From NCBI GenBank assembly GCA_017856455.1, contig JAFMEZ010000005.1, positions 1 through 64,000 of the forward strand: DNA of 64,000 nt. The letters are read 5' to 3'. Position 1 is the first letter of the stretch. Each line of letters begins with the position of its first letter. Of this stretch, positions 1 to 64,000 are shown piece after piece. Both the position numbers and the translations under genes were made by a program. The notes below the pieces were generated by a model that saw only the letters and a list, made by a program, of their open reading frames with translations, had not been told where the DNA came from and did not search any database. This stretch comes from Parafilimonas sp. GTDB lineage: Bacteria; Bacteroidota; Bacteroidia; Chitinophagales; Chitinophagaceae.

Positions 1-1
1 G

Positions 2-73
2 TAGTCCCGACAGGAATCGAACCTGTATCTAAAGTTTAGGAAACTTCTATTCTATCCATTGAACTACGGGACC
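2..73 (-). tRNA. tRNA-Arg (anticodon CCT)
   Basis: Read on the minus strand this folds as a complete cloverleaf. The 7-bp acceptor stem starts with a G:U pair, the anticodon stem GAAGT/ACTTT closes a seven-base loop TTCCTAA with anticodon CCT, and the T arm is ACAGG/CCTGT around TTCGATT. The anticodon reads the arginine codon AGG. Only the discriminator A and one further C lie inside the window, so whether CCA is encoded cannot be told. Fold done by eye. Confidence 0.93.
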
Positions 74-130
74 AGAGGGCTGTAAAAATAATCAAAACCT
101 ATTGAAGTCTAAATTGAATTGTAATAGAAT

Positions 131-898
131 CTAAGACTTTCTAATATATTGTTGACCAAATGAATAGGAGAGAATTATATTCCAAGCGAAATTTTTACTT
201 CCAACCAAGTTAGATTTGATTTCTTTGTTCATGACAGACTGCAAAGAAAAAGGTGACTTTCTGTGCGATAACCTTAAAAAATTTGCCATGTAAAATCCTT
301 CCTGTCCGTCAAGATATAAATAGAAAAATTGAGGCGTCCATGAAAAACGCAGATCCTTTCCAAGCGCTATATTTGAAATATTGGTATTAAACGCAAGAAA
401 ATAAGTAGATACAGGTCCGTCTTTTTGCAAACCCATCCCCCTCAATAAATATGGAGCAAAGCTTACATGTTTTGATACTACAAATGAAGGAGCAACTTCA
501 TAAGCGATGAACCTTCTCGCTTGAGTAATATCCCACGATTTATTTCCATCAGTAACAGTTCTCAGTTGAAAGTTGTATGCGGGGTGAATACCAGCACTTA
601 AATTGAATTTTTTGTCTTTGATAAACTTATAACGAAACCAAAACAACATACCACCTTTTCTGCCGTCAAGTGTCAATCGCACATCCGGTTCAAAGGAAAG
701 TCTGTTTTTGTTGATGTAAAAATTGATAATGGTTGCTGGTGCATTTAAAGAAAATGTAGGTATGATAGAAATACCATTATTGGTGAGTCCTACAGAACCC
801 TTAATGTTTAAGGGCTTTTGTGTTGAGTCTGTTTCAGATTGCGCAAGGGAAGTTAAAGTGAGCAATAGGGCGAAAACAAACGAGAAAAATCTTTTCAT
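131..898 (-). CDS. Predicted secreted/outer-membrane beta-barrel protein, function unknown
   Basis: This 255-residue protein starts with a clear signal peptide (MKRF, hydrophobic core, cleavage near LAQ-S at about residue 20). The rest has alternating hydrophobic/aromatic strands and ends in a segment rich in Tyr/Phe (ILSYSFGQQ), as outer-membrane barrels often do. I do not recognise a named family. It is divergent from the envelope protein at 974, with only 75 bases between the starts, so the two may share a control region. Barrel topology is inferred from strand pattern only; a periplasmic beta-rich protein is possible. Confidence 0.6.
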   Translation of the reverse strand: MKRFFSFVFALLLTLTSLAQSETDSTQKPLNIKGSVGLTNNGISIIPTFSLNAPATIINFYINKNRLSFEPDVRLTLDGRKGGMLFWFRYKFIKDKKFNLSAGIHPAYNFQLRTVTDGNKSWDITQARRFIAYEVAPSFVVSKHVSFAPYLLRGMGLQKDGPVSTYFLAFNTNISNIALGKDLRFSWTPQFFYLYLDGQEGFYMANFLRLSHRKSPFSLQSVMNKEIKSNLVGSKNFAWNIILSYSFGQQYIRKS

Positions 899-973
899 TT
901 CGCCGCAAAATTACAATTATTATGCGTTTCAATTTCATTAATATTAATAAAAAGGATAATATCTTCATATACC

Positions 974-2434
974 GTGTTGTATTCGTTTAGGCCTGTTTAT
1001 ATCTTATGTTTTCTGTTATTGCTGTTGCAAAAAATCAGCGGACAATCAAATTTTGCCTTGACAGGATCTGCCTATGCCGGAAGTTTGGGAATATACCTGA
1101 ATCCTGCATCCAGTATTTCATCTAAAGACAGTATTGATATCACATTACCTTCATTACAATTTGTCAACTATACAAACTTTGTAAATTTTGGCTTTGCGCC
1201 ACTTCTTAGTAAAAATCCAAATCTTACGATTGAACATAGTAAGGGTGACTATGATCGTGACTTGATTACAAATCTTAAAATCAGTTTAATCGGTGTAAAA
1301 TATAAAATCAGTCCAAAAACTGCTATTGGATTTGGAATGAACTTGAGGAGCTTTATTAATATCCAAACAAGTCACTATAATTTCACAGATTCATCAACAG
1401 ATATTTTTTCTTTTTTAGAACAAAACACTGGTAGTCTTCCTTTCAAAGCAAACGCTAGGAGTTCAAATTGGTTGGAATATGTTGGAAACATCTCTCATAA
1501 CTTAATCGACAAAAGACGATATATTTTAAATGTAGGTGCTAACCTGAGCATCAATAAAGGTTTATTAGGACTGGCAGGATCACTTGACAATCTTCAGTAC
1601 AGGAAATATAAATTTTTGGGGACAGATGTTTTTGAAGCTACGAATGCAGATTTTGTTTACGGATATTCAGCTAATGCTATGTTATGGGATAATACACTCA
1701 AACCAACACAGAATGTAAAAAATATTATTCGCGCAGGAAAGACAGGAGCCTCGATTGATCTTGGAGCAGAGCTTCTTCTTAAAAATTCATCTGAGTCTGA
1801 TTGGTTTTACGAAGGGCTGGATTATAATTATACTTGGAAGCTGGGATTTTCAATTTTGGACTTAGGTTTTGCAAAATATGAGTATTTCTCAGAGAGTGCA
1901 AAGTCAAGTGGCATGAGACCAAATATGACACCTGATGTTTTGTTGGATAAATTCACAGGGGTTATTGAAAATATTGCCGATTTTAATGATACGCTTTCAA
2001 CAGTGGTTTCAAATTTTGAAAACCTAAAGGGGAATTTCAATATTTATCATCCATCAAAATTTATATTAAATGTTGACAAAAGAATCAGCAATTACTTATA
2101 CATCAATACTTCGGTTGCTGTTCCATTTTCTATTGTGAATCGGTCTACCAATTATGTTTTAAATGATGCAGCCTTCTTAAGTGTAACTCCTCGTATGGAA
2201 ACAAGAAGATTTGGACTTTACATACCATTTAGCTATAACACAAAAACACAATTTCATTTGGGAGTAGGACTCAGAGCAGGTCCACTTTTGTTTGGTGTAA
2301 ACAACCTGAATATTTTCAATAATAGCCAAAGTCTTCAAAATACTAGCGGCTATCTTTCTCTATTATTTAAATGGAAACGAAAAGAGAAGAAAATCAATTA
2401 TAATTTTCTTCGATCACCTAAATTGGTTTTATAA
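974..2434 (+). CDS. DUF5723-like outer-membrane protein
   Basis: A 486-residue exported protein with an N-terminal hydrophobic signal (residues 5-23, cleavage near SGQ-S). After the signal it shows an 'NPAS' turn followed by long runs of beta-strand-like sequence, as in Bacteroidota outer-membrane proteins of the DUF5723 type; that family name is a recollection, not a search. The start is GTG at 974 (TTG at 977 is the alternative); no ATG lies near. A TATCTTCA box lies at 960-967. The stop overlaps the end of the convergent CorC-like gene by six bases. Function unknown; probably an outer-membrane barrel. Confidence 0.6.
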   Translation: MLYSFRPVYILCFLLLLLQKISGQSNFALTGSAYAGSLGIYLNPASSISSKDSIDITLPSLQFVNYTNFVNFGFAPLLSKNPNLTIEHSKGDYDRDLITNLKISLIGVKYKISPKTAIGFGMNLRSFINIQTSHYNFTDSSTDIFSFLEQNTGSLPFKANARSSNWLEYVGNISHNLIDKRRYILNVGANLSINKGLLGLAGSLDNLQYRKYKFLGTDVFEATNADFVYGYSANAMLWDNTLKPTQNVKNIIRAGKTGASIDLGAELLLKNSSESDWFYEGLDYNYTWKLGFSILDLGFAKYEYFSESAKSSGMRPNMTPDVLLDKFTGVIENIADFNDTLSTVVSNFENLKGNFNIYHPSKFILNVDKRISNYLYINTSVAVPFSIVNRSTNYVLNDAAFLSVTPRMETRRFGLYIPFSYNTKTQFHLGVGLRAGPLLFGVNNLNIFNNSQSLQNTSGYLSLLFKWKRKEKKINYNFLRSPKLVL

Positions 2435-3781
2435 AGTCTTTTTCATTCTGACCAATTCTATTCTAGTGTCTGTAACTTCTAAAATCTCAAATTCAAAGGG
2501 CCCTATTACAATACGTTCTTTGACTTTTGGAATTGATTCATTATGATGAATAATGAAACCTGACAAGGTTTCTGAGTCGTTCATTTCTAAACCTAATTTA
2601 TATTTTTCGTTGATTTCTTCAATGCGAAGTCTGCCTGAAAATTCAAATTCGTTTTCATTGATCTCTCTCTCAATCAGCTCTTCAGTATCGTACTCATCTT
2701 TTATTTCTCCAAACAATTCTTCAAGCAAATCCTCCATGGTAACAATTCCAGATGTTCCTCCAAATTCATCTACAACCCATGCCATACTTTTTCGCTCTTT
2801 GATGAGTAAATTCATCAAATCAGTTGCAGTCATGCTCTCAGGGACAGTCGGTATTTTATGTAAGATAGATTGAATGCTGGTGGGTGTTTTGAACAATGAC
2901 AATTGATGTACATATCCAAGAATATTGTCAATTGTTTTATCATAGACTACAAGCTTGCTAAGGTTTGTTTCAATGAATCTTTGTTTGAGTTTATCAACGC
3001 TATCATTGATCTGAACTGCTTCAATCTCTTTTCTTGGCACCAAACATTGACGAATTTTTACGTAGGGTAAAGTCAATGCGTTTTCAAATAACTCCTTGTT
3101 GAGTTCCTGACTCTCAGTAGCTTTTTCATTACGTGGCTGAATAAAATTTTCAAATTCAAGTCTTGTAAATGAGTTTTTATTTTTTCGAACATGTACATTG
3201 ATCAGGTTCTCTAATATCCACTCTGATATTTGAACGAATTTATTTGCGATAGGATGAAACAACTTATAGAAGAAGGCAAAAATGGGCGTAAGAAAAAACA
3301 TTAAAGTATCACTCTTTGATCCAAAGAGCGCTCTGCTAAAAAAGAAATACAACAGAAATGAGGCAGCAGATACCACAAGATCAAAAAGAATTCTGATGTA
3401 CAGGAAGTAGGGTATCAATTCATCTAACAGATAACTTTCTGTCATCAGCCACAATGGGGTGAGTAACTCATCAATGAATAATCCATAAATAACAAGCATG
3501 ATCACAATACCAACATTCATTGCATAGATGAATTTTGAAGGTTGGTCTAAAAATTGTGATAAGGTACCGGCACTTTTTGAACGTTGCTTTTTTCTTAACT
3601 CAACTGCAAGTCTGTTGAGCGACACAAAGCCAACTTCAATACCAGCAAAGAAACCTGCAAGTATAAATGCGATAAGAATTCCAATTAAAAAGAATGATCC
3701 CATTTGCGACAAAGATACATCAGTTCGAAATGAACTGCCTAACCAATGCAATGACTTCATTTGAAGCTCTTTCAATGTCAT
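2429..3781 (-). CDS. CNNM/CBS/CorC-domain membrane protein (hemolysin family)
   Basis: Domain order fits the CorC/HlyC ion-efflux family. An N-terminal CNNM-type membrane domain (about residues 28-200, several hydrophobic helices) holds the GxEVGFVSLNR segment. A CBS pair follows (about 220-350, with the V-DEFGGTSGIVT stretch), then a C-terminal CorC_HlyC domain (about 365-445). Members are linked to Mg2+/Co2+ export; the substrate here is unknown. As given, the gene starts 62 bases inside gmk. Met8 (3760) or Met27 (3703) are alternatives, and Met27 removes the overlap and begins right at the first membrane helix. GldE is a related paralogue, but I see no reason to prefer that name. Confidence 0.8.
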   Translation of the reverse strand: MTLKELQMKSLHWLGSSFRTDVSLSQMGSFFLIGILIAFILAGFFAGIEVGFVSLNRLAVELRKKQRSKSAGTLSQFLDQPSKFIYAMNVGIVIMLVIYGLFIDELLTPLWLMTESYLLDELIPYFLYIRILFDLVVSAASFLLYFFFSRALFGSKSDTLMFFLTPIFAFFYKLFHPIANKFVQISEWILENLINVHVRKNKNSFTRLEFENFIQPRNEKATESQELNKELFENALTLPYVKIRQCLVPRKEIEAVQINDSVDKLKQRFIETNLSKLVVYDKTIDNILGYVHQLSLFKTPTSIQSILHKIPTVPESMTATDLMNLLIKERKSMAWVVDEFGGTSGIVTMEDLLEELFGEIKDEYDTEELIEREINENEFEFSGRLRIEEINEKYKLGLEMNDSETLSGFIIHHNESIPKVKERIVIGPFEFEILEVTDTRIELVRMKKTL

Positions 3782-4301
3782 CGTTTAAAACTACCTGATC
3801 GAACTTGTCCTTGTATTGCAGTTCCTCACTTGCTTTATTGATTCTGGTCAGCATATTTTCTTCAGTATCAGTTCCTCTCTTTCTTAACCTTTCTTTTAGC
3901 ACTTCAATAGAGGGCGGTTCAATAAAAATCGAAAGTACTTCATGCCCAAATTGGTGTTTTACGTTAAGTGCTCCCTTTACATCAATATCTAAAACTGGCA
4001 CCTTGCCTTCACCCCAGATTCTGTTCATTTCCTGAACTGTTGTACCGTAATACAAGCCAGGGTATACCATTTCCCATTCTATGAATGCTTTATGCTCTAT
4101 TAGCTTTTTAAATACTTCTTCATTCGTAAAATGATAGTCAACTCCCTCTTGTTCATTTCCTCTCATTTTTCTTGTTGTAGCAGAAACGCTGAAGGAAAGT
4201 TCTTTGCTTAACGCCGATAATAATTTTGTTTTAATTGAAGTCTTTCCTCCACCCGATGGAGATGTGAGAATGATAATTTTATGATGAGCAGTTGCCTCCA
4301 T
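3720..4301 (-). CDS. gmk: Guanylate kinase
   Basis: Phosphorylates GMP to GDP with ATP in the cytoplasm. The 193 residues carry the P-loop SPSGGGKTS (about 14-22) and, next, the GMP-binding stretch SATTRKMRGNEQEGVDYHF. The conserved FIEW and YYGT segments follow. Length is normal for a bacterial enzyme. It starts two bases after the murA stop, so murA-gmk are very probably cotranscribed, and its 3' end overlaps the possible start of the CorC-like gene. Confidence 0.95.
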   Translation of the reverse strand: MEATAHHKIIILTSPSGGGKTSIKTKLLSALSKELSFSVSATTRKMRGNEQEGVDYHFTNEEVFKKLIEHKAFIEWEMVYPGLYYGTTVQEMNRIWGEGKVPVLDIDVKGALNVKHQFGHEVLSIFIEPPSIEVLKERLRKRGTDTEENMLTRINKASEELQYKDKFDQVVLNDDIERASNEVIALVRQFISN

Positions 4302-4303
4302 AA

Positions 4304-5614
4304 TTAAGAATCAATTCTTTTGATTTGCGCGCCGAGCGCAGTTAGTCTCTTATCAATATATTGATAGCCTCTGTCAATTTGCTCAATATTTTGAATGATA
4401 CTCTTGCCTTCTGCACTTAATGCTGCTATCAGCAATGCAACGCCAGCACGAATATCCGGACTCGCCATGGTGATTCCACGCAATGACTGCTCTCTTTCCA
4501 ATCCGATCACTGCTGCACGATGTGGATCACATAAAATAATTCTTGCACCCATATCAATTAGCTTGTCAACAAAAAACAATCTGCTTTCAAACATTTTTTG
4601 ATGGATCAGCACGCTGCCTCTTGCTTGAGTTGCCACAACCAATATGATGCTTAATAGATCAGGGGTAAGTCCAGGCCAAGGATGATCATAAATAGTCAAT
4701 ACAGATCCATCTATGAAATGTTGAATTTCATATACATCCTGTTCAGGAATGATAATATCATCACCTTTGAATTCCATTTGTATGCCAAGCTGCTGAAATT
4801 TTTGTGGGATAATTCCCAAATGTTCAATGCCAGCATTTTTAATGGTGATATGGCTTTGTGTCATTGCAGCCAATCCAATGAATGAACCTACTTCAATCAT
4901 GTCTGGCAACATGGTATGGGAAGTTCCTCCAATTGAATCAACGCCATGTATAGTTAATAGGTTGGAGCCGATACCGGTGATTTTTGCTCCCATGCTATTC
5001 AACATTTTACAGAGCTGTTGAATATACGGTTCGCATGCTGCGTTATAAATTGTTGTTTTGCCTTTTGCGAGAACGGCAGCAAAAATGATGTTTGCAGTAC
5101 CAGTAACACTTGGCTCATCCAATAATAAATCAGTTCCGACTAACTGATCAGTATGCAGTCTGAAAAATCCTTCACCTTGAATATATTCAAACTTAACACC
5201 CAATTTTTCAAATCCGATGATATGTGTATCTAATCTCCTTCTTCCAATTTTGTCACCACCAGGTTTAGGTATGAATGCTTTTTTGAATCTGGCCAATAAT
5301 GGTCCGGCAATCATCACCGAGCCACGAAGCCTGCTGCTGTTTTTCTGAAATGCAGGTTCCTCAAGTTTTTCAAGGGAAACATGATTTGCAGTAAAATGAC
5401 AGGTATGTCGATTTTCTCTTTCGATCTTAACACCCAGATCTTCCAGTAAATCAATTAGCAGATTTACATCCAATATGTCTGGGATATTGTGGATGGTAAC
5501 TTTTTCAGGAGTCAATAGAACAGCACTGATAATTTGCAATGCTTCATTTTTCGCACCTTGTGGAGTGATTTCGCCATGGAGCTTTATGCCTCCCTGAACT
5601 TCAAATGCTTTCAT
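4304..5614 (-). CDS. murA: UDP-N-acetylglucosamine 1-carboxyvinyltransferase
   Basis: First committed step of peptidoglycan synthesis: transfers enolpyruvate from PEP to UDP-GlcNAc. The 436 residues fit the EPSP-synthase-fold family, with the KNE substrate-binding segment near residue 22, the RGS..GPLLAR loop around 97-109 and the PGGDKIGRR loop at 118-126. The catalytic-loop residue that is Cys in E. coli (Cys115) is Asp121 here (codon GAC, bases 5252-5254 on the minus strand). Asp at this site keeps activity but prevents alkylation by fosfomycin in the enzymes studied, so intrinsic fosfomycin resistance is predicted. It sits between the DUF4290 gene and gmk. Confidence 0.95.
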   Translation of the reverse strand: MKAFEVQGGIKLHGEITPQGAKNEALQIISAVLLTPEKVTIHNIPDILDVNLLIDLLEDLGVKIERENRHTCHFTANHVSLEKLEEPAFQKNSSRLRGSVMIAGPLLARFKKAFIPKPGGDKIGRRRLDTHIIGFEKLGVKFEYIQGEGFFRLHTDQLVGTDLLLDEPSVTGTANIIFAAVLAKGKTTIYNAACEPYIQQLCKMLNSMGAKITGIGSNLLTIHGVDSIGGTSHTMLPDMIEVGSFIGLAAMTQSHITIKNAGIEHLGIIPQKFQQLGIQMEFKGDDIIIPEQDVYEIQHFIDGSVLTIYDHPWPGLTPDLLSIILVVATQARGSVLIHQKMFESRLFFVDKLIDMGARIILCDPHRAAVIGLEREQSLRGITMASPDIRAGVALLIAALSAEGKSIIQNIEQIDRGYQYIDKRLTALGAQIKRIDS

Positions 5615-5637
5615 GCAGTTGATTTAATAAAAGCGTA

Positions 5638-6300
5638 TTATTTGAAACGCTTCTTGCCGAATTTTTGTTGTGGTCTGTTTTTGCCGCCTCCGCCATTGCG
5701 ATTGCGTTGCTGGAATCCTCCTCCTTTACCGCCACGTTTCATAAAACGGTCGTCTCTTTCTCTGTATGCTCTTACAAATGGAGTATTGGTGAACTCTAAT
5801 TGTCCCTGTGTAATTGCATTCAATTCACTTCTGATGCTTTCATCAGGAATCAATTCTTTGTGCCATGTATTGTAGGCAAGCTTCATGTAGTATGCAATGA
5901 TATGCGCGAAGCCTGAACGCTTTTCTTCATTTTCTTCTGCCATTGCTTTGGCAATCACCAATTCCAAATGTTTACCTAAGTGAGAATATCTTGGGTATCT
6001 TTTCGGGTAAGGAAGTGGTGCAGGTTTTGCTTTGAGTGATTCACGCGTAGGGATTGGATATGGACTTTCTACGTCTAAATTGAAATCAGCGATCAAAAAA
6101 AGATGATCCCAGAGTTTATGACGGTAGTCCTCAATACTTTTTAAATGCGGATTGAAAAATCCCATTAATTCGATAACAGATTGTGCATTTTTTTGCCTTC
6201 TTTCTTTGTCTTCTATCGACAGAATATGATCCACCATTTTTTGCACATGCCTACCATACTCCCTCATTGCCAAATGTGGCCTTGTTGTATTATAATCCAT
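5638..6300 (-). CDS. DUF4290 family protein with Gly/Arg-rich tail
   Basis: A 220-residue soluble protein whose first 165 residues resemble the Bacteroidota DUF4290 family (MDYNTTRPHL start, NPHLKSIEDYRHKLWDHL segment). The function of the family is not known to me. The last 30 residues or so are low complexity, rich in Gly, Arg, Asn, Gln and Lys, resembling RGG-type RNA-binding tails. It lies 23 bases upstream of murA on the same strand, so it probably opens the DUF4290-murA-gmk transcript. Confidence 0.8.
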   Translation of the reverse strand: MDYNTTRPHLAMREYGRHVQKMVDHILSIEDKERRQKNAQSVIELMGFFNPHLKSIEDYRHKLWDHLFLIADFNLDVESPYPIPTRESLKAKPAPLPYPKRYPRYSHLGKHLELVIAKAMAEENEEKRSGFAHIIAYYMKLAYNTWHKELIPDESIRSELNAITQGQLEFTNTPFVRAYRERDDRFMKRGGKGGGFQQRNRNGGGGKNRPQQKFGKKRFK

Positions 6301-6319
6301 TCTTAATGCTTGAGAGCAA

Positions 6320-6327
6320 CAAAAATA
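6320..6327 (-). promoter_or_regulatory. -7 promoter element before the DUF4290-murA-gmk run
   Basis: On the minus strand this reads TATTTTTG, matching the Bacteroidota -7 consensus TAnnTTTG, about 19 bases before the ATG at 6300. No clear -33 TTG was checked out at the usual distance. Confidence 0.4.
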
Positions 6328-6390
6328 GGGATTCTGGCATGATTTTCAGCAGATTTGACCTGGCACAACTGCCTTTTCATAATTTGCAGT

Positions 6391-7170
6391 ATGTGTTTTT
6401 ATAATGGGATAGAAATCAGCAGGGCTGAACATATCAAGTTGAATAAAAAGGAGAAAAAGCTCAATGAGGCAAAATTGAATCTTCATCAGCCCCTTGCAAG
6501 CGGATTTGACTATCCAAAATGGCCTGTAATCAAGCCCATCAACAATGGAGATGATTTTAGCATTGAAATGATGCATTGGGAATTTATTCCTTCTTACATC
6601 AACTCATCTGATGCTTTGCTTCATTTCAGAAAAGGCGGATTCAATCCGAATACCGGAAAAAAGGATTTTCCTCACAATACTTTGAACGCTCGTGGTGAAG
6701 ATGTTTTGAATAGACCCACATATAAAGATGCAGCTTTACACCGAAGATGTCTGGTGCTCTCATCCGGCTTTTATGAATGGCGACACTTTACACCATCTGG
6801 TGGGAAGGACACTGCATATCCATATTATATTAGTTTAAAGGACCAGGAATATTTTTTCATGGCAGGCATATTCAATCCCTGGATGGATAAATCCTCTGGT
6901 GAGATGACTGATAGTTTTGCCATTCTGACAACTGAAGCAAATCCTTTGATGTCTGCTGTCCACAATTCAAAAAAAAGAATGCCTGTCATTCTACCAGAAG
7001 CTGAAGCATCAAAATGGATAAAGTCTGATCTTTCGACAAGTGACATCAAATCGCTTGCATCATTTCAAATCAACGACAGTGAAATGGTAGCATATTCAAT
7101 TCGAAAAGATTTCAGGCAATTGGAAGAGCCGAGAGAACCATTTGTGTATGATGAACTCCCTACACTCTGA
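6391..7170 (+). CDS. HMCES/YedK-type SOS response-associated protein
   Basis: SRAP-family protein that forms a covalent thiazolidine crosslink with abasic sites in single-stranded DNA. The family needs Cys at position 2 after removal of Met1, which fixes the start at ATG 6391 (MCFYNG); an upstream in-frame start at 6355 would bury that Cys. Other family marks are the N-ARGE segment, the GFYEW motif (catalytic-pocket Glu), and the HxRMPVIL-like stretch near the C-terminus (VHNSKKRMPVIL). Mature length about 259 residues. Its 3' end overlaps the convergent acyltransferase gene by 11 bases. Confidence 0.9.
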   Translation: MCFYNGIEISRAEHIKLNKKEKKLNEAKLNLHQPLASGFDYPKWPVIKPINNGDDFSIEMMHWEFIPSYINSSDALLHFRKGGFNPNTGKKDFPHNTLNARGEDVLNRPTYKDAALHRRCLVLSSGFYEWRHFTPSGGKDTAYPYYISLKDQEYFFMAGIFNPWMDKSSGEMTDSFAILTTEANPLMSAVHNSKKRMPVILPEAEASKWIKSDLSTSDIKSLASFQINDSEMVAYSIRKDFRQLEEPREPFVYDELPTL

Positions 7171-8278
7171 TATACACTTTCTTTTTGTCCATCCAATATC
7201 CCACAACCCAACATACAAACATCAGTGTTGCTGAATATAAGAATGATCCAAATGCACCAGGGGTAAGCTTTTGGAAGATGTCTAAATTGATGGCTTCCTC
7301 ATAGGTTCTTCCTTTTCCATCAGTAAAAATGTTAAACATGATGGGGATGAAATCAGAAAGTAAATAGATGAACAAAGGATTTTTGCCAAATACTTCAAAG
7401 AAATGAGTCCAGTCTTTTTTGTAATTCGTTTTATCCAACACATATACCAATAGACTGATGAGCATTAGATCAATTCCACATGTGTACAAGGTGAAAGAAC
7501 TTGTCCAAAGTTTTTTATTCAATGGAAAACTATAATTCCAACAGTATGCAATTGCCAACAGTATTGCTCCACTCAATAATAATTTTGTAATGGTTTCATA
7601 TTCTTTACCCTTCTCCCTCAACATTACACCTGCATAATATCCAATGATAACATTTACGATAGATGGGAACGTGCTAAGAAATCCTTCAGGATCAAAAGGA
7701 ACACCCTCTCCTTTGTACATATGCCCTTCTCCAATCAACCATCTATCAACTTTAATTTGAAAACTTCCTAGCATTGTATAATCGCCACCCAAATACATGA
7801 TCAGCCAATATCCAAGTAAAAAAACAAGACTTAATATAATAACTGATCTTTTTGAAAGATAATACAGCATCAATGATGCAGCACCATAACAAAGGGCTAT
7901 GCGTTGAAGCACACCAAAGATTCTCGTTGTTTCAATGGGTTTCATTACCCACTCTTGCGCTTCATTCAGCTTTACAAATGGAAACCAATATAGCAGGTAT
8001 CCAATTAAAAAGATCATGAAAGTTCTTTTAAAGATTTTCCCCAAAACCGCAGATTGCGTCATGCTTTGAAACTTTGGCATGGTGAATGCCATTGCATTTC
8101 CGACGGCAAATAAAAAAGAAGGGAATACCAAATCAGTTGGAGTAAATCCATGCCAAGCTGCATGTTCCAGTGGTGCATAGGGCTCTGCCCCTGAACCCTG
8201 ATTGTTTACAATGATCATGAAGCATACAGTCATGCCCCTGAAAACATCCAAAGCAGTGAAACGTTGAGTAGTTGACAT
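7160..8278 (-). CDS. NagX/HGSNAT-like multi-pass membrane acyltransferase
   Basis: A strongly hydrophobic 372-residue protein with about ten membrane helices. The N-terminal segment RFTALDVFRGMTV is typical of the family that includes heparan-alpha-glucosaminide acetyltransferase and bacterial NagX/DUF5009 proteins, as is the HGFTPTDLVFPSFLF stretch with its conserved His. Members probably acetylate an amino sugar across the membrane; the substrate here is unknown. The ATG at 8278 (MSTTQ) was chosen because the longer reading from 8332 adds 18 residues unlike the family. It is divergent from the sugar module that starts at 8345. Confidence 0.8.
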   Translation of the reverse strand: MSTTQRFTALDVFRGMTVCFMIIVNNQGSGAEPYAPLEHAAWHGFTPTDLVFPSFLFAVGNAMAFTMPKFQSMTQSAVLGKIFKRTFMIFLIGYLLYWFPFVKLNEAQEWVMKPIETTRIFGVLQRIALCYGAASLMLYYLSKRSVIILSLVFLLGYWLIMYLGGDYTMLGSFQIKVDRWLIGEGHMYKGEGVPFDPEGFLSTFPSIVNVIIGYYAGVMLREKGKEYETITKLLLSGAILLAIAYCWNYSFPLNKKLWTSSFTLYTCGIDLMLISLLVYVLDKTNYKKDWTHFFEVFGKNPLFIYLLSDFIPIMFNIFTDGKGRTYEEAINLDIFQKLTPGAFGSFLYSATLMFVCWVVGYWMDKKKVYIRV

Positions 8279-8344
8279 ATTGCAGTGAGTTGGTTGATTG
8301 AATGTACAAAAAAACTTATATTCAAACTTCATATATCTGCTGTT

Positions 8345-9172
8345 ATGAAGCGTAACATTGGAATGAACTTGCTTTTATGGGGCTCTGAAATCAATGAATC
8401 ACTTTTTCCTGTGTTGGAAGAAATTAAAATGATTGGTTACGACGCAGTAGAGATTCCATTGTTTGACACAGATGAGAAGCAATGGAAGCAATGGAAAAAT
8501 AAATTAGATGAATTGCAATTAGGTGCAGTTGCTGTAACAATCAATGGCCCGGATTACCATGCCATCAGCAAAGATGCTACCATGAGAAAGAAAACATTAG
8601 AAAGAAATAAACTTGCTTTAAACTGCGCGTCAATTCTTGGTGCTGATTTGTTAACGGGTCCATTTCATTCTGCACTTGGTGTATTTACTGGTACAAAGTC
8701 AACTTCAGAGGAACAGGATTGGGCAGTTGAACACTTGTATCAATTAAGTGAACACGCTTCCAAGTTGAATATTACACTCGGACTGGAATATTTAAATCGC
8801 TTTGAAAGTTATTTGGTGAGTTGTGCAGATGAACTGATCAGTCTTGTAAAAAAAGTAAACCACCCTCACTGTAAAATGATGTTGGATACTTTTCATGCAA
8901 ATATTGAGGAGAAAAATATTGTTGCTGCTATTGAAAAAATGGGAGATCAATTGGTCCATGTGCAGCTTTCAGAAAATGACAGGGGTGTAATTGGACAAGG
9001 GCATATAGATTTTGCTGCTATTATTCGTGCATTGGATCAAATCAATTATACAGGAATGATTAGTGTTGAAGCGTTCAGTATGAAGCTGTCTGCTGCTAAT
9101 ATCTGGAGAGAAATGTTTGCCAATGAAATGCAATTAACAAAAGACAGTTTTCAATATTTAAGATCATTATGA
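8345..9172 (+). CDS. Sugar phosphate isomerase/epimerase family TIM-barrel protein
   Basis: A 275-residue protein of the xylose-isomerase-like / AP-endonuclease-2 fold. Metal-binding acidic and His residues typical of ketose 3-epimerases are visible: the Glu in LGLEYLNRFE, the Asp/His pair in MMLDTFHANIEE, the His in VHVQLSEND, and the final Glu in SVEAFS. The likely reaction is epimerisation or dehydration of a ketose or 3-keto sugar. The start is ATG 8345 (MKRNIG) rather than 8285, which would add residues unlike the family. Its stop overlaps the next gene's ATG (ATGA at 9169), so the two are translationally coupled. Confidence 0.82.
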   Translation: MKRNIGMNLLLWGSEINESLFPVLEEIKMIGYDAVEIPLFDTDEKQWKQWKNKLDELQLGAVAVTINGPDYHAISKDATMRKKTLERNKLALNCASILGADLLTGPFHSALGVFTGTKSTSEEQDWAVEHLYQLSEHASKLNITLGLEYLNRFESYLVSCADELISLVKKVNHPHCKMMLDTFHANIEEKNIVAAIEKMGDQLVHVQLSENDRGVIGQGHIDFAAIIRALDQINYTGMISVEAFSMKLSAANIWREMFANEMQLTKDSFQYLRSL

Positions 9173-10290
9173 AAAAAATCAACATTGCAATCGTGGGACT
9201 CGGATTTGGTGCTGAGTTCATCCCTATTTATCAAAGACATCCGCATACCAATATGTATGCCATTTGTCAGCGGAATAAAGAAAAATTAAATGCCATTGGA
9301 GATACATTTGGGATTGAAAAACGTTATTCAGATTATGAAGAACTGCTTAAAGATCCTTTGATCGATGCTGTTCATATCAATTCACCAATTCCTAATCATG
9401 CTGAACAATCGCTCAAGGCGCTTTATGCAGGTAAGCATGTTGCGTGCACCGTTCCTATGGCAACCAGTATTGAAGATTGTAAGGCAATTGTAAAAGCATG
9501 CAAGGAAACTGGAAAGAAATACATGATGATGGAGACTGTTGTGTATGCGAGAGAATTTTTATATGTGAAAGAGTTGTACGAGAAAGGCGAATTGGGTAAA
9601 GTACAATTTTTAAAAGCTTCTCACCAGCAGGATATGGATGGATGGCCAGATTATTGGCCTGGATTGCCTCCTATGCATTATGCAACACATTGTGTTGGTC
9701 CAGTTGCAGGATTATTAAAATTGGAAGCAGAATATGTTTCATGTTTTGGATCAGGAACCATTCGTCCTGAACTGGCAAAAATTCATAACTCACCATTTGC
9801 TGTGGAATCAGCACATATCAAATTCAGCAATTCAGATTTGAGTGCTTATGTATACAGATCGTTGTTTGATGTTGCACGTCAGTACCGTGAAAGTTTTGAA
9901 GTATATGGTTCAAAAAAATCTTTTGAATGGGCATTGATTGAAGATGAGGAACATGTGTTGCATACTGCAAAACTTCCTGAACATGAGATTCCAAAGAAAG
10001 TGAGGGTGCCAGATTACGCACATTTGTTACCTGAATCCATCAGAGATTTTACAACCAAAGGTGTTTATGATATTGCAGATAACACTCATTTGAGTTTTAC
10101 GCAAGGTGCAGGACATGGAGGTTCTCATCCACATCTTGCACATGAGTTTGTTATGGCGCTTCTAGAAGATAGAGATCCATTCCCTAATGCAGTTCAATCA
10201 GCCAATTGGACATCAGTTGGAATTTTGGCACATGAATCAGCAATGAAAGGTGGAGAAATAATTAAAGTACCTGACTATAATTTAATTTAA
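9169..10290 (+). CDS. Gfo/Idh/MocA family sugar oxidoreductase
   Basis: A 373-residue NAD(P)-dependent oxidoreductase. The N-terminal Rossmann fold begins IAIVGLGFGAEF, and the family's EKP-like lysine region is changed: the usual 'EKP' segment reads CTVPMATS here, so the conserved catalytic Lys is not obvious. The C-terminal alpha/beta domain includes HxxxHxVGP-like sequence (MHYATHCVGP). The ATGA overlap with the epimerase and the following ThuA fusion gene suggest a pathway oxidising and rearranging a sugar or glycoside. A 7-bp-period repeat starts three bases after the stop. Confidence 0.85.
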   Translation: MKKINIAIVGLGFGAEFIPIYQRHPHTNMYAICQRNKEKLNAIGDTFGIEKRYSDYEELLKDPLIDAVHINSPIPNHAEQSLKALYAGKHVACTVPMATSIEDCKAIVKACKETGKKYMMMETVVYAREFLYVKELYEKGELGKVQFLKASHQQDMDGWPDYWPGLPPMHYATHCVGPVAGLLKLEAEYVSCFGSGTIRPELAKIHNSPFAVESAHIKFSNSDLSAYVYRSLFDVARQYRESFEVYGSKKSFEWALIEDEEHVLHTAKLPEHEIPKKVRVPDYAHLLPESIRDFTTKGVYDIADNTHLSFTQGAGHGGSHPHLAHEFVMALLEDRDPFPNAVQSANWTSVGILAHESAMKGGEIIKVPDYNLI

Positions 10291-10292
10291 AT

Positions 10293-10329
10293 ACAGTTGA
10301 CGGTTAACAGTTAACGGTCAACAGACAAC
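10293..10329 (+). repeat. Heptad tandem repeat (GTTRACN type), copy 1
   Basis: About five 7-bp units of the form GTTRACR/GTCAACR follow each other, starting three bases after the stop of the oxidoreductase gene and filling most of the 52-base gap to the next gene. Related arrays lie at 19181, 46445 and 57843. Confidence 0.75.
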
Positions 10330-10342
10330 AAAAAAATACAAC

Positions 10343-13300
10343 ATGCGTTTTTTACTAGCTTGCTTGCTGCTCACTTCCCAACTCTTCGCGCAACAGGGGA
10401 GACGATTAGAAATTTTATTCTTGGGTGATAATGGTCATCATAAACCTATTGAAAGAATACCATCATTGATGGCTGCTCTTGGTCCCAAAGGAATCAACTT
10501 CACATATACAGATGAGTTGAGTGATATCAATAGTCAAAATTTGAGCAAATATGATGCATTGATGATTTATGCCAATTGGGATCAAATCACTCCAGAAGCT
10601 GAAAGCGCTTTGTTGGACTATGTTTCATCTGGTAAGGGCATATTGCCAATTCACTGTGCATCTTATTGTTTTAGAAATTCAAGTGAATATGTAAAAATGG
10701 TAGGTGGACAATTTTGGCGTCATACCATGGATTCCATCACAACAAAAACCTTGCAACCGGAGCACCCTATCATGAAGGGATTGCAATCTTTCACTGCATT
10801 TGATGAAACATATCTGCACAGTCAATTGCAATCTGATAATAATATCTTGGCTGAGAGAGAAATCAAAGCCGATCAAAAGAAAGACAGGCCAAGCCCTGCA
10901 ACTGAGCCTTACACATGGACAAGATCATACGGTAAAGGAAAAGTATTTTATACCGCATACGGACATGATGAACGCACATGGAATCAAGCAGGTTTTCAAT
11001 CATTGATTTACAATGCAATTTTGTGGACAGTCAATCAAGAAGCATTGAATGCATTCAATGCAAGAAATCCACAACCATTTGCATATAAAGAAGCAAAACT
11101 TCCTAACTATGAACAACGTCCTGGTACTCAATACCAACAATTACCACTCTCTCCTCAAGAATCTATGAAGCATATTCAGGTGCCGGTAGATTTCAACTTG
11201 GAATTGTTTGCTTCAGAACCCAATGTGATGCATCCGATTGCCATCAGCTGGGATGAGAGAGGAAGAATGTATGTGTTGATTACAAAGGATTATCCCAATG
11301 AAAGAAAAAAAGAAGGCGGTAGTGATTACATATTAATATGTGAAGACACAGATAAAGACGGGAAGGCAGATAAGTTTACAAAATTTGCAGAAGGACTAAG
11401 TATTCCAACCGGAATGGTTTTTGCCAATGGAGGATTGATTGTTGCTCAAGCACCAGATATGTTATTCCTGAAAGACAACAATGGTGATGACAAAGCAGAT
11501 GAGCGCAAGGTATTGTTCTCGGGATTTGGAACATACGACACACATGCTGGCCCGTCTAATTTGCACTATGGCTTTGACAACTGGATATGGGGAGCTGTTG
11601 GATATTCTGGTTTTGAAGGAAAATTCGGTAATGCGGATTCAGTTAAATTTTATCAAGCGTTTTTCCGTTTCAAACCTGATGGGTCACAATTGGAATGGAT
11701 GACATCTACTTCCAACAATACATGGGGATTCGCTTTCAATGAAACCAATGACGTTTTTGGCTCCACTGCAAATAATTCGCATGGTTGGTATATGGCTATT
11801 CCAAATCGGTATTTCAATTCTCAGAACAGAATTGAAAATGGAAGCCGAAGTACTGATACTCATCGCGACATGAAACCAATCACAGAAAAAGTCAGACAGG
11901 TGGATGCATTTGGTGGGTTCACTGCAGCAGCAGGACACAATTTTTATACCGCCCGAGCATTCCCCAAAAAGTATTGGAATCAAATTGCATTTGTTGCTGA
12001 ACCAACAGGACATGTTTTGCATCAGAATAATTTGATCAGAAAAGGAACTGACTTCAACGACAAAGAAGCATTTAATTTAATGGCAGGTGCAGATGAATGG
12101 TTTTCTCCTGTCTTTGCTGAAGTTGGTCCGGATGGGGCCGTATGGGTAGCGGATTGGTACAGTTTCATCATTCAGCATAATCCGGTTCCTAAAGGTTTTG
12201 ACAATGGTTCTGGTAATGCCTATGAAACTGACTTGAGGGATTACACACATGGAAGAATTTACAGGGTATCATATAAATATGCGCCGCAACAATTCGCCAG
12301 AAGTTTATCCATGTACGATGTAAATGGCCTCTTGAATGCTTTGCGCAGCGATAATATGTTTTGGAGGATGCATGCACAACGCATGCTGGTTGAACGTGGA
12401 CAAAAGGATATTGTATCACTATTGCAGGGTATGGTTGCGGAAAAGACAGTTGATGAAATTGGCATCAATGCACCTGGTATTCATGCGCTCTGGACACTAA
12501 AAGGGTTGAATGCATTGGATAAAAATACATTGCAAGTTGCATTAACGCATCCATCATCTGCGTTAAGAAAAAATGCGTTGCTTGCCATGCAACCAGATTC
12601 GTCAGCGGTTGAACTGATACTACAGCATAATCTTTTAAATGATAAAGACCAACTGGTTGTATTGAATGCATTGTTGCTCTTGTCAAAATCACCAATGAAT
12701 GATGCTGCAGACAAAGCTTTTTTTGATCGGTTGAAAAATGCAACTGAAGTAGATGACCGCTGGTTGCCGGATGCTTTTGCTTGTGTTTTAACTGCTAATG
12801 GAGGGAGGTTGATGAAAAAGCAATTGGAGCAGCAGCTCAAAAATCAATCTATTGTAAAACAACAATCAGTCGATCATTCAATGCATCAAATGGCAGCAAA
12901 AAAAATTGTAGATCAGAAAAAAGTTGAAGGAATTGATTTAGTCATCACCGACATCAAAATTGATCCCACTGCTCCCGCTGTGAGAGAGCGTATCAATGTT
13001 ACAGTTGAAGTAAAGAATCAGGGTAGTGCAGATTTCCCAGCAGATAAATTTGTTCCATTGGATATAAGATTTGAGGGAATGGGACTGAAATTTGATCAGG
13101 TAAGCAGAAACTATAAAGAGGGGATTAAGGCAGGAGAGACTGTATCCATCACCAAAAATATCAACGGACCATGGGTTGGTAATATCAGTTTTGGAACAGA
13201 TATCGTGGGCGATTATCGTCTGACAGTTGCAATGGACAAATCAAATGAAATAAAAGAGGTAAACAAAAGCAATAATTATTTTGAGAAAAAAATATCATTT

Positions 13301-13975
13301 GTAAGACCTCAAGACATGAATGCATTTGCACTTGAAAGAGCACTCAGAAGTTATGCATCAGTATCGCCTGTTGATAGTTTAGTAGCTATTTTAAAAAAAA
13401 TAAATAATTCTAGTGCTGTTTTGAAAAACAGTGCTATAAAAGCTTTGTCAGAAGGCTGGAATTATCAAATCAAAAATGTTCAATTGAAACCAGCGGATAA
13501 ATCATTCTTGAATACATTCAATAGTGTTAATGCTAATGAGCGCCTGCAAAAATTGCTTGTTGCATGGAATGCAGTAAGCATAAGTAAAGTACCGGCTGAT
13601 GTAAAGGTCATTCGCATCAAAACAATCAGGGAAGCAATGAAGTATGATTTGAAAGATTTTACTGTTGCACCCGGACAGTCAGTTCAAATCATTTTAGAAA
13701 ATACTGATGCGATGCAGCACAATCTGGTAGTAACAAGACCAGGTATGAGAGAAAAAGTGGGTAAAGCAGGTGATGCCATGATGAAAGACGAAAAGGGAGC
13801 TGAGAAAAATTATGTTCCGAGTTTACCAGAAGTGCTTTTCGCAACTCCATTGGTAAATCCTGGCCAAACCTATACACTAACATTCAAAGCGCCTGCGAAA
13901 GTTGGAGACTATCCTTATGTATGTACTTTCCCCGGTCATTGGACCTTGATGAATGGGGTAATGCATGTAAAGTGA
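10343..13975 (+). CDS. Secreted ThuA / beta-propeller dehydrogenase / CARDB / azurin-like fusion protein
   Basis: A 1210-residue exported protein (signal peptide 1-17). Regions by eye: a ThuA-like domain (about 20-235, with IHCASYCFR and YGHDERTW segments); a glucose/sorbosone-dehydrogenase-like beta-propeller (about 275-645) with calcium-type loops DTDKDGKAD and DNNGDDKAD; HEAT-like helices (650-830); a CARDB-type Ig domain (863-985); and a cupredoxin domain (1085-1210). The last has His1126, Cys1194, His1199 and Met1203; the C-x4-H-x3-M spacing is that of azurin. Related proteins often carry a CxxCH cytochrome domain, and none is present here. It probably oxidises a sugar in the periplasm and passes electrons to copper. 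It follows the epimerase and oxidoreductase genes. Confidence 0.8.
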   Translation: MRFLLACLLLTSQLFAQQGRRLEILFLGDNGHHKPIERIPSLMAALGPKGINFTYTDELSDINSQNLSKYDALMIYANWDQITPEAESALLDYVSSGKGILPIHCASYCFRNSSEYVKMVGGQFWRHTMDSITTKTLQPEHPIMKGLQSFTAFDETYLHSQLQSDNNILAEREIKADQKKDRPSPATEPYTWTRSYGKGKVFYTAYGHDERTWNQAGFQSLIYNAILWTVNQEALNAFNARNPQPFAYKEAKLPNYEQRPGTQYQQLPLSPQESMKHIQVPVDFNLELFASEPNVMHPIAISWDERGRMYVLITKDYPNERKKEGGSDYILICEDTDKDGKADKFTKFAEGLSIPTGMVFANGGLIVAQAPDMLFLKDNNGDDKADERKVLFSGFGTYDTHAGPSNLHYGFDNWIWGAVGYSGFEGKFGNADSVKFYQAFFRFKPDGSQLEWMTSTSNNTWGFAFNETNDVFGSTANNSHGWYMAIPNRYFNSQNRIENGSRSTDTHRDMKPITEKVRQVDAFGGFTAAAGHNFYTARAFPKKYWNQIAFVAEPTGHVLHQNNLIRKGTDFNDKEAFNLMAGADEWFSPVFAEVGPDGAVWVADWYSFIIQHNPVPKGFDNGSGNAYETDLRDYTHGRIYRVSYKYAPQQFARSLSMYDVNGLLNALRSDNMFWRMHAQRMLVERGQKDIVSLLQGMVAEKTVDEIGINAPGIHALWTLKGLNALDKNTLQVALTHPSSALRKNALLAMQPDSSAVELILQHNLLNDKDQLVVLNALLLLSKSPMNDAADKAFFDRLKNATEVDDRWLPDAFACVLTANGGRLMKKQLEQQLKNQSIVKQQSVDHSMHQMAAKKIVDQKKVEGIDLVITDIKIDPTAPAVRERINVTVEVKNQGSADFPADKFVPLDIRFEGMGLKFDQVSRNYKEGIKAGETVSITKNINGPWVGNISFGTDIVGDYRLTVAMDKSNEIKEVNKSNNYFEKKISFVRPQDMNAFALERALRSYASVSPVDSLVAILKKINNSSAVLKNSAIKALSEGWNYQIKNVQLKPADKSFLNTFNSVNANERLQKLLVAWNAVSISKVPADVKVIRIKTIREAMKYDLKDFTVAPGQSVQIILENTDAMQHNLVVTRPGMREKVGKAGDAMMKDEKGAEKNYVPSLPEVLFATPLVNPGQTYTLTFKAPAKVGDYPYVCTFPGHWTLMNGVMHVK

Positions 13976-13976
13976 A

Positions 13977-15494
13977 TCAAATAGACTCAGGTTTCATCAT
14001 TGGAAACAACAGTACATCCTGAATAGACGGCTGGTTGGTAAGCAACATACATATCCTGTCTATTCCAAAACCAATACCTGCAGTAGGTGGCATGCCGTAT
14101 TCCAATGCACGTAAAAAGTCATGGTCGATAAACATTGCTTCGTCATCACCACGTTCCATCAATTTGAGCTGTTCTTCAAATCTTGCACGTTGATCAATTG
14201 GGTCATTCAACTCGGTATATGCGTTTGCAATTTCTTTTCCATTGACCATTAACTCAAAACGTTCAACCAGTCCGGATTTACTGCGGTGTTTTTTGGTAAG
14301 TGGACTCATTTCAATTGGGTAGTCGATAATGAAAGTAGGTTGTATATAATGGTGTTCACATTTTTCTCCAAAGATTTCATCAATCATCTTTCCCTTACCC
14401 ATTGTATTGTCAACTTGTAATCCAAGTTTTTTGCAAACTTCTCTTACACCTGCTTCATCCATTTCACTGATGTCGAAACCAGTATGCTCTTTGATGGCAT
14501 CATACATGGTTACTCTCTTGAAAGGAGCTTTGAAACTGATGGTCTTTCCATCCACTTCAGTATCTGTTGTTCCATTCACATCAATAGCTGCTTTTTCAAG
14601 CAGTTGTTCGGTGGTGTCCATCATCCACAGATAATCCTTGTATGCAGTATAAAATTCAAGTACAGTGAACTCCGGATTATGTGTACGGTCCATCCCTTCA
14701 TTTCTGAAGTTTCTTGAAAATTCATACACCCAATCAAATCCACCTACAATCAGTCTTTTCAAGTATAATTCATTCGCGATGCGCAGATACATTGGAATAT
14801 CGAGCGCGTTATGATGTGTGGTGAATGGCCTTGCTGCAGCACCACCAGGTATACTTTGTAAAACAGGAGTATCTACTTCAATTGCACCTCTGCTGTTCAA
14901 AAAGTCTTTGATTGAATTGATAAGCTTTGATCGCTTAAGAAAGGTTTCTTTTACATGCGGATTGATGATCAGATCAGCGTAGCGTTGACGGTACCTGAAT
15001 TCTGGGTCAGTCACTGCATCAAATGTTTCTCCCTCTTTTTCTTTAACCACAGGAAGTGGTTTCAAAGATTTACTAAGTAACGTGAGTGCTTTAACATGAA
15101 CAGATGTTTCACCTGTCTTTGTAGTGAAAACAAATCCCTTCACACCAATGATGTCACCAATGTCTAATGTTTTCCATAATTGGTCGTAGAGTGCTTTATC
15201 ATCACCCGGACAAATATCATCGCGTTTAACGTAAATCTGTATTTTCCCGGCGTGGTCTTGTAATACTGCAAAGCAGGCTTTGCCCATATCACGAATACCC
15301 ATCAATCTGCCTGCAAGACAGACGTCAGCAAAATCTGATTTGTTTTCTTCGCCTAAATACTTTGATTTGATATCAACTGACGTAATGTTAACCGGGAATG
15401 CTGGTGCAGGATATGCATCAATTCCTATTGATTGTAATGCTTCAAGTTTCTCTCTGCGGATCAATTCCTGTTCTGATAAATGCTGCGTACTCAT
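13977..15494 (-). CDS. lysS: Lysyl-tRNA synthetase, class II
   Basis: Charges tRNA-Lys with lysine. The 505 residues show an OB-fold anticodon domain (about 55-160, [16 protein letters not shown]) and a class II catalytic core with motif 2 ([21 protein letters not shown]) and motif 3 ([17 protein letters not shown]). Length is normal. The gene converges with the ThuA-fusion gene, with one base between the stops, and is preceded by a recognisable promoter at 15511-15537. Confidence 0.97.
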
Positions 15495-15510
15495 GCTAGT
15501 AAATTCGCTG

Positions 15511-15537
15511 CAAAGGTAATTAGTTTGAAGAACTCAA
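15511..15537 (-). promoter_or_regulatory. Promoter of lysS
   Basis: On the minus strand, TTG (15537-15535), a 16-base spacer and TACCTTTG (15518-15511), a full match to the -7 consensus TAnnTTTG. It lies 16 bases before the lysS ATG, and its -33 element touches the last codons of the DUF2400 gene. Confidence 0.5.
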
Positions 15538-16316
15538 TAAGGATCTCTTGAAACACCCCAGCCAAATAAGGCAATATCATACTTTACAGGGTCGATAGGG
15601 TCGAAAATTTTCAATGTATTTGTCAGTGCTAATGCAGATTTCCAATCACTTTTAACTGCTGTAATCAATTTAAGTTCTTTTGCCACTCTCAATACATGAA
15701 CATCAAGTGGACAAACCAATTGGCTGGATTTGATTTTTTTGAATATGCCAAAATCAATACCAGCTTTATCCTTTCTAACCATCCACCTCAAATACATATT
15801 CAGTCGCTTGCATGATGAATGATTGATTGGGGCTGGAATGTGTTTCTTTGTTCTGGTTGGACTATTATCCAATGAAAAGAAATAATCATGAAAGTGATTC
15901 AGTGCATTTTCAACTGTTTCGTCACTTGAATGCATGCCTTTTACGAAAGCAGGTTCAAGTGAATCGTGTTTTAAGTAATGCTGCTGAAGGAACCTGATGA
16001 AATGAAGCAAGTCAGTTGTTTGAAACGTTCTATGCTTGAATGTGAGCAATTGCTTGAGATCATTATCGTTGTGATGTAAAATGAATTGATGTGGTGCATT
16101 ATCCATTTTTGTAATCAATTCATTGCACTTATTGATGATGGTCTTTCTATTGCCCCATGCAAAAATAGCTGCAAAAAATCCTGCGATTTCAATATCCTGT
16201 TTTGAAGAAAAGCGATGCGGAATAGCAATGGGATCGTTTTCAATAAACGAATGTTGATTGAAGCGTTTAAAAAGACTGTCCAGGATTTCTTTTCTTGATG
16301 AATCTGTATGAACCAT
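15534..16316 (-). CDS. DUF2400 / TIGR02757 family protein
   Basis: A 260-residue soluble protein of the family annotated as TIGR02757 (DUF2400); recognised from overall pattern, for example IAGFFAAIFAWGNRKTI near residue 45 and the LVCPLDVHVLRVAKELKL stretch near 215, which resembles a helix-hairpin-helix DNA-glycosylase-like region. The biochemical role is not known to me. Its ATG shares one base with the stop of the upstream trans-sulfuration gene (TAATG at 16314-16318), so the two are translationally coupled. Confidence 0.8.
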   Translation of the reverse strand: MVHTDSSRKEILDSLFKRFNQHSFIENDPIAIPHRFSSKQDIEIAGFFAAIFAWGNRKTIINKCNELITKMDNAPHQFILHHNDNDLKQLLTFKHRTFQTTDLLHFIRFLQQHYLKHDSLEPAFVKGMHSSDETVENALNHFHDYFFSLDNSPTRTKKHIPAPINHSSCKRLNMYLRWMVRKDKAGIDFGIFKKIKSSQLVCPLDVHVLRVAKELKLITAVKSDWKSALALTNTLKIFDPIDPVKYDIALFGWGVSRDPY

Positions 16317-17473
16317 TATTTCACCTTCTCTGCCAATTGGATTGCTTGCTTTAAATCTTCAATCAAATCATCTGGATCTTCAATGCCTACAGATAGCCTT
16401 ATCAAGGTATCGCTCAATCCATTCTTGATTCTTTCTTCTCTTGGGATAGACGCATGTGTCATGCTTGCAGGATGGTTGATCAATGATTCAACTCCTCCAA
16501 GGCTTTCTGCAAGTGAGAACAATTTAGTGCTCGAAAGCAGTTTGCGTGCAGCTTCTATTGAATCGTTTTTTAATTCGAAAGAGATCATGCCCCCAAACGA
16601 TTTCATTTGTTTTTTTGCAATGGCGTGTCCTGGATGATCTGTGAATCCTGGCCAATACACTTTTTTAATTGCAGGGTGTTGTTGTAAAAATTTTGCGATG
16701 ACTTCTCCATTTGAAGCATGACGATCCATTCGGATACCCAAAGTTTTTATTCCACGCAAAACCAAAAAGCAATCCATTGGTCCGGGTACCGCTCCACAAC
16801 TTTTCTGAATGAAATATAATTCATCTCTTAAAGCCTTGTCGTTTACAATCAGCGCACCTTGAATCACATCACTGTGTCCTCCTAAATATTTTGTTGCAGA
16901 ATGCATCACAATATCTGCACCCAGTGTAAGTGGATTCTGAAGAGCAGGCGATGCGAATGTATTGTCTACACAGAGCAATAACTTGTGTTTTTTGGAAATA
17001 GCAGCGATCGCTTCAATGTCTGCAATGTTCATCAATGGATTGGTAGGTGTTTCTACCCAAATCAATTTTGTTTGTTGGTTGATGTGATTTTCAATACTGT
17101 TTAAATCTGACAAATCGATGTAATGAAAATGAATGCCAAATTTTGCAAATACTTTACTGAACAAACGGTAAGTGCCTCCATACATGTCACTCCCAGCTAT
17201 TACTTCGTCTCCAGGTTTCAATAATTTGATCACAGCATCCGTAGCAGCAACGCCACTGCTGAATGCCAGTCCGTATGCACCTTCTTCGATCAATGCCAAT
17301 GCCTCTTCCAATGCCTGGCGTGTTGGATTTTGTGAACGGGCATATTCAAACCCCTTGTTTACTCCCGGTGCCTCTTGAACATAGGTTGAAGTCTGATAAA
17401 TAGGCGTCATGATTGCTCCGGTACTTGGATCAGGATGAGATCCTGCATGGATGTATTGGGTATGTTTTTTCAT
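16316..17473 (-). CDS. Trans-sulfuration PLP enzyme (cystathionine gamma-synthase/lyase type)
   Basis: A 385-residue Cys/Met-metabolism PLP enzyme. The PLP lysine lies in HSATKYLGGHSDVIQG. Upstream are the YSRxxNPTRxxLE-like segment (YARSQNPTRQALEEALA) and SSGVAATDAV, and the cofactor Asp is in LLCVDNTFASP. The family interconverts homocysteine, cystathionine and cysteine; synthase and lyase cannot be told apart by eye. The start is set at ATG 17473 (MKKHTQYIHAG); the longer reading from 17491 adds six residues and would overlap the -7 promoter box. It is divergent from the glycosyltransferase gene. Confidence 0.88.
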   Translation of the reverse strand: MKKHTQYIHAGSHPDPSTGAIMTPIYQTSTYVQEAPGVNKGFEYARSQNPTRQALEEALALIEEGAYGLAFSSGVAATDAVIKLLKPGDEVIAGSDMYGGTYRLFSKVFAKFGIHFHYIDLSDLNSIENHINQQTKLIWVETPTNPLMNIADIEAIAAISKKHKLLLCVDNTFASPALQNPLTLGADIVMHSATKYLGGHSDVIQGALIVNDKALRDELYFIQKSCGAVPGPMDCFLVLRGIKTLGIRMDRHASNGEVIAKFLQQHPAIKKVYWPGFTDHPGHAIAKKQMKSFGGMISFELKNDSIEAARKLLSSTKLFSLAESLGGVESLINHPASMTHASIPREERIKNGLSDTLIRLSVGIEDPDDLIEDLKQAIQLAEKVK

Positions 17474-17490
17474 GTATTGATTTCTTACCA

Positions 17491-17498
17491 CAAAGATA
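17491..17498 (-). promoter_or_regulatory. -7 element for the trans-sulfuration/DUF2400 pair
   Basis: Minus-strand TATCTTTG, a full match to TAnnTTTG, 17 bases before the ATG at 17473. A mirrored plus-strand copy lies at 17530, so two promoters diverge from this 50-base space. Confidence 0.45.
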
Positions 17499-17529
17499 AA
17501 TCAATCGTACCTGCCAGCTGTGTTCTTTT

Positions 17530-17537
17530 TATCTTTG
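17530..17537 (+). promoter_or_regulatory. -7 element immediately before the glycosyltransferase
   Basis: TATCTTTG, ending exactly four bases before the ATG at 17542, so the transcript would begin at or next to the start codon. No TTG is seen at the usual -33 distance. Confidence 0.45.
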
Positions 17538-17541
17538 CACT

Positions 17542-18375
17542 ATGCTGCACATTTACCACAAGAGCGTTATTCCGGCTGCATTTGAAGGGATGCTAGATGC
17601 GAAGCAATTGCTACAGGCAGATGACAATACTTTTTTTGTGTTCGATTGTTATCAGGATGATGCAAATGCAGCGTTATCATTTATCGATAAATGGAAAGAG
17701 CGGAAGTGGCTGAAGCGAAGCATTCCGCAAGCTTATAAAATTGTAGTGTTTTCTGAATTCACTGCCGGGCAGCTAAGAAAGTATTATCCTAAAATTGCCT
17801 CAAATATTTCAATACAATTTCCAAGGATTGAAGAAATATTTCATCCAATAGATGACGATGCAAAAGATGCAGTTCGATACAGAGAGACCAATGGTGATGC
17901 ATACTTTATTTATAGGGGTCCTATTCATCCTGCAGCCGAATTAAAAAATTTATTGAAAGGCTTTTCCATTTTTAAAAAGAAAATGGGGAGTAATATGAAA
18001 TTGGTTTTATGTGGTAGCGTCTCGTCTAAAAGTGAAGCTTTTCTGGCAGAGCTTGATACATATAAGTATAAAGAAGACGTGATGATCAAAACAGATTTCA
18101 ATCAGACTGAAGAGTCTGAATTAATTGCTGCTGCCTATGCCTTGGTGCATCCATGTCGTTGGGAACGTTTTGGTTTTTCACCATTAAAAGCCATGAAAAC
18201 AGGCGTTGCTGTTCTTACTGTTGAAAATTCTTCAATGAGTGAATTCACCTCCATGGCTGGGATGTATTTTAACGAAAAGGATCCGAGCGATATTGGTGAG
18301 AAAATGATGAGGATATACAAGGATGAGCAAATGAGGATGGATATGATAGGAACCGGGCTCTCAAAGGGGCTTTGA
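17542..18375 (+). CDS. Short GT4-like glycosyltransferase
   Basis: A 277-residue protein ending in a GT-B fold nucleotide-sugar domain. It shows FIYRGPIHPAAELKNLLKGF (about 130-149), LVLCGS, and a donor-site segment WERFGFSPLKAMKTG in which the E(x7)E motif of GT4 enzymes is only partly kept. The N-terminal acceptor domain is short; typical members have 340-400 residues, so this is a compact or reduced form. The acceptor and sugar are unknown. No polysaccharide cluster surrounds it; gldC follows 32 bases downstream. Confidence 0.7.
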   Translation: MLHIYHKSVIPAAFEGMLDAKQLLQADDNTFFVFDCYQDDANAALSFIDKWKERKWLKRSIPQAYKIVVFSEFTAGQLRKYYPKIASNISIQFPRIEEIFHPIDDDAKDAVRYRETNGDAYFIYRGPIHPAAELKNLLKGFSIFKKKMGSNMKLVLCGSVSSKSEAFLAELDTYKYKEDVMIKTDFNQTEESELIAAAYALVHPCRWERFGFSPLKAMKTGVAVLTVENSSMSEFTSMAGMYFNEKDPSDIGEKMMRIYKDEQMRMDMIGTGLSKGL

Positions 18376-18386
18376 AATCACTTCAG

Positions 18387-18394
18387 TAACTTTG
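18387..18394 (+). promoter_or_regulatory. -7 element before gldC
   Basis: TAACTTTG, a full match to TAnnTTTG, 13 bases before the gldC ATG. Confidence 0.4.
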
Positions 18395-18407
18395 CAAAAA
18401 CCATAAT

Positions 18408-18743
18408 ATGAATCAATCCACTATAACCATTGATGTGAATCTGGATGAGAATAAAATTCCACATCAAATCAGTTGGAATGCAACACAATCCAATTCCGCT
18501 GAACCACAGGATGCAAAAGCAATGATGATCTCTTTTTGGGATGGTAAAGAAAAGGCAGCGTTAAGAATTGATCTCTGGACAAAAGAAATGATGGTTGATG
18601 AGATGGCAGATTTTTACTACCAAACGCTCATGACCATGGCAGATACTTTTGAAAGAGCTACTCATCAAAAAGAATTGGTAGGAGACATGAAGTCTTTTGC
18701 AAAAGATTTCTTTACAAAATTTAAAAAATCACAAGAACAATGA
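18408..18743 (+). CDS. gldC: Gliding motility protein GldC
   Basis: A 111-residue soluble protein recognised as GldC from its pattern (STITIDVNLDENKIPHQISWNA start; later WDGKEKAALRIDLWTKEMMVDEM). GldC is conserved in Bacteroidota and is linked genetically to gliding motility, but the exact role is unclear, and it also occurs in non-gliding species. Its stop overlaps the yqeY ATG by four bases (ATGA), so the two are coupled. Confidence 0.88.
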   Translation: MNQSTITIDVNLDENKIPHQISWNATQSNSAEPQDAKAMMISFWDGKEKAALRIDLWTKEMMVDEMADFYYQTLMTMADTFERATHQKELVGDMKSFAKDFFTKFKKSQEQ

Positions 18744-19198
18744 GTTTAGAAGTTACCATCAATGAACACTTGAAAAAAGCAATGCTTGCAAAAGATGAGA
18801 AAGGGCTTCGCGCACTTCGTGCAATCAAGGCAGCCATTTTACTGGCAAAAACTGCAGAAGGTGCTGGAGATGCAATGTCGGCAGATGCTGAGATTAAATT
18901 GCTGCAGAAATTGGTGAAGCAAAGAAAAGATTCAATTGAAATTTTTGAGCAACAGAATCGTGCTGATTTGGCTGTAAAGGAAAAAGAAGAAGTAGAAGTG
19001 ATTGAACAATACCTGCCAAAACAGTTGAGTCATGATGAGATCAAACAAGCAATAACAGCAATCATCACACAAACAGGAGTAAGTAATATCAGTGGATTAG
19101 GACAAGTGATGGGTATTGCTTCAAAGCAGTTGGCTGGTAAGGCTGATGGCAAAACAATTTCAGCAATTGTAAAAGAACTCTTAACTGCAAACAGTTAA
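18740..19198 (+). CDS. GatB/YqeY domain-containing protein
   Basis: A 152-residue helical protein of the YqeY family: an N-terminal helix bundle, the VKQRKDSIEIFEQQNRADLA stretch and then the C-terminal YQEY tail domain (VEVIEQYLPKQLSHDEI), as in the GatB tail. It probably has a tRNA-amidotransferase-related or tRNA-binding role, but the function of stand-alone members is not settled. The last codons and the stop lie inside a heptad repeat (19181-19207), so the C-terminal residues L-T-A-N-S are repeat-encoded. Coupled to gldC. Confidence 0.88.
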   Translation: MSLEVTINEHLKKAMLAKDEKGLRALRAIKAAILLAKTAEGAGDAMSADAEIKLLQKLVKQRKDSIEIFEQQNRADLAVKEKEEVEVIEQYLPKQLSHDEIKQAITAIITQTGVSNISGLGQVMGIASKQLAGKADGKTISAIVKELLTANS

Positions 19199-19207
19199 CT
19201 GTCAACC
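19181..19207 (+). repeat. Heptad tandem repeat (TTAACTG type), copy 2
   Basis: Four 7-bp units (TTAACTG, CAAACAG, TTAACTG, TCAACC.) run over the end of yqeY and its TAA stop, up to eight bases before the cvpA ATG. The core CAGTTAACTG is palindromic. Related to copies at 10293, 46445 and 57843. Confidence 0.7.
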
Positions 19208-19214
19208 TATAATC

Positions 19215-19754
19215 ATGGTAATCGATATCATAACAGCTGTCATACTGGTTTTCGCAATCTACAAAGGTTGGACCAAAGGATTTACGATGGCTATTTTTAC
19301 AGTTGCTTCTTATTTTGTTGCAATATTATTGGCACTGCAGTTTTCTGGGATGGTTGCAGGTTACATCAAGACCTATGCTAAAACTGACAGCAAATGGTAT
19401 AGCTTTCTTTCATTTGTGTTGGTATTGGTGGCAGGAATAATTGCTGTTCGCATCATTGGAAAACTGATTGAAAAATCTGCTCAGGTCCTTTTATTGGGAT
19501 TTGTAAATAAACTCCTGGGCTTTTTCTTCTTCGCCTTTATTTATTTAATGGTATTTTCTGTTTTCTTAGTGTACGCTGAGAAATTTGAAATGATCGATCA
19601 ATATAATGTAGGTGATTCAAGAACATATTCCTACCAACTCAGGTTTGGAAAATGGTTGATTGAACAATTGAGTGAATGGCTTCCAGCCATTAAGAACCTT
19701 TTTAGTGATACAAAATCAGCTATCGAAGAACAGATTCAATCTAAATTCAAATAA
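19215..19754 (+). CDS. CvpA family membrane protein
   Basis: A 179-residue protein with four predicted membrane helices (about 5-20, 25-45, 62-85, 98-122) and the CvpA-type opening DIITAVILVFAIYKGWTKGF. CvpA is needed for colicin V production in E. coli; in other bacteria its role is unknown. It lies 16 bases after yqeY and 17 before the hydrolase, so it is probably in one transcript. Confidence 0.85.
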   Translation: MVIDIITAVILVFAIYKGWTKGFTMAIFTVASYFVAILLALQFSGMVAGYIKTYAKTDSKWYSFLSFVLVLVAGIIAVRIIGKLIEKSAQVLLLGFVNKLLGFFFFAFIYLMVFSVFLVYAEKFEMIDQYNVGDSRTYSYQLRFGKWLIEQLSEWLPAIKNLFSDTKSAIEEQIQSKFK

Positions 19755-19771
19755 TATCATATCTTTCGGCC

Positions 19772-20551
19772 ATGAGTTTCGCATACGAAGTAAAAATCGA
19801 TGGTAAGTTTAAGTTTTTGGAGGAAGGGCAGGGGGAACCTTTGCTTCTCTTACACGGACTTTTTGGTACCATGAGCAATTTCACTGGTATTATTGATCAT
19901 TTCAGGCATACCCACAAAGTGATTGTTCCATTGCTTCCATTGTTTGAATTGGATTTGCTGCACACGACAGTTGGCGGACTTGAAAAATATTTGTCAAAGT
20001 TCATTGACCAAAGAGGGTATAACGGAATTCATTTGTTGGGTAATTCTCTTGGCGGACATGTTGCGTTGGTACATATACTTAAATCACCCGGAAAAATCAA
20101 GTCGCTTATTCTTACCGGTAGTTCAGGACTCTTTGAAAATGGAATGGGAGAAACCTACCCAAAGAGAGGAGATTATGAGTACATCAAAAAGAAAACAGAG
20201 ATAACTTTTTACGATCCTAATGTGGCAACAAAAGAGTTGGTTGATGAGGTATACCAGATCGTAAATGAGCGCATGAAAACACTTAAAGTGATCTCACTCG
20301 CTAGAAGTGCGATCAAACATAATATGCAAAATGAACTGGTCCATATCAATACGCCAACTTTATTGATTTGGGGCAACAATGATATCATTACACCACCATT
20401 TGTTGGAAGAGAGTTCAACAAATTGATCAAAAACAGTGAATTGCATTTCATTGATCATTGTGGACACGCACCGATGATGGAAGTGCCTCAAGAGTTCAAC
20501 AAAATTCTTTCAGAATTTTTACAAAAATTAAATAGTACTGCAGCAAATTAG
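19772..20551 (+). CDS. Alpha/beta-fold hydrolase
   Basis: A 259-residue hydrolase. The oxyanion HGLFGTMSN segment lies near residues 28-36; the nucleophile elbow is GNSLGGH (Ser near 93); the acid lies in LLIWGNNDIITPP; and the catalytic His is in DHCGHAPMMEVP (about 232-243). No signal peptide. The substrate cannot be told. A TATCTTTC box ends four bases before the ATG, one base off the -7 consensus. Confidence 0.85.
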   Translation: MSFAYEVKIDGKFKFLEEGQGEPLLLLHGLFGTMSNFTGIIDHFRHTHKVIVPLLPLFELDLLHTTVGGLEKYLSKFIDQRGYNGIHLLGNSLGGHVALVHILKSPGKIKSLILTGSSGLFENGMGETYPKRGDYEYIKKKTEITFYDPNVATKELVDEVYQIVNERMKTLKVISLARSAIKHNMQNELVHINTPTLLIWGNNDIITPPFVGREFNKLIKNSELHFIDHCGHAPMMEVPQEFNKILSEFLQKLNSTAAN

Positions 20552-20579
20552 GTGTAATATTGGTCTATCAAACAGAGAT

Positions 20580-21242
20580 ATGACATTCTGTAGTCAACTG
20601 CTAGATAACTCTTTTCAAACATTTGATCTTCATGATACCGTTTCCCATGCTTTGGAAGTCATGGACATGCATCACATTGAATACACGGTTGTTTTGGATG
20701 GATTGAATTATTTGGGGGTATTGGATATTGTAGATCTTGAAGAAGCTGATCCCTCCGCAGAACTTATTGCTTTAGACCAGTTTTTCATCAAGGCCCATGT
20801 AAAGTCTAATGATTTTTTTCTTCAGGCACTTAAAATAAAATCGAAGTATAACATTGATGTCATTCCCGTTTTAAATGAAAAAAATGAATGGGAAGGTGTC
20901 ATCAAAGCTGATACTCTTTTGGAACAAACTTCTTTGTTGCTAGGCGCTTCAACAACTGGTGCGTTTATAGTATTGGAAATTCCAAGGATTGATTATTCTC
21001 CAGGACAAATCAATCGTTTGGTCGAATCCAACGATTGCATGATCATGCAAATGAATACCATTGCAGATCAGTTGAACGGCATGTTACAGGTAGTGATCAG
21101 GGTCAATAAAGAAGAGGTTTCTGATCTCATTGCAACTTTTCAGCGACATGAGTATAACGTGTTGTATTATTATGGTGAAGAAACTTTTGACAATACTTTA
21201 CAGAACAATCTTGATCATTTGTTGAACTACCTCAACATCTGA
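20580..21242 (+). CDS. CBS-pair protein with C-terminal ACT-like domain
   Basis: A 220-residue soluble protein. Two CBS motifs cover about residues 1-130 (VSHALEVMDMHHIEYTVVLD and IDVIPVLNEKNEWEGVIK). The remaining 80 residues (FIVLEIPRIDYSPGQINRLVE onward) resemble an ACT-type ligand-binding domain, as in AcuB-like proteins. It probably senses adenine nucleotides or an amino acid, but the target is unknown. It leads the envelope-biogenesis run 20580-30019. Confidence 0.75.
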   Translation: MTFCSQLLDNSFQTFDLHDTVSHALEVMDMHHIEYTVVLDGLNYLGVLDIVDLEEADPSAELIALDQFFIKAHVKSNDFFLQALKIKSKYNIDVIPVLNEKNEWEGVIKADTLLEQTSLLLGASTTGAFIVLEIPRIDYSPGQINRLVESNDCMIMQMNTIADQLNGMLQVVIRVNKEEVSDLIATFQRHEYNVLYYYGEETFDNTLQNNLDHLLNYLNI

Positions 21243-21283
21243 TTTTTATCCATCCACTCATCGGTTTTAGCTATCTTACATGC

Positions 21284-22711
21284 ATGAAAGAAATGAAAAT
21301 TTCTTTATTGGTTTTATTGGCGTTTGTCCTACCTCACCTGGTAGTTGCCCAGGAAGAGGAAGATGTTTTTCAGCATTCTCCAATTTTGAACGAAGCCCGT
21401 GTTACCATACGTAATGTTATTGTTCATGGGAACAAGATTACGAAGCGATACATGGTCGCAAGAGAGATTGTATTAAAATCAAACCAAACATATACTGTTG
21501 GCGAAGTGTTGGAAGGGCTGGAAAAGAGCAGACAAAATCTCATGAACACTTCGCTATTTGTTTCTGCCAAAACCTATTTTACCAATTGGCAAAATGATTC
21601 AATGGATGTTCACGCAGAAATTGATGAGCGTTGGTATTATTTTCCTGTTCCATATTTCAAACCAATGGACAGAAATTTTCAAGTCTGGGCAAGAGACTAT
21701 GGTCTGAGTTTGAAGCGTGTTAATGTTGGTATCAAATTCATGGGTGAAAATACCACTGGCCGAAACGATAAATTGAATATTTGGTTGATGGATGGTTTCT
21801 CTAGAAGAATCGCTTTGAAATATTATAATCCATTTTCAGATCCCAAACTTCGTATAGGATGGGCAATTGATGTAAATCAAACATGGAACAAAGAAATCTT
21901 TTACAAGAGTTCCAACAACAAACAACTTTTTTACAGAGACCCCAATCAGTTCCTGCGCAGAGATTTTTATTTGGGAACAACATTCTCTTATCGAAAAGGT
22001 TCTATCAATCGACATTATCTGCGAACAGGATGGCGTACTTCATCCATTGCTGATACAGTACTTATCATGAATAAGAATTATTTGGGTGATGGATTGAAAT
22101 CAGTTGCTTATCCAGAGATTCAATATACATTCCAACACTTGAAGATTAATTATTTTCCTTATCCAACAAAAGGATCACTTTTTATTGCAGATCTTTTAAA
22201 AAGAGGTGTGAATGAAAAAATGAATCTCACTCAGTTTACATTTCGATATGGAAAATTCCATGAATTCAAAAAGAAAAATTATTTCTCCATCATTGCAGAT
22301 GCATATTTGAAAGCTCCCTTCAACCAGCCTTATATCAATAAATATTTACTTGGATATGGTGATCAATATCTCAGAGGATTGGAAAGATATGTTGTTGATG
22401 GAGTAGCCGGTGGTATGGTCAAGGGAACATTAGGCAGGGAAATATATAGTGTAAAACTAAACTCTGGATTCAATTCCAAAACATACAGAACAATTCCATT
22501 TAAGTTTTATGCCAAAGTGCACGGGGATATTGGATATATCTATAACAATACCAACGTTGTTGAAAACAGTCTCAATAATAAGTTGTTGTATTCATTTGGA
22601 GCAGGATTGGATATTGTCAGTATTTACGATTTTGTTTTGCGCATTGAATTGACATACAATCAATTCAATAAAATGGGTGTGTATTTTCATAATTATGAAT
22701 CGAGGTACTGA
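21284..22711 (+). CDS. BamA/TamA-like outer-membrane protein with a single POTRA domain
   Basis: A 475-residue exported protein (signal peptide to about residue 22, VVAQ-E). Residues about 40-115 form one POTRA-type domain (TIRNVIVHGNKITKRYM and TYTVGEVLEGLEKSRQNLMNT), followed by a beta-rich barrel region with a LLGYGDQYLRG segment, similar to the Omp85 'RGY' region, near residue 358. The last strand ends VYFHNYESRY. The role is unknown; membership of the Omp85 superfamily is inferred. The ATG at 21284 follows a TATCTTAC box by four bases. It sits upstream of nadK and bamA. Confidence 0.75.
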   Translation: MKEMKISLLVLLAFVLPHLVVAQEEEDVFQHSPILNEARVTIRNVIVHGNKITKRYMVAREIVLKSNQTYTVGEVLEGLEKSRQNLMNTSLFVSAKTYFTNWQNDSMDVHAEIDERWYYFPVPYFKPMDRNFQVWARDYGLSLKRVNVGIKFMGENTTGRNDKLNIWLMDGFSRRIALKYYNPFSDPKLRIGWAIDVNQTWNKEIFYKSSNNKQLFYRDPNQFLRRDFYLGTTFSYRKGSINRHYLRTGWRTSSIADTVLIMNKNYLGDGLKSVAYPEIQYTFQHLKINYFPYPTKGSLFIADLLKRGVNEKMNLTQFTFRYGKFHEFKKKNYFSIIADAYLKAPFNQPYINKYLLGYGDQYLRGLERYVVDGVAGGMVKGTLGREIYSVKLNSGFNSKTYRTIPFKFYAKVHGDIGYIYNNTNVVENSLNNKLLYSFGAGLDIVSIYDFVLRIELTYNQFNKMGVYFHNYESRY

Positions 22712-22743
22712 TAACAAAACATACAATCTTCACCCATCATTCC

Positions 22744-22751
22744 TATCTTCG
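22744..22751 (+). promoter_or_regulatory. -7-like element immediately before nadK
   Basis: TATCTTCG (one mismatch to TAnnTTTG) ends exactly four bases before the nadK ATG. No -33 TTG is seen at the usual distance. Confidence 0.35.
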
Positions 22752-22755
22752 ACCA

Positions 22756-23619
22756 ATGAAAGTAGCCATCTACAGCAGAGAAGGTTCAGCCTTGGTTCCT
22801 CAGGATCTTCAGCAATTGTGTGATGCATTATCTGAAGCCGGAATAGAAGCAATTGTTTATTACCAGCTTCCACTTGATAATTTTAAATCCCATAAAACTT
22901 TCAGTGATGAAAGTGAATTGGACCAATCCTTTGATGCAGTGATTTCTTTGGGAGGAGATGGCACACTATTAGATACTGTCTGTTTGGTACGCGACAAGCA
23001 AATACCAGTTTTAGGAATCAACTATGGCAGATTGGGTTTTTTGGCTAGTTTGAGAAAAGAAGATTTACAAGAAGCAGTTGATGCATTGAAAAACAATACT
23101 TATGTATTGGATAAGCGAAGTCTTGTTCATCTTGATGCGAGTGTTCCACTATTTGGTAGAGACCCGTTTGCATTGAATGAGTTTACCATACATAAGCGAG
23201 AGTTCTCTCCCATGATTAAAATTCACACTTATCTAAATGGAGAATTCTTAAATACATTTTGGTCTGATGGTTTGATTGTATCCACACCAACCGGTTCAAC
23301 TGGATATTCTCTAAGCTGTAATGGTCCGGTTGTTTTCCCCGAAAGCAACAGCTTTGTATTAACTCCAATCGCTCCTCATAACCTGAATATTCGCCCAATT
23401 GTAATTCCCAATCATCATGTTTTGTCATTTCAGGTTGAAGGAAGAACACAAGACTTTATCTGTATGCTGGATGCAAGAAAGGAGATCGTAGATAAGTCGG
23501 TACAACTTTCTATCAAAAAAGAAGATTTTACATTCAATCTTATCCGATTGAATGAGAATATTTTCTTGAAAACCTTAAGAGAGAAGTTGACTTGGGGATT
23601 TGATACCAGGAACAGATAA
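22756..23619 (+). CDS. nadK: NAD kinase
   Basis: Makes NADP from NAD with ATP. The 287 residues contain the GGDGTLLDT motif (about 72-80), the NE/D motif in FALNEFTIHKRE and the glycine-rich STPTGSTGYSLS segment, all diagnostic of the family. Length is normal. It stands between the BamA-like gene and the DUF6089 gene, an arrangement I associate with Bacteroidota genomes. Confidence 0.95.
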   Translation: MKVAIYSREGSALVPQDLQQLCDALSEAGIEAIVYYQLPLDNFKSHKTFSDESELDQSFDAVISLGGDGTLLDTVCLVRDKQIPVLGINYGRLGFLASLRKEDLQEAVDALKNNTYVLDKRSLVHLDASVPLFGRDPFALNEFTIHKREFSPMIKIHTYLNGEFLNTFWSDGLIVSTPTGSTGYSLSCNGPVVFPESNSFVLTPIAPHNLNIRPIVIPNHHVLSFQVEGRTQDFICMLDARKEIVDKSVQLSIKKEDFTFNLIRLNENIFLKTLREKLTWGFDTRNR

Positions 23620-23686
23620 GATTTTACAACTATTTTAACCCTATTGTGTAAGTTGCTCCCATCCAACTTCTTACATTTATGTTGAC

Positions 23687-24511
23687 ATGTATAAATCCAT
23701 TCTCCAATTACTAGCTTTTTGCTTTTTAACCGTTCAGTCGATCGCTCAACCACAAGCCATTGTTCAAGAGGGAGAAGTTGGTGTCGCAATTGGATCTGCA
23801 CATTATTTTGGAGATTTAAACAATAATGTTGGATTAAGGAATCCTCAATTGACTTATGGCGTATTTGCAAAAAAGCAATTTGGTCCTTATGTTGCCTTGA
23901 GGGTTGCTGGTCACTATGCGAAATTGGGGTATGCAGATAGTATGGTCAATGAAACCAAATTTCCTTTTCAAAAAATCCGAAATCTTGATTTCCAGAATAA
24001 AATTTGGGAGGTATCTGTACAAGGGGATTTTAATTTTTTCAAATTTATTCCTGGAGATCCAGAGCATCGTTTTACACCTTATGTGACGCTAGGTGCGGGA
24101 ATCATCAAGCACAATCCATATACGTATTTCGAAGGGGTAAAATACAAACTGAGGCCATTGGGAACAGAGGGACAAGGAGCTGAAAATTCATTTTACAGTG
24201 ATCAAGCTTACTGTTTTCCATTTGGAATGGGAATTAAATACAACCTTATAAATAATTTAAATCTAGGTTTTGAGGTTGTATATCGATATACCAATACAGA
24301 CTATCTGGATGATATTAGTACTGTTTATCAGCCGACATATATCAATGCAAACGGACTTGAAATCGCAAAAAAATTGCAGGATAGATCCGTTGGCCAAATC
24401 AAAATTGATGGTGACCAACGTGGTTTCAGTCAACAGAAAGATCAATACATTCTGGCACAGCTTACACTCAGTTTTTCATTCTCCTCGTACAAGTGTGCTG
24501 ATCCTCGTTAG
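23687..24511 (+). CDS. DUF6089-like outer-membrane beta-barrel protein
   Basis: A 274-residue exported protein with a signal peptide (about 1-20, SIAQ-P). The mature part starts with the GEVGVAIGSAHYFGDLN segment, then alternates strands as in small outer-membrane barrels and ends TLSFSFSSYKCADPR. Position between nadK and uppS is what I expect for the DUF6089 family in Bacteroidota. Function unknown. Confidence 0.75.
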   Translation: MYKSILQLLAFCFLTVQSIAQPQAIVQEGEVGVAIGSAHYFGDLNNNVGLRNPQLTYGVFAKKQFGPYVALRVAGHYAKLGYADSMVNETKFPFQKIRNLDFQNKIWEVSVQGDFNFFKFIPGDPEHRFTPYVTLGAGIIKHNPYTYFEGVKYKLRPLGTEGQGAENSFYSDQAYCFPFGMGIKYNLINNLNLGFEVVYRYTNTDYLDDISTVYQPTYINANGLEIAKKLQDRSVGQIKIDGDQRGFSQQKDQYILAQLTLSFSFSSYKCADPR

Positions 24512-24527
24512 ATCCCTTCAAATACAT

Positions 24528-24535
24528 TAACTTTG
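24528..24535 (+). promoter_or_regulatory. -7 element immediately before uppS
   Basis: TAACTTTG, a full match to TAnnTTTG, ending exactly four bases before the uppS ATG. It may give a leaderless mRNA for the uppS-bamA-ompH run. No -33 TTG is apparent. Confidence 0.45.
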
Positions 24536-24539
24536 CAGA

Positions 24540-25298
24540 ATGTCTTTAAAGCAAAATATTGATCTGGAGCGTGTTCCCCAGCATATTGCCATCATCATGG
24601 ATGGGAATGGCCGTTGGGCACAGGAGCAAGGACAGGATCGACTTTTTGGTCATTTTAGGGGCGTAGAAAGTGTCAGAGAAATTGTTGAGGGATGTGCAGA
24701 AATAGGCGTTAAATACCTTACCCTTTATGCTTTCTCAACTGAGAATTGGGATAGGCCTACCAAAGAGGTAACAGGACTCATGGAACTTTTGGTTGAAACA
24801 CTTCGTAAAGAAGTGCCAGTACTCAACAAGAATAACATCAAAATGCATGCCATTGGAGCCTTATCAATGTTGCCCCCCAATGCCCGTTTGGCACTGAGTG
24901 AAGCTCTTGAAATGACTTCAACCAATACTGGGCTTAATTTGGTCATGGCATTGAGTTATAGCTCAAGATGGGAGCTGGTAAATGCCGTAAAGCAAATCGC
25001 TTTGGATGTGAAGGAAAATGTATTGGATCCAGAATCAATTACGCAAGATACCCTTCAGCAATACCTTACCACCAGTGCATTTCCCGACCCTGAACTCATG
25101 ATTCGCACCAGTGGTGAATACCGCATTAGTAATTTTCTGCTGTATCAATTGGCCTATGCCGAGTTGTACTTCACAGAAACCAGGTGGCCCGACTTCAGAA
25201 AGGAGAATCTGTATGAAGCCATATTGGATTATCAGAAAAGAGAAAGAAGGTTTGGAAAGACCAGCGGTCAAATACAGACCCCTTTAACAAAGATTTAG
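24540..25298 (+). CDS. uppS: Isoprenyl transferase (undecaprenyl diphosphate synthase type)
   Basis: A cis-prenyltransferase that elongates farnesyl diphosphate with isopentenyl diphosphate to the lipid carrier for cell-wall synthesis. The 252 residues include the HIAIIMDGNGRWA motif with the catalytic Asp (near 21), the LTLYAFSTENW segment, and the RTSGEYRISNFLLYQ..YAELYF C-terminal motif. Length is normal. It lies directly upstream of bamA, as in many Bacteroidota. Confidence 0.95.
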   Translation: MSLKQNIDLERVPQHIAIIMDGNGRWAQEQGQDRLFGHFRGVESVREIVEGCAEIGVKYLTLYAFSTENWDRPTKEVTGLMELLVETLRKEVPVLNKNNIKMHAIGALSMLPPNARLALSEALEMTSTNTGLNLVMALSYSSRWELVNAVKQIALDVKENVLDPESITQDTLQQYLTTSAFPDPELMIRTSGEYRISNFLLYQLAYAELYFTETRWPDFRKENLYEAILDYQKRERRFGKTSGQIQTPLTKI

Positions 25299-25329
25299 AC
25301 AAAAACCCGTTATTTTGCCGTCCCAAACC

Positions 25330-28056
25330 ATGTTATTGAAGATTAGGAATTGTATGCTGTTCATATTAATGGGTTTACTCATGTTTTCGAACAGCGTATC
25401 AGCACAAACAGACACATTACCAGCGCCTTCAGTGGATCCAGCATTGCTATCGATTTACAATGCAAAGTATCCTAAGAAATATATCATAGCTGACATTGCC
25501 GTGAAAGGTAATAAGGCCTTTGATCCTGCAATTGTTATATCCGTATCCGGACTTGCAGTAGGTGATGAGGTAACATTACCTGGGGGCGACAATTTTGCAA
25601 AAGCGATCAATAAACTTTGGTCGCAAAACATGTTCACCAATATCAATATCTGGATCACTAAGCTTGAAGAGAATAATATTTGGATTGAGATCGATGCTGT
25701 TGAACGTCCAATGCTTTCCGATTTCAAATTCAAAGGCATCCGAAAAACAGAATCCGATGAATTAAAAGATAAAGTGGGTTTGGTAAAAAGCCGTGTTGTC
25801 ACAGACAACATGAAACTATCTGCAAAGGAAAATATCATCAAGTATTATACTGAGAAAGGTTTTAGAGGTGCAGCAGTTGAAATCGAAGAAAAACCCGATA
25901 CTTACAGTCCTGACAAAGTTGTCTTAACATTTAACATTGTAAAGGGTATAAAAGTGCGCATCTCAGAAGTTTTCTTCTTTGGTAATCAGGCTGCTGCAAT
26001 TCCCGCTTTGAAGCGAAAGCTAAAAGGCACAAAGGAAATGACACGCATCACTCTTTATTCAGATAGTGCAATGAGTCCATACGGACCCATTAAATCATAT
26101 ACTGCAAAGGAGTTTATCAAAAATTGGGGCTTCTTAAAGCCATCTCTAATCAGAGATTTTATTGATCCATGGTTTAGATTCAAGTTGTTTGCTTCAGCAA
26201 AGTTTGATGAGAAAAAATACTTAGAAGACAAAGAGAAAGTTCTTCAATATTATAATTCATTGGGATACCGTGATGCAGTGATTGCAAGCGATACCCAATA
26301 CTATGATAAAAAAGGTAAGCTCAATATTTCCATGAAACTTGACGAAGGCAACAAGTATTATTTTGGAAAGATGACATGGAAGGGAAATACCAAATACCCA
26401 GATAGTGTTTTAAACATGGTGTTGGGAATAAAGAAGGGCGAGACGTATAATCTTGATATCCTCAACAAGAAACTGGGAAAGCAATTATCCCCTGAAGGAG
26501 GTGATGTAAGCTCTCTTTATATGGATGATGGTTATTTGTTTTTCAGTGTCAATCCGGTTGAGACTTCTGTATACAATGATACCATCGATCATGAACTGAG
26601 GATTACAGAAGGTCCACAGGCATCTATCAAAAACGTAAATATTTCAGGAAACGATAAGACGAAAGAACACGTTATTCGTCGTGAACTCCGAACAGTACCT
26701 GGTGAAAAATTCAGCCGTTCAGATTTGATAAGATCTCAGCGTGAAATCATCAACCTTGGTTATTTTAACCAGGAGAAGTTGGGAATGCAGCCAGTTCCTA
26801 ATCAGGAAGATGGTACTGTAGATATCAATTATACGGTTGAAGAAAAATCTTCAGATCAATTAGAGCTCAGTGCAGGTTGGGGTGGTAATATTGGTTTGAC
26901 GGGTACATTAGGGGTTACATTTAATAATTTCTCGATTAAAAATATTTGGAAGAAAACTGCTTGGGATCCATTGCCAACAGGAGATGGGCAAAAATTGAGT
27001 ATCCGTTATCAATCCAACGGTCGATATTTCAGATCAGTGAATTTTTCATTTACTGAACCATGGTTTGGCGGGAAAAAAAGAAATTCATTCACCTTCAATG
27101 TATTCAACACGAAATTTACCAATGCATACAATCCTTATACAGGAAGATATGATAGAAATTTTGTTGACTCTTCATTCCTGAGTACTGCAGGTGCTACCAT
27201 TGCATTTGGTAAGCAATTAAAGTGGCCGGATGACTTTTTCTCATTGGTTACTTCACTGAACTACATTCAGTACAAGGCAAAGAACTATGCGATATTCCCC
27301 TCATTCTCAACTGGGGTATCCAATAACTTCAACTTGAAATTTGCATTGCAACGTACTTCAATTGATCAGCCTATATTTCCAAGAAGTGGTTCCAACTTTC
27401 TGGCAAGTGCTGCATTTACACCACCATGGTCTTACATCACTGGTGTAAATCAAAAAGATATTTTCAAATTGGTTGAATACCACAAATGGAGACTTAATGC
27501 AGAGTGGTTTGTTCCCATTGGCAAACCTGCAGGTGAAGATAAAAGTCGTCAGTTTGTATTGCGCATGGCTGCTAAATATGGATTTATTGGTCGATATAAT
27601 AAGAATGTTCCTATTTCGCCATTCGAAAGATTCCAAGTGGGTGACGCAGGTATCACCAACAATTTCGGTGTTTTGGGATATGACTTGGTTGCTCACAGAG
27701 GTTATCCTGTTTATGATAATTCAGATCCTACTGTTAATCCTGATAAGACAACCGCAAGCAGGTTCTTTACAATATTTAACAAGTACTCTTTGGAAATGCG
27801 TTATCCATTTGTAACCAATCCCAGCAGTACAATATACGGACTCACATTCTATGAAGCAGCCAATGGATGGTTCAGTTTCAAAGAATGGAATCCATTCAGA
27901 TTGAGAAGATCAGTAGGTGTTGGCGTGAGATTCTTCCTTCCAATGTTTGGTTTGTTAGGATTTGATTATGGTATTGGATTAGATCGATTGACACCTAATG
28001 GTAGAATGAGAGATGCCAGTAGATTTACATTCATGTTAGGTTTCGAGCCAGAATAA
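25330..28056 (+). CDS. bamA: Outer-membrane protein assembly factor BamA
   Basis: Omp85-family barrel that inserts outer-membrane proteins. From ATG 25330 the protein has 908 residues: signal peptide (cleavage near VSAQ-T), a series of POTRA domains (about 40-485; the last includes FSRSDLIRSQREIINLGYF) and a C-terminal 16-strand-type barrel (about 500-908) ending in FTFMLGFEPE. ATG 25330 (MLLKIRN) is preferred over the upstream TTG at 25315. It lies between uppS and two ompH-like chaperones, the usual partners. Confidence 0.94.
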   Translation: MLLKIRNCMLFILMGLLMFSNSVSAQTDTLPAPSVDPALLSIYNAKYPKKYIIADIAVKGNKAFDPAIVISVSGLAVGDEVTLPGGDNFAKAINKLWSQNMFTNINIWITKLEENNIWIEIDAVERPMLSDFKFKGIRKTESDELKDKVGLVKSRVVTDNMKLSAKENIIKYYTEKGFRGAAVEIEEKPDTYSPDKVVLTFNIVKGIKVRISEVFFFGNQAAAIPALKRKLKGTKEMTRITLYSDSAMSPYGPIKSYTAKEFIKNWGFLKPSLIRDFIDPWFRFKLFASAKFDEKKYLEDKEKVLQYYNSLGYRDAVIASDTQYYDKKGKLNISMKLDEGNKYYFGKMTWKGNTKYPDSVLNMVLGIKKGETYNLDILNKKLGKQLSPEGGDVSSLYMDDGYLFFSVNPVETSVYNDTIDHELRITEGPQASIKNVNISGNDKTKEHVIRRELRTVPGEKFSRSDLIRSQREIINLGYFNQEKLGMQPVPNQEDGTVDINYTVEEKSSDQLELSAGWGGNIGLTGTLGVTFNNFSIKNIWKKTAWDPLPTGDGQKLSIRYQSNGRYFRSVNFSFTEPWFGGKKRNSFTFNVFNTKFTNAYNPYTGRYDRNFVDSSFLSTAGATIAFGKQLKWPDDFFSLVTSLNYIQYKAKNYAIFPSFSTGVSNNFNLKFALQRTSIDQPIFPRSGSNFLASAAFTPPWSYITGVNQKDIFKLVEYHKWRLNAEWFVPIGKPAGEDKSRQFVLRMAAKYGFIGRYNKNVPISPFERFQVGDAGITNNFGVLGYDLVAHRGYPVYDNSDPTVNPDKTTASRFFTIFNKYSLEMRYPFVTNPSSTIYGLTFYEAANGWFSFKEWNPFRLRRSVGVGVRFFLPMFGLLGFDYGIGLDRLTPNGRMRDASRFTFMLGFEPE

Positions 28057-28073
28057 ATTTAAAACGATACTTC

Positions 28074-28586
28074 ATGAAAAAAATTACTTCACTTTTTACT
28101 TTGATGTTGATGTGTGCATTGTTTGCAACCGCACAACGATATGCAATCATTGACACAAGATATATTTTGAGCAAACTTCCTGATTATAGCGATGCTCAGA
28201 AAAAATTAGATGCATTCAGTATTCAGTGGCAAAAAGAAATTGACGATAAACAGGCAGTATTAGATCAGCTGTATAGAAACTATGAGGCTGAAAAAGTAAT
28301 GTTGAGTGAGGAACTATTGAAAAAAAGAGAAGACGATTTGTTCAATAAGGAAAAGGAAGTGCGCGATCTTCAAAAGAAAAGATTTGGTTTTGAAGGCGAT
28401 TTGTTCAAGAAAAGACAGGAGCTGGTAAAGCCAATACAGGACAAGGTTTACAATGCAGTTCAAAAATTAGCAGTAGCTAGACAATACGATTTGATACTCG
28501 ATAAAAGTGAAGGAATCACCGTGATTTTTGCGGATCCTAAACTCGATCGCAGTGATGATGTGTTAAAAGAGTTAAACAGCAAATAA
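28074..28586 (+). CDS. OmpH/Skp family periplasmic chaperone (first copy)
   Basis: A 170-residue exported protein with a signal peptide (about 1-20, ATAQ-R), the opening YAIIDTRYILSKLPDY typical of Skp/OmpH, a long charged coiled-coil middle (about 40-130), and a closing KSEGITVIFADPKLDRSDDVLKEL segment. It holds unfolded outer-membrane proteins on their way to BamA. It lies 17 bases after bamA, and a second paralogue follows. Confidence 0.88.
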   Translation: MKKITSLFTLMLMCALFATAQRYAIIDTRYILSKLPDYSDAQKKLDAFSIQWQKEIDDKQAVLDQLYRNYEAEKVMLSEELLKKREDDLFNKEKEVRDLQKKRFGFEGDLFKKRQELVKPIQDKVYNAVQKLAVARQYDLILDKSEGITVIFADPKLDRSDDVLKELNSK

Positions 28587-28626
28587 AAAAACCCTATTTT
28601 CGCAACACTTAAACAAATAAGCAATA

Positions 28627-29154
28627 ATGAAAAAGTTTTTATTCCTGGGTATGGTGATGATTGCAATCATGTCTTTCAATCCAATGCTCAATGCGCAAAA
28701 CAAACATGGATACATCAGTATAGATGAAGTTGTACAATTGATGCCAGAGTACAAAAAGGCAATGGCTGAAATGTCTGGATTTGACAGTGCACTTCAAATC
28801 AATTATGCTGAAACCTTGAAAGAATTGAATCGTCAGGACAGCATTTTCAAGGCTGACTCAACAAAATGGTCTAACGCCATCAGAACTGCTAACAGAGAGA
28901 AAATGAAAAAATTGTTGGTTGAGTTGCAAGGTTACGAGCAAAGCTATCAGCAGCAAATGCAACAAAAGCAAGAAGAGCTTATGACTCCAGTTGCTCAAAA
29001 AGCAAATCAGTTGATCAATGATGTGGCAAAAGCCAATGGATACAATTATGTTTTCAGAAAAGAAGCATTGGTTGTTTCTCCAGATGCAGATGATCTGCTG
29101 CCACTGGTCAAGAAAAAAATAGAGGCAGGCTCACCGAAGCCCCCCGCTAAATAA
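28627..29154 (+). CDS. OmpH/Skp family periplasmic chaperone (second copy)
   Basis: A 175-residue paralogue of the preceding gene: signal peptide (about 1-23, LNAQ-N), HGYISIDEVVQLMPEYKKA start, a Gln-rich coiled coil (about 55-130) and a short Pro/Lys tail. The pair presumably arose by duplication and diverged. It is followed within ten bases by a strong terminator. Confidence 0.88.
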   Translation: MKKFLFLGMVMIAIMSFNPMLNAQNKHGYISIDEVVQLMPEYKKAMAEMSGFDSALQINYAETLKELNRQDSIFKADSTKWSNAIRTANREKMKKLLVELQGYEQSYQQQMQQKQEELMTPVAQKANQLINDVAKANGYNYVFRKEALVVSPDADDLLPLVKKKIEAGSPKPPAK

Positions 29155-29162
29155 ATAACTTC

Positions 29163-29191
29163 GACCGAAACAATTGTTTCGGTCTTTTTTT
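29163..29191 (+). terminator. Rho-independent terminator after the bamA-ompH run
   Basis: Bases 29163-29184 are a perfect 22-base palindrome (arm GACCGAAACAA), followed by seven T. It lies between the second ompH gene and murI and explains why the murI start must be the ATG at 29195: the upstream in-frame TTG at 29174 is inside the hairpin. Confidence 0.88.
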
Positions 29192-29194
29192 ATC

Positions 29195-30019
29195 ATGTCA
29201 TCACGTTCTCCAATAGGTGTATTTGATTCTGGGTTAGGTGGACTAACCGTCATGAAAGAAATTGTAAAGCATTTACCTGAATATGACTATTTGTATTTGG
29301 GTGACAATGCCAGAGCTCCGTATGGTCCACGTGATTTTGAAACCGTTTATCAGTTTACTCTTCAATCTGTTAAATGGTTATTTGAAAAGGGTTGCCCACT
29401 TGTAATCTTAGCCTGCAATACAGCATCGGCCAAAGCCCTTCGAACCATTCAGCAAAAAGATCTTCCATTGCTAGATCCAACAAAAAGAGTTTTGGGGGTA
29501 ATTAGACCGACCACCGAAGTGATTGGTGATTATACCGAGACCAATCACATTGGCATTTTGGGCACCAAGGGTACAGTTGATTCCGGATCTTATATCATAG
29601 AAATTCAAAAAGCCTTTCCGGATGTTACTGTATACCAACAGGCATGCAGCACATGGGTGGATCTTGTTGAATCGGGAGATTATCAAACACCAAAGGCCAT
29701 TGAACCAGTAAATGAATGTTTGGATGCGCTGTTAGTCCAATGTGAAGGGATCGACACCATACTCCTGGGCTGCACCCATTATCCCTTGCTTTTGCCCCTG
29801 ATTAAGGCACATGTACATCCAGCCATTCAAATCATTTCTCAGGGGGAAATCGTCGCAGATAGCCTTGTTTCCTACCTTAAAAGGCATCAGGATATGTCCC
29901 AACGACTCTCTAAAAACAGGCAAATCCAGTTTTTTACTACTGGGGACACCAAAAAATTTGGACAAGCTGCAGGAATTTTTTGGGGGGAGGAAGTCGTTGC
30001 AGAACAGGCAATCTTCTAA
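29195..30019 (+). CDS. murI: Glutamate racemase
   Basis: Supplies D-glutamate for peptidoglycan. From ATG 29195 it has 274 residues with the IGVFDSGLGGLTV opening (catalytic-base Asp region), the first catalytic Cys in ILACNTASA (about residue 74) and the second in ILLGCTHYPLL (about 189). Length is normal. It begins just four bases after the T run of the terminator at 29163-29191, so it needs its own promoter or read-through. Confidence 0.95.
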   Translation: MSSRSPIGVFDSGLGGLTVMKEIVKHLPEYDYLYLGDNARAPYGPRDFETVYQFTLQSVKWLFEKGCPLVILACNTASAKALRTIQQKDLPLLDPTKRVLGVIRPTTEVIGDYTETNHIGILGTKGTVDSGSYIIEIQKAFPDVTVYQQACSTWVDLVESGDYQTPKAIEPVNECLDALLVQCEGIDTILLGCTHYPLLLPLIKAHVHPAIQIISQGEIVADSLVSYLKRHQDMSQRLSKNRQIQFFTTGDTKKFGQAAGIFWGEEVVAEQAIF

Positions 30020-30033
30020 ATTCTCATTTCTGC

Positions 30034-30064
30034 TTGCCTTTTTACCTCAAAACTGCTACCTTTG
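30034..30064 (+). promoter_or_regulatory. Promoter of the rpmH-rnpA operon
   Basis: TTG (30034-30036), a 20-base spacer and TACCTTTG (30057-30064) fit the Bacteroidota -33/-7 promoter well. Transcription would start near 30070, about 100 bases before the rpmH ATG. Confidence 0.6.
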
Positions 30065-30080
30065 CCGTCCTTTCACAAAT

Positions 30081-30136
30081 CCACAGGTGTGGTGACCCGT
30101 GGACCCATTGAACAGCATTGATCGCTTCTCCCGATC
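30081..30136 (+). promoter_or_regulatory. Structured 5' leader of rpmH
   Basis: The roughly 100-base leader can form two hairpins: CCACAGG pairing with CCCGTGG (30081-30087 with 30096-30102, one A.C mismatch) and GATCG/CGATC with a seven-base loop (30120-30136). It could serve feedback control by a ribosomal protein, but that is speculative. Confidence 0.3.
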
Positions 30137-30169
30137 CATTGTTTCAACAAAAAGGAAAAAGAAAACATT

Positions 30170-30325
30170 ATGAAACGTACATTCCAACCGCATCGCAGAC
30201 GCAGAAAATCAGTTCATGGATTTCGTAAGCGTATGCAATCTGCCAACGGCCGAGCTGTATTGGCAAGCAGAAGAAAAAAGGGTCGCAAGAAGCTCAGTGT
30301 ATCTAACGAAAGCAGACTGAAGTAA
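30170..30325 (+). CDS. rpmH: Ribosomal protein L34
   Basis: A 51-residue, very basic protein starting [19 protein letters not shown] and continuing with the [19 protein letters not shown] segment, diagnostic of L34, a component of the 50S subunit. An A-rich, purine-rich stretch (AAAGGAAAAAGAAAA) precedes the ATG. A hairpin terminator separates it from rnpA, 68 bases downstream. Confidence 0.96.
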
Positions 30326-30352
30326 TACGACTAAGTATATTATTTTATTCAT

Positions 30353-30384
30353 AATAGCTCCAGATCCTTTCTGGAGCTATTTTT
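30353..30384 (+). terminator. Terminator/attenuator between rpmH and rnpA
   Basis: A perfect 12-bp stem (arms AATAGCTCCAGA and TCTGGAGCTATT) with a five-base loop TCCTT is followed by a T run. It may terminate most rpmH transcripts and let only some read into rnpA, lowering its expression. Confidence 0.8.
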
Positions 30385-30393
30385 GTTAAACAG

Positions 30394-30810
30394 ATGGGCC
30401 ATCAGTATACATTATCAAAAAACGAGCGACTAAAAAGCCTGAAGGCAATCAGGAATCTTTTTGAGCAGGGGCAAAAGTTCAAAGTATCACCTATACTCGT
30501 ATACTTTCATGTAGAAAAGAGTAAAGAAATTGATGAAAGCTCTTTCCCAATCAAGATGGGTGTATCTGTAGGTGCTAAACATTTCAAACACGCTGTAGAC
30601 AGAAATCTACTGAAGCGAAGAATGCGTGAGGCATACCGACAACAAAAATTGCCACTCGGTGCCTTTTTAAAAACACATCAATTAAGGATGGATGTATTCT
30701 TTGTCTACTCACATGCAACGCTTTTACCGTACAGTGCGATTTGGCAATCCATGGAGACAGTATTGGAAAAATTATTGACAATACTCGAAAAAAATCTGCA
30801 ACATGACTGA
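30394..30810 (+). CDS. rnpA: Ribonuclease P protein component
   Basis: Protein subunit of RNase P, which matures tRNA 5' ends. The 138-residue basic protein includes the RNR-like signature AVDRNLLKRRMREAYR (about 69-84) and the start YTLSKNERLKSLKAI. It follows rpmH in the common bacterial order, and its 3' end overlaps the next gene, tadA, by eight bases. Confidence 0.94.
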   Translation: MGHQYTLSKNERLKSLKAIRNLFEQGQKFKVSPILVYFHVEKSKEIDESSFPIKMGVSVGAKHFKHAVDRNLLKRRMREAYRQQKLPLGAFLKTHQLRMDVFFVYSHATLLPYSAIWQSMETVLEKLLTILEKNLQHD

Positions 30811-31243
30811 TGAATATTTTATGAAGATGGCACTCAAAGAGGCTGAAAAAGCATTTGATGAAGATGAGGTTCCAGTGGGTGCTGTAGTTGTGCAAAATGG
30901 AAAAATTATTGCGAGGGGATACAATATGGTTGAAAAACTAAATGATCCTACCGCACACGCTGAAATCATCGCACTCACCTCCGCTTTTAATGCAATGGGG
31001 TCAAAATATTTGCCTGATGCCACGCTTTATGTAACAGTTGAACCTTGTTTGATGTGTGCAGGTGCATTGCACTGGAGCAAAGTGGGAAGAATAGTGTGGG
31101 GAGCACCTGATATCAAAAATGGACATCACTGCTATACAGGGGATAAAAATCCGTTTCATGCCAAAACACAAATTTTATTCGGTGTGATGCAAGATGAAGC
31201 TGCAGAATTGATGAAAGCCTTTTTTAGGAAAAAGCGCATCTGA
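30803..31243 (+). CDS. tadA: tRNA-specific adenosine deaminase-like protein (TadA family)
   Basis: A 146-residue zinc-dependent deaminase: zinc and catalytic residues are His52-Ala-Glu54 and Cys82/Cys85 (PCLMC). The PVGAVVV start and the [14 protein letters not shown] stretch fit TadA, which makes inosine at the tRNA-Arg wobble position; other nucleoside deaminases share the motifs, and the substrate is inferred. It overlaps rnpA. Confidence 0.85.
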
Positions 31244-31247
31244 TTTT

Positions 31248-31255
31248 TATCTTTG
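31248..31255 (+). promoter_or_regulatory. -7 element before the superoxide dismutase gene
   Basis: TATCTTTG, full match to TAnnTTTG, 14 bases before the ATG at 31270, suggesting the gene can be transcribed apart from tadA. Confidence 0.45.
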
Positions 31256-31269
31256 TAAAAAAATATACT

Positions 31270-31863
31270 ATGCCGTTTACATTACCTGCTCTACCTTATG
31301 CACATGATGCATTGGAACCACATATCGACACAACCACCATGCAGATTCATCATGGTAAACATCATCAGGCTTATGTCGATAATTTGAATAAAGCCATTGC
31401 AGGCACACCAAACGAAAACAAATCTTTGGAAGAATTGGTTGCCAATGCTGGAAGTATTTCTCCTGCTGTCCGCAACAATGGAGGTGGCCACTGGAACCAT
31501 ACATTTTTTTGGGAATCATTAGCACCTAATGCAGGTGGCAAACCTGATGGTTCGCTGGCTGCTGCGATTGACGAAGCATTTGGATCATTTGATGCATTCA
31601 AGGAAAAATTCAGCAATGCAGGGATGACAAGATTTGGAAGTGGATGGGCTTGGTTGTTGGTGAAAGATGGAAAATTGGAAATTTCTTCTACACCCAACCA
31701 GGATAATCCATTGATGGATGTTGCGGAAGTAAAAGGCAAACCTATCTTGGGTGTTGATGTTTGGGAACATGCTTACTATTTGAAATACCAGAATAGACGT
31801 GCTGATTACCTTAGTGCTTTTTGGTCTGTCGTAAATTGGAAAAAAGTAGCAGAACGTTTCTAA
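31270..31863 (+). CDS. Superoxide dismutase, Fe/Mn type
   Basis: Converts superoxide to oxygen and hydrogen peroxide in the cytoplasm. The 197 residues carry the metal-ligand segments [10 protein letters not shown] (about 27-36), [12 protein letters not shown], and DVWEHAYY near the C-terminus, and no signal peptide. Whether iron or manganese is used cannot be told by eye. It converges with yidD; the stops overlap by four bases. Confidence 0.94.
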
Positions 31864-32102
31864 GCCGGATCATAACCACTGCCACCCCAAGGGTGACAGC
31901 TTGAAATTCTTTTAAGGGCCTTCCAAAGGCCCTTAATCATTCCATATTTTTGAAGTGCATCAATTGCATACTGCGAACAAGTGGGCGTATACCTGCATTT
32001 TGGTCCCATCCATGGTGATAATACCAGCCTATAGAACTTAATCAGCAAAATAAACGGAGCAATCAATAAGCTCCTCAATGATGTTTTCAACTTATTCACC
32101 AA
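31860..32102 (-). CDS. yidD: Membrane protein insertion efficiency factor YidD
   Basis: An 80-residue small protein with a hydrophobic/amphipathic N-terminus and the conserved Cys-containing core [18 protein letters not shown], then [12 protein letters not shown]. It helps YidC insert membrane proteins. In many bacteria yidD directly follows rnpA; here it has been displaced beyond tadA and sod and lies on the opposite strand. Confidence 0.93.
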
Positions 32103-32172
32103 GTGTAAAGCTATCTTTTAAATGTCAAATTACACATGGTATCGGAGAAATCTACATGCAATTCAGGTGAAG

Positions 32173-32205
32173 ATTGACTTTTTATTGAACATGGTGAAAG
32201 TCAAT
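32173..32205. promoter_or_regulatory. Inverted repeat upstream of the 32226 gene
   Basis: A perfect 9-bp inverted repeat (ATTGACTTT and AAAGTCAAT) with a 15-base spacer lies 20 bases before the ATG at 32226. It could be an operator or a leader hairpin; no regulator is identified. Confidence 0.3.
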
Positions 32206-32225
32206 TTTAATGAAAACAAATTACC

Positions 32226-32861
32226 ATGTCGAAATCAATTACCGTGAGAGAAAAAATCAATCTCAGTGAACCCATTGTGGAATCCTTCTTGTTGACGGAT
32301 GATGAGATTGAGTTGATACTGAATAAATGGATGAATCTGTTGCATGAGCATCATATTCATGTTGTCTTTAATCAATCACCGATTAATATTAGGGATCAAT
32401 ATGCATTCATGTCAACTGCATTCATGAATCTGGCACTACCTCCTCATCCTAATGGATTGAACTTTTGCTTTATGTACGATCATGTTGAAACAACTTCAAC
32501 TAAAGATGATGTTCATGATATGGTACATCAGTTATTAGAGGATGTTTTTAAACACCAAGAACCTAGAAGTTTAACCAGCTTAAATCGCAGACTTCATTTT
32601 AATGAATATGAAAATCTTTCTGAACCAGAATTTAATTATTTAGTCAAATCCTACACAGAAAATAAGCCAGCAATCAGCCAGTGTAAAATTTCAGTTTTAG
32701 AGAGAAAAAACGGTCTCAATTTTTTGTCCATGCATGGAAAATATCAATTGGGTTATGCTCATGACAACCATTGTGATGTCCGCCATGGCAGTTGGACGGT
32801 AAGCCTGTCCAATAGTCAGGGAAATTGGTCGGTAGAGGGACTCTATATCGATGGATTTTAA
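32226..32861 (+). CDS. Conserved-looking hypothetical protein, unrecognised family
   Basis: A 211-residue soluble protein with no signal peptide or membrane helix. It is fairly rich in His, Asn and acidic residues and has no motif I recognise. It seems genuine: codon use is like its neighbours, it fills the space between yidD and tatC, and no other long frame competes. A short inverted repeat precedes it. Function unknown. Confidence 0.6.
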   Translation: MSKSITVREKINLSEPIVESFLLTDDEIELILNKWMNLLHEHHIHVVFNQSPINIRDQYAFMSTAFMNLALPPHPNGLNFCFMYDHVETTSTKDDVHDMVHQLLEDVFKHQEPRSLTSLNRRLHFNEYENLSEPEFNYLVKSYTENKPAISQCKISVLERKNGLNFLSMHGKYQLGYAHDNHCDVRHGSWTVSLSNSQGNWSVEGLYIDGF

Positions 32862-32946
32862 GTGGTCTGAATGACTCCAAATTTGCAAATCGCTTGCATT
32901 TCCCTGTGGTCAATTCCTTAACTTAGCGTTTCCAAAAAATTGGTGC

Positions 32947-33807
32947 GTGGAGGAGAACAAGACTTTCTTAAGGCGACTAAGATCAGGTGACGGGGAACAA
33001 TCAGAGATGAGCTTTATTGATCATCTGGAAGTGCTTCGCTGGCATATTGTAAGATCTGTTTTAGCAATATTGATCTCAGCAATATTGTTTTTCATTTATA
33101 TCGACGAGATATTTGACATTGTCATCATGGGACCAACAAGAAATGACTTCATTTCTTATAGGGTGCTATGCAATACAAGTCATTTTTTAGGAATGGGCGA
33201 TTCACTCTGTATGCCTCCAATGAAGCTGAATCTTCAGGTGACTTCTATCAGTGGTACTTTCATGTCTAGTATCACCATAGCGGTAGTTGGAGGATTGTTA
33301 TTTGCAATACCATTTGTTTTTTATGAAGTTTGGAAGTTTGTTCGTCCGGCGCTTAAACCAACTGAACTCAAGCATACGAGAGGTATCATTTTTTGGGTAA
33401 GTTTCTTTTTCTTTTTAGGTGCAGCGTTCGGTTATTTTATGCTCGCTCCTTTTACTTTTAATTTTCTTTCCAACTACACCATAGGTGCAATGGGTGTGAT
33501 AGATTATCGTCCAACGCTGGCTGATTATCTCGACACATTGATTGATATTACACTTGGAGCAGGAATAGCTTTCGAATTACCAATGGCTACTTGGTTGTTA
33601 TCTAAACTAGGGATTATCACACCTAATTTTCTGAGAAATTATCGTAAGTATGCATATGTAGTTTTATTGGTTCTTGCAGCTATCATCACGCCTTCACCAG
33701 ATTGGGGTTCTCAATTGATTGTAGTAATTCCATTGGTGCTTTTATATGAAATCAGTATTCTCATTGCATCAAGAGTAAAAAAGAAACAAGACGAAACTTG
33801 GGAATAA
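32947..33807 (+). CDS. tatC: Sec-independent protein translocase TatC
   Basis: Core receptor of the twin-arginine export system. The 286 residues start with MSFIDHLEVLRWHIVRS (at residue 21), followed by six membrane helices in the usual TatC arrangement, with an unusually long first periplasmic loop (about 60-100) that includes Cys residues. The start is GTG at 32947; ATG 33007 (MSFIDH) is the alternative and would also give a complete TatC. No tatA/tatB is in the window. Confidence 0.92.
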   Translation: MEENKTFLRRLRSGDGEQSEMSFIDHLEVLRWHIVRSVLAILISAILFFIYIDEIFDIVIMGPTRNDFISYRVLCNTSHFLGMGDSLCMPPMKLNLQVTSISGTFMSSITIAVVGGLLFAIPFVFYEVWKFVRPALKPTELKHTRGIIFWVSFFFFLGAAFGYFMLAPFTFNFLSNYTIGAMGVIDYRPTLADYLDTLIDITLGAGIAFELPMATWLLSKLGIITPNFLRNYRKYAYVVLLVLAAIITPSPDWGSQLIVVIPLVLLYEISILIASRVKKKQDETWE

Positions 33808-33822
33808 TCAAGCGTTGACGTT

Positions 33823-34257
33823 ATGAAAAAAATAATTTCTATTGGATCGGATCACGCAGGATTTAACTATAAATCTGCAGTGATTGATCACTTGCAAAAA
33901 AAAGGGTATGAGGTAAAGGATCATGGAACTTTTACCGAAACATCTTGTGATTATCCTGATTATGCACATGCTGTTGCAACAGCTGTTGAAACTGAAGCAT
34001 CATCGCTTGGTGTCTTAATCTGCGGTTCAGCAAACGGTGTTGCCATTACTGCAAATAAACATCAGGGAATCCGCGCAGCGATTTGCTGGGAAAATGAAAT
34101 AGCCTCACTTGCTCGTCAACATAATGATGCAAACATTATTTGCATTCCTGCACGATTCGTTAGTATTGACCTTGCTTTGGAAATGGTCGATATATTTTTG
34201 TCGACTGAATTTGAAGGTGGCAGACATTTAAATAGGGTTCAAAAAATTAAAATATAA
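33823..34257 (+). CDS. rpiB: Ribose-5-phosphate isomerase B
   Basis: Interconverts ribose 5-phosphate and ribulose 5-phosphate. The 144 residues include IGSDHAGFNYK (about 6-16), the CGSANGVAITANK active-site loop in which the usual catalytic Cys is present, and the NIICIPARFVS segment. Length fits the RpiB/LacAB family. It lies 15 bases after tatC and three before the peptidase gene. Confidence 0.92.
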   Translation: MKKIISIGSDHAGFNYKSAVIDHLQKKGYEVKDHGTFTETSCDYPDYAHAVATAVETEASSLGVLICGSANGVAITANKHQGIRAAICWENEIASLARQHNDANIICIPARFVSIDLALEMVDIFLSTEFEGGRHLNRVQKIKI

Positions 34258-34260
34258 CAC

Positions 34261-35799
34261 ATGTTAAGACTCTTATCATTGCTTTTGGTATTGACTATTT
34301 CAACTCAAGCCTTGGCACAAAAAAAGAAAGCTACAGTTGCAGATCCAAAAAAGTATGCAGCATCGATCACACAAGAAGATCTCAGCAAACATCTCTATAT
34401 AGTTGCAGGCGCTGAAATGGAGGGCAGAGAAACCGCAACAGAAGGGCAAAGGAAGGCTGCAGCATACATAGAAAATCATTTTAAATCATTAGGACTCAAA
34501 CCAGGAAACAATGGAAGTTATCAGCAATACTATCCAGTGTACAAAGATGAAATAGCTGGTTCTTCAATCACTGTCAACGGCAAGTCATTTGACATGAATA
34601 CCGATTTTAGTCCACTCGCCAATTGGAATAATACTGCATCACAATATTTTTCTGAGGCTGTGTTTGTTGGACACGGAATAGTAGATAAAGAAATTAATGA
34701 TTACGCTGGACAAAATGTTACAGGAAAGTTGGTATTCATCTTGGATGGATCACCATCTGGCTACAAGCCTTCTGCACAAGGTTTCAGATCACCTGCAAGT
34801 TGGTATGGTAAATTACAGACAGCAAGAAATAAAGGTGCTGCGGCAGTAGTTATGGTAGCCAATGGGTTTCCTAGAAAAGCGCCATCCGAGCCAACTATGC
34901 ATGTAGAATTGTATAAAAGCGAACTTTATCCCAATTCATATTTCATTTCTGAACAAGTTGCCAAATCAATTTTAGGAGATGCATTTGCTCAATTGAAAGA
35001 GGCTGGAAAATCAAAATCATTGCCTGCGCAAATATTTAGATCAAATGTGAAACTTGTGTTTGAAAAGAAAACAACTGAGGTTTCCAGCTCAAATGTGCTT
35101 GGATATGTGGAAGGGTCTGATAAATCTGATGAGTGGTTGATCATCACAGCACATTACGACCATTTAGGTAAACGTGGTGATGTAATTTATTATGGCGCTG
35201 ATGATGATGGATCTGGAACTGTAGGAGTTTTAGAAATTGCAGAAGCATTCGCAAAAGCCAAAGCCGATGGTAAAGGTCCACGTAGAAATATTCTTTTCAT
35301 GACTGTAAGTGGAGAAGAAAAAGGGCTATGGGGGTCTGAATATTATGGAGATCATCCAACTGTTCCTCTTGATAAAACAACCGCAGATTTGAACATCGAC
35401 ATGATTGGTAGGGTTGATACGGAGAGAAAAACTGGGGATACACTTAACTATGTTTACGTTGTAGGAGATGATAAATTAAGTTCTGATCTTAAACCAATCA
35501 GTGAGGGGGTAAACAAAAAATACATCAACATGACACTTGATTATAAATTCAATGATCCAAAAGATCCCAATAGAATTTATTACAGAAGTGATCACTATAA
35601 TTTTGCCAACAAGGGAGTGCCTATAATTTTCTACTATGATGGAATGTTGTTGTCTGATTATCACAAACCAACCGATACGCCAGACAAAATTTACTACCCA
35701 TTGCTTACCAAAAGAGCTCAACTGGTATTCTATACCGCTTGGGAGATGGCCAATCGTGATGAAAAATTAAAGAGAGATATTCCCCTGAATCAGGAATAA
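34261..35799 (+). CDS. M28-family metallopeptidase with a PA-like insert
   Basis: A 512-residue exported protease (signal peptide about 1-20). The zinc-peptidase ligands are visible: His/Asp in TAHYDHLG and ADDDGSGT, Glu/Glu in SGEEKGLWGSE, Asp in NIDMIGR and His in RSDHYNFA. A protease-associated-type domain lies before the catalytic core (about 120-260). The family includes aminopeptidases and glutaminyl cyclase-like enzymes. It follows rpiB by three bases, and a NusG-like gene starts one base after its stop. Confidence 0.9.
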   Translation: MLRLLSLLLVLTISTQALAQKKKATVADPKKYAASITQEDLSKHLYIVAGAEMEGRETATEGQRKAAAYIENHFKSLGLKPGNNGSYQQYYPVYKDEIAGSSITVNGKSFDMNTDFSPLANWNNTASQYFSEAVFVGHGIVDKEINDYAGQNVTGKLVFILDGSPSGYKPSAQGFRSPASWYGKLQTARNKGAAAVVMVANGFPRKAPSEPTMHVELYKSELYPNSYFISEQVAKSILGDAFAQLKEAGKSKSLPAQIFRSNVKLVFEKKTTEVSSSNVLGYVEGSDKSDEWLIITAHYDHLGKRGDVIYYGADDDGSGTVGVLEIAEAFAKAKADGKGPRRNILFMTVSGEEKGLWGSEYYGDHPTVPLDKTTADLNIDMIGRVDTERKTGDTLNYVYVVGDDKLSSDLKPISEGVNKKYINMTLDYKFNDPKDPNRIYYRSDHYNFANKGVPIIFYYDGMLLSDYHKPTDTPDKIYYPLLTKRAQLVFYTAWEMANRDEKLKRDIPLNQE

Positions 35800-35800
35800 T

Positions 35801-36304
35801 ATGAGTGATAGCAATAAAAAGTGGTACGTTCTTTATACTAAACCCAGATGGGAAAAAAAGGTCGATAAAGCCCTTTTGCAAAAGGGTATAGAATCTTATT
35901 GCCCCCTGAATCGTGTGAAAAGGAAGTGGAGTGATCGGATCAAAACAATTGAAGAGCCACTTTTTAAAAGTTATGTTTTTGTTAGGGTAGAGGAGAAAGA
36001 CAAAACAGAGGTTCGATATGTTGATGGGGTTTTGAACTATGTTTATTGGAATGGGAAGCCTGCCGTAGTAAAAGAGGATGAAATCATCGAAATCAAGAAA
36101 TTCCTCAAAGACTACGAAAATGTCGAGGTCAAAAATCTGGATGTAAAGCCAGCTGATGAGGTGGTGGTTAATGCCGGGGTAATGGTTGGGGCAACCGGAA
36201 GGGTGCTAAGGGTGATGGGAAATAATATGGTTGAAGTCCGCATAGAAAGCCTTGGATTCGTCCTGACCGCCAAATTTGAAAAGAAAAACCTTCTCAAAGC
36301 CTGA
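35801..36304 (+). CDS. UpxY-type NusG paralogue (transcription antiterminator)
   Basis: A 167-residue protein with a NusG N-terminal domain (WYVLYTKPRWEKKVDKALLQKG start, then YVFVRVE) and a C-terminal KOW domain (VNAGVMVGATGRVLRVMGNNMVEVRIE, about 122-152). UpxY proteins act on specific capsular-polysaccharide operons in Bacteroides. Here no polysaccharide genes lie beside it: the neighbours are a peptidase and the CarH-type regulator, so its target is unknown, perhaps elsewhere. Confidence 0.85.
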   Translation: MSDSNKKWYVLYTKPRWEKKVDKALLQKGIESYCPLNRVKRKWSDRIKTIEEPLFKSYVFVRVEEKDKTEVRYVDGVLNYVYWNGKPAVVKEDEIIEIKKFLKDYENVEVKNLDVKPADEVVVNAGVMVGATGRVLRVMGNNMVEVRIESLGFVLTAKFEKKNLLKA

Positions 36305-36342
36305 TTAGAGAACAATTTGCCAGAATCGGTGTTATACCCTAG

Positions 36343-37236
36343 ATGAACGCATTTACGATCAAAGATCTGGAGAATTTGACGGGTATAAAAGCCCACACTA
36401 TTCGTATTTGGGAGCAACGCTATCGTTTTTTAAAGCCTCAAAGGACGGATACGAACATCCGTTACTACAGCAATGAGGAGCTCAAAAAAATCCTAAATAT
36501 TTCTCTTCTCAATAAAAATGGGTTCAAGATTTCTCATATCGACAAAATGTCTGATCATGAGATCAATGAAAAAATTCTAACCATCAACAATGCAGAGGCT
36601 CAACAAGAGCATGTTGTAAACCTGATGATTCAATACATGGTTGATATTGAATTGACAGGATTTGAACGTCTTTTAAAAGAAAGGATTGAGGCGAAGGGAA
36701 TTGAAAAAGTGATACATCAATTCATCTTTCCGTTTATGGAAAGAATAGGACTGCTCTGGGTTACAGGGCATATCAATCCTGCGCAAGAGCACCTGGTTTC
36801 AAATATCATTCGCCATAAACTCATTGTTGGAACTGAGTCTGTCAACCCTATTTTCAAATCAGATAAAAGGGTTTTGCTTTTCATGCCTGATGGTGAATAC
36901 CATGAACTCGGACTTTTATTTATTCAATACCTCCTCAAAAATCGTGGCATTGAAGTATACTATTTAGGTGCTAGTGTTCCTTTAGCAGATGTAGCATATG
37001 TTGTAAAGCATAAACAACCCGATTACATCTACACACACATGACTACAGCCTCCCGTCAATTTAATTTTGAAAGGTTCATGACACAGGCCGTTCAAAAGTT
37101 CGGTTCAGTTCCTTTTATCATATCCGGACCAGTAGCGGCGATGTACGAGTCTAAGATCCCTCCACAGGTTAAATTTAAGCGTTCATTACAGGAAGTAATG
37201 GACTTTGTAAATCAACTTTCTCTCTCAAGTAATTGA
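36343..37236 (+). CDS. CarH-type B12-dependent photoreceptor / MerR-family repressor
   Basis: A 297-residue regulator. An N-terminal MerR-type winged helix (about 4-60, IKDLENLTGIKAHTIRIWEQ) is followed by a B12-binding helical cap and Rossmann-like domain. The light-sensing W-x9-E-H motif is present (Trp139, Glu149, His150), and the cobalamin ligand lies in E-Y-H187-E-L-G. In CarH, adenosylcobalamin promotes a tetramer that represses DNA in the dark and falls apart in light. It lies upstream of an ECF sigma factor and the carotenoid genes, and inverted repeats follow it. Light-controlled pigment synthesis is inferred. Confidence 0.9.
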   Translation: MNAFTIKDLENLTGIKAHTIRIWEQRYRFLKPQRTDTNIRYYSNEELKKILNISLLNKNGFKISHIDKMSDHEINEKILTINNAEAQQEHVVNLMIQYMVDIELTGFERLLKERIEAKGIEKVIHQFIFPFMERIGLLWVTGHINPAQEHLVSNIIRHKLIVGTESVNPIFKSDKRVLLFMPDGEYHELGLLFIQYLLKNRGIEVYYLGASVPLADVAYVVKHKQPDYIYTHMTTASRQFNFERFMTQAVQKFGSVPFIISGPVAAMYESKIPPQVKFKRSLQEVMDFVNQLSLSSN

Positions 37237-37253
37237 TTATCAATTCAATATAA

Positions 37254-37342
37254 TTTGTTTAATAGTTTTAAAAAAATATTAAACAAAAATTTGTTTGTCT
37301 GAAACAACTTTGTTTAACTTCACATTCTAAAAGTTAAACAAA
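37254..37342. promoter_or_regulatory. Operator array: two identical inverted repeats upstream of the sigma-factor gene
   Basis: TTTGTTTAA at 37254-37262 and TTAAACAAA at 37279-37287 form an inverted pair with a 16-base spacer; the same pair with the same spacer recurs at 37309-37317 and 37334-37342, ending two bases before the sigma gene's ATG. A near copy (TTTGTTTGT) lies at 37290. Their place between the CarH-like gene and the sigma gene suggests they are the CarH binding sites; not proven. Confidence 0.7.
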
Positions 37343-37343
37343 T

Positions 37344-37844
37344 ATGTCTACGCAGGAATTCAATATGATGTTGGTGCAGAACTCTGAGTATCTCCGCCCC
37401 TTTGCAATAACACTGACTAAGGATCATGAATCTGCAAAAGACCTCTTGCAGGAAACAATGTTCAGGGCTATTTCCAACAAGGACAAGTATAATGTAGGTA
37501 CCAATATCAAAGCATGGATGTATACGATCATGCGTAACATCTTCATCAATAACTATCGCAGAAGAGCAAAGCAGAATACCATTTTTGATAACACACCAAA
37601 TGATTTTTTGCTTGACCATAATCAATCTGCTGTTCCCAACTCTGCAGAAACAAACATCAGAATAAAAGATATCGAAAGAGCTGTTTACAATTTGCCAGCA
37701 CTCTTTAAAAAACCATTCATGTTGTATTTCGAAGGATACAAGTATCACGAGATTGCAATCATGTTGGATGAACCTTTAGGTACGATCAAAAGCAGAATTC
37801 ACTTTGCAAGAAGATTATTGAAAGAGGAAATCAGCAAGTTTTAA
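37344..37844 (+). CDS. ECF-type sigma factor (sigma-70 family)
   Basis: A 166-residue sigma factor with region 2 (about 20-70, KDLLQETMFRAISNKDKY and IKAWMYTIMRNIFINNY) and region 4 (about 110-160, LPALFKKPFMLYFEGYKYHEI and LGTIKSRIHFARRLL). No anti-sigma gene is adjacent. It is preceded by the operator array and followed 14 bases later by crtI, so it may both be controlled by CarH and drive carotenoid genes. Confidence 0.9.
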   Translation: MSTQEFNMMLVQNSEYLRPFAITLTKDHESAKDLLQETMFRAISNKDKYNVGTNIKAWMYTIMRNIFINNYRRRAKQNTIFDNTPNDFLLDHNQSAVPNSAETNIRIKDIERAVYNLPALFKKPFMLYFEGYKYHEIAIMLDEPLGTIKSRIHFARRLLKEEISKF

Positions 37845-37858
37845 TCTAACTTTCCATC

Positions 37859-39340
37859 GTGTCCAAAAAAGCAATAGTAATAGGTAGCGGTTATGCAGGC
37901 CTATCAGCAGCAACTTTTCTTGCCCAGTCTGGATGGGAAGTACAAGTATTAGAAAAACATGATCAGCCTGGTGGAAGAAGTAGATTTTTCTCTTCCGATG
38001 GTTTTTCATTTGATATGGGTCCGAGTTGGTATTGGATGCCCGACGTGTTTGAAAGATACTTTACAAGTTTCGGAAGAAAAGTAGAGGACTACTACACATT
38101 GGAGCGATTATCTCCATCATATAGAATTTACTGGGCAGACGACTATATGGATGTTCCATCTGATTATGAAGAGTTGAAAAAATTATTCAATCAACTTGAA
38201 CCTGGCGCTGGAGAAAAATTAGACGCCTTCATGGAAGAGGCTGCATACAAATATAAAGTTGGTGTAAATAAATTGGTCTACAAACCAAGTCTTTCATGGA
38301 CAGAATTTATTGACAAAGACTTAATGACTGGAATCTTTCGATTGGATGTTTTTAATAACATCAAATCGCATATCGCTAAATTTTTCAAGCATCCTAAGAT
38401 TCGTCAATTGATGGAGTTTCCCGTTTTGTTCTTAGGTGCCCTTCCAGAAAATACACCAGCTCTCTACAGCTTAATGAATTATGCAGATATTAAACTTGGA
38501 ACATGGTATCCAAAGGGCGGTATGCATAGGGTTGTTGCCGGAATGCATCAACTCGCAACTGAAAAAGGAGTTGTATTTCATTTCAATAAAAACGTTAATC
38601 ATATTCATGTAACGGGTAAAAATGCTCATACTGTAGAAACATCAGATGGTGAAACCTATAAAGCTGATGTAGTAGTTGGTGCAGCAGATTATCATTTCAT
38701 GGAGACTTCTTTGTTGGAGGAAAAATATCAGTCATATTCAAAAAAATATTGGGACTCAAGGTTAATGGCACCTGGTTCATTGATCTACTATTTAGGTGTC
38801 AATAAGAAAGTAGATGGCATACTGCATCATACGCTGTTCTTTGATGTTCCTTTTGATCAACACGGGAAAGATATTTATACCGATCCCAAATGGCCGGATA
38901 CACCACTTTTTTACTTAAGTTCAACATCAATCTCTGATGCTTCTCAAGCGCCAGAGGGCTGTGATAATTTATTTTTTCTGATTCCCATAGCGGCCGGACT
39001 AGACGGAGATGATGAGCAGGTAAGAGAAAAATATTTAGATCTTATTTGTAAAAGATTCAAAGAGAAGACAGGTTATGATATTAAAGAACATCTTGTCTTC
39101 AAGAGAACTTATTGCTCCACTGAATTCATTCAAGATTATAATGCATTTAAGGGTAATGCATATGGATTGGCCAATACACTTTTGCAAACTGCCATCCTAA
39201 GACCATCTTGCAAGAGTAAAAAAGTAGGTAACCTTTATTATACAGGCCAATTAACTGTTCCTGGTCCTGGTGTTCCCCCTAGTTTAATCAGTGGTGAGGT
39301 TGTTGCAAAACTCATTGATAAAGAATTCAATAGGGTATAA
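37859..39340 (+). CDS. crtI: Phytoene desaturase (CrtI type)
   Basis: FAD-dependent desaturase that introduces double bonds in phytoene. The 493 residues start with GTG at 37859 and the dinucleotide fold VIGSGYAGLSAATFLAQSGW. The PGGRSRFF motif and the C-terminal FYxxGQLTVPGPGVPPSL-type sequence (YTGQLTVPGPGVPPSLIS) are diagnostic of the CrtI/CrtN group. The number of desaturation steps is not predictable here. It lies directly after the sigma gene and 83 bases before crtB. Confidence 0.93.
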   Translation: MSKKAIVIGSGYAGLSAATFLAQSGWEVQVLEKHDQPGGRSRFFSSDGFSFDMGPSWYWMPDVFERYFTSFGRKVEDYYTLERLSPSYRIYWADDYMDVPSDYEELKKLFNQLEPGAGEKLDAFMEEAAYKYKVGVNKLVYKPSLSWTEFIDKDLMTGIFRLDVFNNIKSHIAKFFKHPKIRQLMEFPVLFLGALPENTPALYSLMNYADIKLGTWYPKGGMHRVVAGMHQLATEKGVVFHFNKNVNHIHVTGKNAHTVETSDGETYKADVVVGAADYHFMETSLLEEKYQSYSKKYWDSRLMAPGSLIYYLGVNKKVDGILHHTLFFDVPFDQHGKDIYTDPKWPDTPLFYLSSTSISDASQAPEGCDNLFFLIPIAAGLDGDDEQVREKYLDLICKRFKEKTGYDIKEHLVFKRTYCSTEFIQDYNAFKGNAYGLANTLLQTAILRPSCKSKKVGNLYYTGQLTVPGPGVPPSLISGEVVAKLIDKEFNRV

Positions 39341-39375
39341 ATTGATTAATAAAAATGGCAATATTCAACAAAAGC

Positions 39376-39392
39376 ATAAACAATTCGTTTAA
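39376..39392. promoter_or_regulatory. Degenerate copy of the CarH-type box upstream of crtB
   Basis: ATAAACAAT (39376-39384) and TTCGTTTAA (39384-39392) are imperfect versions (7/9 and 8/9) of TTAAACAAA and TTTGTTTAA, 32 bases before the crtB ATG. They may extend light control to crtB, but the match is weaker than in the array at 37254. Confidence 0.35.
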
Positions 39393-39423
39393 TTAATTTA
39401 ACTTCAATACACAACAGCTTTAC

Positions 39424-40260
39424 ATGATTCAATTGTTCCATAGTGTTTCTCATGAGTGCAGCAAAGTCACAACTGCACGATACAGCACTTCATTTAGCAG
39501 TGCTATCAAGCTGTTGCAAAAAGATATCAGGGGGCCGATATATGATATATATGGTTTTGTAAGGTTTGCTGATGAGATCGTTGATAGTTTTCATGATTTT
39601 GACAAAGCGACTTTATTGGAGGATTTTAAAAAACAGACATACGAATCCATTAAAAATGGAATTAGCCTAAATCCTATTTTGAATAGTTTTCAAATTACAG
39701 TTAATCGTTACAATATTGATTTACACCTTGTAGATGCGTTTTTCAAAAGCATGGAATTCGATTTGAATAAATCGTCATATGATGATGAAGGATATGCATC
39801 ATATATATATGGAAGTGCTGAAGTGGTTGGATTGATGTGTTTATATGTTTTTTGTAATGGAAACAAAGAACAATTCGAAATGCTTAAACCAAGTGCTCAG
39901 GCTTTAGGATCAGCATTTCAGAAAGTCAATTTTTTACGTGACGTAAAAGCAGATTATCAGCAATTGAATCGCGTATATTTTCCAGGAGTTGATTTCAGGG
40001 ATTTTTCATCTGAGATGAAGCAAAAAATCGAAGACGATATCCAGTGTGATTTTGATAATGCTTATGAGGGTATTATAAAATTGCCTTTGAATGCACGCTT
40101 TGGTGTCTATTTAGCTTACAAATATTATTTGAGTTTGTTTAAGAAAATAAAATCAGTACAACCTCAAAAAATTCTGGAGCATCGCATTAGAATTCCGAAT
40201 TACCACAAGGCTTGGGTTGCTGCGAAAGTTGTTATTCGCACACAGTTGAATCTATTGTAG
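39424..40260 (+). CDS. crtB: Phytoene synthase
   Basis: Joins two geranylgeranyl diphosphates to phytoene, the first committed carotenoid step. The 278 residues have both aspartate-rich motifs: DEIVD (about 49-53) and, in the second, LRDVKADYQQLNRVYFP (about 176-192), and the start SVSHECSKVTTARYSTSFS. Length is normal. No cyclase, ketolase or GGPP synthase gene is in the window, so the pathway must be completed elsewhere. It ends nine bases before the convergent GH3 gene. Confidence 0.92.
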   Translation: MIQLFHSVSHECSKVTTARYSTSFSSAIKLLQKDIRGPIYDIYGFVRFADEIVDSFHDFDKATLLEDFKKQTYESIKNGISLNPILNSFQITVNRYNIDLHLVDAFFKSMEFDLNKSSYDDEGYASYIYGSAEVVGLMCLYVFCNGNKEQFEMLKPSAQALGSAFQKVNFLRDVKADYQQLNRVYFPGVDFRDFSSEMKQKIEDDIQCDFDNAYEGIIKLPLNARFGVYLAYKYYLSLFKKIKSVQPQKILEHRIRIPNYHKAWVAAKVVIRTQLNLL

Positions 40261-40269
40261 TTGGTAATT

Positions 40270-43161
40270 TCAGCGGACAAACACTTCTTCCATCACTTTT
40301 CCTCTAACGTTCAAGTCTCCAAATGTATTCTTTGCAGTAGGATGAACCCTGTTGGCTAGCAATACAAAAACAATTTTTTTCTGAGGATCTGCCCATGTAC
40401 AAGTTCCTGTAAATCCGGTATGTCCGAATGCATCTGGTGATACACTTAGTGAGGGATAAGGTGTTTTCCTTGTGCCATTGTCTTTTTCAGGTTTGTCAAA
40501 ACCATATCCTCTTCTGCTGATATCGCTTTGGTATTTAGTGAATAATTCAATTGTAGATGAACTGATAAATCTTTTTTCATTGATCACTCCATTATTCATC
40601 AGCATTTGCATCAACACAGCAATTTCGTATGCATTGCTAAACAATCCTGCATGTCCGGATACCCCTCCAAACATCGCTGCACCTGGGTCATGCACATAGC
40701 CTCTAATCAGTCTTTCCCTGAAATAAGGATCTTGCTCGGTTGGAGCAATGACAGATTTATTCATGAATCTTGTTGGGTTGAAGCCTGTGCTTCTAAAGCC
40801 AAGTGGGCGATAAAAATTTTTCCATACATATTCATCTAGTGAAAGTCCTGATACCGATTTTACAATGTCGCCAAGTAATATAAAGTCGTTGTCGCTGTAT
40901 ACATAATTTTTCTTCGCGTCTACTGTTGATGTAAGGATCCTGCTATACATGGTATCTTTCCATGCTGTTTTTAAAAAAAGTGAGTCATCTACTTTAATCG
41001 TATATCCTGATTTTTCTGTTTTGCTTAAATATCCAGGCAATGCTTTCATTGTTATGCTGTCAGCAATTTCTTTATAAAAAGGAATCCATGCCTTTAGACC
41101 AGCCTGATGCAATAAAACATCTTTGATCTGTATTTTTTCTTTATCAGTTCCTTTCGTCCATGATAAATAATCCCCCAATGTTTTATCTAACGATATTTTC
41201 TTTTCGTCGTATAGCTTCATAATGGCCAATGTGGTGGCACAAATTTTGGTTACTGAAGCCATATCATAAACTGACTCCTGCGAAATCTTGTCTTTGCCAG
41301 TATAGCTCATTGCACCATATGTTTTTTGCATGATGACTTTCCCATCTTTCATGGCAAGCAAAACCATTCCAGGTGCTGCTTTCTGATCGATAGCGTCATT
41401 GATAATGGAATCAATTTTTTTCTCATTGATCAATGATGTTTCTACTGTTGATCCTTGGGTGGGTTTAAGTTCAATTCCCTTCCCATATGGCAGTGATGTA
41501 CAAATGGTAACAGGTAATTGTCCCTCTGATCCTATTTCTCCCTTAAGCAATTTTGCTGCAACAGTATGCGTGATGGCATCATCATCATATGCGAGTATGA
41601 CGTTTTTTGTTTCACAGAAGCTTTTTGCTGCATAAGGATTTCCAAAAATGAATAAATTGGTTGGAGCTGCGTTGGATATTTTTTGAATCAACTCAACCAC
41701 GGCATTGCTCATATTGAAATTATTGGCAGGGTACCTGGGGAGTTCGTGTATTGCAATGATTACTTTGGAGTAATTCGATTTCAACTGTTGAAAAATATTT
41801 TCTGCTTCAACTGAAGATTTACTGTTGTCAAAATTGAATACGTCCACATTAAAAGCTCTTCTCATCTCCGCACTAAATTGCGTTTGTTGATTTTTTCCAA
41901 TCTCCAGAAGTGCATAGTTTGAAGCAGGATTTTTCAAGAGGGGGAATGAAGTTTTATCGTCAAGTTTTCCAACAGTTATAGTTTTTTCTGCAACTTCTTG
42001 TTTCAATGCATTGCTTTTTGCATTGAGTTTATCTCCAAGTTGATTCGTGTCTACTGGCTTCCATAGATGCAGACCAGTAATATATTTTGTTTCTAATACT
42101 TTCATTACATGTTCATCTATCTGCTTCCAAGTGATTCTTTTTTGATCGATGGCCTGCATCGCTTTTGCAATTACTTTTTCAACTTCTCCAGGCAAACAAA
42201 GCATATCATTACCAGCAATCAATGATTCAATTCCAGCTGCTCCGTCAGGAAATTCTGCTGAAACGCCTTTCATTTCTAACCCATCGGTAAATGTTATTCC
42301 TTTGAATCCCATTTCACCTTTTAGTAATCCAGTTACAGCATTAGCAGAAATAGAGGTAACGTGGTTTTTTGAAGTGTCAATTGAAGGAACAAAAAGGTGG
42401 CCCACCATGGCACTACCAATTCCTGCTTCAAATATTTTTTTAAATGGATAAAGTTCAAGGCTGTCCAATTGAGATCTTGATTTGCTGATCAAAGGAGCAG
42501 CAAGATGAGAATCAACATCTACATCACCATGTCCTGGAAAATGCTTTGCACTCCCCATTATGCCTGCATCTCTCATGCCGAGCATATATTGAATTGCCCA
42601 ATTGGCAACTTTGAATTTGTTTTCTCCAAATGATCTGTCGTTAATGACTGGGTTATTGGGATTATTATTTATATCAACTACTGGTGCAAAGTTGATTTGA
42701 ATGCCTGCAAGCTTACATTGCTCAGCAACCCATTGCCCGTATCTGTATACAACCGATGAATCTCTCAATGCACCGAGCATCATCATTTTGGGCAGATTCA
42801 CAACACTGTCCATGCGCATTCCCAATCCTGTCTCACCATCAATGGCAATCAAAATGGGAGTTTTTGCAATGGATTGAAAATAATTGACAAGGCTTGCTTG
42901 CTTTACCGGCCCACCTTGAAAAAGACAAATTCCTCCTATATTATATTTCTTGATATCTCTCTCTACAGTACTATCGTAAAAACTAACGATCCTGGTTCTG
43001 GTGTCAATTGATGAGAGTCGCACCATGATCAACTGTGCGATTTTCTCTTCAGGTGTTAATGATTTGAAAATACTGTCCGCCCATGTTCTGGCATCTTGGG
43101 CGCGTACCAAGGCTACGGAAAGTAAAAACAAGCTTAATAGGGTTGATTTTATCAAAAACAT
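40270..43161 (-). CDS. GH3 glycosidase fused to a serine beta-lactamase-like domain
   Basis: A 963-residue exported protein (signal peptide about 1-21). The N-terminal half is glycoside hydrolase family 3: KHFPGHGDVDVDSH at 206-219 with the general acid His/Asp dyad, and the nucleophile Asp293 in FTDGLEMKG, as in beta-N-acetylglucosaminidases (NagZ-like). A GH3 C-terminal domain runs to about 560. The final 380 residues form a serine-hydrolase domain with Ser636-Val-Thr-Lys639, Y755-S-D and HTGFTG. It probably acts on peptidoglycan or muropeptides in the periplasm; both functions are inferred from motifs. Confidence 0.88.
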   Translation of the reverse strand: MFLIKSTLLSLFLLSVALVRAQDARTWADSIFKSLTPEEKIAQLIMVRLSSIDTRTRIVSFYDSTVERDIKKYNIGGICLFQGGPVKQASLVNYFQSIAKTPILIAIDGETGLGMRMDSVVNLPKMMMLGALRDSSVVYRYGQWVAEQCKLAGIQINFAPVVDINNNPNNPVINDRSFGENKFKVANWAIQYMLGMRDAGIMGSAKHFPGHGDVDVDSHLAAPLISKSRSQLDSLELYPFKKIFEAGIGSAMVGHLFVPSIDTSKNHVTSISANAVTGLLKGEMGFKGITFTDGLEMKGVSAEFPDGAAGIESLIAGNDMLCLPGEVEKVIAKAMQAIDQKRITWKQIDEHVMKVLETKYITGLHLWKPVDTNQLGDKLNAKSNALKQEVAEKTITVGKLDDKTSFPLLKNPASNYALLEIGKNQQTQFSAEMRRAFNVDVFNFDNSKSSVEAENIFQQLKSNYSKVIIAIHELPRYPANNFNMSNAVVELIQKISNAAPTNLFIFGNPYAAKSFCETKNVILAYDDDAITHTVAAKLLKGEIGSEGQLPVTICTSLPYGKGIELKPTQGSTVETSLINEKKIDSIINDAIDQKAAPGMVLLAMKDGKVIMQKTYGAMSYTGKDKISQESVYDMASVTKICATTLAIMKLYDEKKISLDKTLGDYLSWTKGTDKEKIQIKDVLLHQAGLKAWIPFYKEIADSITMKALPGYLSKTEKSGYTIKVDDSLFLKTAWKDTMYSRILTSTVDAKKNYVYSDNDFILLGDIVKSVSGLSLDEYVWKNFYRPLGFRSTGFNPTRFMNKSVIAPTEQDPYFRERLIRGYVHDPGAAMFGGVSGHAGLFSNAYEIAVLMQMLMNNGVINEKRFISSSTIELFTKYQSDISRRGYGFDKPEKDNGTRKTPYPSLSVSPDAFGHTGFTGTCTWADPQKKIVFVLLANRVHPTAKNTFGDLNVRGKVMEEVFVR

Positions 43162-43230
43162 ACCGATCCGTTTTGTTACATTTGCAGGCTTAAGTTACAA
43201 ATAATCAATCATCGAATTGGAAATTGTTTC

Positions 43231-45087
43231 ATGCCAGATTTGATTCATTTATTGCCGCCCAATATTGCCAACCAAATCGCTGCTGGTGAAGTTATACAAA
43301 GGCCTTCCAGTGCAGTAAAAGAGCTATTGGAAAATGCTGTAGATGCAGGTGCAACCAATATTCATTTGATTGTTCAGGATGCAGGCAAATCACTGATTCA
43401 AGTAGTTGATAATGGAAAGGGAATGTCTGATACGGATGCACGAAATGCATTTGAACGTCATGCCACTTCAAAAATTCAATCAATAGATGACTTGTATAAA
43501 ATAAAAACAATGGGTTTCAGGGGTGAAGCACTTGCATCCATTGCATCAGTGGCACAAGTTGTTTTGAAGACGAAAAGACCTGAAGATGAAATTGGAACTG
43601 AAATTGAAATAGAAAATAGCAAACCATTGCGTCAGGAACCATGTGTTTGTGAAAATGGAACATCCATTGCAATGAAGAATTTATTTTTCAATGTTCCTGC
43701 CAGAAGAAATTTTTTAAAGAGTAATCCTGTTGAGTTGAAACATATTACTGATGAGTTTCTTCATGTTGCACTTTCATTTCCTGAAATTAATTTTAACCTT
43801 ACCAGTAACGGACAAGAAGTATTTCATTTAGCGGCTGGAACGCTAAAACAACGTATCGTCCAGATCATGGGCAGTAGTATCGGTAATAAGTTGGTGCAAG
43901 TGTCTGAGAAGACCGATTATTTAGACATCAACGGATTCATTGGCAAACCTGAAACTGCAAAAAAAACAAGGGGTGATCAGTATTTATTTGTCAACAACAG
44001 GTTTATTAAAAATGCATATCTCAATCATGCTGTTTTCAGTGCATATGAAGAATTATTGCCTGTAAATAGTTTTCCCTTTTTTGCAATTTTTATTTCGTTA
44101 GATCCTGCTCATGTTGATATCAACGTACATCCTACAAAACAAGAGATCAAATTTGATGATGAAAAAATTATTTATGCATTTGTAAAATCAGCCATAAGAC
44201 ATGCACTGGCACAATACAGTGTTTCACCTGCACTTGACTTTTCTCTTGATCCAAATATTCAGCAGCTTGATGCTGTATCAAAGCCATATTCAGGTAGTCA
44301 ACAAGAACAAACAAAGTCTGGCGGATTGTATAAATCTTTTATAGACAGAAATCAAGCACATAAAATAGAGAGCACAAGCAATCTTCGCGATTGGAAAGAT
44401 TTCTTCGAAACGGGTTCGGATCCTTCAACTGTAAATGCAGAGCAAGCACAGACATTTGATTTTTTTAAGGCTCCTGTAACTAAAGTTTCTAATGAAATTC
44501 CAGATGCACTTAAAATTTTAGATGGATCTGAACCTGTACAATTGCATTTCAGTTATATCGTTTTTGATCAGCCAAGAGGAATAACGCTCCTGCATCAACA
44601 ACTTGCTCATCAGCAAATTCTTTTTGAACAGTTTAATGCTACCTGGACTGGCAAAGCATTGGCTATACAGCAAGAACTTTTCCCTCAAACAATACAATTT
44701 TCACCATCTGACCATCAGTTGATTACTGAAATCTTGCCTGATCTATTGCATATGGGTTATCAGTTAGAGCCTTTTGGTGTGCATACATTTGTATTGCAGG
44801 GGGCACCTGCTGATTTTCCACAGGAAAATCATCTTTCAGTGATTGAAATGATTTTGGAAGATGTAAAAACAAGTACTTCCACTTTGCATCAGTCCTATAA
44901 AGAACGCATATCCAAAACAATGGCGAGAAAACACGCTTTTAAAGTTGGAGTTAAACTTGAAAAAAGGGTAATGTGTGAAATAATCGATCAGTTATCTCGA
45001 CTCCCAAATTATCAAACGCATTTTGATGGTAAACCTCTTTTTGTAGAGGTGAAAAAAGATTACCTCAACAACCTGTTTGGAATATAA
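43231..45087 (+). CDS. mutL: DNA mismatch repair protein MutL
   Basis: Couples MutS to strand excision in mismatch repair. The 618 residues include the GHKL ATPase motifs (ELLENAVDAGA near 32, DNGKGM, FRGEALASI near 95) and the C-terminal dimerisation domain. A C-terminal metal-binding endonuclease motif (DQHAxxER) is not clearly kept: the equivalent region reads FDQPRGITLLHQQLAHQQ, in which the motif is hard to see, so endonuclease activity is uncertain. It is divergent from the GH3 gene and converges on the next one with no gap. Confidence 0.93.
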   Translation: MPDLIHLLPPNIANQIAAGEVIQRPSSAVKELLENAVDAGATNIHLIVQDAGKSLIQVVDNGKGMSDTDARNAFERHATSKIQSIDDLYKIKTMGFRGEALASIASVAQVVLKTKRPEDEIGTEIEIENSKPLRQEPCVCENGTSIAMKNLFFNVPARRNFLKSNPVELKHITDEFLHVALSFPEINFNLTSNGQEVFHLAAGTLKQRIVQIMGSSIGNKLVQVSEKTDYLDINGFIGKPETAKKTRGDQYLFVNNRFIKNAYLNHAVFSAYEELLPVNSFPFFAIFISLDPAHVDINVHPTKQEIKFDDEKIIYAFVKSAIRHALAQYSVSPALDFSLDPNIQQLDAVSKPYSGSQQEQTKSGGLYKSFIDRNQAHKIESTSNLRDWKDFFETGSDPSTVNAEQAQTFDFFKAPVTKVSNEIPDALKILDGSEPVQLHFSYIVFDQPRGITLLHQQLAHQQILFEQFNATWTGKALAIQQELFPQTIQFSPSDHQLITEILPDLLHMGYQLEPFGVHTFVLQGAPADFPQENHLSVIEMILEDVKTSTSTLHQSYKERISKTMARKHAFKVGVKLEKRVMCEIIDQLSRLPNYQTHFDGKPLFVEVKKDYLNNLFGI

Positions 45088-46431
45088 TCATAGGGTTTCT
45101 AAGAATGCTGCAATTTTTTTTCTAACATTGGCACTGGTGGTAAAATGGTTATTGACCATAATTGAAAAAGCAAGCCATTTATTCTTTTTGTTTAAATAGA
45201 ATCCACTTAAACAAACCACACCATTTAATGTACCAGTTTTAGCGTAAATATAGTCAGTTGACTTTTTGGGGTAAAGTTTCAAATTGGCAGAACCCGCACC
45301 GGGCATGATTTTTTTGACCCTTTCCCAGCCAAACTCATCTCTCATTTTTTGGAGGATCCAAATCATATCAGCCGGACTAAACAAATTGTATCTACTGAGT
45401 CCACTTCCATCTACCCACTTTGGTGCCTGAGGTAAATCTGCAAAATCTTTATTCAGCAAAGCTGTGATGACCGCAGATTCATCCATTTTGTTTAACATCA
45501 TCTGGCTGATCATCTCCAAGCACATGTCTGCATAAAAATTATCACTTCGATCCATCATGTCGCTCAATAAACTATCAGTTGCTTGAGATGTGATTAAGGT
45601 TGGACTTTTATTTGATGAAAGTTTTATTGTTTCCGGATCAGCAAGATGGATAGATAAGTGTAAAGAATCACTCAATAATTCAATTGTTGATGATAGTCCG
45701 TTTGTTACAAACGGAACAATCATATTTGCTGATTTTTCTTTTCCTTCATGAAGAATAAATTCATTTTTATCCAATGATCGATTGACCTGAAAATTTTTTC
45801 CTGGCATACCAATGTCTACTTTCCAGTTGATCTCAGGTGATGAATACATGAAAACATCTACGGTATCTCCAGGGTAAGTGGGATTGTCTTTCTTGGATTT
45901 CTCCTGATACCATTGTAGTTGGTTGCCGTAAATTGGAAACGGACTTCTTTCAATCATATAGTCTTCAGCATAATCTTCCCAACTCCAGCCGGGACCCCAC
46001 TTTGCACTGTTCCAGTTATTCGGATTAATGTAAATAGGTTTGTTGACTTTCTTCAAGTAATCAAACAAAGGATGCGACTGAAACCTGGGGTGTAAAAAAC
46101 TTGGATCACCCGTTGGCGTCAACAATACCGCAGTATCTAAATCGCTAATAAATGCTGCCGGTAAATTTGCTGACAAATGTTTCATGGCAGCATAACAACT
46201 TACAATTTTTGTATTGCTTGCGGGAGTAAATAATTTATCAGATTGATATTGATATATCCAAGCTTTGTTATCTATATCCTGTACAGCTATTCCTATATGT
46301 GCTTTTGATAAGGATGAATCATTCAAAAGAAAACGACTTGCTTGTTTACCAATTTTTGAACTTATTGAACAAGACTGCAACGTGATTATAAAAATTGCAA
46401 TGCAAAAGGTTAAATATTTTTTGAAAATCAT
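45088..46431 (-). CDS. dacB: PBP4-type D-Ala-D-Ala carboxypeptidase/endopeptidase (lipoprotein)
   Basis: A 447-residue penicillin-binding protein of the S13 family: SxxK in PASNTKIVS (about 71-79), SxN in DGSGLSRYNL and KTGT near residue 390. The signal segment ends with a lipobox (LQSC, Cys about 21), so it is predicted to be lipid-anchored, which differs from the soluble E. coli protein. It trims or opens peptidoglycan cross-links. It starts at 46431, downstream of the arginase-fold gene on the same strand with a heptad repeat in the gap. Confidence 0.88.
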   Translation of the reverse strand: MIFKKYLTFCIAIFIITLQSCSISSKIGKQASRFLLNDSSLSKAHIGIAVQDIDNKAWIYQYQSDKLFTPASNTKIVSCYAAMKHLSANLPAAFISDLDTAVLLTPTGDPSFLHPRFQSHPLFDYLKKVNKPIYINPNNWNSAKWGPGWSWEDYAEDYMIERSPFPIYGNQLQWYQEKSKKDNPTYPGDTVDVFMYSSPEINWKVDIGMPGKNFQVNRSLDKNEFILHEGKEKSANMIVPFVTNGLSSTIELLSDSLHLSIHLADPETIKLSSNKSPTLITSQATDSLLSDMMDRSDNFYADMCLEMISQMMLNKMDESAVITALLNKDFADLPQAPKWVDGSGLSRYNLFSPADMIWILQKMRDEFGWERVKKIMPGAGSANLKLYPKKSTDYIYAKTGTLNGVVCLSGFYLNKKNKWLAFSIMVNNHFTTSANVRKKIAAFLETL

Positions 46432-46444
46432 ATTTTTATTTCAA

Positions 46445-46478
46445 TGTAACTGTTAACTGTCAACCATCAACTATTAAT
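46445..46478 (-). repeat. Heptad tandem repeat (GTTRACN type), copy 3
   Basis: About five 7-bp units (TGTAAC., TGTTAAC, TGTCAAC, CATCAAC, TATTAAT on the plus strand) lie in the 42-base gap between the arginase-fold gene and dacB, both minus strand, and reach the stop codon of the former. Related to copies at 10293, 19181 and 57843. Confidence 0.7.
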
Positions 46479-47604
46479 TTCTTTCCTGCAACCTCAACCA
46501 TCTTTCCGGTAGTTCATTGTTTCCTGCAGTATTGAAATCATTCACAGAGCAGGGAACATATTTGCCATCTGGCATTTTCATCCACCATCTTCCAGTTTTT
46601 CTGCTTTTTAGAAATGTAGTTTCTATCGCTGCAAATTCAAGATGACATTCAATGAACATTTCATTTTCATTGAGGTTGGCTTCAGTTCTACCGTATTGTA
46701 CTCCATCAATGTAATACCAAATCATTTGTGAAATCTGCTTTGCGAGATTGAGTTGAGGGTCTTTAGACAACTGATATCCAAATATGCCAACAGATTTCAT
46801 TTGATTACTCATGCCTGCATACTTCATTAATGCGCAAGCCTCTTCTCCATTAAAGCCATTTGGACTGCTTCCATCCCAGAATGTTGCTGCTCCAAGTGCA
46901 GCAATATCAAACATCAACATATCACTGCTTCTGATGGCAGGTTCCATCTCTTCAATATTCTCTTTTACTTTTCCAAGGCGATAACAATCGAATCTAAGCT
47001 TATCCATCGTCTCAAGCATATGTGGATGGACATAATAACTCTGAAATCCGATATGGTTATAGTGTCTGATAAAATTTGGCTCTCCTGTGAGGAGTTCCAT
47101 TAAAAAGTTTTTGGAGCGAACAGGATTGTCTAATGACAGGTCAATATATGCATCGACACCAGTTACTTCAATGATTTTTTTTACTTCTCGATATGCCTCA
47201 TAAACAGCCAAACCCAAATCGTGAGAACCTCCTAAAAGAAGAAATATTTTATTTTTTTCAATGATTTCTTTTGCGACTGTTTTAACAGCAGCATAGGTAT
47301 CTGAAATGGAAGCTCCCAGTTTTATTTTCCCAATGTCTGCAATATTGATTTGTTTATGCCAGTAAAAAAGCGTGTAAAACTCTTTCCTTATTGCATCCGT
47401 TTCAGCAAGTACATTTCCCAACTGGCCATCACCTCTTAGCTCATCACAGGTTGCAATTACGATGTCTGCATGTGTTATATCAGGGAACTCATTTTGAAAA
47501 ATGGAGATTGATTTGCCCACCTGTCCATCTTTTAATTCTCCATCATCTAGAATTTTTGCCAGGTCACGGGGCTCTAAAAAATCTATAATGCTCTCAAACG
47601 CCAT
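46474..47604 (-). CDS. Arginase/formimidoylglutamase-fold protein with incomplete metal site
   Basis: A 376-residue protein with the ureohydrolase fold: the first metal-binding segment is present as GGSHDLG. The second, normally DAHxDxR, reads D-L-S-L-D, and the third, normally DxDxxDP, reads FDIAALGAA, so one His and one Asp ligand are replaced by Ser and Ala. It may be an inactive relative or use a different site. No histidine-utilisation genes are nearby. The start is ATG 47604 (MAFESI); the longer reading from 47622 adds six residues. It is divergent from pheS and its stop lies in a heptad repeat. Confidence 0.75.
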   Translation of the reverse strand: MAFESIIDFLEPRDLAKILDDGELKDGQVGKSISIFQNEFPDITHADIVIATCDELRGDGQLGNVLAETDAIRKEFYTLFYWHKQINIADIGKIKLGASISDTYAAVKTVAKEIIEKNKIFLLLGGSHDLGLAVYEAYREVKKIIEVTGVDAYIDLSLDNPVRSKNFLMELLTGEPNFIRHYNHIGFQSYYVHPHMLETMDKLRFDCYRLGKVKENIEEMEPAIRSSDMLMFDIAALGAATFWDGSSPNGFNGEEACALMKYAGMSNQMKSVGIFGYQLSKDPQLNLAKQISQMIWYYIDGVQYGRTEANLNENEMFIECHLEFAAIETTFLKSRKTGRWWMKMPDGKYVPCSVNDFNTAGNNELPERWLRLQERN

Positions 47605-47619
47605 GTTTAGATATTTCAG

Positions 47620-47627
47620 CAAACCTA
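47620..47627 (-). promoter_or_regulatory. -7 element before the arginase-fold gene
   Basis: Minus-strand TAGGTTTG, full match to TAnnTTTG, 15 bases before the ATG at 47604. Confidence 0.4.
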
Positions 47628-47697
47628 CTTAATCTTAGGGTAAAGAATGAATCACAAAATCTGCAATTTGTGATGGATGGAAGAAGTTGCTATTCGT

Positions 47698-47705
47698 TAT
47701 CTTCG
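47698..47705 (+). promoter_or_regulatory. -7-like element immediately before pheS
   Basis: TATCTTCG (one mismatch) ends exactly four bases before the ATG at 47710. This supports 47710, not 47677, as the pheS start. Confidence 0.4.
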
Positions 47706-47709
47706 CATC

Positions 47710-48738
47710 ATGGAGAAAATCCTTGCCAACATCGAAGAATATTCAAAAGAAATCAATGCTTTTCATGCTGAAAATGCTGAAGTATTGGAGCAGTTTAGAA
47801 TTAAATTTCTGGGAGTAAAGGGACTTGTCAAGAGTCTGATGGGAGAGATGCAGCATGTGCCGGTTGATCAAAAAAAATCATTCGGACAAATCTTAAATGG
47901 ATTTAAACAGCTTGCTGAAGCAAAATACAATACTGAAAAAGAGCGCCTTTCTGTTGGTAAGAGTACCTCATCATTTCAAATGGATCCAACATTGCCAGGA
48001 ATACCGATGGCATCTGGAAGCAGGCATCCAGTTACTTTGATGAGAAACAAGATTGTTGAAATTTTTGAACGATTGTCATTTACTGTTGCAGAGGGTCCTG
48101 AAATTGAAGATGATTGGCACAATTTTACTGCACTGAATTTAGATGAAAATCACCCTGCAAGAGATATGCAGGATACATTTTACTTGTCAACCGATCCTGC
48201 AATTTTACTAAGAACACATACCAGCAATGTACAGATCAGAGCAATGGAAAATCATAAACCACCAATCAGGATTATTTGTCCTGGTAGGGTTTATCGAAAC
48301 GAAACCATCAGTGCCAGATCACATTGCTTCTTTCATCAGGTTGAAGGATTGTATATAGATGAAAATGTTTCATTTGCTGATTTGAAACAAACGCTATATC
48401 ATTTTGTAAAGGAAATGTTTGGCAGTGATGTGAAAGTAAGATTCAGGCCGAGTTATTTTCCATTTACCGAGCCAAGTGCTGAAATGGACATCAGTTGTAT
48501 GCTATGTCACGGGGATGGATGTGCAGTTTGTAAACGAACAGGATGGTTGGAAATACTAGGATGTGGAATGGTGCACCCCAACGTTTTAAGCAACTGCGGA
48601 ATAGACCCTAACAAGTATACTGGTTTTGCATTTGGAATGGGAGTTGAAAGACCTGCCCTTTTAAAATATGGAATCACTGATATAAGATTATTCAGTGAAA
48701 ATGATGTTCGCTTCTTAGAACAGTTCAGGGGAGCATAA
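47710..48738 (+). CDS. pheS: Phenylalanyl-tRNA synthetase alpha subunit
   Basis: Catalytic subunit that charges tRNA-Phe with the beta subunit (not in the window). From ATG 47710 it has 342 residues: an N-terminal coiled-coil arm, then the class II core with HP.TLM (about 115), FxxVEGP-type sequence (TVAEGPEIEDDWHNF), the RTHTSNVQIRAME segment, motif 2 (PGRVYRNETISARSH) and motif 3 (GFAFGMGVERPALLKYG). The in-frame ATG at 47677 would add 11 residues, but a -7 box overlaps them. The SDR gene follows ten bases later. Confidence 0.95.
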   Translation: MEKILANIEEYSKEINAFHAENAEVLEQFRIKFLGVKGLVKSLMGEMQHVPVDQKKSFGQILNGFKQLAEAKYNTEKERLSVGKSTSSFQMDPTLPGIPMASGSRHPVTLMRNKIVEIFERLSFTVAEGPEIEDDWHNFTALNLDENHPARDMQDTFYLSTDPAILLRTHTSNVQIRAMENHKPPIRIICPGRVYRNETISARSHCFFHQVEGLYIDENVSFADLKQTLYHFVKEMFGSDVKVRFRPSYFPFTEPSAEMDISCMLCHGDGCAVCKRTGWLEILGCGMVHPNVLSNCGIDPNKYTGFAFGMGVERPALLKYGITDIRLFSENDVRFLEQFRGA

Positions 48739-48748
48739 TTCCTCAATC

Positions 48749-49735
48749 ATGAAAAAAATATTCATAACAGGTGCATCTGGCTTATTGGGTTCTTACCTGA
48801 TAAAAGATTTATTGAAGGATGGTGATGCTGAACTGGTATCATTGTTTCGAACGGAGAAAAGTACGCTGCTCACCAAAGAGGAAATTGCAAAAATAACTTG
48901 GGTGCAAGGTGATATATTGGATGTGGATCTATTAATGGATGCAATGAAAGGTTGCAAGCATGTATATCATTGTGCAGGACTGGTATCATTCAATCCAAAG
49001 CGAGCGAATGATTTAATGAAAATCAATGTGGAAGGAACTGCGAACATGGTCAATGCGGCTTTGGAATTGGGTATTGAAAAGTTTGTGCATGTTAGTTCTG
49101 TTGCAGCCATAGGAAGAAAACGGAATAATCAAACTGTGCATGAGGGACTTCAATGGGATGAGTCTGCTAATCCATCTGTTTATGGAAGGAGCAAGTATCT
49201 GGGCGAAATGGAAGTTTGGAGAGCTGTAGGAGAGGGCTTACGTGCAATTATCGTTAATCCAGTGATCATATTGGGAAAAGGTGACTGGAATGAAGGTTCA
49301 TGTGCTACTTTCAGAAATGCTTACAATGAATTTCCTTGGTATACGGAGGGGGTGAGTGGGTTTGTTGATGCCGCTGATGTGTCTCGAGCAATGATTAAAT
49401 TGATGGAGAGTGAAATTGTTGGTGAGCGATTTGTTGTTTCAGGTGAAAATTTAACCTATCGGGAAGTATTCAATATGATGGCTGATGGTTTTCAAAAGAA
49501 AAGACCCCATTTGAAGGTCAGTCCACTTCTCGCAGCAATAGTATGGCGACTCGTAAAGTTAAAAAGTGCAGTTACAGGCGAAGAACCCTTATTGACCAAA
49601 GAAACTGCTGAAACAGCCCAACAAATAGTACATTTTGATCATTCTAAATTGCTAAATGCAATTCCAGGATTTCATTTCACACCAATTCATGAAACCATCC
49701 GGGAGAGCTGCCGTTATTATCTTTCAAGAATTTAG
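48749..49735 (+). CDS. NAD-dependent epimerase/dehydratase (extended SDR)
   Basis: A 328-residue extended short-chain dehydrogenase: the cofactor motif FITGASGLLGSYL (about 5-17), the active-site Ser near VSSVAAIG and Tyr-x3-Lys in YGRSKYLGE. It resembles dihydroflavonol-4-reductase-like and NDP-sugar epimerases; the substrate is unknown. It shares the pheS strand, ten bases downstream, and its end overlaps the convergent LpxD-like gene by four bases. Confidence 0.85.
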   Translation: MKKIFITGASGLLGSYLIKDLLKDGDAELVSLFRTEKSTLLTKEEIAKITWVQGDILDVDLLMDAMKGCKHVYHCAGLVSFNPKRANDLMKINVEGTANMVNAALELGIEKFVHVSSVAAIGRKRNNQTVHEGLQWDESANPSVYGRSKYLGEMEVWRAVGEGLRAIIVNPVIILGKGDWNEGSCATFRNAYNEFPWYTEGVSGFVDAADVSRAMIKLMESEIVGERFVVSGENLTYREVFNMMADGFQKKRPHLKVSPLLAAIVWRLVKLKSAVTGEEPLLTKETAETAQQIVHFDHSKLLNAIPGFHFTPIHETIRESCRYYLSRI

Positions 49736-50682
49736 TGCTTTGATTTTCTGAAGAAATCCCACATTTCTGGAATCCTTCTCATCCAAATCCGTTCCTTCAT
49801 TTTGACTGCTGTATCAATTGCGGGGATACCCCAAACAGATCTGCCTGGCTCAACATCCTGAAAAACTCCACTCATAGGATTGATTACAGTCCCTTTACCG
49901 ACTCTTGTTGTCTTTCCAATACCTACCATCCCCCAGAGCATAACATCATCTTCCAGTGTGCTGGCACCAGCTATGGCCGACCCAGCGGCAATAAGACAGT
50001 TTCTCCCAATGACGACATCATGACCAATATGATTCATGTTATCGATCTTGGTGCCTTTCCCAATGATGGTATCATGGGTAACGCCTTTGTCAATGCAACA
50101 ATTTGTGCCAATTTCCACATAATCCTCAATGATCACTCTTCCGCAAGACTCCATTTTTTTGTAGGCAACTGTTCTGTTTTTCTTTTTATTGTAATAGAAA
50201 GCGTCACCCCCAATAACGGTTCCTGATTGAATGATTACATGATCGCCAATGATACTATTATCCATTATGGTAACATTTGGTTGGATGATACAATGGCTAC
50301 CAATGGTAACATGATGTCCGATAAAAACATTCGGACCAACATAAGATGTTGCATCGATGATGGCTGTTTCATCAATCATTTTTTTTGCAGGCTTAAATGG
50401 ACGAAAATGATTTACAATCGTCAAATAAGCTTCAAATGGTTCATCAACAATCAATAACGTTTTATCAGATGGATGTGCTGCATGCTGGTCAATGATGATA
50501 AAATTCGCTGCAGATTCAAAACAAGTTTTATAATATTTTGGATGATCAACAAATACAATATCACCCGTTTCTACTTTGTGAATTTCATTAATGCCAATTG
50601 CAAATGATGAATCATTTCCATCAATTTTTGCATTGATCATCTTTGCGATTTCGGTAACAGAAACAGGAGAAGGAAATTTCAT
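49732..50682 (-). CDS. LpxD-like left-handed beta-helix acyltransferase
   Basis: A 316-residue hexapeptide-repeat protein. An N-terminal LpxD-type uridine-binding region (about 1-100) is followed by many I-x-G-x-x repeats (about 105-275), and the catalytic His lies in the NMNHIGHDVVIG stretch (about 217-228). It is like UDP-3-O-acylglucosamine N-acyltransferase of lipid A synthesis, but it stands apart from other lpx genes and has a shorter C-terminal segment than E. coli LpxD, so a paralogue with another substrate is possible. Confidence 0.8.
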   Translation of the reverse strand: MKFPSPVSVTEIAKMINAKIDGNDSSFAIGINEIHKVETGDIVFVDHPKYYKTCFESAANFIIIDQHAAHPSDKTLLIVDEPFEAYLTIVNHFRPFKPAKKMIDETAIIDATSYVGPNVFIGHHVTIGSHCIIQPNVTIMDNSIIGDHVIIQSGTVIGGDAFYYNKKKNRTVAYKKMESCGRVIIEDYVEIGTNCCIDKGVTHDTIIGKGTKIDNMNHIGHDVVIGRNCLIAAGSAIAGASTLEDDVMLWGMVGIGKTTRVGKGTVINPMSGVFQDVEPGRSVWGIPAIDTAVKMKERIWMRRIPEMWDFFRKSKH

Positions 50683-51005
50683 TTTTAAAAAATTTTATCA
50701 AAGATACTTGATGAATTTGCTTTCTATTTTTCAATTCAAATGCTTTGAAACGAGGTGTATCGATTCAAAGTAATTCACATATTCAAAAAAAATGTGCATA
50801 AAATAGTTGCGAAAAAATTTCTTGTAAATAAAATATATTTATAATATTGTGTAGGGAATTTAATTCCCGGTACTTATTAACCCATCTATATAACAACGCT
50901 CGGTTTCCACCGAGCGTTGTGCTTTAATATACTATATCACTTGAAAATCACTGCTGGTGTGCATTTCAGCAAAATAATTCACTTACATTGCATTAAATTT
51001 TTTTT
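50683..51005. other. 323-base intergenic region between lpxD-like gene and yicC
   Basis: This is the longest gene-free stretch in the window. It is A+T-rich apart from the block 50853-50920, which holds two hairpins and a promoter-like sequence just upstream (listed separately). I see no ORF of useful length on either strand and no tRNA fold. Confidence 0.7.
50850..50928 (+). ncRNA. Candidate small RNA
   Basis: A promoter-like TTG (50822-50824), 17-base spacer and TAATATTG (50842-50849) precede it. The RNA would have a first hairpin GGGAAT/ATTCCC (50854-50868), about 24 unpaired bases and a perfect 12-bp stem ACAACGCTCGGT/ACCGAGCGTTGT with loop TTCC (50893-50920). A weak T run (GCTTTAAT) follows, so termination is not assured. 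No known RNA family is recognised. The block is distinctly richer in G+C than its surroundings. Confidence 0.4.
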
Positions 51006-51884
51006 ATGCTTAGATCAATGACTGGTTATGGACGAGCAGAAAAAACCATCGGTGAAAAACACTTTATGGTTGAGCTTCGATCGCTAAATGGCAAACAGAT
51101 TGATCTCCTCTTAAAGGCTCCTGCACCCCTTAAACCATATGAATTTGATATTAGAAACCTGATCAACGAACAACTGATCAGAGGAAGTATTGAGTGTTCA
51201 ATCACCATTAAATTGAATGGAACTGCTAAACCTTCCTCTATCAATCTTGATTTGGTAAAAGCATATTTCAATCAATTAAAAACTCTCGCTGCTGATTTAA
51301 AAGCAGATGATCATCAACTTTTTGCATCAATACTTCGACTTCCAGATGTTGTGTCTGCTTCAACTGATGTTATTAGCAAAGAAGAATGGGAATTCCTCCA
51401 AAAAATTTTAATCGAAGCGATCGATATGTTAAACAAGCATCGGATGGATGAGGGAGATGCATTAGAAAAAGAATTGAAACTCAGAATATCCAATATTGAG
51501 TCGCTGCAAAAAAAAGTTTTGGAATTAGAGCCACTTAGAAAAGAAAAAATACGCGAACATTTATTAAAACTTGTTCAAGAGCATGTTGCAAAGGAGATTG
51601 GTGTAGACATGAATCGTTTTGAGCAGGAGTTGATCTATTATTTTGAGAAAATTGACCTTACCGAAGAACAAGTGCGACTTTCAAATCATTGTCAATATTT
51701 TAAGTCATTGTTAGAGGAAAAGGAGTTCAATAAGGGACGAAAACTGTCCTTCCTTTTACAGGAAATCGGCAGGGAAATCAATACCACAGGTTCTAAAGCC
51801 TATGATTCCAATATCCAGAAATGCGTGGTTGAGATGAAAGATGAACTGGAAAAAGCCAAGGAACAGGTACTGAATGTCCTTTGA
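51006..51884 (+). CDS. YicC family protein (endoribonuclease-related)
   Basis: A 292-residue protein with the N-terminal YicC domain (MLRSMTGYGRAE start, typical of the family) and the C-terminal DUF1732 domain (REINTTGSKAYDSNIQKCVVEMK near the end). YicC-type proteins have been linked to RNA decay. It follows the candidate RNA region, and the gldH gene begins 22 bases after its stop. Confidence 0.9.
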   Translation: MLRSMTGYGRAEKTIGEKHFMVELRSLNGKQIDLLLKAPAPLKPYEFDIRNLINEQLIRGSIECSITIKLNGTAKPSSINLDLVKAYFNQLKTLAADLKADDHQLFASILRLPDVVSASTDVISKEEWEFLQKILIEAIDMLNKHRMDEGDALEKELKLRISNIESLQKKVLELEPLRKEKIREHLLKLVQEHVAKEIGVDMNRFEQELIYYFEKIDLTEEQVRLSNHCQYFKSLLEEKEFNKGRKLSFLLQEIGREINTTGSKAYDSNIQKCVVEMKDELEKAKEQVLNVL

Positions 51885-51894
51885 TCAAGTTGAC

Positions 51895-51902
51895 TACCTT
51901 TG
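51895..51902 (+). promoter_or_regulatory. -7 element immediately before gldH
   Basis: TACCTTTG, full match to TAnnTTTG, ends four bases before the ATG at 51907 and supports that start over 51874. No proper -33 element is visible at the usual spacing. Confidence 0.45.
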
Positions 51903-51906
51903 TGGT

Positions 51907-52374
51907 ATGATGCTTAAAAAATTACTGATCCCGCTTTCAGCACTTATTTTGTGGGGCTGCCAGGAGTCATCACTTTACCAAAAGGTCGTTTTCTTTCCTG
52001 AACATTCTTGGTCTTATGACAACAGGCCTAGTTTTGACTTTAAAATCAGTGATACATTAGCCAGGTACAGGGTCTTTTTTGTGATCAGACATACCGAAGC
52101 ATACGAATACAATAATATTTGGGTTCAGATTTCAAGCCAACTGCCAGGTGATTCCCTTCGCCGTTCAGATCGATTCAATTTACCTCTTGCCAATGAAAAA
52201 GGCTGGCTTGGTACTGGCATGGATGATATATTTGACCACAGAATTTTACTCTATCCCCAGCCTGTTTCTTTTAAAAAACCCGGCAACTACAATATTGAAA
52301 TTAAGCAGGATATGCGCATTGATCCTCTTCCTCATGTCATGAACATAGGACTCAGACTGGAAAAAGTGAATTGA
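51907..52374 (+). CDS. gldH: Gliding motility lipoprotein GldH
   Basis: A 155-residue lipoprotein: short hydrophobic signal ending in a lipobox (LWGC, Cys about 18), then the HSWSYDNRPSFDF and HTEAYEYNNIWV stretches that mark GldH. It belongs to the set of gliding-motility lipoproteins of Bacteroidota; the exact role is unclear. The start is ATG 51907; the longer frame from 51874 would overlap yicC and the -7 box. The histidine kinase starts one base after its stop. Confidence 0.85.
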   Translation: MMLKKLLIPLSALILWGCQESSLYQKVVFFPEHSWSYDNRPSFDFKISDTLARYRVFFVIRHTEAYEYNNIWVQISSQLPGDSLRRSDRFNLPLANEKGWLGTGMDDIFDHRILLYPQPVSFKKPGNYNIEIKQDMRIDPLPHVMNIGLRLEKVN

Positions 52375-52375
52375 T

Positions 52376-53368
52376 ATGCGAAAAATGCTTGATAAAATCC
52401 CGCTCAAATTTGCCGAATATGCATTTTGGATTTTGGTAGTCTATATCCTTGCAGCCCTAGCATGGTGGTATATAGAACTGGATCAGCAAAATGATCTGAT
52501 GTTACAATACAAAATGGAAACCCTGCAAAACAGTGGACTCCTCAATAAGAAAGCCCTCAGTGAAATCCAAGATGAACATCAGCGAAATGCAAAGCAATAT
52601 ATTGGCGAAGGACTGACTTTCTTTGGATTTATTGTATTGGGAGGAATTTTGCTCTACATAGCAGTAAGAAGACAAATTCGTTACCATTTGCAGCAAAAGA
52701 ACTTCATGATGGCTGTTACGCATGAACTGAAAACTCCCATAGCAGTAACAAAACTGAGCCTGGAAACATTGAAAAGACATCAATTGGATGAAGAAAAGAA
52801 AACTAAACTCATTCATCAGGCAATTAATGAAACAGAACGCCTGGATACGCTTTGCAATAATATTCTTCTCAGTTCACAATTGGATGCTGGAGGATATCAA
52901 CTGAGTAAAGACCTTTTCAATGTTTCTGCCTTACTCACCAATGCAGTTGATGCATTTAAAATCAGGTATCCTGGTAGAAAATTTTTACTCGAAAAAGCTG
53001 GAGATATACATTGTGTTGGAGATGAATTTTTGATCCGATTGGTCATCAATAACATTATCGATAATGCCATTAAATACACAAAAGCAGACTCAGATATTGC
53101 ATTTGAATGCATTGAGGATAATGATAGCATTGAAATACATGTTAAGGATCAGGGTGAAGGAATACCTTCTGCATTGAAAAGTAAAATATTTGAGAGATTC
53201 TACCGTTTGGAAGATGAACGTACACGCAAGTCTAAGGGGACAGGCTTAGGGCTTTATCTTAGTACAAAAATCATCAATGACCATGGTGGTGCAATTGAAG
53301 TGAGAGACAATTTACCAAAGGGAAGTATTTTTGTGATCCAGCTCCCAAAACCAATCATCAATGGCTGA
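52376..53368 (+). CDS. Sensor histidine kinase
   Basis: A 330-residue membrane kinase: membrane helices at about 14-32 and 78-96 flank a short (about 45-residue) periplasmic segment. No HAMP domain is evident. The H box has His116 (AVTHELKTP), and the N, G1 and G2 boxes are NNIIDNAIKYT, DQGEGIP and GTGLGLYLS. The signal is unknown. The response-regulator gene overlaps its end by eight bases, so the two form one system, and gldH is just upstream. Confidence 0.92.
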   Translation: MRKMLDKIPLKFAEYAFWILVVYILAALAWWYIELDQQNDLMLQYKMETLQNSGLLNKKALSEIQDEHQRNAKQYIGEGLTFFGFIVLGGILLYIAVRRQIRYHLQQKNFMMAVTHELKTPIAVTKLSLETLKRHQLDEEKKTKLIHQAINETERLDTLCNNILLSSQLDAGGYQLSKDLFNVSALLTNAVDAFKIRYPGRKFLLEKAGDIHCVGDEFLIRLVINNIIDNAIKYTKADSDIAFECIEDNDSIEIHVKDQGEGIPSALKSKIFERFYRLEDERTRKSKGTGLGLYLSTKIINDHGGAIEVRDNLPKGSIFVIQLPKPIING

Positions 53369-54065
53369 TAAAAAAGCAACCATATTACTTGTAGAAGATG
53401 AAGAAAATCTTCAAGAGGCCCTTAAATTAAACCTCGAACTCGAGGGATATGAGGTTTCCTGTGTGGGGGATGGATCTGCTGCACTCAAAAAAATTAAAGA
53501 AGAATACTTTGATCTAATTCTCTTGGATGTAATGCTTCCAGAGGTTGATGGGTTTGATGTTAGCGAAACCATCAGACTGCAAAATATTAATACACCCATT
53601 TTAATGCTGAGTGCAAGATCAACCAGTGCAGATAGAGTAACCGGACTTAAAAAAGGGGCTGATGATTATCTTACAAAGCCATTTAATTTGGAGGAGTTAT
53701 TGCTTAGGGTTGAAAAATTAATTGAAAAAAATAAAAAACTTTCAGATCGCTCTAATGTCAATGAGGTGATACACTTCGGCGGGAATACCATCAACTTCAA
53801 ATCTCAAAAAGCTGTCAATCTGCACGGTGAGGAAGTTGAATTGAGTAAAAAAGAGATCATGTTACTCAAACTAATGATTGAATACAAGAACGAAGTGGTC
53901 TCAAGAGAAAAGATATTGCAAGTTGTTTGGGGCTATCAAGTATTTCCAACCACTCGAACCATTGATAATTTCATCTTAAATTTTAGGAAATACTTCGAAA
54001 AAGATCCTAAAAATCCTAAGCACTTTCATTCAGTAAGAAGTGTAGGGTATCGTTTCAATATTTGA
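53361..54065 (+). CDS. OmpR/PhoB-type response regulator
   Basis: A 234-residue regulator: receiver domain (1-120) with acidic pocket EDEE, phospho-acceptor Asp56 (LILLDVMLP), and Lys in DDYLTKPFN, and a winged-helix DNA-binding domain (about 135-232) with SVGYRFNI end. It pairs with the overlapping kinase gene. Target genes unknown. Confidence 0.94.
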   Translation: MADKKATILLVEDEENLQEALKLNLELEGYEVSCVGDGSAALKKIKEEYFDLILLDVMLPEVDGFDVSETIRLQNINTPILMLSARSTSADRVTGLKKGADDYLTKPFNLEELLLRVEKLIEKNKKLSDRSNVNEVIHFGGNTINFKSQKAVNLHGEEVELSKKEIMLLKLMIEYKNEVVSREKILQVVWGYQVFPTTRTIDNFILNFRKYFEKDPKNPKHFHSVRSVGYRFNI

Positions 54066-54764
54066 TCAAAGATCACCCAGTTGAGGACGGATTACAATGT
54101 CTTCTACACATGCTTGTGCAGATAATTCGCTTGCCGTTACAATCATTTTAGCAATGTCTGCAACTTCAAGTATTCTTTTTGGATCAATATTCATGCCATC
54201 CCATGAGCTGGTGAGCGTTGCACCTGGATAAACTGATGTTACTTTAATATTGAAAGGCTTCATCTCCTCCCTTAAATTTTTACTGAATCCATCCAATGCC
54301 CATTTGCTGATGCTATATGATCCTCCATTGGGATATGCATTCAGAGATGCAATTGAACAAATATTGAATATATGTCCAGTTTTTCTTTCTATCATCGCGC
54401 CAATCAATCCCCTGGTGAGATGATAGGCAGACATAAGGTTTACATCCAACATCTTTTCCAATTGTCCCTCTGCCTCATTGTATGTTGACCCTGGCTCATA
54501 CACTCCAGTATTGTTAATTAAAACATCAATTTCGTTTGTTGCATTTAAAATGTGTTGAGCAAATGATTTTACTTCATCCAACTTGGAAAGATCTGCATTA
54601 AAACTACTGATGCTGATATGATGTTTTTCCATCAAAGATTCTTGCCATGCAATGGTTTTATCCATGTTTCTGGAGCACAAAAATAAATTTGCACCTTTCT
54701 GGGCAAAATGTTCTGCAACTGCCTTTCCAATACCTCTTGAAGCACCTGTTATAACAACATTCAT
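54066..54764 (-). CDS. Short-chain dehydrogenase/reductase
   Basis: A 232-residue classical SDR with the TGASRGIGKAV cofactor motif (about 6-16), NNTG (a variant of NNAG), Ser in NICSIASLNA, and the Tyr-x3-Lys in YSISKWALDG. Substrate unknown. It converges with the response regulator with no gap. Confidence 0.88.
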   Translation of the reverse strand: MNVVITGASRGIGKAVAEHFAQKGANLFLCSRNMDKTIAWQESLMEKHHISISSFNADLSKLDEVKSFAQHILNATNEIDVLINNTGVYEPGSTYNEAEGQLEKMLDVNLMSAYHLTRGLIGAMIERKTGHIFNICSIASLNAYPNGGSYSISKWALDGFSKNLREEMKPFNIKVTSVYPGATLTSSWDGMNIDPKRILEVADIAKMIVTASELSAQACVEDIVIRPQLGDL

Positions 54765-54849
54765 GGCGTAGATTTTTGTAAAGTTAAAGGAAAGGATAGA
54801 ATGCTGCCGGTTCTATATTCTTATCTACTTGATGTACTTTTGTGCATCA

Positions 54850-55554
54850 ATGGCAAAGAAGTATAATCAGGTTTTTTTTGATTTAGATCATACGTTGTGG
54901 GATTTTGAAACAAACTCTCATGAAACACTTCACGATCTGTATATTGAAATGAAGTTAAATGAGAAAGCGACGAATGATTTTGAACATTTTCATCAAACCT
55001 ATCATCATCACAACAATATTTATTGGGATCGATTCCGAAAGGGGTATATCAATAGAGAGGAACTGAGATGGAAAAGGATGTGGAGAACACTGGTTGATTA
55101 TAAAATCACTGATGAAGTACTTGCTAAGCAAATGAGTGAACGCTATCTTGAAATTTTGCCTACCAAGACGCATCTTTTCCCACATTGTATGGACGTGCTT
55201 AATTACTTGCATGAAAAAGCATACCCCATGCATTTGATCACCAATGGATTTGAAACCACCCAACATCAAAAGATCAAGAACAGTAAAATTGATGTGTTCT
55301 TTAAGGAAGTCATTACATCTGAACAAGCCGGCATCATGAAACCGCATGCGGCAATTTTTGAATATGCACTTACAAAAACAAATGCAGAAGCATCTTCAGC
55401 CATAATGATTGGGGATACATTGGAGGTTGATATATTGGGGGCAAACAACGCAGGAATTGATAGTGCATATTTTAATCCTGCTCAACCGCCTACATCAGAT
55501 ATCAAACCCACCTATATTTTGGAGAGCTTATTGGATTTGAAAAATATTTTATAG
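54850..55554 (+). CDS. YjjG-like HAD-family nucleotidase
   Basis: A 234-residue HAD hydrolase: motif I FFDLDHTLWDFETN (about 8-21), motif II Thr in LITNGFETTQ, Lys in GIMKPHAAIF and motif IV in MIGDTLEVDILGA. It fits YjjG-type pyrimidine 5'-nucleotidases, which clear non-canonical nucleotides. The start is ATG 54850 (MAKKYNQ); a TACTTTTG box at 54835-54842 lies where the longer frame from 54829 would begin. Confidence 0.87.
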   Translation: MAKKYNQVFFDLDHTLWDFETNSHETLHDLYIEMKLNEKATNDFEHFHQTYHHHNNIYWDRFRKGYINREELRWKRMWRTLVDYKITDEVLAKQMSERYLEILPTKTHLFPHCMDVLNYLHEKAYPMHLITNGFETTQHQKIKNSKIDVFFKEVITSEQAGIMKPHAAIFEYALTKTNAEASSAIMIGDTLEVDILGANNAGIDSAYFNPAQPPTSDIKPTYILESLLDLKNIL

Positions 55555-55556
55555 TC

Positions 55557-56213
55557 CTAAACTGTCGCTAAAACACTGATGCCATTTTTTACAGTGTCTC
55601 CGATCTTAACGTTCGGCTTTGCATCCAATGGAAGTAACAAATCGACCCTGCTGCCAAATTTGATGAAACCCAGCTCCTGATTTTGTTTCACAATTGTTCC
55701 AACTTGTGCATAGTTGACAATTCTTCTGGCAAGGGCACCTGCAATTTGTTTTACCAAAACTGTTCCCTTGTTGTATTGCATTACAATACTGTGACGTTCA
55801 TTGTCAGTTGATGATTTCGGGTCCCATGCCACAAGATACTTGCCTGGATGGTATTTGCTGTAAATCACCTCTCCATCAATGGGGTATCTGTTAACATGAA
55901 CGTTAGCAGGACTCATAAAAACAGAGATCTGAAGTCGCTTTTCATGAAAGTATTCATTGTCAAATACTTCTTCAATGACAACCACTTTTCCATCTGCTGG
56001 TGAAACAATATCATTTTCACCGTAATGAAATTTTCTATTGGGAATTCTGAAAAAAGAAATGATAAAGAGGGTAAAACCAACAAGAATTGTATCAATTATA
56101 TATTGCAGCACTGCCCATTCTGTTCCAATAAAATGACCTGCAATGAATCTAAGTATGGCAACTACTACGATCGTGATGAAAATTGTTGGATAACCTTCTT
56201 TGTGAATCCTCAT
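55557..56213 (-). CDS. psd: Phosphatidylserine decarboxylase (small type)
   Basis: Makes phosphatidylethanolamine. The 218 residues have two N-terminal membrane helices (about 10-45) and the SPADGKVV segment (about 72-79). The self-cleavage site is a Gly-Ser in IKFGSRVDL (about 187-195), after which Ser becomes the pyruvoyl cofactor. The His of VHVNRYPIDGEV is also kept. This matches the short Psd-like group. It converges with the YjjG gene. Confidence 0.92.
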   Translation of the reverse strand: MRIHKEGYPTIFITIVVVAILRFIAGHFIGTEWAVLQYIIDTILVGFTLFIISFFRIPNRKFHYGENDIVSPADGKVVVIEEVFDNEYFHEKRLQISVFMSPANVHVNRYPIDGEVIYSKYHPGKYLVAWDPKSSTDNERHSIVMQYNKGTVLVKQIAGALARRIVNYAQVGTIVKQNQELGFIKFGSRVDLLLPLDAKPNVKIGDTVKNGISVLATV

Positions 56214-56255
56214 ATTTAAATAAATTGATTGCGAAGGTAATGATTATCATCGCCT

Positions 56256-57341
56256 TTAAATAGTGAGTTTTCTCTTTCTTGCTTGAACTTTCCATTCACC
56301 GCTCACATGCTCATCTGTAATTTCATAAATGGATTCATGGAGAGCAACAGTGGGGCAAATATGATACGGTATACCAATCAACAAATCTCCTGGTTTGAAA
56401 TGATGTTGCGTGGATGTTTCCAAAACCATATGCTCCTCACTCTGAGAAACAGGTTTTAGTGTTGGATATTCAGGAAAGAAAATTCTTTTTGACAATTCAT
56501 TCTCCGATGCAACAGCTTTATGTCCTAAATCAATACAAATTTTATTTTCTGATGGAAGAGAAATTATTCTGGTAAGTATTTTAACTGCAGGAGTAAATGC
56601 TTGCTCAGGACAAATACTCGCATAACCTTTGTCCCAGAAAATATTGGTACCCGGACTGCAAATTCTATCTTGTTTTTTGGAGTGAACTGAAAAGCTTGGA
56701 GAACCGCCTGCAACGATGATTGGCGTTGGCATACCTTCTTTTTCCATTGAATGAACCAATGCATATACAGGTTCAAATCCTTTTTCACAAGCCATTTCTT
56801 TTTCTTCAAAGTTTATTTGACGATGATGACCATCATACGCATGTAATCCAATAAAAACCAAACCAGGCGTTTCAAGTGTAAGTTTAATCAAGTCAATAGC
56901 GTTGCTTGGATGAATGCCTGTTCTATTCATACCAAGATTGAGGTCAACATATACTTCAATACTTGTTTGATGTTGATCAAAATAAGCGCCTATCGTTTTG
57001 GCAGCATCGTTATGATCAACTAAACATGCAAATTTTACATCTTTATGCAACTGTTGTAATGCATGTAATCTTTCAATTTTGGGTCCTACAGGCTGATAAG
57101 CCAAGAGTATATCTTTGCATCCGTTCAATGCCAGCAATTCTGCTTCAGCTATGGTTGCGCATTTAAATTTTTTAATGCCTGCTTCCATCATCAACAGAAT
57201 ACCTTCTGCAGTCTTATGTGTTTTGATATGAGGACGAAGGCGATTTGGATCACCCGCCATCTTGATCATCTCAGTAATATTTTTTCTAACAATCGAAGGA
57301 TCAACAATCAGGCAAGGGGAATCAAGTTCAGAATAATGCAT
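56256..57341 (-). CDS. D-threonine aldolase-like PLP enzyme (alanine racemase-type fold)
   Basis: A 361-residue fold-type III PLP enzyme. The PLP lysine is in LRPHIKTHKT (near 38-47), followed by KCATIAEAELLA. The C-terminal metal-binding His/Cys pair appears as LIGIPYHICPTVALHE (about 325-340). This pattern fits the D-threonine aldolase/D-serine dehydratase family; which substrate is not clear. It lies five bases downstream of the RidA gene, which fits a role for RidA in removing reactive enamines released by PLP enzymes. Confidence 0.85.
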   Translation of the reverse strand: MHYSELDSPCLIVDPSIVRKNITEMIKMAGDPNRLRPHIKTHKTAEGILLMMEAGIKKFKCATIAEAELLALNGCKDILLAYQPVGPKIERLHALQQLHKDVKFACLVDHNDAAKTIGAYFDQHQTSIEVYVDLNLGMNRTGIHPSNAIDLIKLTLETPGLVFIGLHAYDGHHRQINFEEKEMACEKGFEPVYALVHSMEKEGMPTPIIVAGGSPSFSVHSKKQDRICSPGTNIFWDKGYASICPEQAFTPAVKILTRIISLPSENKICIDLGHKAVASENELSKRIFFPEYPTLKPVSQSEEHMVLETSTQHHFKPGDLLIGIPYHICPTVALHESIYEITDEHVSGEWKVQARKRKLTI

Positions 57342-57346
57342 GAAAA

Positions 57347-57808
57347 TTATTTTAACTCAAAAATTGCTTCAATTTCTACTGGCACATGATCAGGGAGAGA
57401 ACCCATCCCCACAGCACTTCTGGCACCTACTCCAAAATCTTCTCCCCAAATTTCTCTAAACAGCTCACTGCATCCATTGATGACAATGGGATGTTCTGCA
57501 TATTCAGGCACAGCATTTACCATACCAAGAATTTTTACAACGCGTTTGATGTTATCCAGACTCCCATAGTCATTTACCAATGTTTTTAAAATACATAAGC
57601 CTACATTTCTGGCTACTGCTTTTGCCTCTTCAGTAGACATATTGAGTCCCACCTTACCTTTAATTCTATCTCCCTTTGTATCGAAAGGAACATGCCCAGA
57701 GGTATACACAATTTTATCTATTGCAATTGAAGATTTATATATCCCTTTTGATCCAGAAGGTTGAGGCATGATGTCTGGTAGCGCATTAAATTTTTCTTGT
57801 GGACTCAT
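57347..57808 (-). CDS. RidA family protein
   Basis: A 153-residue member of the YjgF/YER057c/UK114 family (KIVYTSGHVPFDTKG and GARSAVGMGSLPDHVPVEIEAIFE). Members with the conserved Arg (Arg in GARSAVG here) hydrolyse reactive enamine/imine intermediates made by PLP enzymes. It precedes the D-threonine-aldolase-like gene by five bases, and a heptad repeat lies just upstream. Confidence 0.87.
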   Translation of the reverse strand: MSPQEKFNALPDIMPQPSGSKGIYKSSIAIDKIVYTSGHVPFDTKGDRIKGKVGLNMSTEEAKAVARNVGLCILKTLVNDYGSLDNIKRVVKILGMVNAVPEYAEHPIVINGCSELFREIWGEDFGVGARSAVGMGSLPDHVPVEIEAIFELK

Positions 57809-57842
57809 TTTCTTTTTTATAATAGTGAATGATCAGATTAAG

Positions 57843-57884
57843 TTGACAGCTGGCTGTTAACCATTAACTGTCAACTGTGAACTA
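57843..57884 (-). repeat. Heptad tandem repeat (GTTRACN type), copy 4
   Basis: On the minus strand five GTT-led units spaced 7 bp apart run from the last codons of the dus gene through its TGA stop into the 62-base gap before the RidA gene. Related to copies at 10293, 19181 and 46445. Confidence 0.7.
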
Positions 57885-58848
57885 CTTGAACTGTTGATAA
57901 TGTTTCTTCTATTTCTTCTAGGCTGTTGGCAGTAACCAAGATATTGCGAATTGGTTTGATGTTTGGAATTCCTTTCAGGTAATTTCCATAATGTCTTCTC
58001 ATTTCCAGAATTCCCAATTTAGGACCTTTCCAAGAGATAGATGCATGCAAGTGCTGCAAGATTACTTCAATTCTTTCTTCAAGTGTAGGTGGAGCAAGCT
58101 TTTCACCGGTTGCAAAAAAATGTTTTACTTCTCTGAAAAACCATGGGTAACCAATAGCGGCTCTTCCAATCATGATTCCATCCACTCCATAGGTGTTTTT
58201 ATATGCCAATGCTTTTTCGGGAGAATCAATGTCGCCATTTCCAAAAATGGGTATCGTTATTCGAGGGTTTTCTTTCACTTTTGCAATCCAGCTCCAATCG
58301 GCATCACCTTTGTACAATTGACTTCTTGTTCTTGCGTGAATGGATAGTGCTTGTACCCCGATATCTTGTAAACGTTCAGCAACTTCCAGAATGTTGATGC
58401 TGTCAAAATCCCAACCCAATCTTGTTTTCACTGTAACAGGTACTGCTGAAGATTTGATTACTGCCTTGGTAAGCCTAATCATCAAATCAATGTCTTTTAA
58501 TACTGCTGCTCCTGCGCCTTTACACACTACTTTTTTAACAGGACATCCAAAGTTGATGTCTAGTAAATCAGGTTTTACGGTATTTACAATTTCAGCACTG
58601 ATGGACATGGCTTCTTCATCCCCGCCAAAAATTTGTATGCCAACAGGACGCTCCTCTTCAAATATGTCGAGTTTTTGTCTGCTTTTGATTGCATCCCTGA
58701 TAAGTCCTTCGCTGCTGATGAATTCGGTGAACATAAGGTCCGCTCCATTTTTTTTGCATACACTGCGAAAAGGCGGGTCACTTACGTCCTCCATTGGAGC
58801 GAGGAGTAATGGGAAATCAGGTAATGTTATGTTGCCTATCTTTATCAC
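57871..58848 (-). CDS. dusB: tRNA-dihydrouridine synthase
   Basis: A 325-residue FMN-dependent TIM-barrel enzyme that reduces uridine in tRNA D-loops. It shows LLAPMEDVSDPPFR (about 15-28), DINFGCPVKKVV with catalytic Cys (in FGCPVKKVVCKGAG), and GIMIGRAAIGYPWFF. The start is GTG (58846-58848). The C-terminal residues V-H-S and the stop lie within a heptad repeat. A TAACTTTG -7 box lies ten bases upstream. The DusB assignment, rather than another Dus, is by general similarity. Confidence 0.9.
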   Translation of the reverse strand: MIKIGNITLPDFPLLLAPMEDVSDPPFRSVCKKNGADLMFTEFISSEGLIRDAIKSRQKLDIFEEERPVGIQIFGGDEEAMSISAEIVNTVKPDLLDINFGCPVKKVVCKGAGAAVLKDIDLMIRLTKAVIKSSAVPVTVKTRLGWDFDSINILEVAERLQDIGVQALSIHARTRSQLYKGDADWSWIAKVKENPRITIPIFGNGDIDSPEKALAYKNTYGVDGIMIGRAAIGYPWFFREVKHFFATGEKLAPPTLEERIEVILQHLHASISWKGPKLGILEMRRHYGNYLKGIPNIKPIRNILVTANSLEEIEETLSTVQVVHS

Positions 58849-58858
58849 CTAAACGCTG

Positions 58859-58866
58859 CAAAGTTA
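58859..58866 (-). promoter_or_regulatory. -7 element before the dus gene
   Basis: Minus-strand TAACTTTG, full match to TAnnTTTG, ten bases before the GTG start. Confidence 0.4.
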
Positions 58867-58902
58867 AGCACTTGCTGAATCTAGTGCAGTAAAACATAAT
58901 TG

Positions 58903-59808
58903 ATGGAAATGGAAACAGCAAATAAGCGGTTAATCAATGAAAAATCTGGATTGTTTATTCTAATTGGATTGATGGGTGTCGGTATGGTAATGGGTACTAC
59001 CTTATCTGTAATTTTTTGGAAATTAGTTGGAGGTAACGGCATGGTCGACATGCAAGTTGCATTGACCAATCCTGAGCATGTCGGATTCATCAGGTTATCG
59101 CAAACAGTGTTGGCGTTGTGCATATTTTTTATTCCTCCAGTCTTTGCTGCATGGTTAATCAGTCGGAGACCATTCAGTTATATTGGTTTCAAAACCAAGA
59201 TCAGCGTACAAACATTTTTATGGGGATGTTTTTTAATGGCGATTACTATTTTACTCTCCGGCTCACTGGCAAGTTTGAATGAAATGATTCCGCTAACTGA
59301 GCAATTGAAAGTATATGCTCAAGCCATGGAAGATTCATATATGAAACAGGTTGAGCTGATGTCTGCAATGAATGGCATTCCTGATTTGGTTATTGCAGTG
59401 TTGGTTATGGCACTAGCTCCTGCCATTTTCGAAGAAGTTTTTTTTCGAGGTGGATTTCAAAATATGATGCAAAGAGCAACAGGTAAAATGTGGGTTAGTA
59501 TTTTGATCACCTCATTGTTATTCAGTGCCATTCATTTTTCTTTTTACGGATTTTTATCCAGGGTTGCCTTGTCGATTGTATTGGGACTCTTATATGCGCA
59601 TACACAAAATATTTGGATGCCGATTGTTGCGCATTTCATCAATAACGCAATGGGTGTTTTTCAGATTTATTATTTGCGCGTAAAAGGATTGCCTTTGTCT
59701 GAGGCTACAGAGGATAAGTATCCTATTTGGTGGGGGCTATTCACATTGATTGCATTGATTTATTTCTTCAAATACTTTAAACAATCAGCAAATGGCATTC
59801 GATCCTAA
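58903..59808 (+). CDS. CPBP family intramembrane metalloprotease
   Basis: A 301-residue protein with about eight membrane helices and the CPBP/Abi signature: EEVFFRGGFQ (about 182-191, EExxxR), then FSAIHFSFYG and later HFINNAMGV with the other metal-site His residues. It resembles CAAX-type prenyl proteases; the substrate is unknown. The start is ATG 58903, one codon after an in-frame TTG. Its end overlaps cdsA by 17 bases. Confidence 0.88.
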   Translation: MEMETANKRLINEKSGLFILIGLMGVGMVMGTTLSVIFWKLVGGNGMVDMQVALTNPEHVGFIRLSQTVLALCIFFIPPVFAAWLISRRPFSYIGFKTKISVQTFLWGCFLMAITILLSGSLASLNEMIPLTEQLKVYAQAMEDSYMKQVELMSAMNGIPDLVIAVLVMALAPAIFEEVFFRGGFQNMMQRATGKMWVSILITSLLFSAIHFSFYGFLSRVALSIVLGLLYAHTQNIWMPIVAHFINNAMGVFQIYYLRVKGLPLSEATEDKYPIWWGLFTLIALIYFFKYFKQSANGIRS

Positions 59809-60685
59809 AGTATTTGCCACAAGAGCTAAAACTGCAATAGTATTTGCAGTGATCATGTTGATTGGTCTCCTTTGGAATGAATGGAGCTTTTTTATTTTAT
59901 TTTCTATTGTTCATGCAGGTGCTTGGGTCGAATATCAGAAGATTGCACAGAAAATAAACAGTGAATTCTTAATAGTAAAATGGTGGAAGCAAATTCATTT
60001 CCCGCTGCTTGGTTGGGGCGCCATGTTGATGTCGACTTCTGATGCAATGATGATAGGGGATGTTTCCTTATCATTTATTGGCGAATGGTTGATTCGTATA
60101 ACACTGGTTTTGGTACTGATCAATATTTTATTTGAAAAGAAATTTCGCCAAACAGGATTTTTAGTGATGTTCAAAGGGTTTGTTTACATTTCTATATCAA
60201 TGACATTGCTCATCAATCTCAGGAGTGGTTGGTTATGGAATACTGGCGACAGTGAAAGTAAAATGGCATTGGCACTTTCAACATTCAGTGGTCACATGAT
60301 AACATTGTTGATTGTATTCGGTATTTGGATCAATGATACTATGGCATACCTTGTTGGTTCTTTTATTGGGAAAACACCATTGTCAAAATGGTCACCTAAA
60401 AAAACATGGGAAGGAACTGTAGGAGGGATTTTATTAAGCGTGGGTATCATCAACGTATTTGCTGCTTTGAAATGGAATGCTTCATTGGATATGCTGGTGA
60501 TATCATTAGGCATTGCAATTGCAGGTACCTTGGGAGATTTGTATGAGAGTAAATTGAAAAGAATGGCAGGCGTAAAGGATAGCGGAACGTTTATGCCTGG
60601 TCACGGGGGGTTCCTTGATCGTTTCGACTCAATTTTATTTGCTTCCCCGGTGGTTTGGGTCCTTTGTTATCTCTTCTATCGCTAG
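59792..60685 (+). CDS. cdsA: Phosphatidate cytidylyltransferase
   Basis: Makes CDP-diacylglycerol for phospholipid synthesis. The 297 residues have about seven membrane helices, and the C-terminal signature K..SGTFMPGHGGFLDRFDSI (about 263-280) is diagnostic, preceded by SPKKTWEGTVGG. It starts inside the CPBP gene. Its last 95 bases overlap the PSP1-domain gene on the other strand. Confidence 0.93.
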   Translation: MAFDPKVFATRAKTAIVFAVIMLIGLLWNEWSFFILFSIVHAGAWVEYQKIAQKINSEFLIVKWWKQIHFPLLGWGAMLMSTSDAMMIGDVSLSFIGEWLIRITLVLVLINILFEKKFRQTGFLVMFKGFVYISISMTLLINLRSGWLWNTGDSESKMALALSTFSGHMITLLIVFGIWINDTMAYLVGSFIGKTPLSKWSPKKTWEGTVGGILLSVGIINVFAALKWNASLDMLVISLGIAIAGTLGDLYESKLKRMAGVKDSGTFMPGHGGFLDRFDSILFASPVVWVLCYLFYR

Positions 60686-61889
60686 GTCTTGATGCTCGTC
60701 TAGCATGCAGGTCTTCTCCCTTCTCCCTACTCCCTACTCCCTTTGAATTAAACCCTTGTCCCTTCTCTCTTGTCCCTCTTCTCTTCTGTGCATTTCTTTC
60801 TAAAGATCTCAAGCTAATCTGTCCTACTACATCAACAAATTGAGGTTCTGGTTCTTTTGCTTTTGAAGTGGAAGCAACTTCTTCCGTTTCAAGTTCTTCA
60901 GGAAATATGCCTTTGCTGTTCAGTGATTTTATTTTTCTAACTGTTTCGATAGAAAGTGGGTATTGTTTATTGCTGTCAGGCAAAGTGTACCACATGAGAT
61001 TTTTAAAGATATCTTTTTTGATGAGTTGCGCATTCCCTTTTGCAGTTTGAAGTACATCTGCATGATCAGGAAAATGTTGCAATGCATCTAAATAAGTATC
61101 GAGCTCAAAATTTAGGCAGCACTTTAATCTTCCACACTGACCACTCAATTTTGTTTGGTTGATACTTAAATTTTGGTATCGTGCCATTGCGGTTGTAACA
61201 CTTTTAAATTCGTTCAACCAGCTGCTGCAGCATAATTCTCTACCGCAGCTACCTATACCACCTACTTTTGCCGATTCTTGTCGGGCGCCAATTTGTTTCA
61301 TTTCAACTTTTACCTTGAAATCGTTGGCATATAACTTGATCAATTCTCTAAAATCAACCCTGTCTTCTGCTGTGTAGAAAAAAGTTGCTTTTCTTCCGTC
61401 TGCTTGAATTTCAACTTCACAGATTTTCATCACCAGGTTCAATTGCTTTGCAATTGCTCTTGATCTGGCAAGCACTTCTTGTTCTCTTGATTTGCTCTCC
61501 TTCCATTTCTGAATATCTACTTCTGTTGATCTGCGAAGGATTTTTTTGATTTCCGCACTGTCTTCAGGAATTCTTTTCTTTTTAAGTTGGAGTCTTACCA
61601 GTTCACCACTGAGGTTAACCATTCCCACATCAAATCCACTTACTCCCTCTACACTTACCATTTCACCCTTGTTGAAATGATGAAGGGTGGTATTCTTGAA
61701 ATATTCTTTTCTGCTTCCGTTATTGAAACTGATTTCAACAATTTTACATGAGACTGCAGGATCTGAGAATGGCAGATTGGCCAACCAGTCATGCACATTC
61801 AAGCGATTGCATCCACCGCTGCTACATCCACCGTTGCTTTTGCATCCGCTGGGTTTACCGTCTTTTGTTCCGCATGAGCTGCATCCCAT
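60591..61889 (-). CDS. PSP1-domain protein (RicT/YaaT-like) with extended C-terminal tail
   Basis: A 432-residue protein: a Cys-rich N-terminus (MGCSSCGTKDG, with Cys about 3, 6, 16, 22, 27), the PSP1 C-terminal domain (about 85-270, with MEMKQIGARQ-type and CCSSWL stretches), then a low-complexity basic tail. RicT/YaaT relatives act in RNA-processing and sporulation complexes in Firmicutes; the role here is unknown. The last 90 or so residues are repeat-like and partly encoded by a 7-bp-period tandem repeat (60713-60789), and the end runs 95 bases antisense into cdsA. The tail may be an accidental extension. Confidence 0.82.
   Translation of the reverse strand: MGCSSCGTKDGKPSGCKSNGGCSSGGCNRLNVHDWLANLPFSDPAVSCKIVEISFNNGSRKEYFKNTTLHHFNKGEMVSVEGVSGFDVGMVNLSGELVRLQLKKKRIPEDSAEIKKILRRSTEVDIQKWKESKSREQEVLARSRAIAKQLNLVMKICEVEIQADGRKATFFYTAEDRVDFRELIKLYANDFKVKVEMKQIGARQESAKVGGIGSCGRELCCSSWLNEFKSVTTAMARYQNLSINQTKLSGQCGRLKCCLNFELDTYLDALQHFPDHADVLQTAKGNAQLIKKDIFKNLMWYTLPDSNKQYPLSIETVRKIKSLNSKGIFPEELETEEVASTSKAKEPEPQFVDVVGQISLRSLERNAQKRRGTREKGQGFNSKGVGSREKGEDLHARRASRPSDRRDNKGPKPPGKQIKLSRNDQGTPRDQA
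60713..60789 (-). repeat. Heptad tandem repeat (GGGAGTA/GGAGAAG type)
   Basis: Eleven consecutive 7-bp units stay in phase (units such as CTTCTCC and CTACTCC on the plus strand), although two in the middle have diverged. It lies inside the PSP1 reading frame; because 7 is not a multiple of 3, the peptide repeats every seven residues. It is a different unit from the other heptads but has the same period and a similar 3'-end position. Confidence 0.7.
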
Positions 61890-62048
61890 AATAAATCATT
61901 GTGATGGAACAGAGTTCCATGTCATTGGGCGAGCGATAGGAAGGGAGGTTTGAGGAAGTTATTGCTTATGTTTCACTGACCAATTATCACAATATATAGA
62001 GAGTAAAAGCTTCTTATGGCAAACCTTATCCCACACTGTTCGTCACCA

Positions 62049-63179
62049 CTAATTAACCAAAATTACCATTTTATCCTTAATAATATGGTAAAATTTGATG
62101 CTTAGGGCCATGAAGAGCATCTTGGGATTGGCATTTCGCTCTATGTAGTAGATGGATTGATCAAGCTCTTCAACCATGGATTGAATCTGTGCAGTTGAAG
62201 CAAGTTTAATCAGACGTTGTGCAAAATCAATTTCATTTTCTAAAATGTCATCAGGAATAGCATTGTTTGATATCGTAACAGAAATGGATAAAAGATGAAT
62301 GAAATACGCAACAAATTGTTTTTGTTTTTCTCTTCCAATTTTACTGATCTCATCCACCCATTTTACTTGTGCCGCAGGTCCATTTTTCAAGATGGCATTC
62401 AGCCATTCTCTTAAAAGTTCCTGCCAATTTTCTTCACCGTGGTGGAGGAGTTGCATGGCCTCTCTAAGATTGCCTTGTGCGAGGGGTGCTATTAAACTTG
62501 CTTTATCCTTTGGCACTTTTTGATTTTCGATTAGCCAGGATTGCAGATCAGTTGTAGCAACGCGATTGATTTTTACCAATTGAGTTCTCGAGAGAATAGT
62601 GGGTAAAATTTTTGAATCATCTTCTGCAACTAAAATAAATAAGGTTTGAGCAGGAGGTTCTTCGATCAGTTTAAGCAATTTATTTCCTGAGCTGCCTAAA
62701 TATTCAGGCATCCATTGGATCAGAATTTTATATCCGCTTTCAAAACTTTTAAGATTGAGTTTGCGAATGATGTCTTCACATTCGTGGGCGGTGATATTGC
62801 CTTGTTTGTTTTCTGCATCCAGGCTTTGAAGCCAGTCGTATACATTTCCATATGGCGATTCATTGTTAAATGTTCTCCAATCTTCAATGAAGTCATTGCA
62901 CACGGGTTTATCGATACCTGTACGAGTGATGGTTGGGAATGAATAGTGTATATCGGGGTGCATCAAACTTGCTGCTTTTCTGCAAGAGGGGCAATTCCCA
63001 CATGCATCTTCTTTTTTGTTTTCACAGACTATATATTGTGCAAGTGCTGTGGCAAGCTGGAGGGCGCCACTTCCTTCTTTTCCTAAAAATAAAAGTGCAT
63101 GGCTCAGCCGGTTGTTGTTCACCAGTTGCACCAGTTTTTCCTTCACGTCAGTTTGTCCGGGTATCTCTGAAAATAACAT
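62049..63179 (-). CDS. holB: DNA polymerase III subunit delta' (HolB-like clamp-loader subunit)
   Basis: A 376-residue AAA+ clamp-loader protein: SHALLFLGKEGSGALQLATALA (about 28-49; a Walker-A-like loop without the canonical GKT), a zinc-binding cluster CGNCPSCRKAA (about 65-75), and LLKLIEEPPAQTLFILV (SRC-like region follows, ILSRTQLV). Lack of ATP-binding Walker A is typical of delta' subunits. The start is ATG 63179; the longer frame from 63200 overlaps a TACCTTTA box that ends four bases before this ATG. Confidence 0.85.
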   Translation of the reverse strand: MLFSEIPGQTDVKEKLVQLVNNNRLSHALLFLGKEGSGALQLATALAQYIVCENKKEDACGNCPSCRKAASLMHPDIHYSFPTITRTGIDKPVCNDFIEDWRTFNNESPYGNVYDWLQSLDAENKQGNITAHECEDIIRKLNLKSFESGYKILIQWMPEYLGSSGNKLLKLIEEPPAQTLFILVAEDDSKILPTILSRTQLVKINRVATTDLQSWLIENQKVPKDKASLIAPLAQGNLREAMQLLHHGEENWQELLREWLNAILKNGPAAQVKWVDEISKIGREKQKQFVAYFIHLLSISVTISNNAIPDDILENEIDFAQRLIKLASTAQIQSMVEELDQSIYYIERNANPKMLFMALSIKFYHIIKDKMVILVN

Positions 63180-63243
63180 GTTGTAAAGGTAAATGAACAA
63201 ATAAGATTGAAGCTTGTTAAATTAGTACTTAAAATAATGCAGT

Positions 63244-63759
63244 ATGAAATTTTTAATGGTAAGTCTTATATCTCTTTTGATGGGTGCGGGATCAATTCAT
63301 AAGTTCAAGGTTCCCTCTATAGATGGCGGAACAATTGATTTTTCTAAATTCAAGGGGAAGAAAATACTTGTTGTGAATACAGCATCGAAGTGCGGTTATA
63401 CGCCACAGTATGCTGACCTTGAAAAATTATATGAGCAATACAAAAGCAAATTGGTGATTGTAGGTTTTCCTGCGAATAATTTTGGCGGACAGGAGCCAGG
63501 TACCAATGCGGAAATCAATGCATTTTGTCAGAAGAACTATGGTGTTTCTTTTACCATGGCAGAAAAAGTTTCTGTAAAAGGTGAGGACATACATCCTTTG
63601 TTCAAGTGGTTAACAGATAAGTCGCAAAACGGTGTAATGGATGCAGAGATCAAATGGAATTTCACGAAATTTTTATTGGATGAAAAAGGGCAACTGATCA
63701 ATGTCTATCCAAGCAAAGTGAATCCGCTTGATGAACAAATTACAAAGTACTTGAAATAG
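63244..63759 (+). CDS. Glutathione peroxidase family protein
   Basis: A 171-residue thioredoxin-fold peroxidase with an N-terminal hydrophobic signal or anchor (about 1-16). The catalytic Cys50 lies in NTASKCGYTPQ, Gln83 in FPANNFGGQEPG, and Trp in IKWNFTKFL. It reduces hydroperoxides; many such enzymes in fact use thioredoxin. Cys, not selenocysteine, is encoded. A terminator-like hairpin follows at 63784. Confidence 0.92.
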   Translation: MKFLMVSLISLLMGAGSIHKFKVPSIDGGTIDFSKFKGKKILVVNTASKCGYTPQYADLEKLYEQYKSKLVIVGFPANNFGGQEPGTNAEINAFCQKNYGVSFTMAEKVSVKGEDIHPLFKWLTDKSQNGVMDAEIKWNFTKFLLDEKGQLINVYPSKVNPLDEQITKYLK

Positions 63760-63767
63760 ATATTTAT

Positions 63768-64000
63768 TTAAAGTGTATAAGCGAGGCTGCAAATGGAAAC
63801 AGATGCAGCCTTGTTTTTTAATAGCAACGCAGCACAGGCCTCGGTTGATGCTCCTGTTGTGATTACATCATCTATCAGTAAAATATGTTTATCTGATATT
63901 GATTCAACATGATGTAATGCAAATACGTTTGAAACGTTTTCCCATCTTTCGATCCTGGATTTTTTTGTTTGCGTACTTGTATTGAAATTTCTTAAGAGTA
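63768..64000 (-). CDS. ComF family protein, C-terminal part (runs off the window)
   Basis: The last 76 codons of a phosphoribosyltransferase-fold protein. The PRPP-binding motif HILLIDDVITTGAST (about 38-52 of the visible part) and the Q..K.R...N..F pattern match ComF/PRTase proteins; the start lies beyond base 64000. ComF proteins are linked to DNA uptake in some bacteria. The visible part ends in the TAA at 63768-63770, nine bases after the glutathione peroxidase stop, and overlaps that gene's terminator. Confidence 0.85.
   Translation of the reverse strand, partial: LLRNFNTSTQTKKSRIERWENVSNVFALHHVESISDKHILLIDDVITTGASTEACAALLLKNKAASVSICSLAYTL
63784..63819 (+). terminator. Terminator for the glutathione peroxidase gene
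   Basis: AGGCTGCA (63784-63791) pairs with TGCAGCCT (63804-63811) around a 12-base loop, followed by TGTTTTTT. It lies in the antisense direction within the comF-like coding region. Confidence 0.6.

Follow-up and report, generated by a model that had tools for sequence, protein, structure and literature searches.

What controls the ECF-type sigma factor gene that lies just downstream of an apparent B12-dependent photoreceptor gene in this window (the whole stretch of DNA analysed, 64,000 nucleotides)? The question is raised by two inverted repeats in the short intergenic region between these genes, which the earlier note had picked out as a candidate light-responsive operator. Comparative analysis points to that reading as the best supported one, given the identity of the CarH product, the conservation of the repeat pair and the co-occurrence of the motif with carH. 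The features on which the argument turns are the following.

36343 to 37236, plus strand: carH, a MerR-type B12-dependent photoreceptor/repressor homologue of 297 aa, assigned by Pfam, PDB, predicted fold and residues.
37254 to 37287, no strand assigned: candidate distal operator O1, TTTGTTTAA-N16-TTAAACAAA, directly 5' of the −33 region; kept in ~71 of 87 distinct relatives.
37290 to 37293, plus strand: probable −33 promoter element TTTG; a TTTG-like block stands at this offset in relatives, as in the sigma-ABfr consensus.
37309 to 37342, no strand assigned: candidate proximal operator O2, TTTGTTTAA-N16-TTAAACAAA, overlapping the −7 box and the predicted start site; kept in 87 of 88 distinct relatives.
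37315 to 37322, plus strand: probable −7 promoter element TAACTTCA (TAnnTTTR in relatives), inside O2.
37344 to 37844, plus strand: ECF-type sigma-70 factor gene, 166 aa (Pfam Sigma70_r2 and Sigma70_r4_2; NCBIfam sigma70-ECF superfamily).
37859 to 39340, plus strand: crtI, phytoene desaturase of the CrtID type (NCBIfam NF058655, above cut-off), 14 bp after the sigma gene.
39424 to 40260, plus strand: crtB-like phytoene synthase gene (Pfam SQS_PSY).

As the earlier note had reported, TTTGTTTAA-N16-TTAAACAAA occurs twice with exact 9-bp arms, at 37254-37287 and 37309-37342, the two copies being offset by 55 bases from start to start. The two spacers had been called identical; they do share a length of 16, but their sequences are not the same (TAGTTTTAAAAAAATA versus CTTCACATTCTAAAAG). 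The gap between O2 and the sigma start codon, given before as two bases, is one base, with O2 ending at 37342 and the ATG beginning at 37344. Pairs of such arms with a spacer of 10–30 number three in the window, as against none expected from dinucleotide shuffles of it, while the single 9-mer alone shows no enrichment (60 found versus 62.5 expected), so that the signal lies in the paired spacing. Throughout the host genome (1.94 Mb, 89% complete), no sequence apart from the window pair comes within one mismatch of the motif at a spacing of 16 or 17; weaker matches show no excess there over a reversed control (11 versus 15 and 13 versus 19). These genome-wide motif counts are the product of pattern searches. 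A third inverted repeat with the same arms is present in the window at 45187-45215; its spacer is 11, and it falls within a coding sequence of the reverse strand (45088-46431). We set it aside as an operator, in that it is intragenic and a spacer of 11 is not seen with exact arms near the carH genes of relatives, and it is probably a chance occurrence.

The assignment of the upstream gene as carH is supported by several features of its product. The protein scores over cut-off for Pfam MerR_1, B12-binding_2 and B12-binding, and thus comprises an N-terminal MerR DNA-binding domain followed by helical and Rossmann B12-binding domains, the architecture that defines the family. Its best PDB sequence matches are T. 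thermophilus CarH/LitR, and an AlphaFold model (pLDDT 89) finds its top fold matches in 5c8e and 5c8d, both T. thermophilus CarH. The light-sensing W-x9-E-H motif that had been noticed earlier is indeed there, as W139, E149 and H150, as is the B12-ligand motif E-x-H-x2-G (E185, H187 and G190); the tryptophan, the E-H pair, the glutamate and the ligand histidine are invariant in 15 aligned relatives. Position His132 of the T. thermophilus protein, the second ligand in the light state, corresponds to Val140 here, and a histidine at the equivalent position is found in none of ~170 relatives. The narrow CarH equivalog model NF052513 is the best-scoring NCBIfam model, but its 108.9 bits fall short of the cut-off of 400, and the window protein is a distant homologue of the group modelled by NF052513. 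Neither His132 nor the NF052513 cut-off was counted as defining the CarH/LitR family. Taken at the level of domains, key residues and predicted fold, the identity of the upstream gene product as a CarH homologue is confirmed. Among the genes of the host genome is one for a cob(I)alamin adenosyltransferase, by which AdoCbl can be produced from a cobalamin precursor. Upstream of carH, on the same strand, lies a gene for an UpxY-family NusG-like antiterminator (35801-36304), which ends 38 bases 5' of it.

Downstream, sigma, crtI and crtB apparently constitute a single operon, and the order carH, ECF sigma, crt genes is present in relatives as well as in the window; no anti-sigma gene adjoins the ECF sigma gene. 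By the named relatives, the locus belongs to the Chitinophagaceae. The earlier note would have counted absence of the pair from relatives with the carH-sigma order against its reading, and such an absence is not what the relatives show. With up to four mismatches allowed, the proximal one is found in 87 of 88 distinct Chitinophagaceae-type sigma upstream regions, 0–7 bp from the sigma ATG (10 bp in one case), and the distal one in ~71 of 87, at 20–23 bp (mode 21) from its proximal partner. The spacing within each palindrome is equally restricted. In the surroundings of 80 named carH loci (640 kb), exact arms are separated by N16 in 10 cases and by N17 in 21, and no further spacer length between 8 and 30 is seen; the reversed control has no matches at all. 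A logo drawn from 133 N16 and 66 N17 sites reads tTTTGTTTAA, followed by a T-rich stretch and then the mirror image, with TGTTT almost invariant. We considered whether the T-rich/A-rich interior might hold a second 11-bp pseudo-repeat, and the logo displays there only a weak symmetric T/A tract.

The placement of these palindromes becomes more telling once the promoter beneath them is considered. The housekeeping promoter of the Bacteroidota follows the sigma-ABfr consensus TTTG/TANNTTTG, with a weak −33 element (PMC6847099). In 83 of 85 proximal operators, a TAnnTTYR sequence extends out of the left arm, as compared with 5 of 85 for its mirror image out of the right arm and 1 of 67 for the distal operators, and this sequence in the proximal palindrome reads as the −7 box of such a housekeeping promoter. 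Twenty-one bp 5' of the −7 box, 87 aligned relatives share a TTTG-like block (T 64, T 57, T 57 and G 43%). The near-copy of an arm at 37290, TTTGTTTGT, which had been taken for an operator half-site, does exist, but this alignment suggests that it is probably the −33 promoter element instead. Less favourable to this assignment are the weakness of the −33 element and the sequence of the window's −7 box, TAACTTCA, which departs from TTTG. Transcription is predicted to start at ~37327, inside O2. Several class-level relatives have the operator directly before crtI, without a sigma gene, and there it contains TATATTTG and ends at or near the start codon; in two lineages, then, the operator appears to lie on a −7 box, which is the position of a blocking repressor. 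Because the proximal palindrome overlaps the −7 box, a site for a dark repressor that is released by light is its most likely function.

We consider it probable, on this comparative evidence, that the neighbouring CarH photoreceptor has its operators in both palindromes, serving dark repression of sigma-crtI-crtB and its release by light. Dark repression by CarH and its inactivation by light are established in other phyla (PMC9304148). In the dark, AdoCbl-bound CarH would occupy both palindromes, O1 abutting the −33 region and O2 lying across both the −7 box and the start site in the putative sigma-crtI-crtB promoter, such that RNA polymerase carrying the housekeeping sigma factor would be shut out. 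Light would break the Co-C bond of AdoCbl and CarH would leave the DNA, allowing sigma-crtI-crtB to be transcribed and the crt enzymes to be made, with the ECF sigma factor perhaps relaying the response to further genes.

How does this arrangement compare with the systems already described? The CarH operators characterised so far consist of 11-bp direct repeats in tandem, with the half-site TnnACA (PMC9304148). The half-site itself is present in the window, as TAAACA in both right arms and its complement TGTTTA in both left arms, whereas pairs of TnnACA 11 bp apart are found neither in the window intergenic region nor in any of 88 related upstream regions. The CarH/LitR systems of Thermus thermophilus and Bacillus megaterium share with the window the regulator family, the TnnACA half-site and an operator that overlaps promoter elements controlling carotenoid synthesis (PMC9304148); their operators consist of three or four tandem 11-bp direct repeats, in place of two inverted half-sites with a fixed 16/17-bp spacer. 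In the LitR-LitS system of Streptomyces coelicolor (PMC5401885), the ECF sigma factor that drives the crt genes has its own gene repressed by a B12 photoreceptor, much as we propose here. The window differs from LitR-LitS in that crtI and crtB apparently share an operon with the sigma gene that precedes them, which would put them under direct control of CarH as well, and in that the operator and promoter type are specific to the Bacteroidota. The Pcrt promoter of Myxococcus xanthus, under CarA/CarH, also has an operator of ~55 bp, which was at one time interpreted as a pair of inverted repeats about the −35 region. That operator was later read as 11-bp direct repeats (PMC9304148), whereas in the present case it is the inverted layout that is conserved. 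The operator would then be a widespread Bacteroidota motif that puts the known CarH half-site into an inverted-repeat form with a 16/17-bp spacer, a layout that appears new. The earlier note knew of no such site in this lineage; searches of the open-licence literature on CarH/LitR operators in Bacteroidota, on TTGTTTAA together with MerR, and on light-regulated transcriptomes returned nothing relevant, and a prior description elsewhere is possible. The outcome is a concrete, searchable candidate CarH operator for the Bacteroidota, unlike in layout the direct repeats beneath the crystallised CarH tetramer.

Our inference that these palindromes are bound by CarH draws on the distribution of motif and gene. 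The exact N16 motif is found in 52 of 299 genomes of the order, versus 2 for the reversed control, and carH is present in 49 of those 52, the three exceptions being 75–83% complete (Fisher p = 9e-4); when the order sample is confined to motif genomes at least 90% complete, carH is present in all 40 (p = 6e-5). At the level of the phylum, 35 of 296 genomes have the exact N16 or N17 motif and all 35 have carH, 233 have neither and none has the motif alone, an association with a Fisher p of 1.7e-28 that is uncorrected for ancestry. Conversely, the exact motif is absent from 28 of the 63 carH-bearing genomes of the phylum, some of which have variants with one or two mismatches and others none. Two genomes (G522 and G407) carry neither carH nor motif, and their congeners have both. 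Operator sites also occur 5' of carH itself. The DNA-binding wing reads T-N-I-R in 121 of 127 motif-linked CarHs, a figure in which some duplicated genomes are counted; the pooled counts include some relatives twice.

A different regulator, either a B12-MerR paralogue or some other HTH protein encoded elsewhere, might bind the palindromes and share a light or oxidative-stress regulon with CarH. Many operator sites do lie at loci away from carH, and inverted repeats are unusual for CarH, the known sites being direct repeats. We nonetheless think this unlikely, as carH accompanies the motif without exception in the phylum set (35/35) and in the near-complete genomes of the order (40/40), the sites cluster beside and 5' of carH, and the half-site obeys the TnnACA rule of CarH. 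The same genus does have a second B12-binding MerR paralogue, at loci L075-L080, with the other wings GKHR, SNHR and SRHR, and the palindrome was not found near these loci. It is also conceivable, if rather more doubtful, that CarH itself binds as an activator, or acts both ways, in the manner of classical promoter-bending MerR proteins: CarH belongs to the MerR family and the two operators flank the −33/−7 region. MerR activators, on the other hand, sit between the −35 and −10 elements, while O2 takes up a blocking position over the −7 box and the transcription start, and the characterised CarH/LitR proteins are dark repressors (PMC9304148, PMC5401885).

The repeats stand directly before a sigma gene and ECF genes are often autoregulated, such that the ECF sigma factor might itself recognise the repeats as parts of its promoter. 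The motif is symmetric, though, and recurs 5' of carH and rhodopsin genes; in many class-level relatives, moreover, carH and crtI flank the operator with no sigma gene among them, which argues against the sigma factor as the binding protein and leaves autoregulation very improbable. Hardly credible is an RNA hairpin or terminator-like structure, or a chance palindrome. The arms could pair in RNA and the region is A+T-rich; against this stand the fixed 16/17 spacing, the free spacer sequence, the unrelated downstream genes and the near-zero controls. Since transcription is predicted to start inside O2, O1 and half of O2 would not even be transcribed from this promoter. Repression by CarH accordingly stays the preferred reading, and the candidate operator then predicts light-responsive genes across many Bacteroidota.

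Which genes these might be can be seen from the wider distribution of the motif. The earlier note had proposed a search for the paired arms before carotenoid genes in related genomes, and this search succeeds: in other families of the order and class, exact or near-exact motifs are found 5' of crtI and crtB, as well as of carH and of genes for lipocalin, GTP cyclohydrolase I (folE), 6-pyruvoyl-tetrahydropterin synthase, glutathione peroxidase and peroxiredoxin. The motif also precedes genes for rhodopsins, which are light-driven proton pumps (L224 and L248 are examples), and for Brp/Blh-type beta-carotene dioxygenase; at L248, the operator lies between divergent rhodopsin and Blh-type dioxygenase genes. 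Among rhodopsin loci at the class level, 11 of 30 have the motif with at most two mismatches within 350 bp upstream, versus 0 of 30 for the control, and all 30 rhodopsin-bearing genomes checked contain carH. The loci with an operator are as follows.

Rhodopsin loci with operator: L294, L296, L305, L318, L309, L290, L291, L306, L300, L303 and L319.

In marine Bacteroidota, light raises the expression of rhodopsin by an unexplained route. An operator before rhodopsin and blh genes makes a light route to rhodopsin expression directly testable. It could be, and we offer this tentatively, giving it slightly less than even weight, that a class-wide B12 photoreceptor regulon operates in the Bacteroidota through the inverted-repeat operator, with CarH governing carotenoids, rhodopsins and retinal synthesis together and thereby switching on rhodopsin phototrophy. 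The host genome has a rhodopsin gene of its own outside the window (G000:C47:24055-24923, L218), with a weak site (three mismatches, N17) 129 bp upstream, and two close relatives have weak sites, of three and four mismatches, at nearly the same distance from their rhodopsin gene. These sites are suggestive only, because the genus as a whole is close to its control.

Two further protein families recur beside the operators. Genes for FAS1-domain proteins follow the motif at eight loci in the order sample, and FAS1 (fasciclin) proteins repeatedly adjoin exact operator sites (L093-L097, L111, L112, L116, L230, L237 and L241), a pattern that hints at a role in adhesion or at the cell surface under the control of light. 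Genes for DUF4397 proteins, too, follow the motif, and these proteins repeatedly adjoin operator sites, at L044, L055, L106, L109, L119 and L122.
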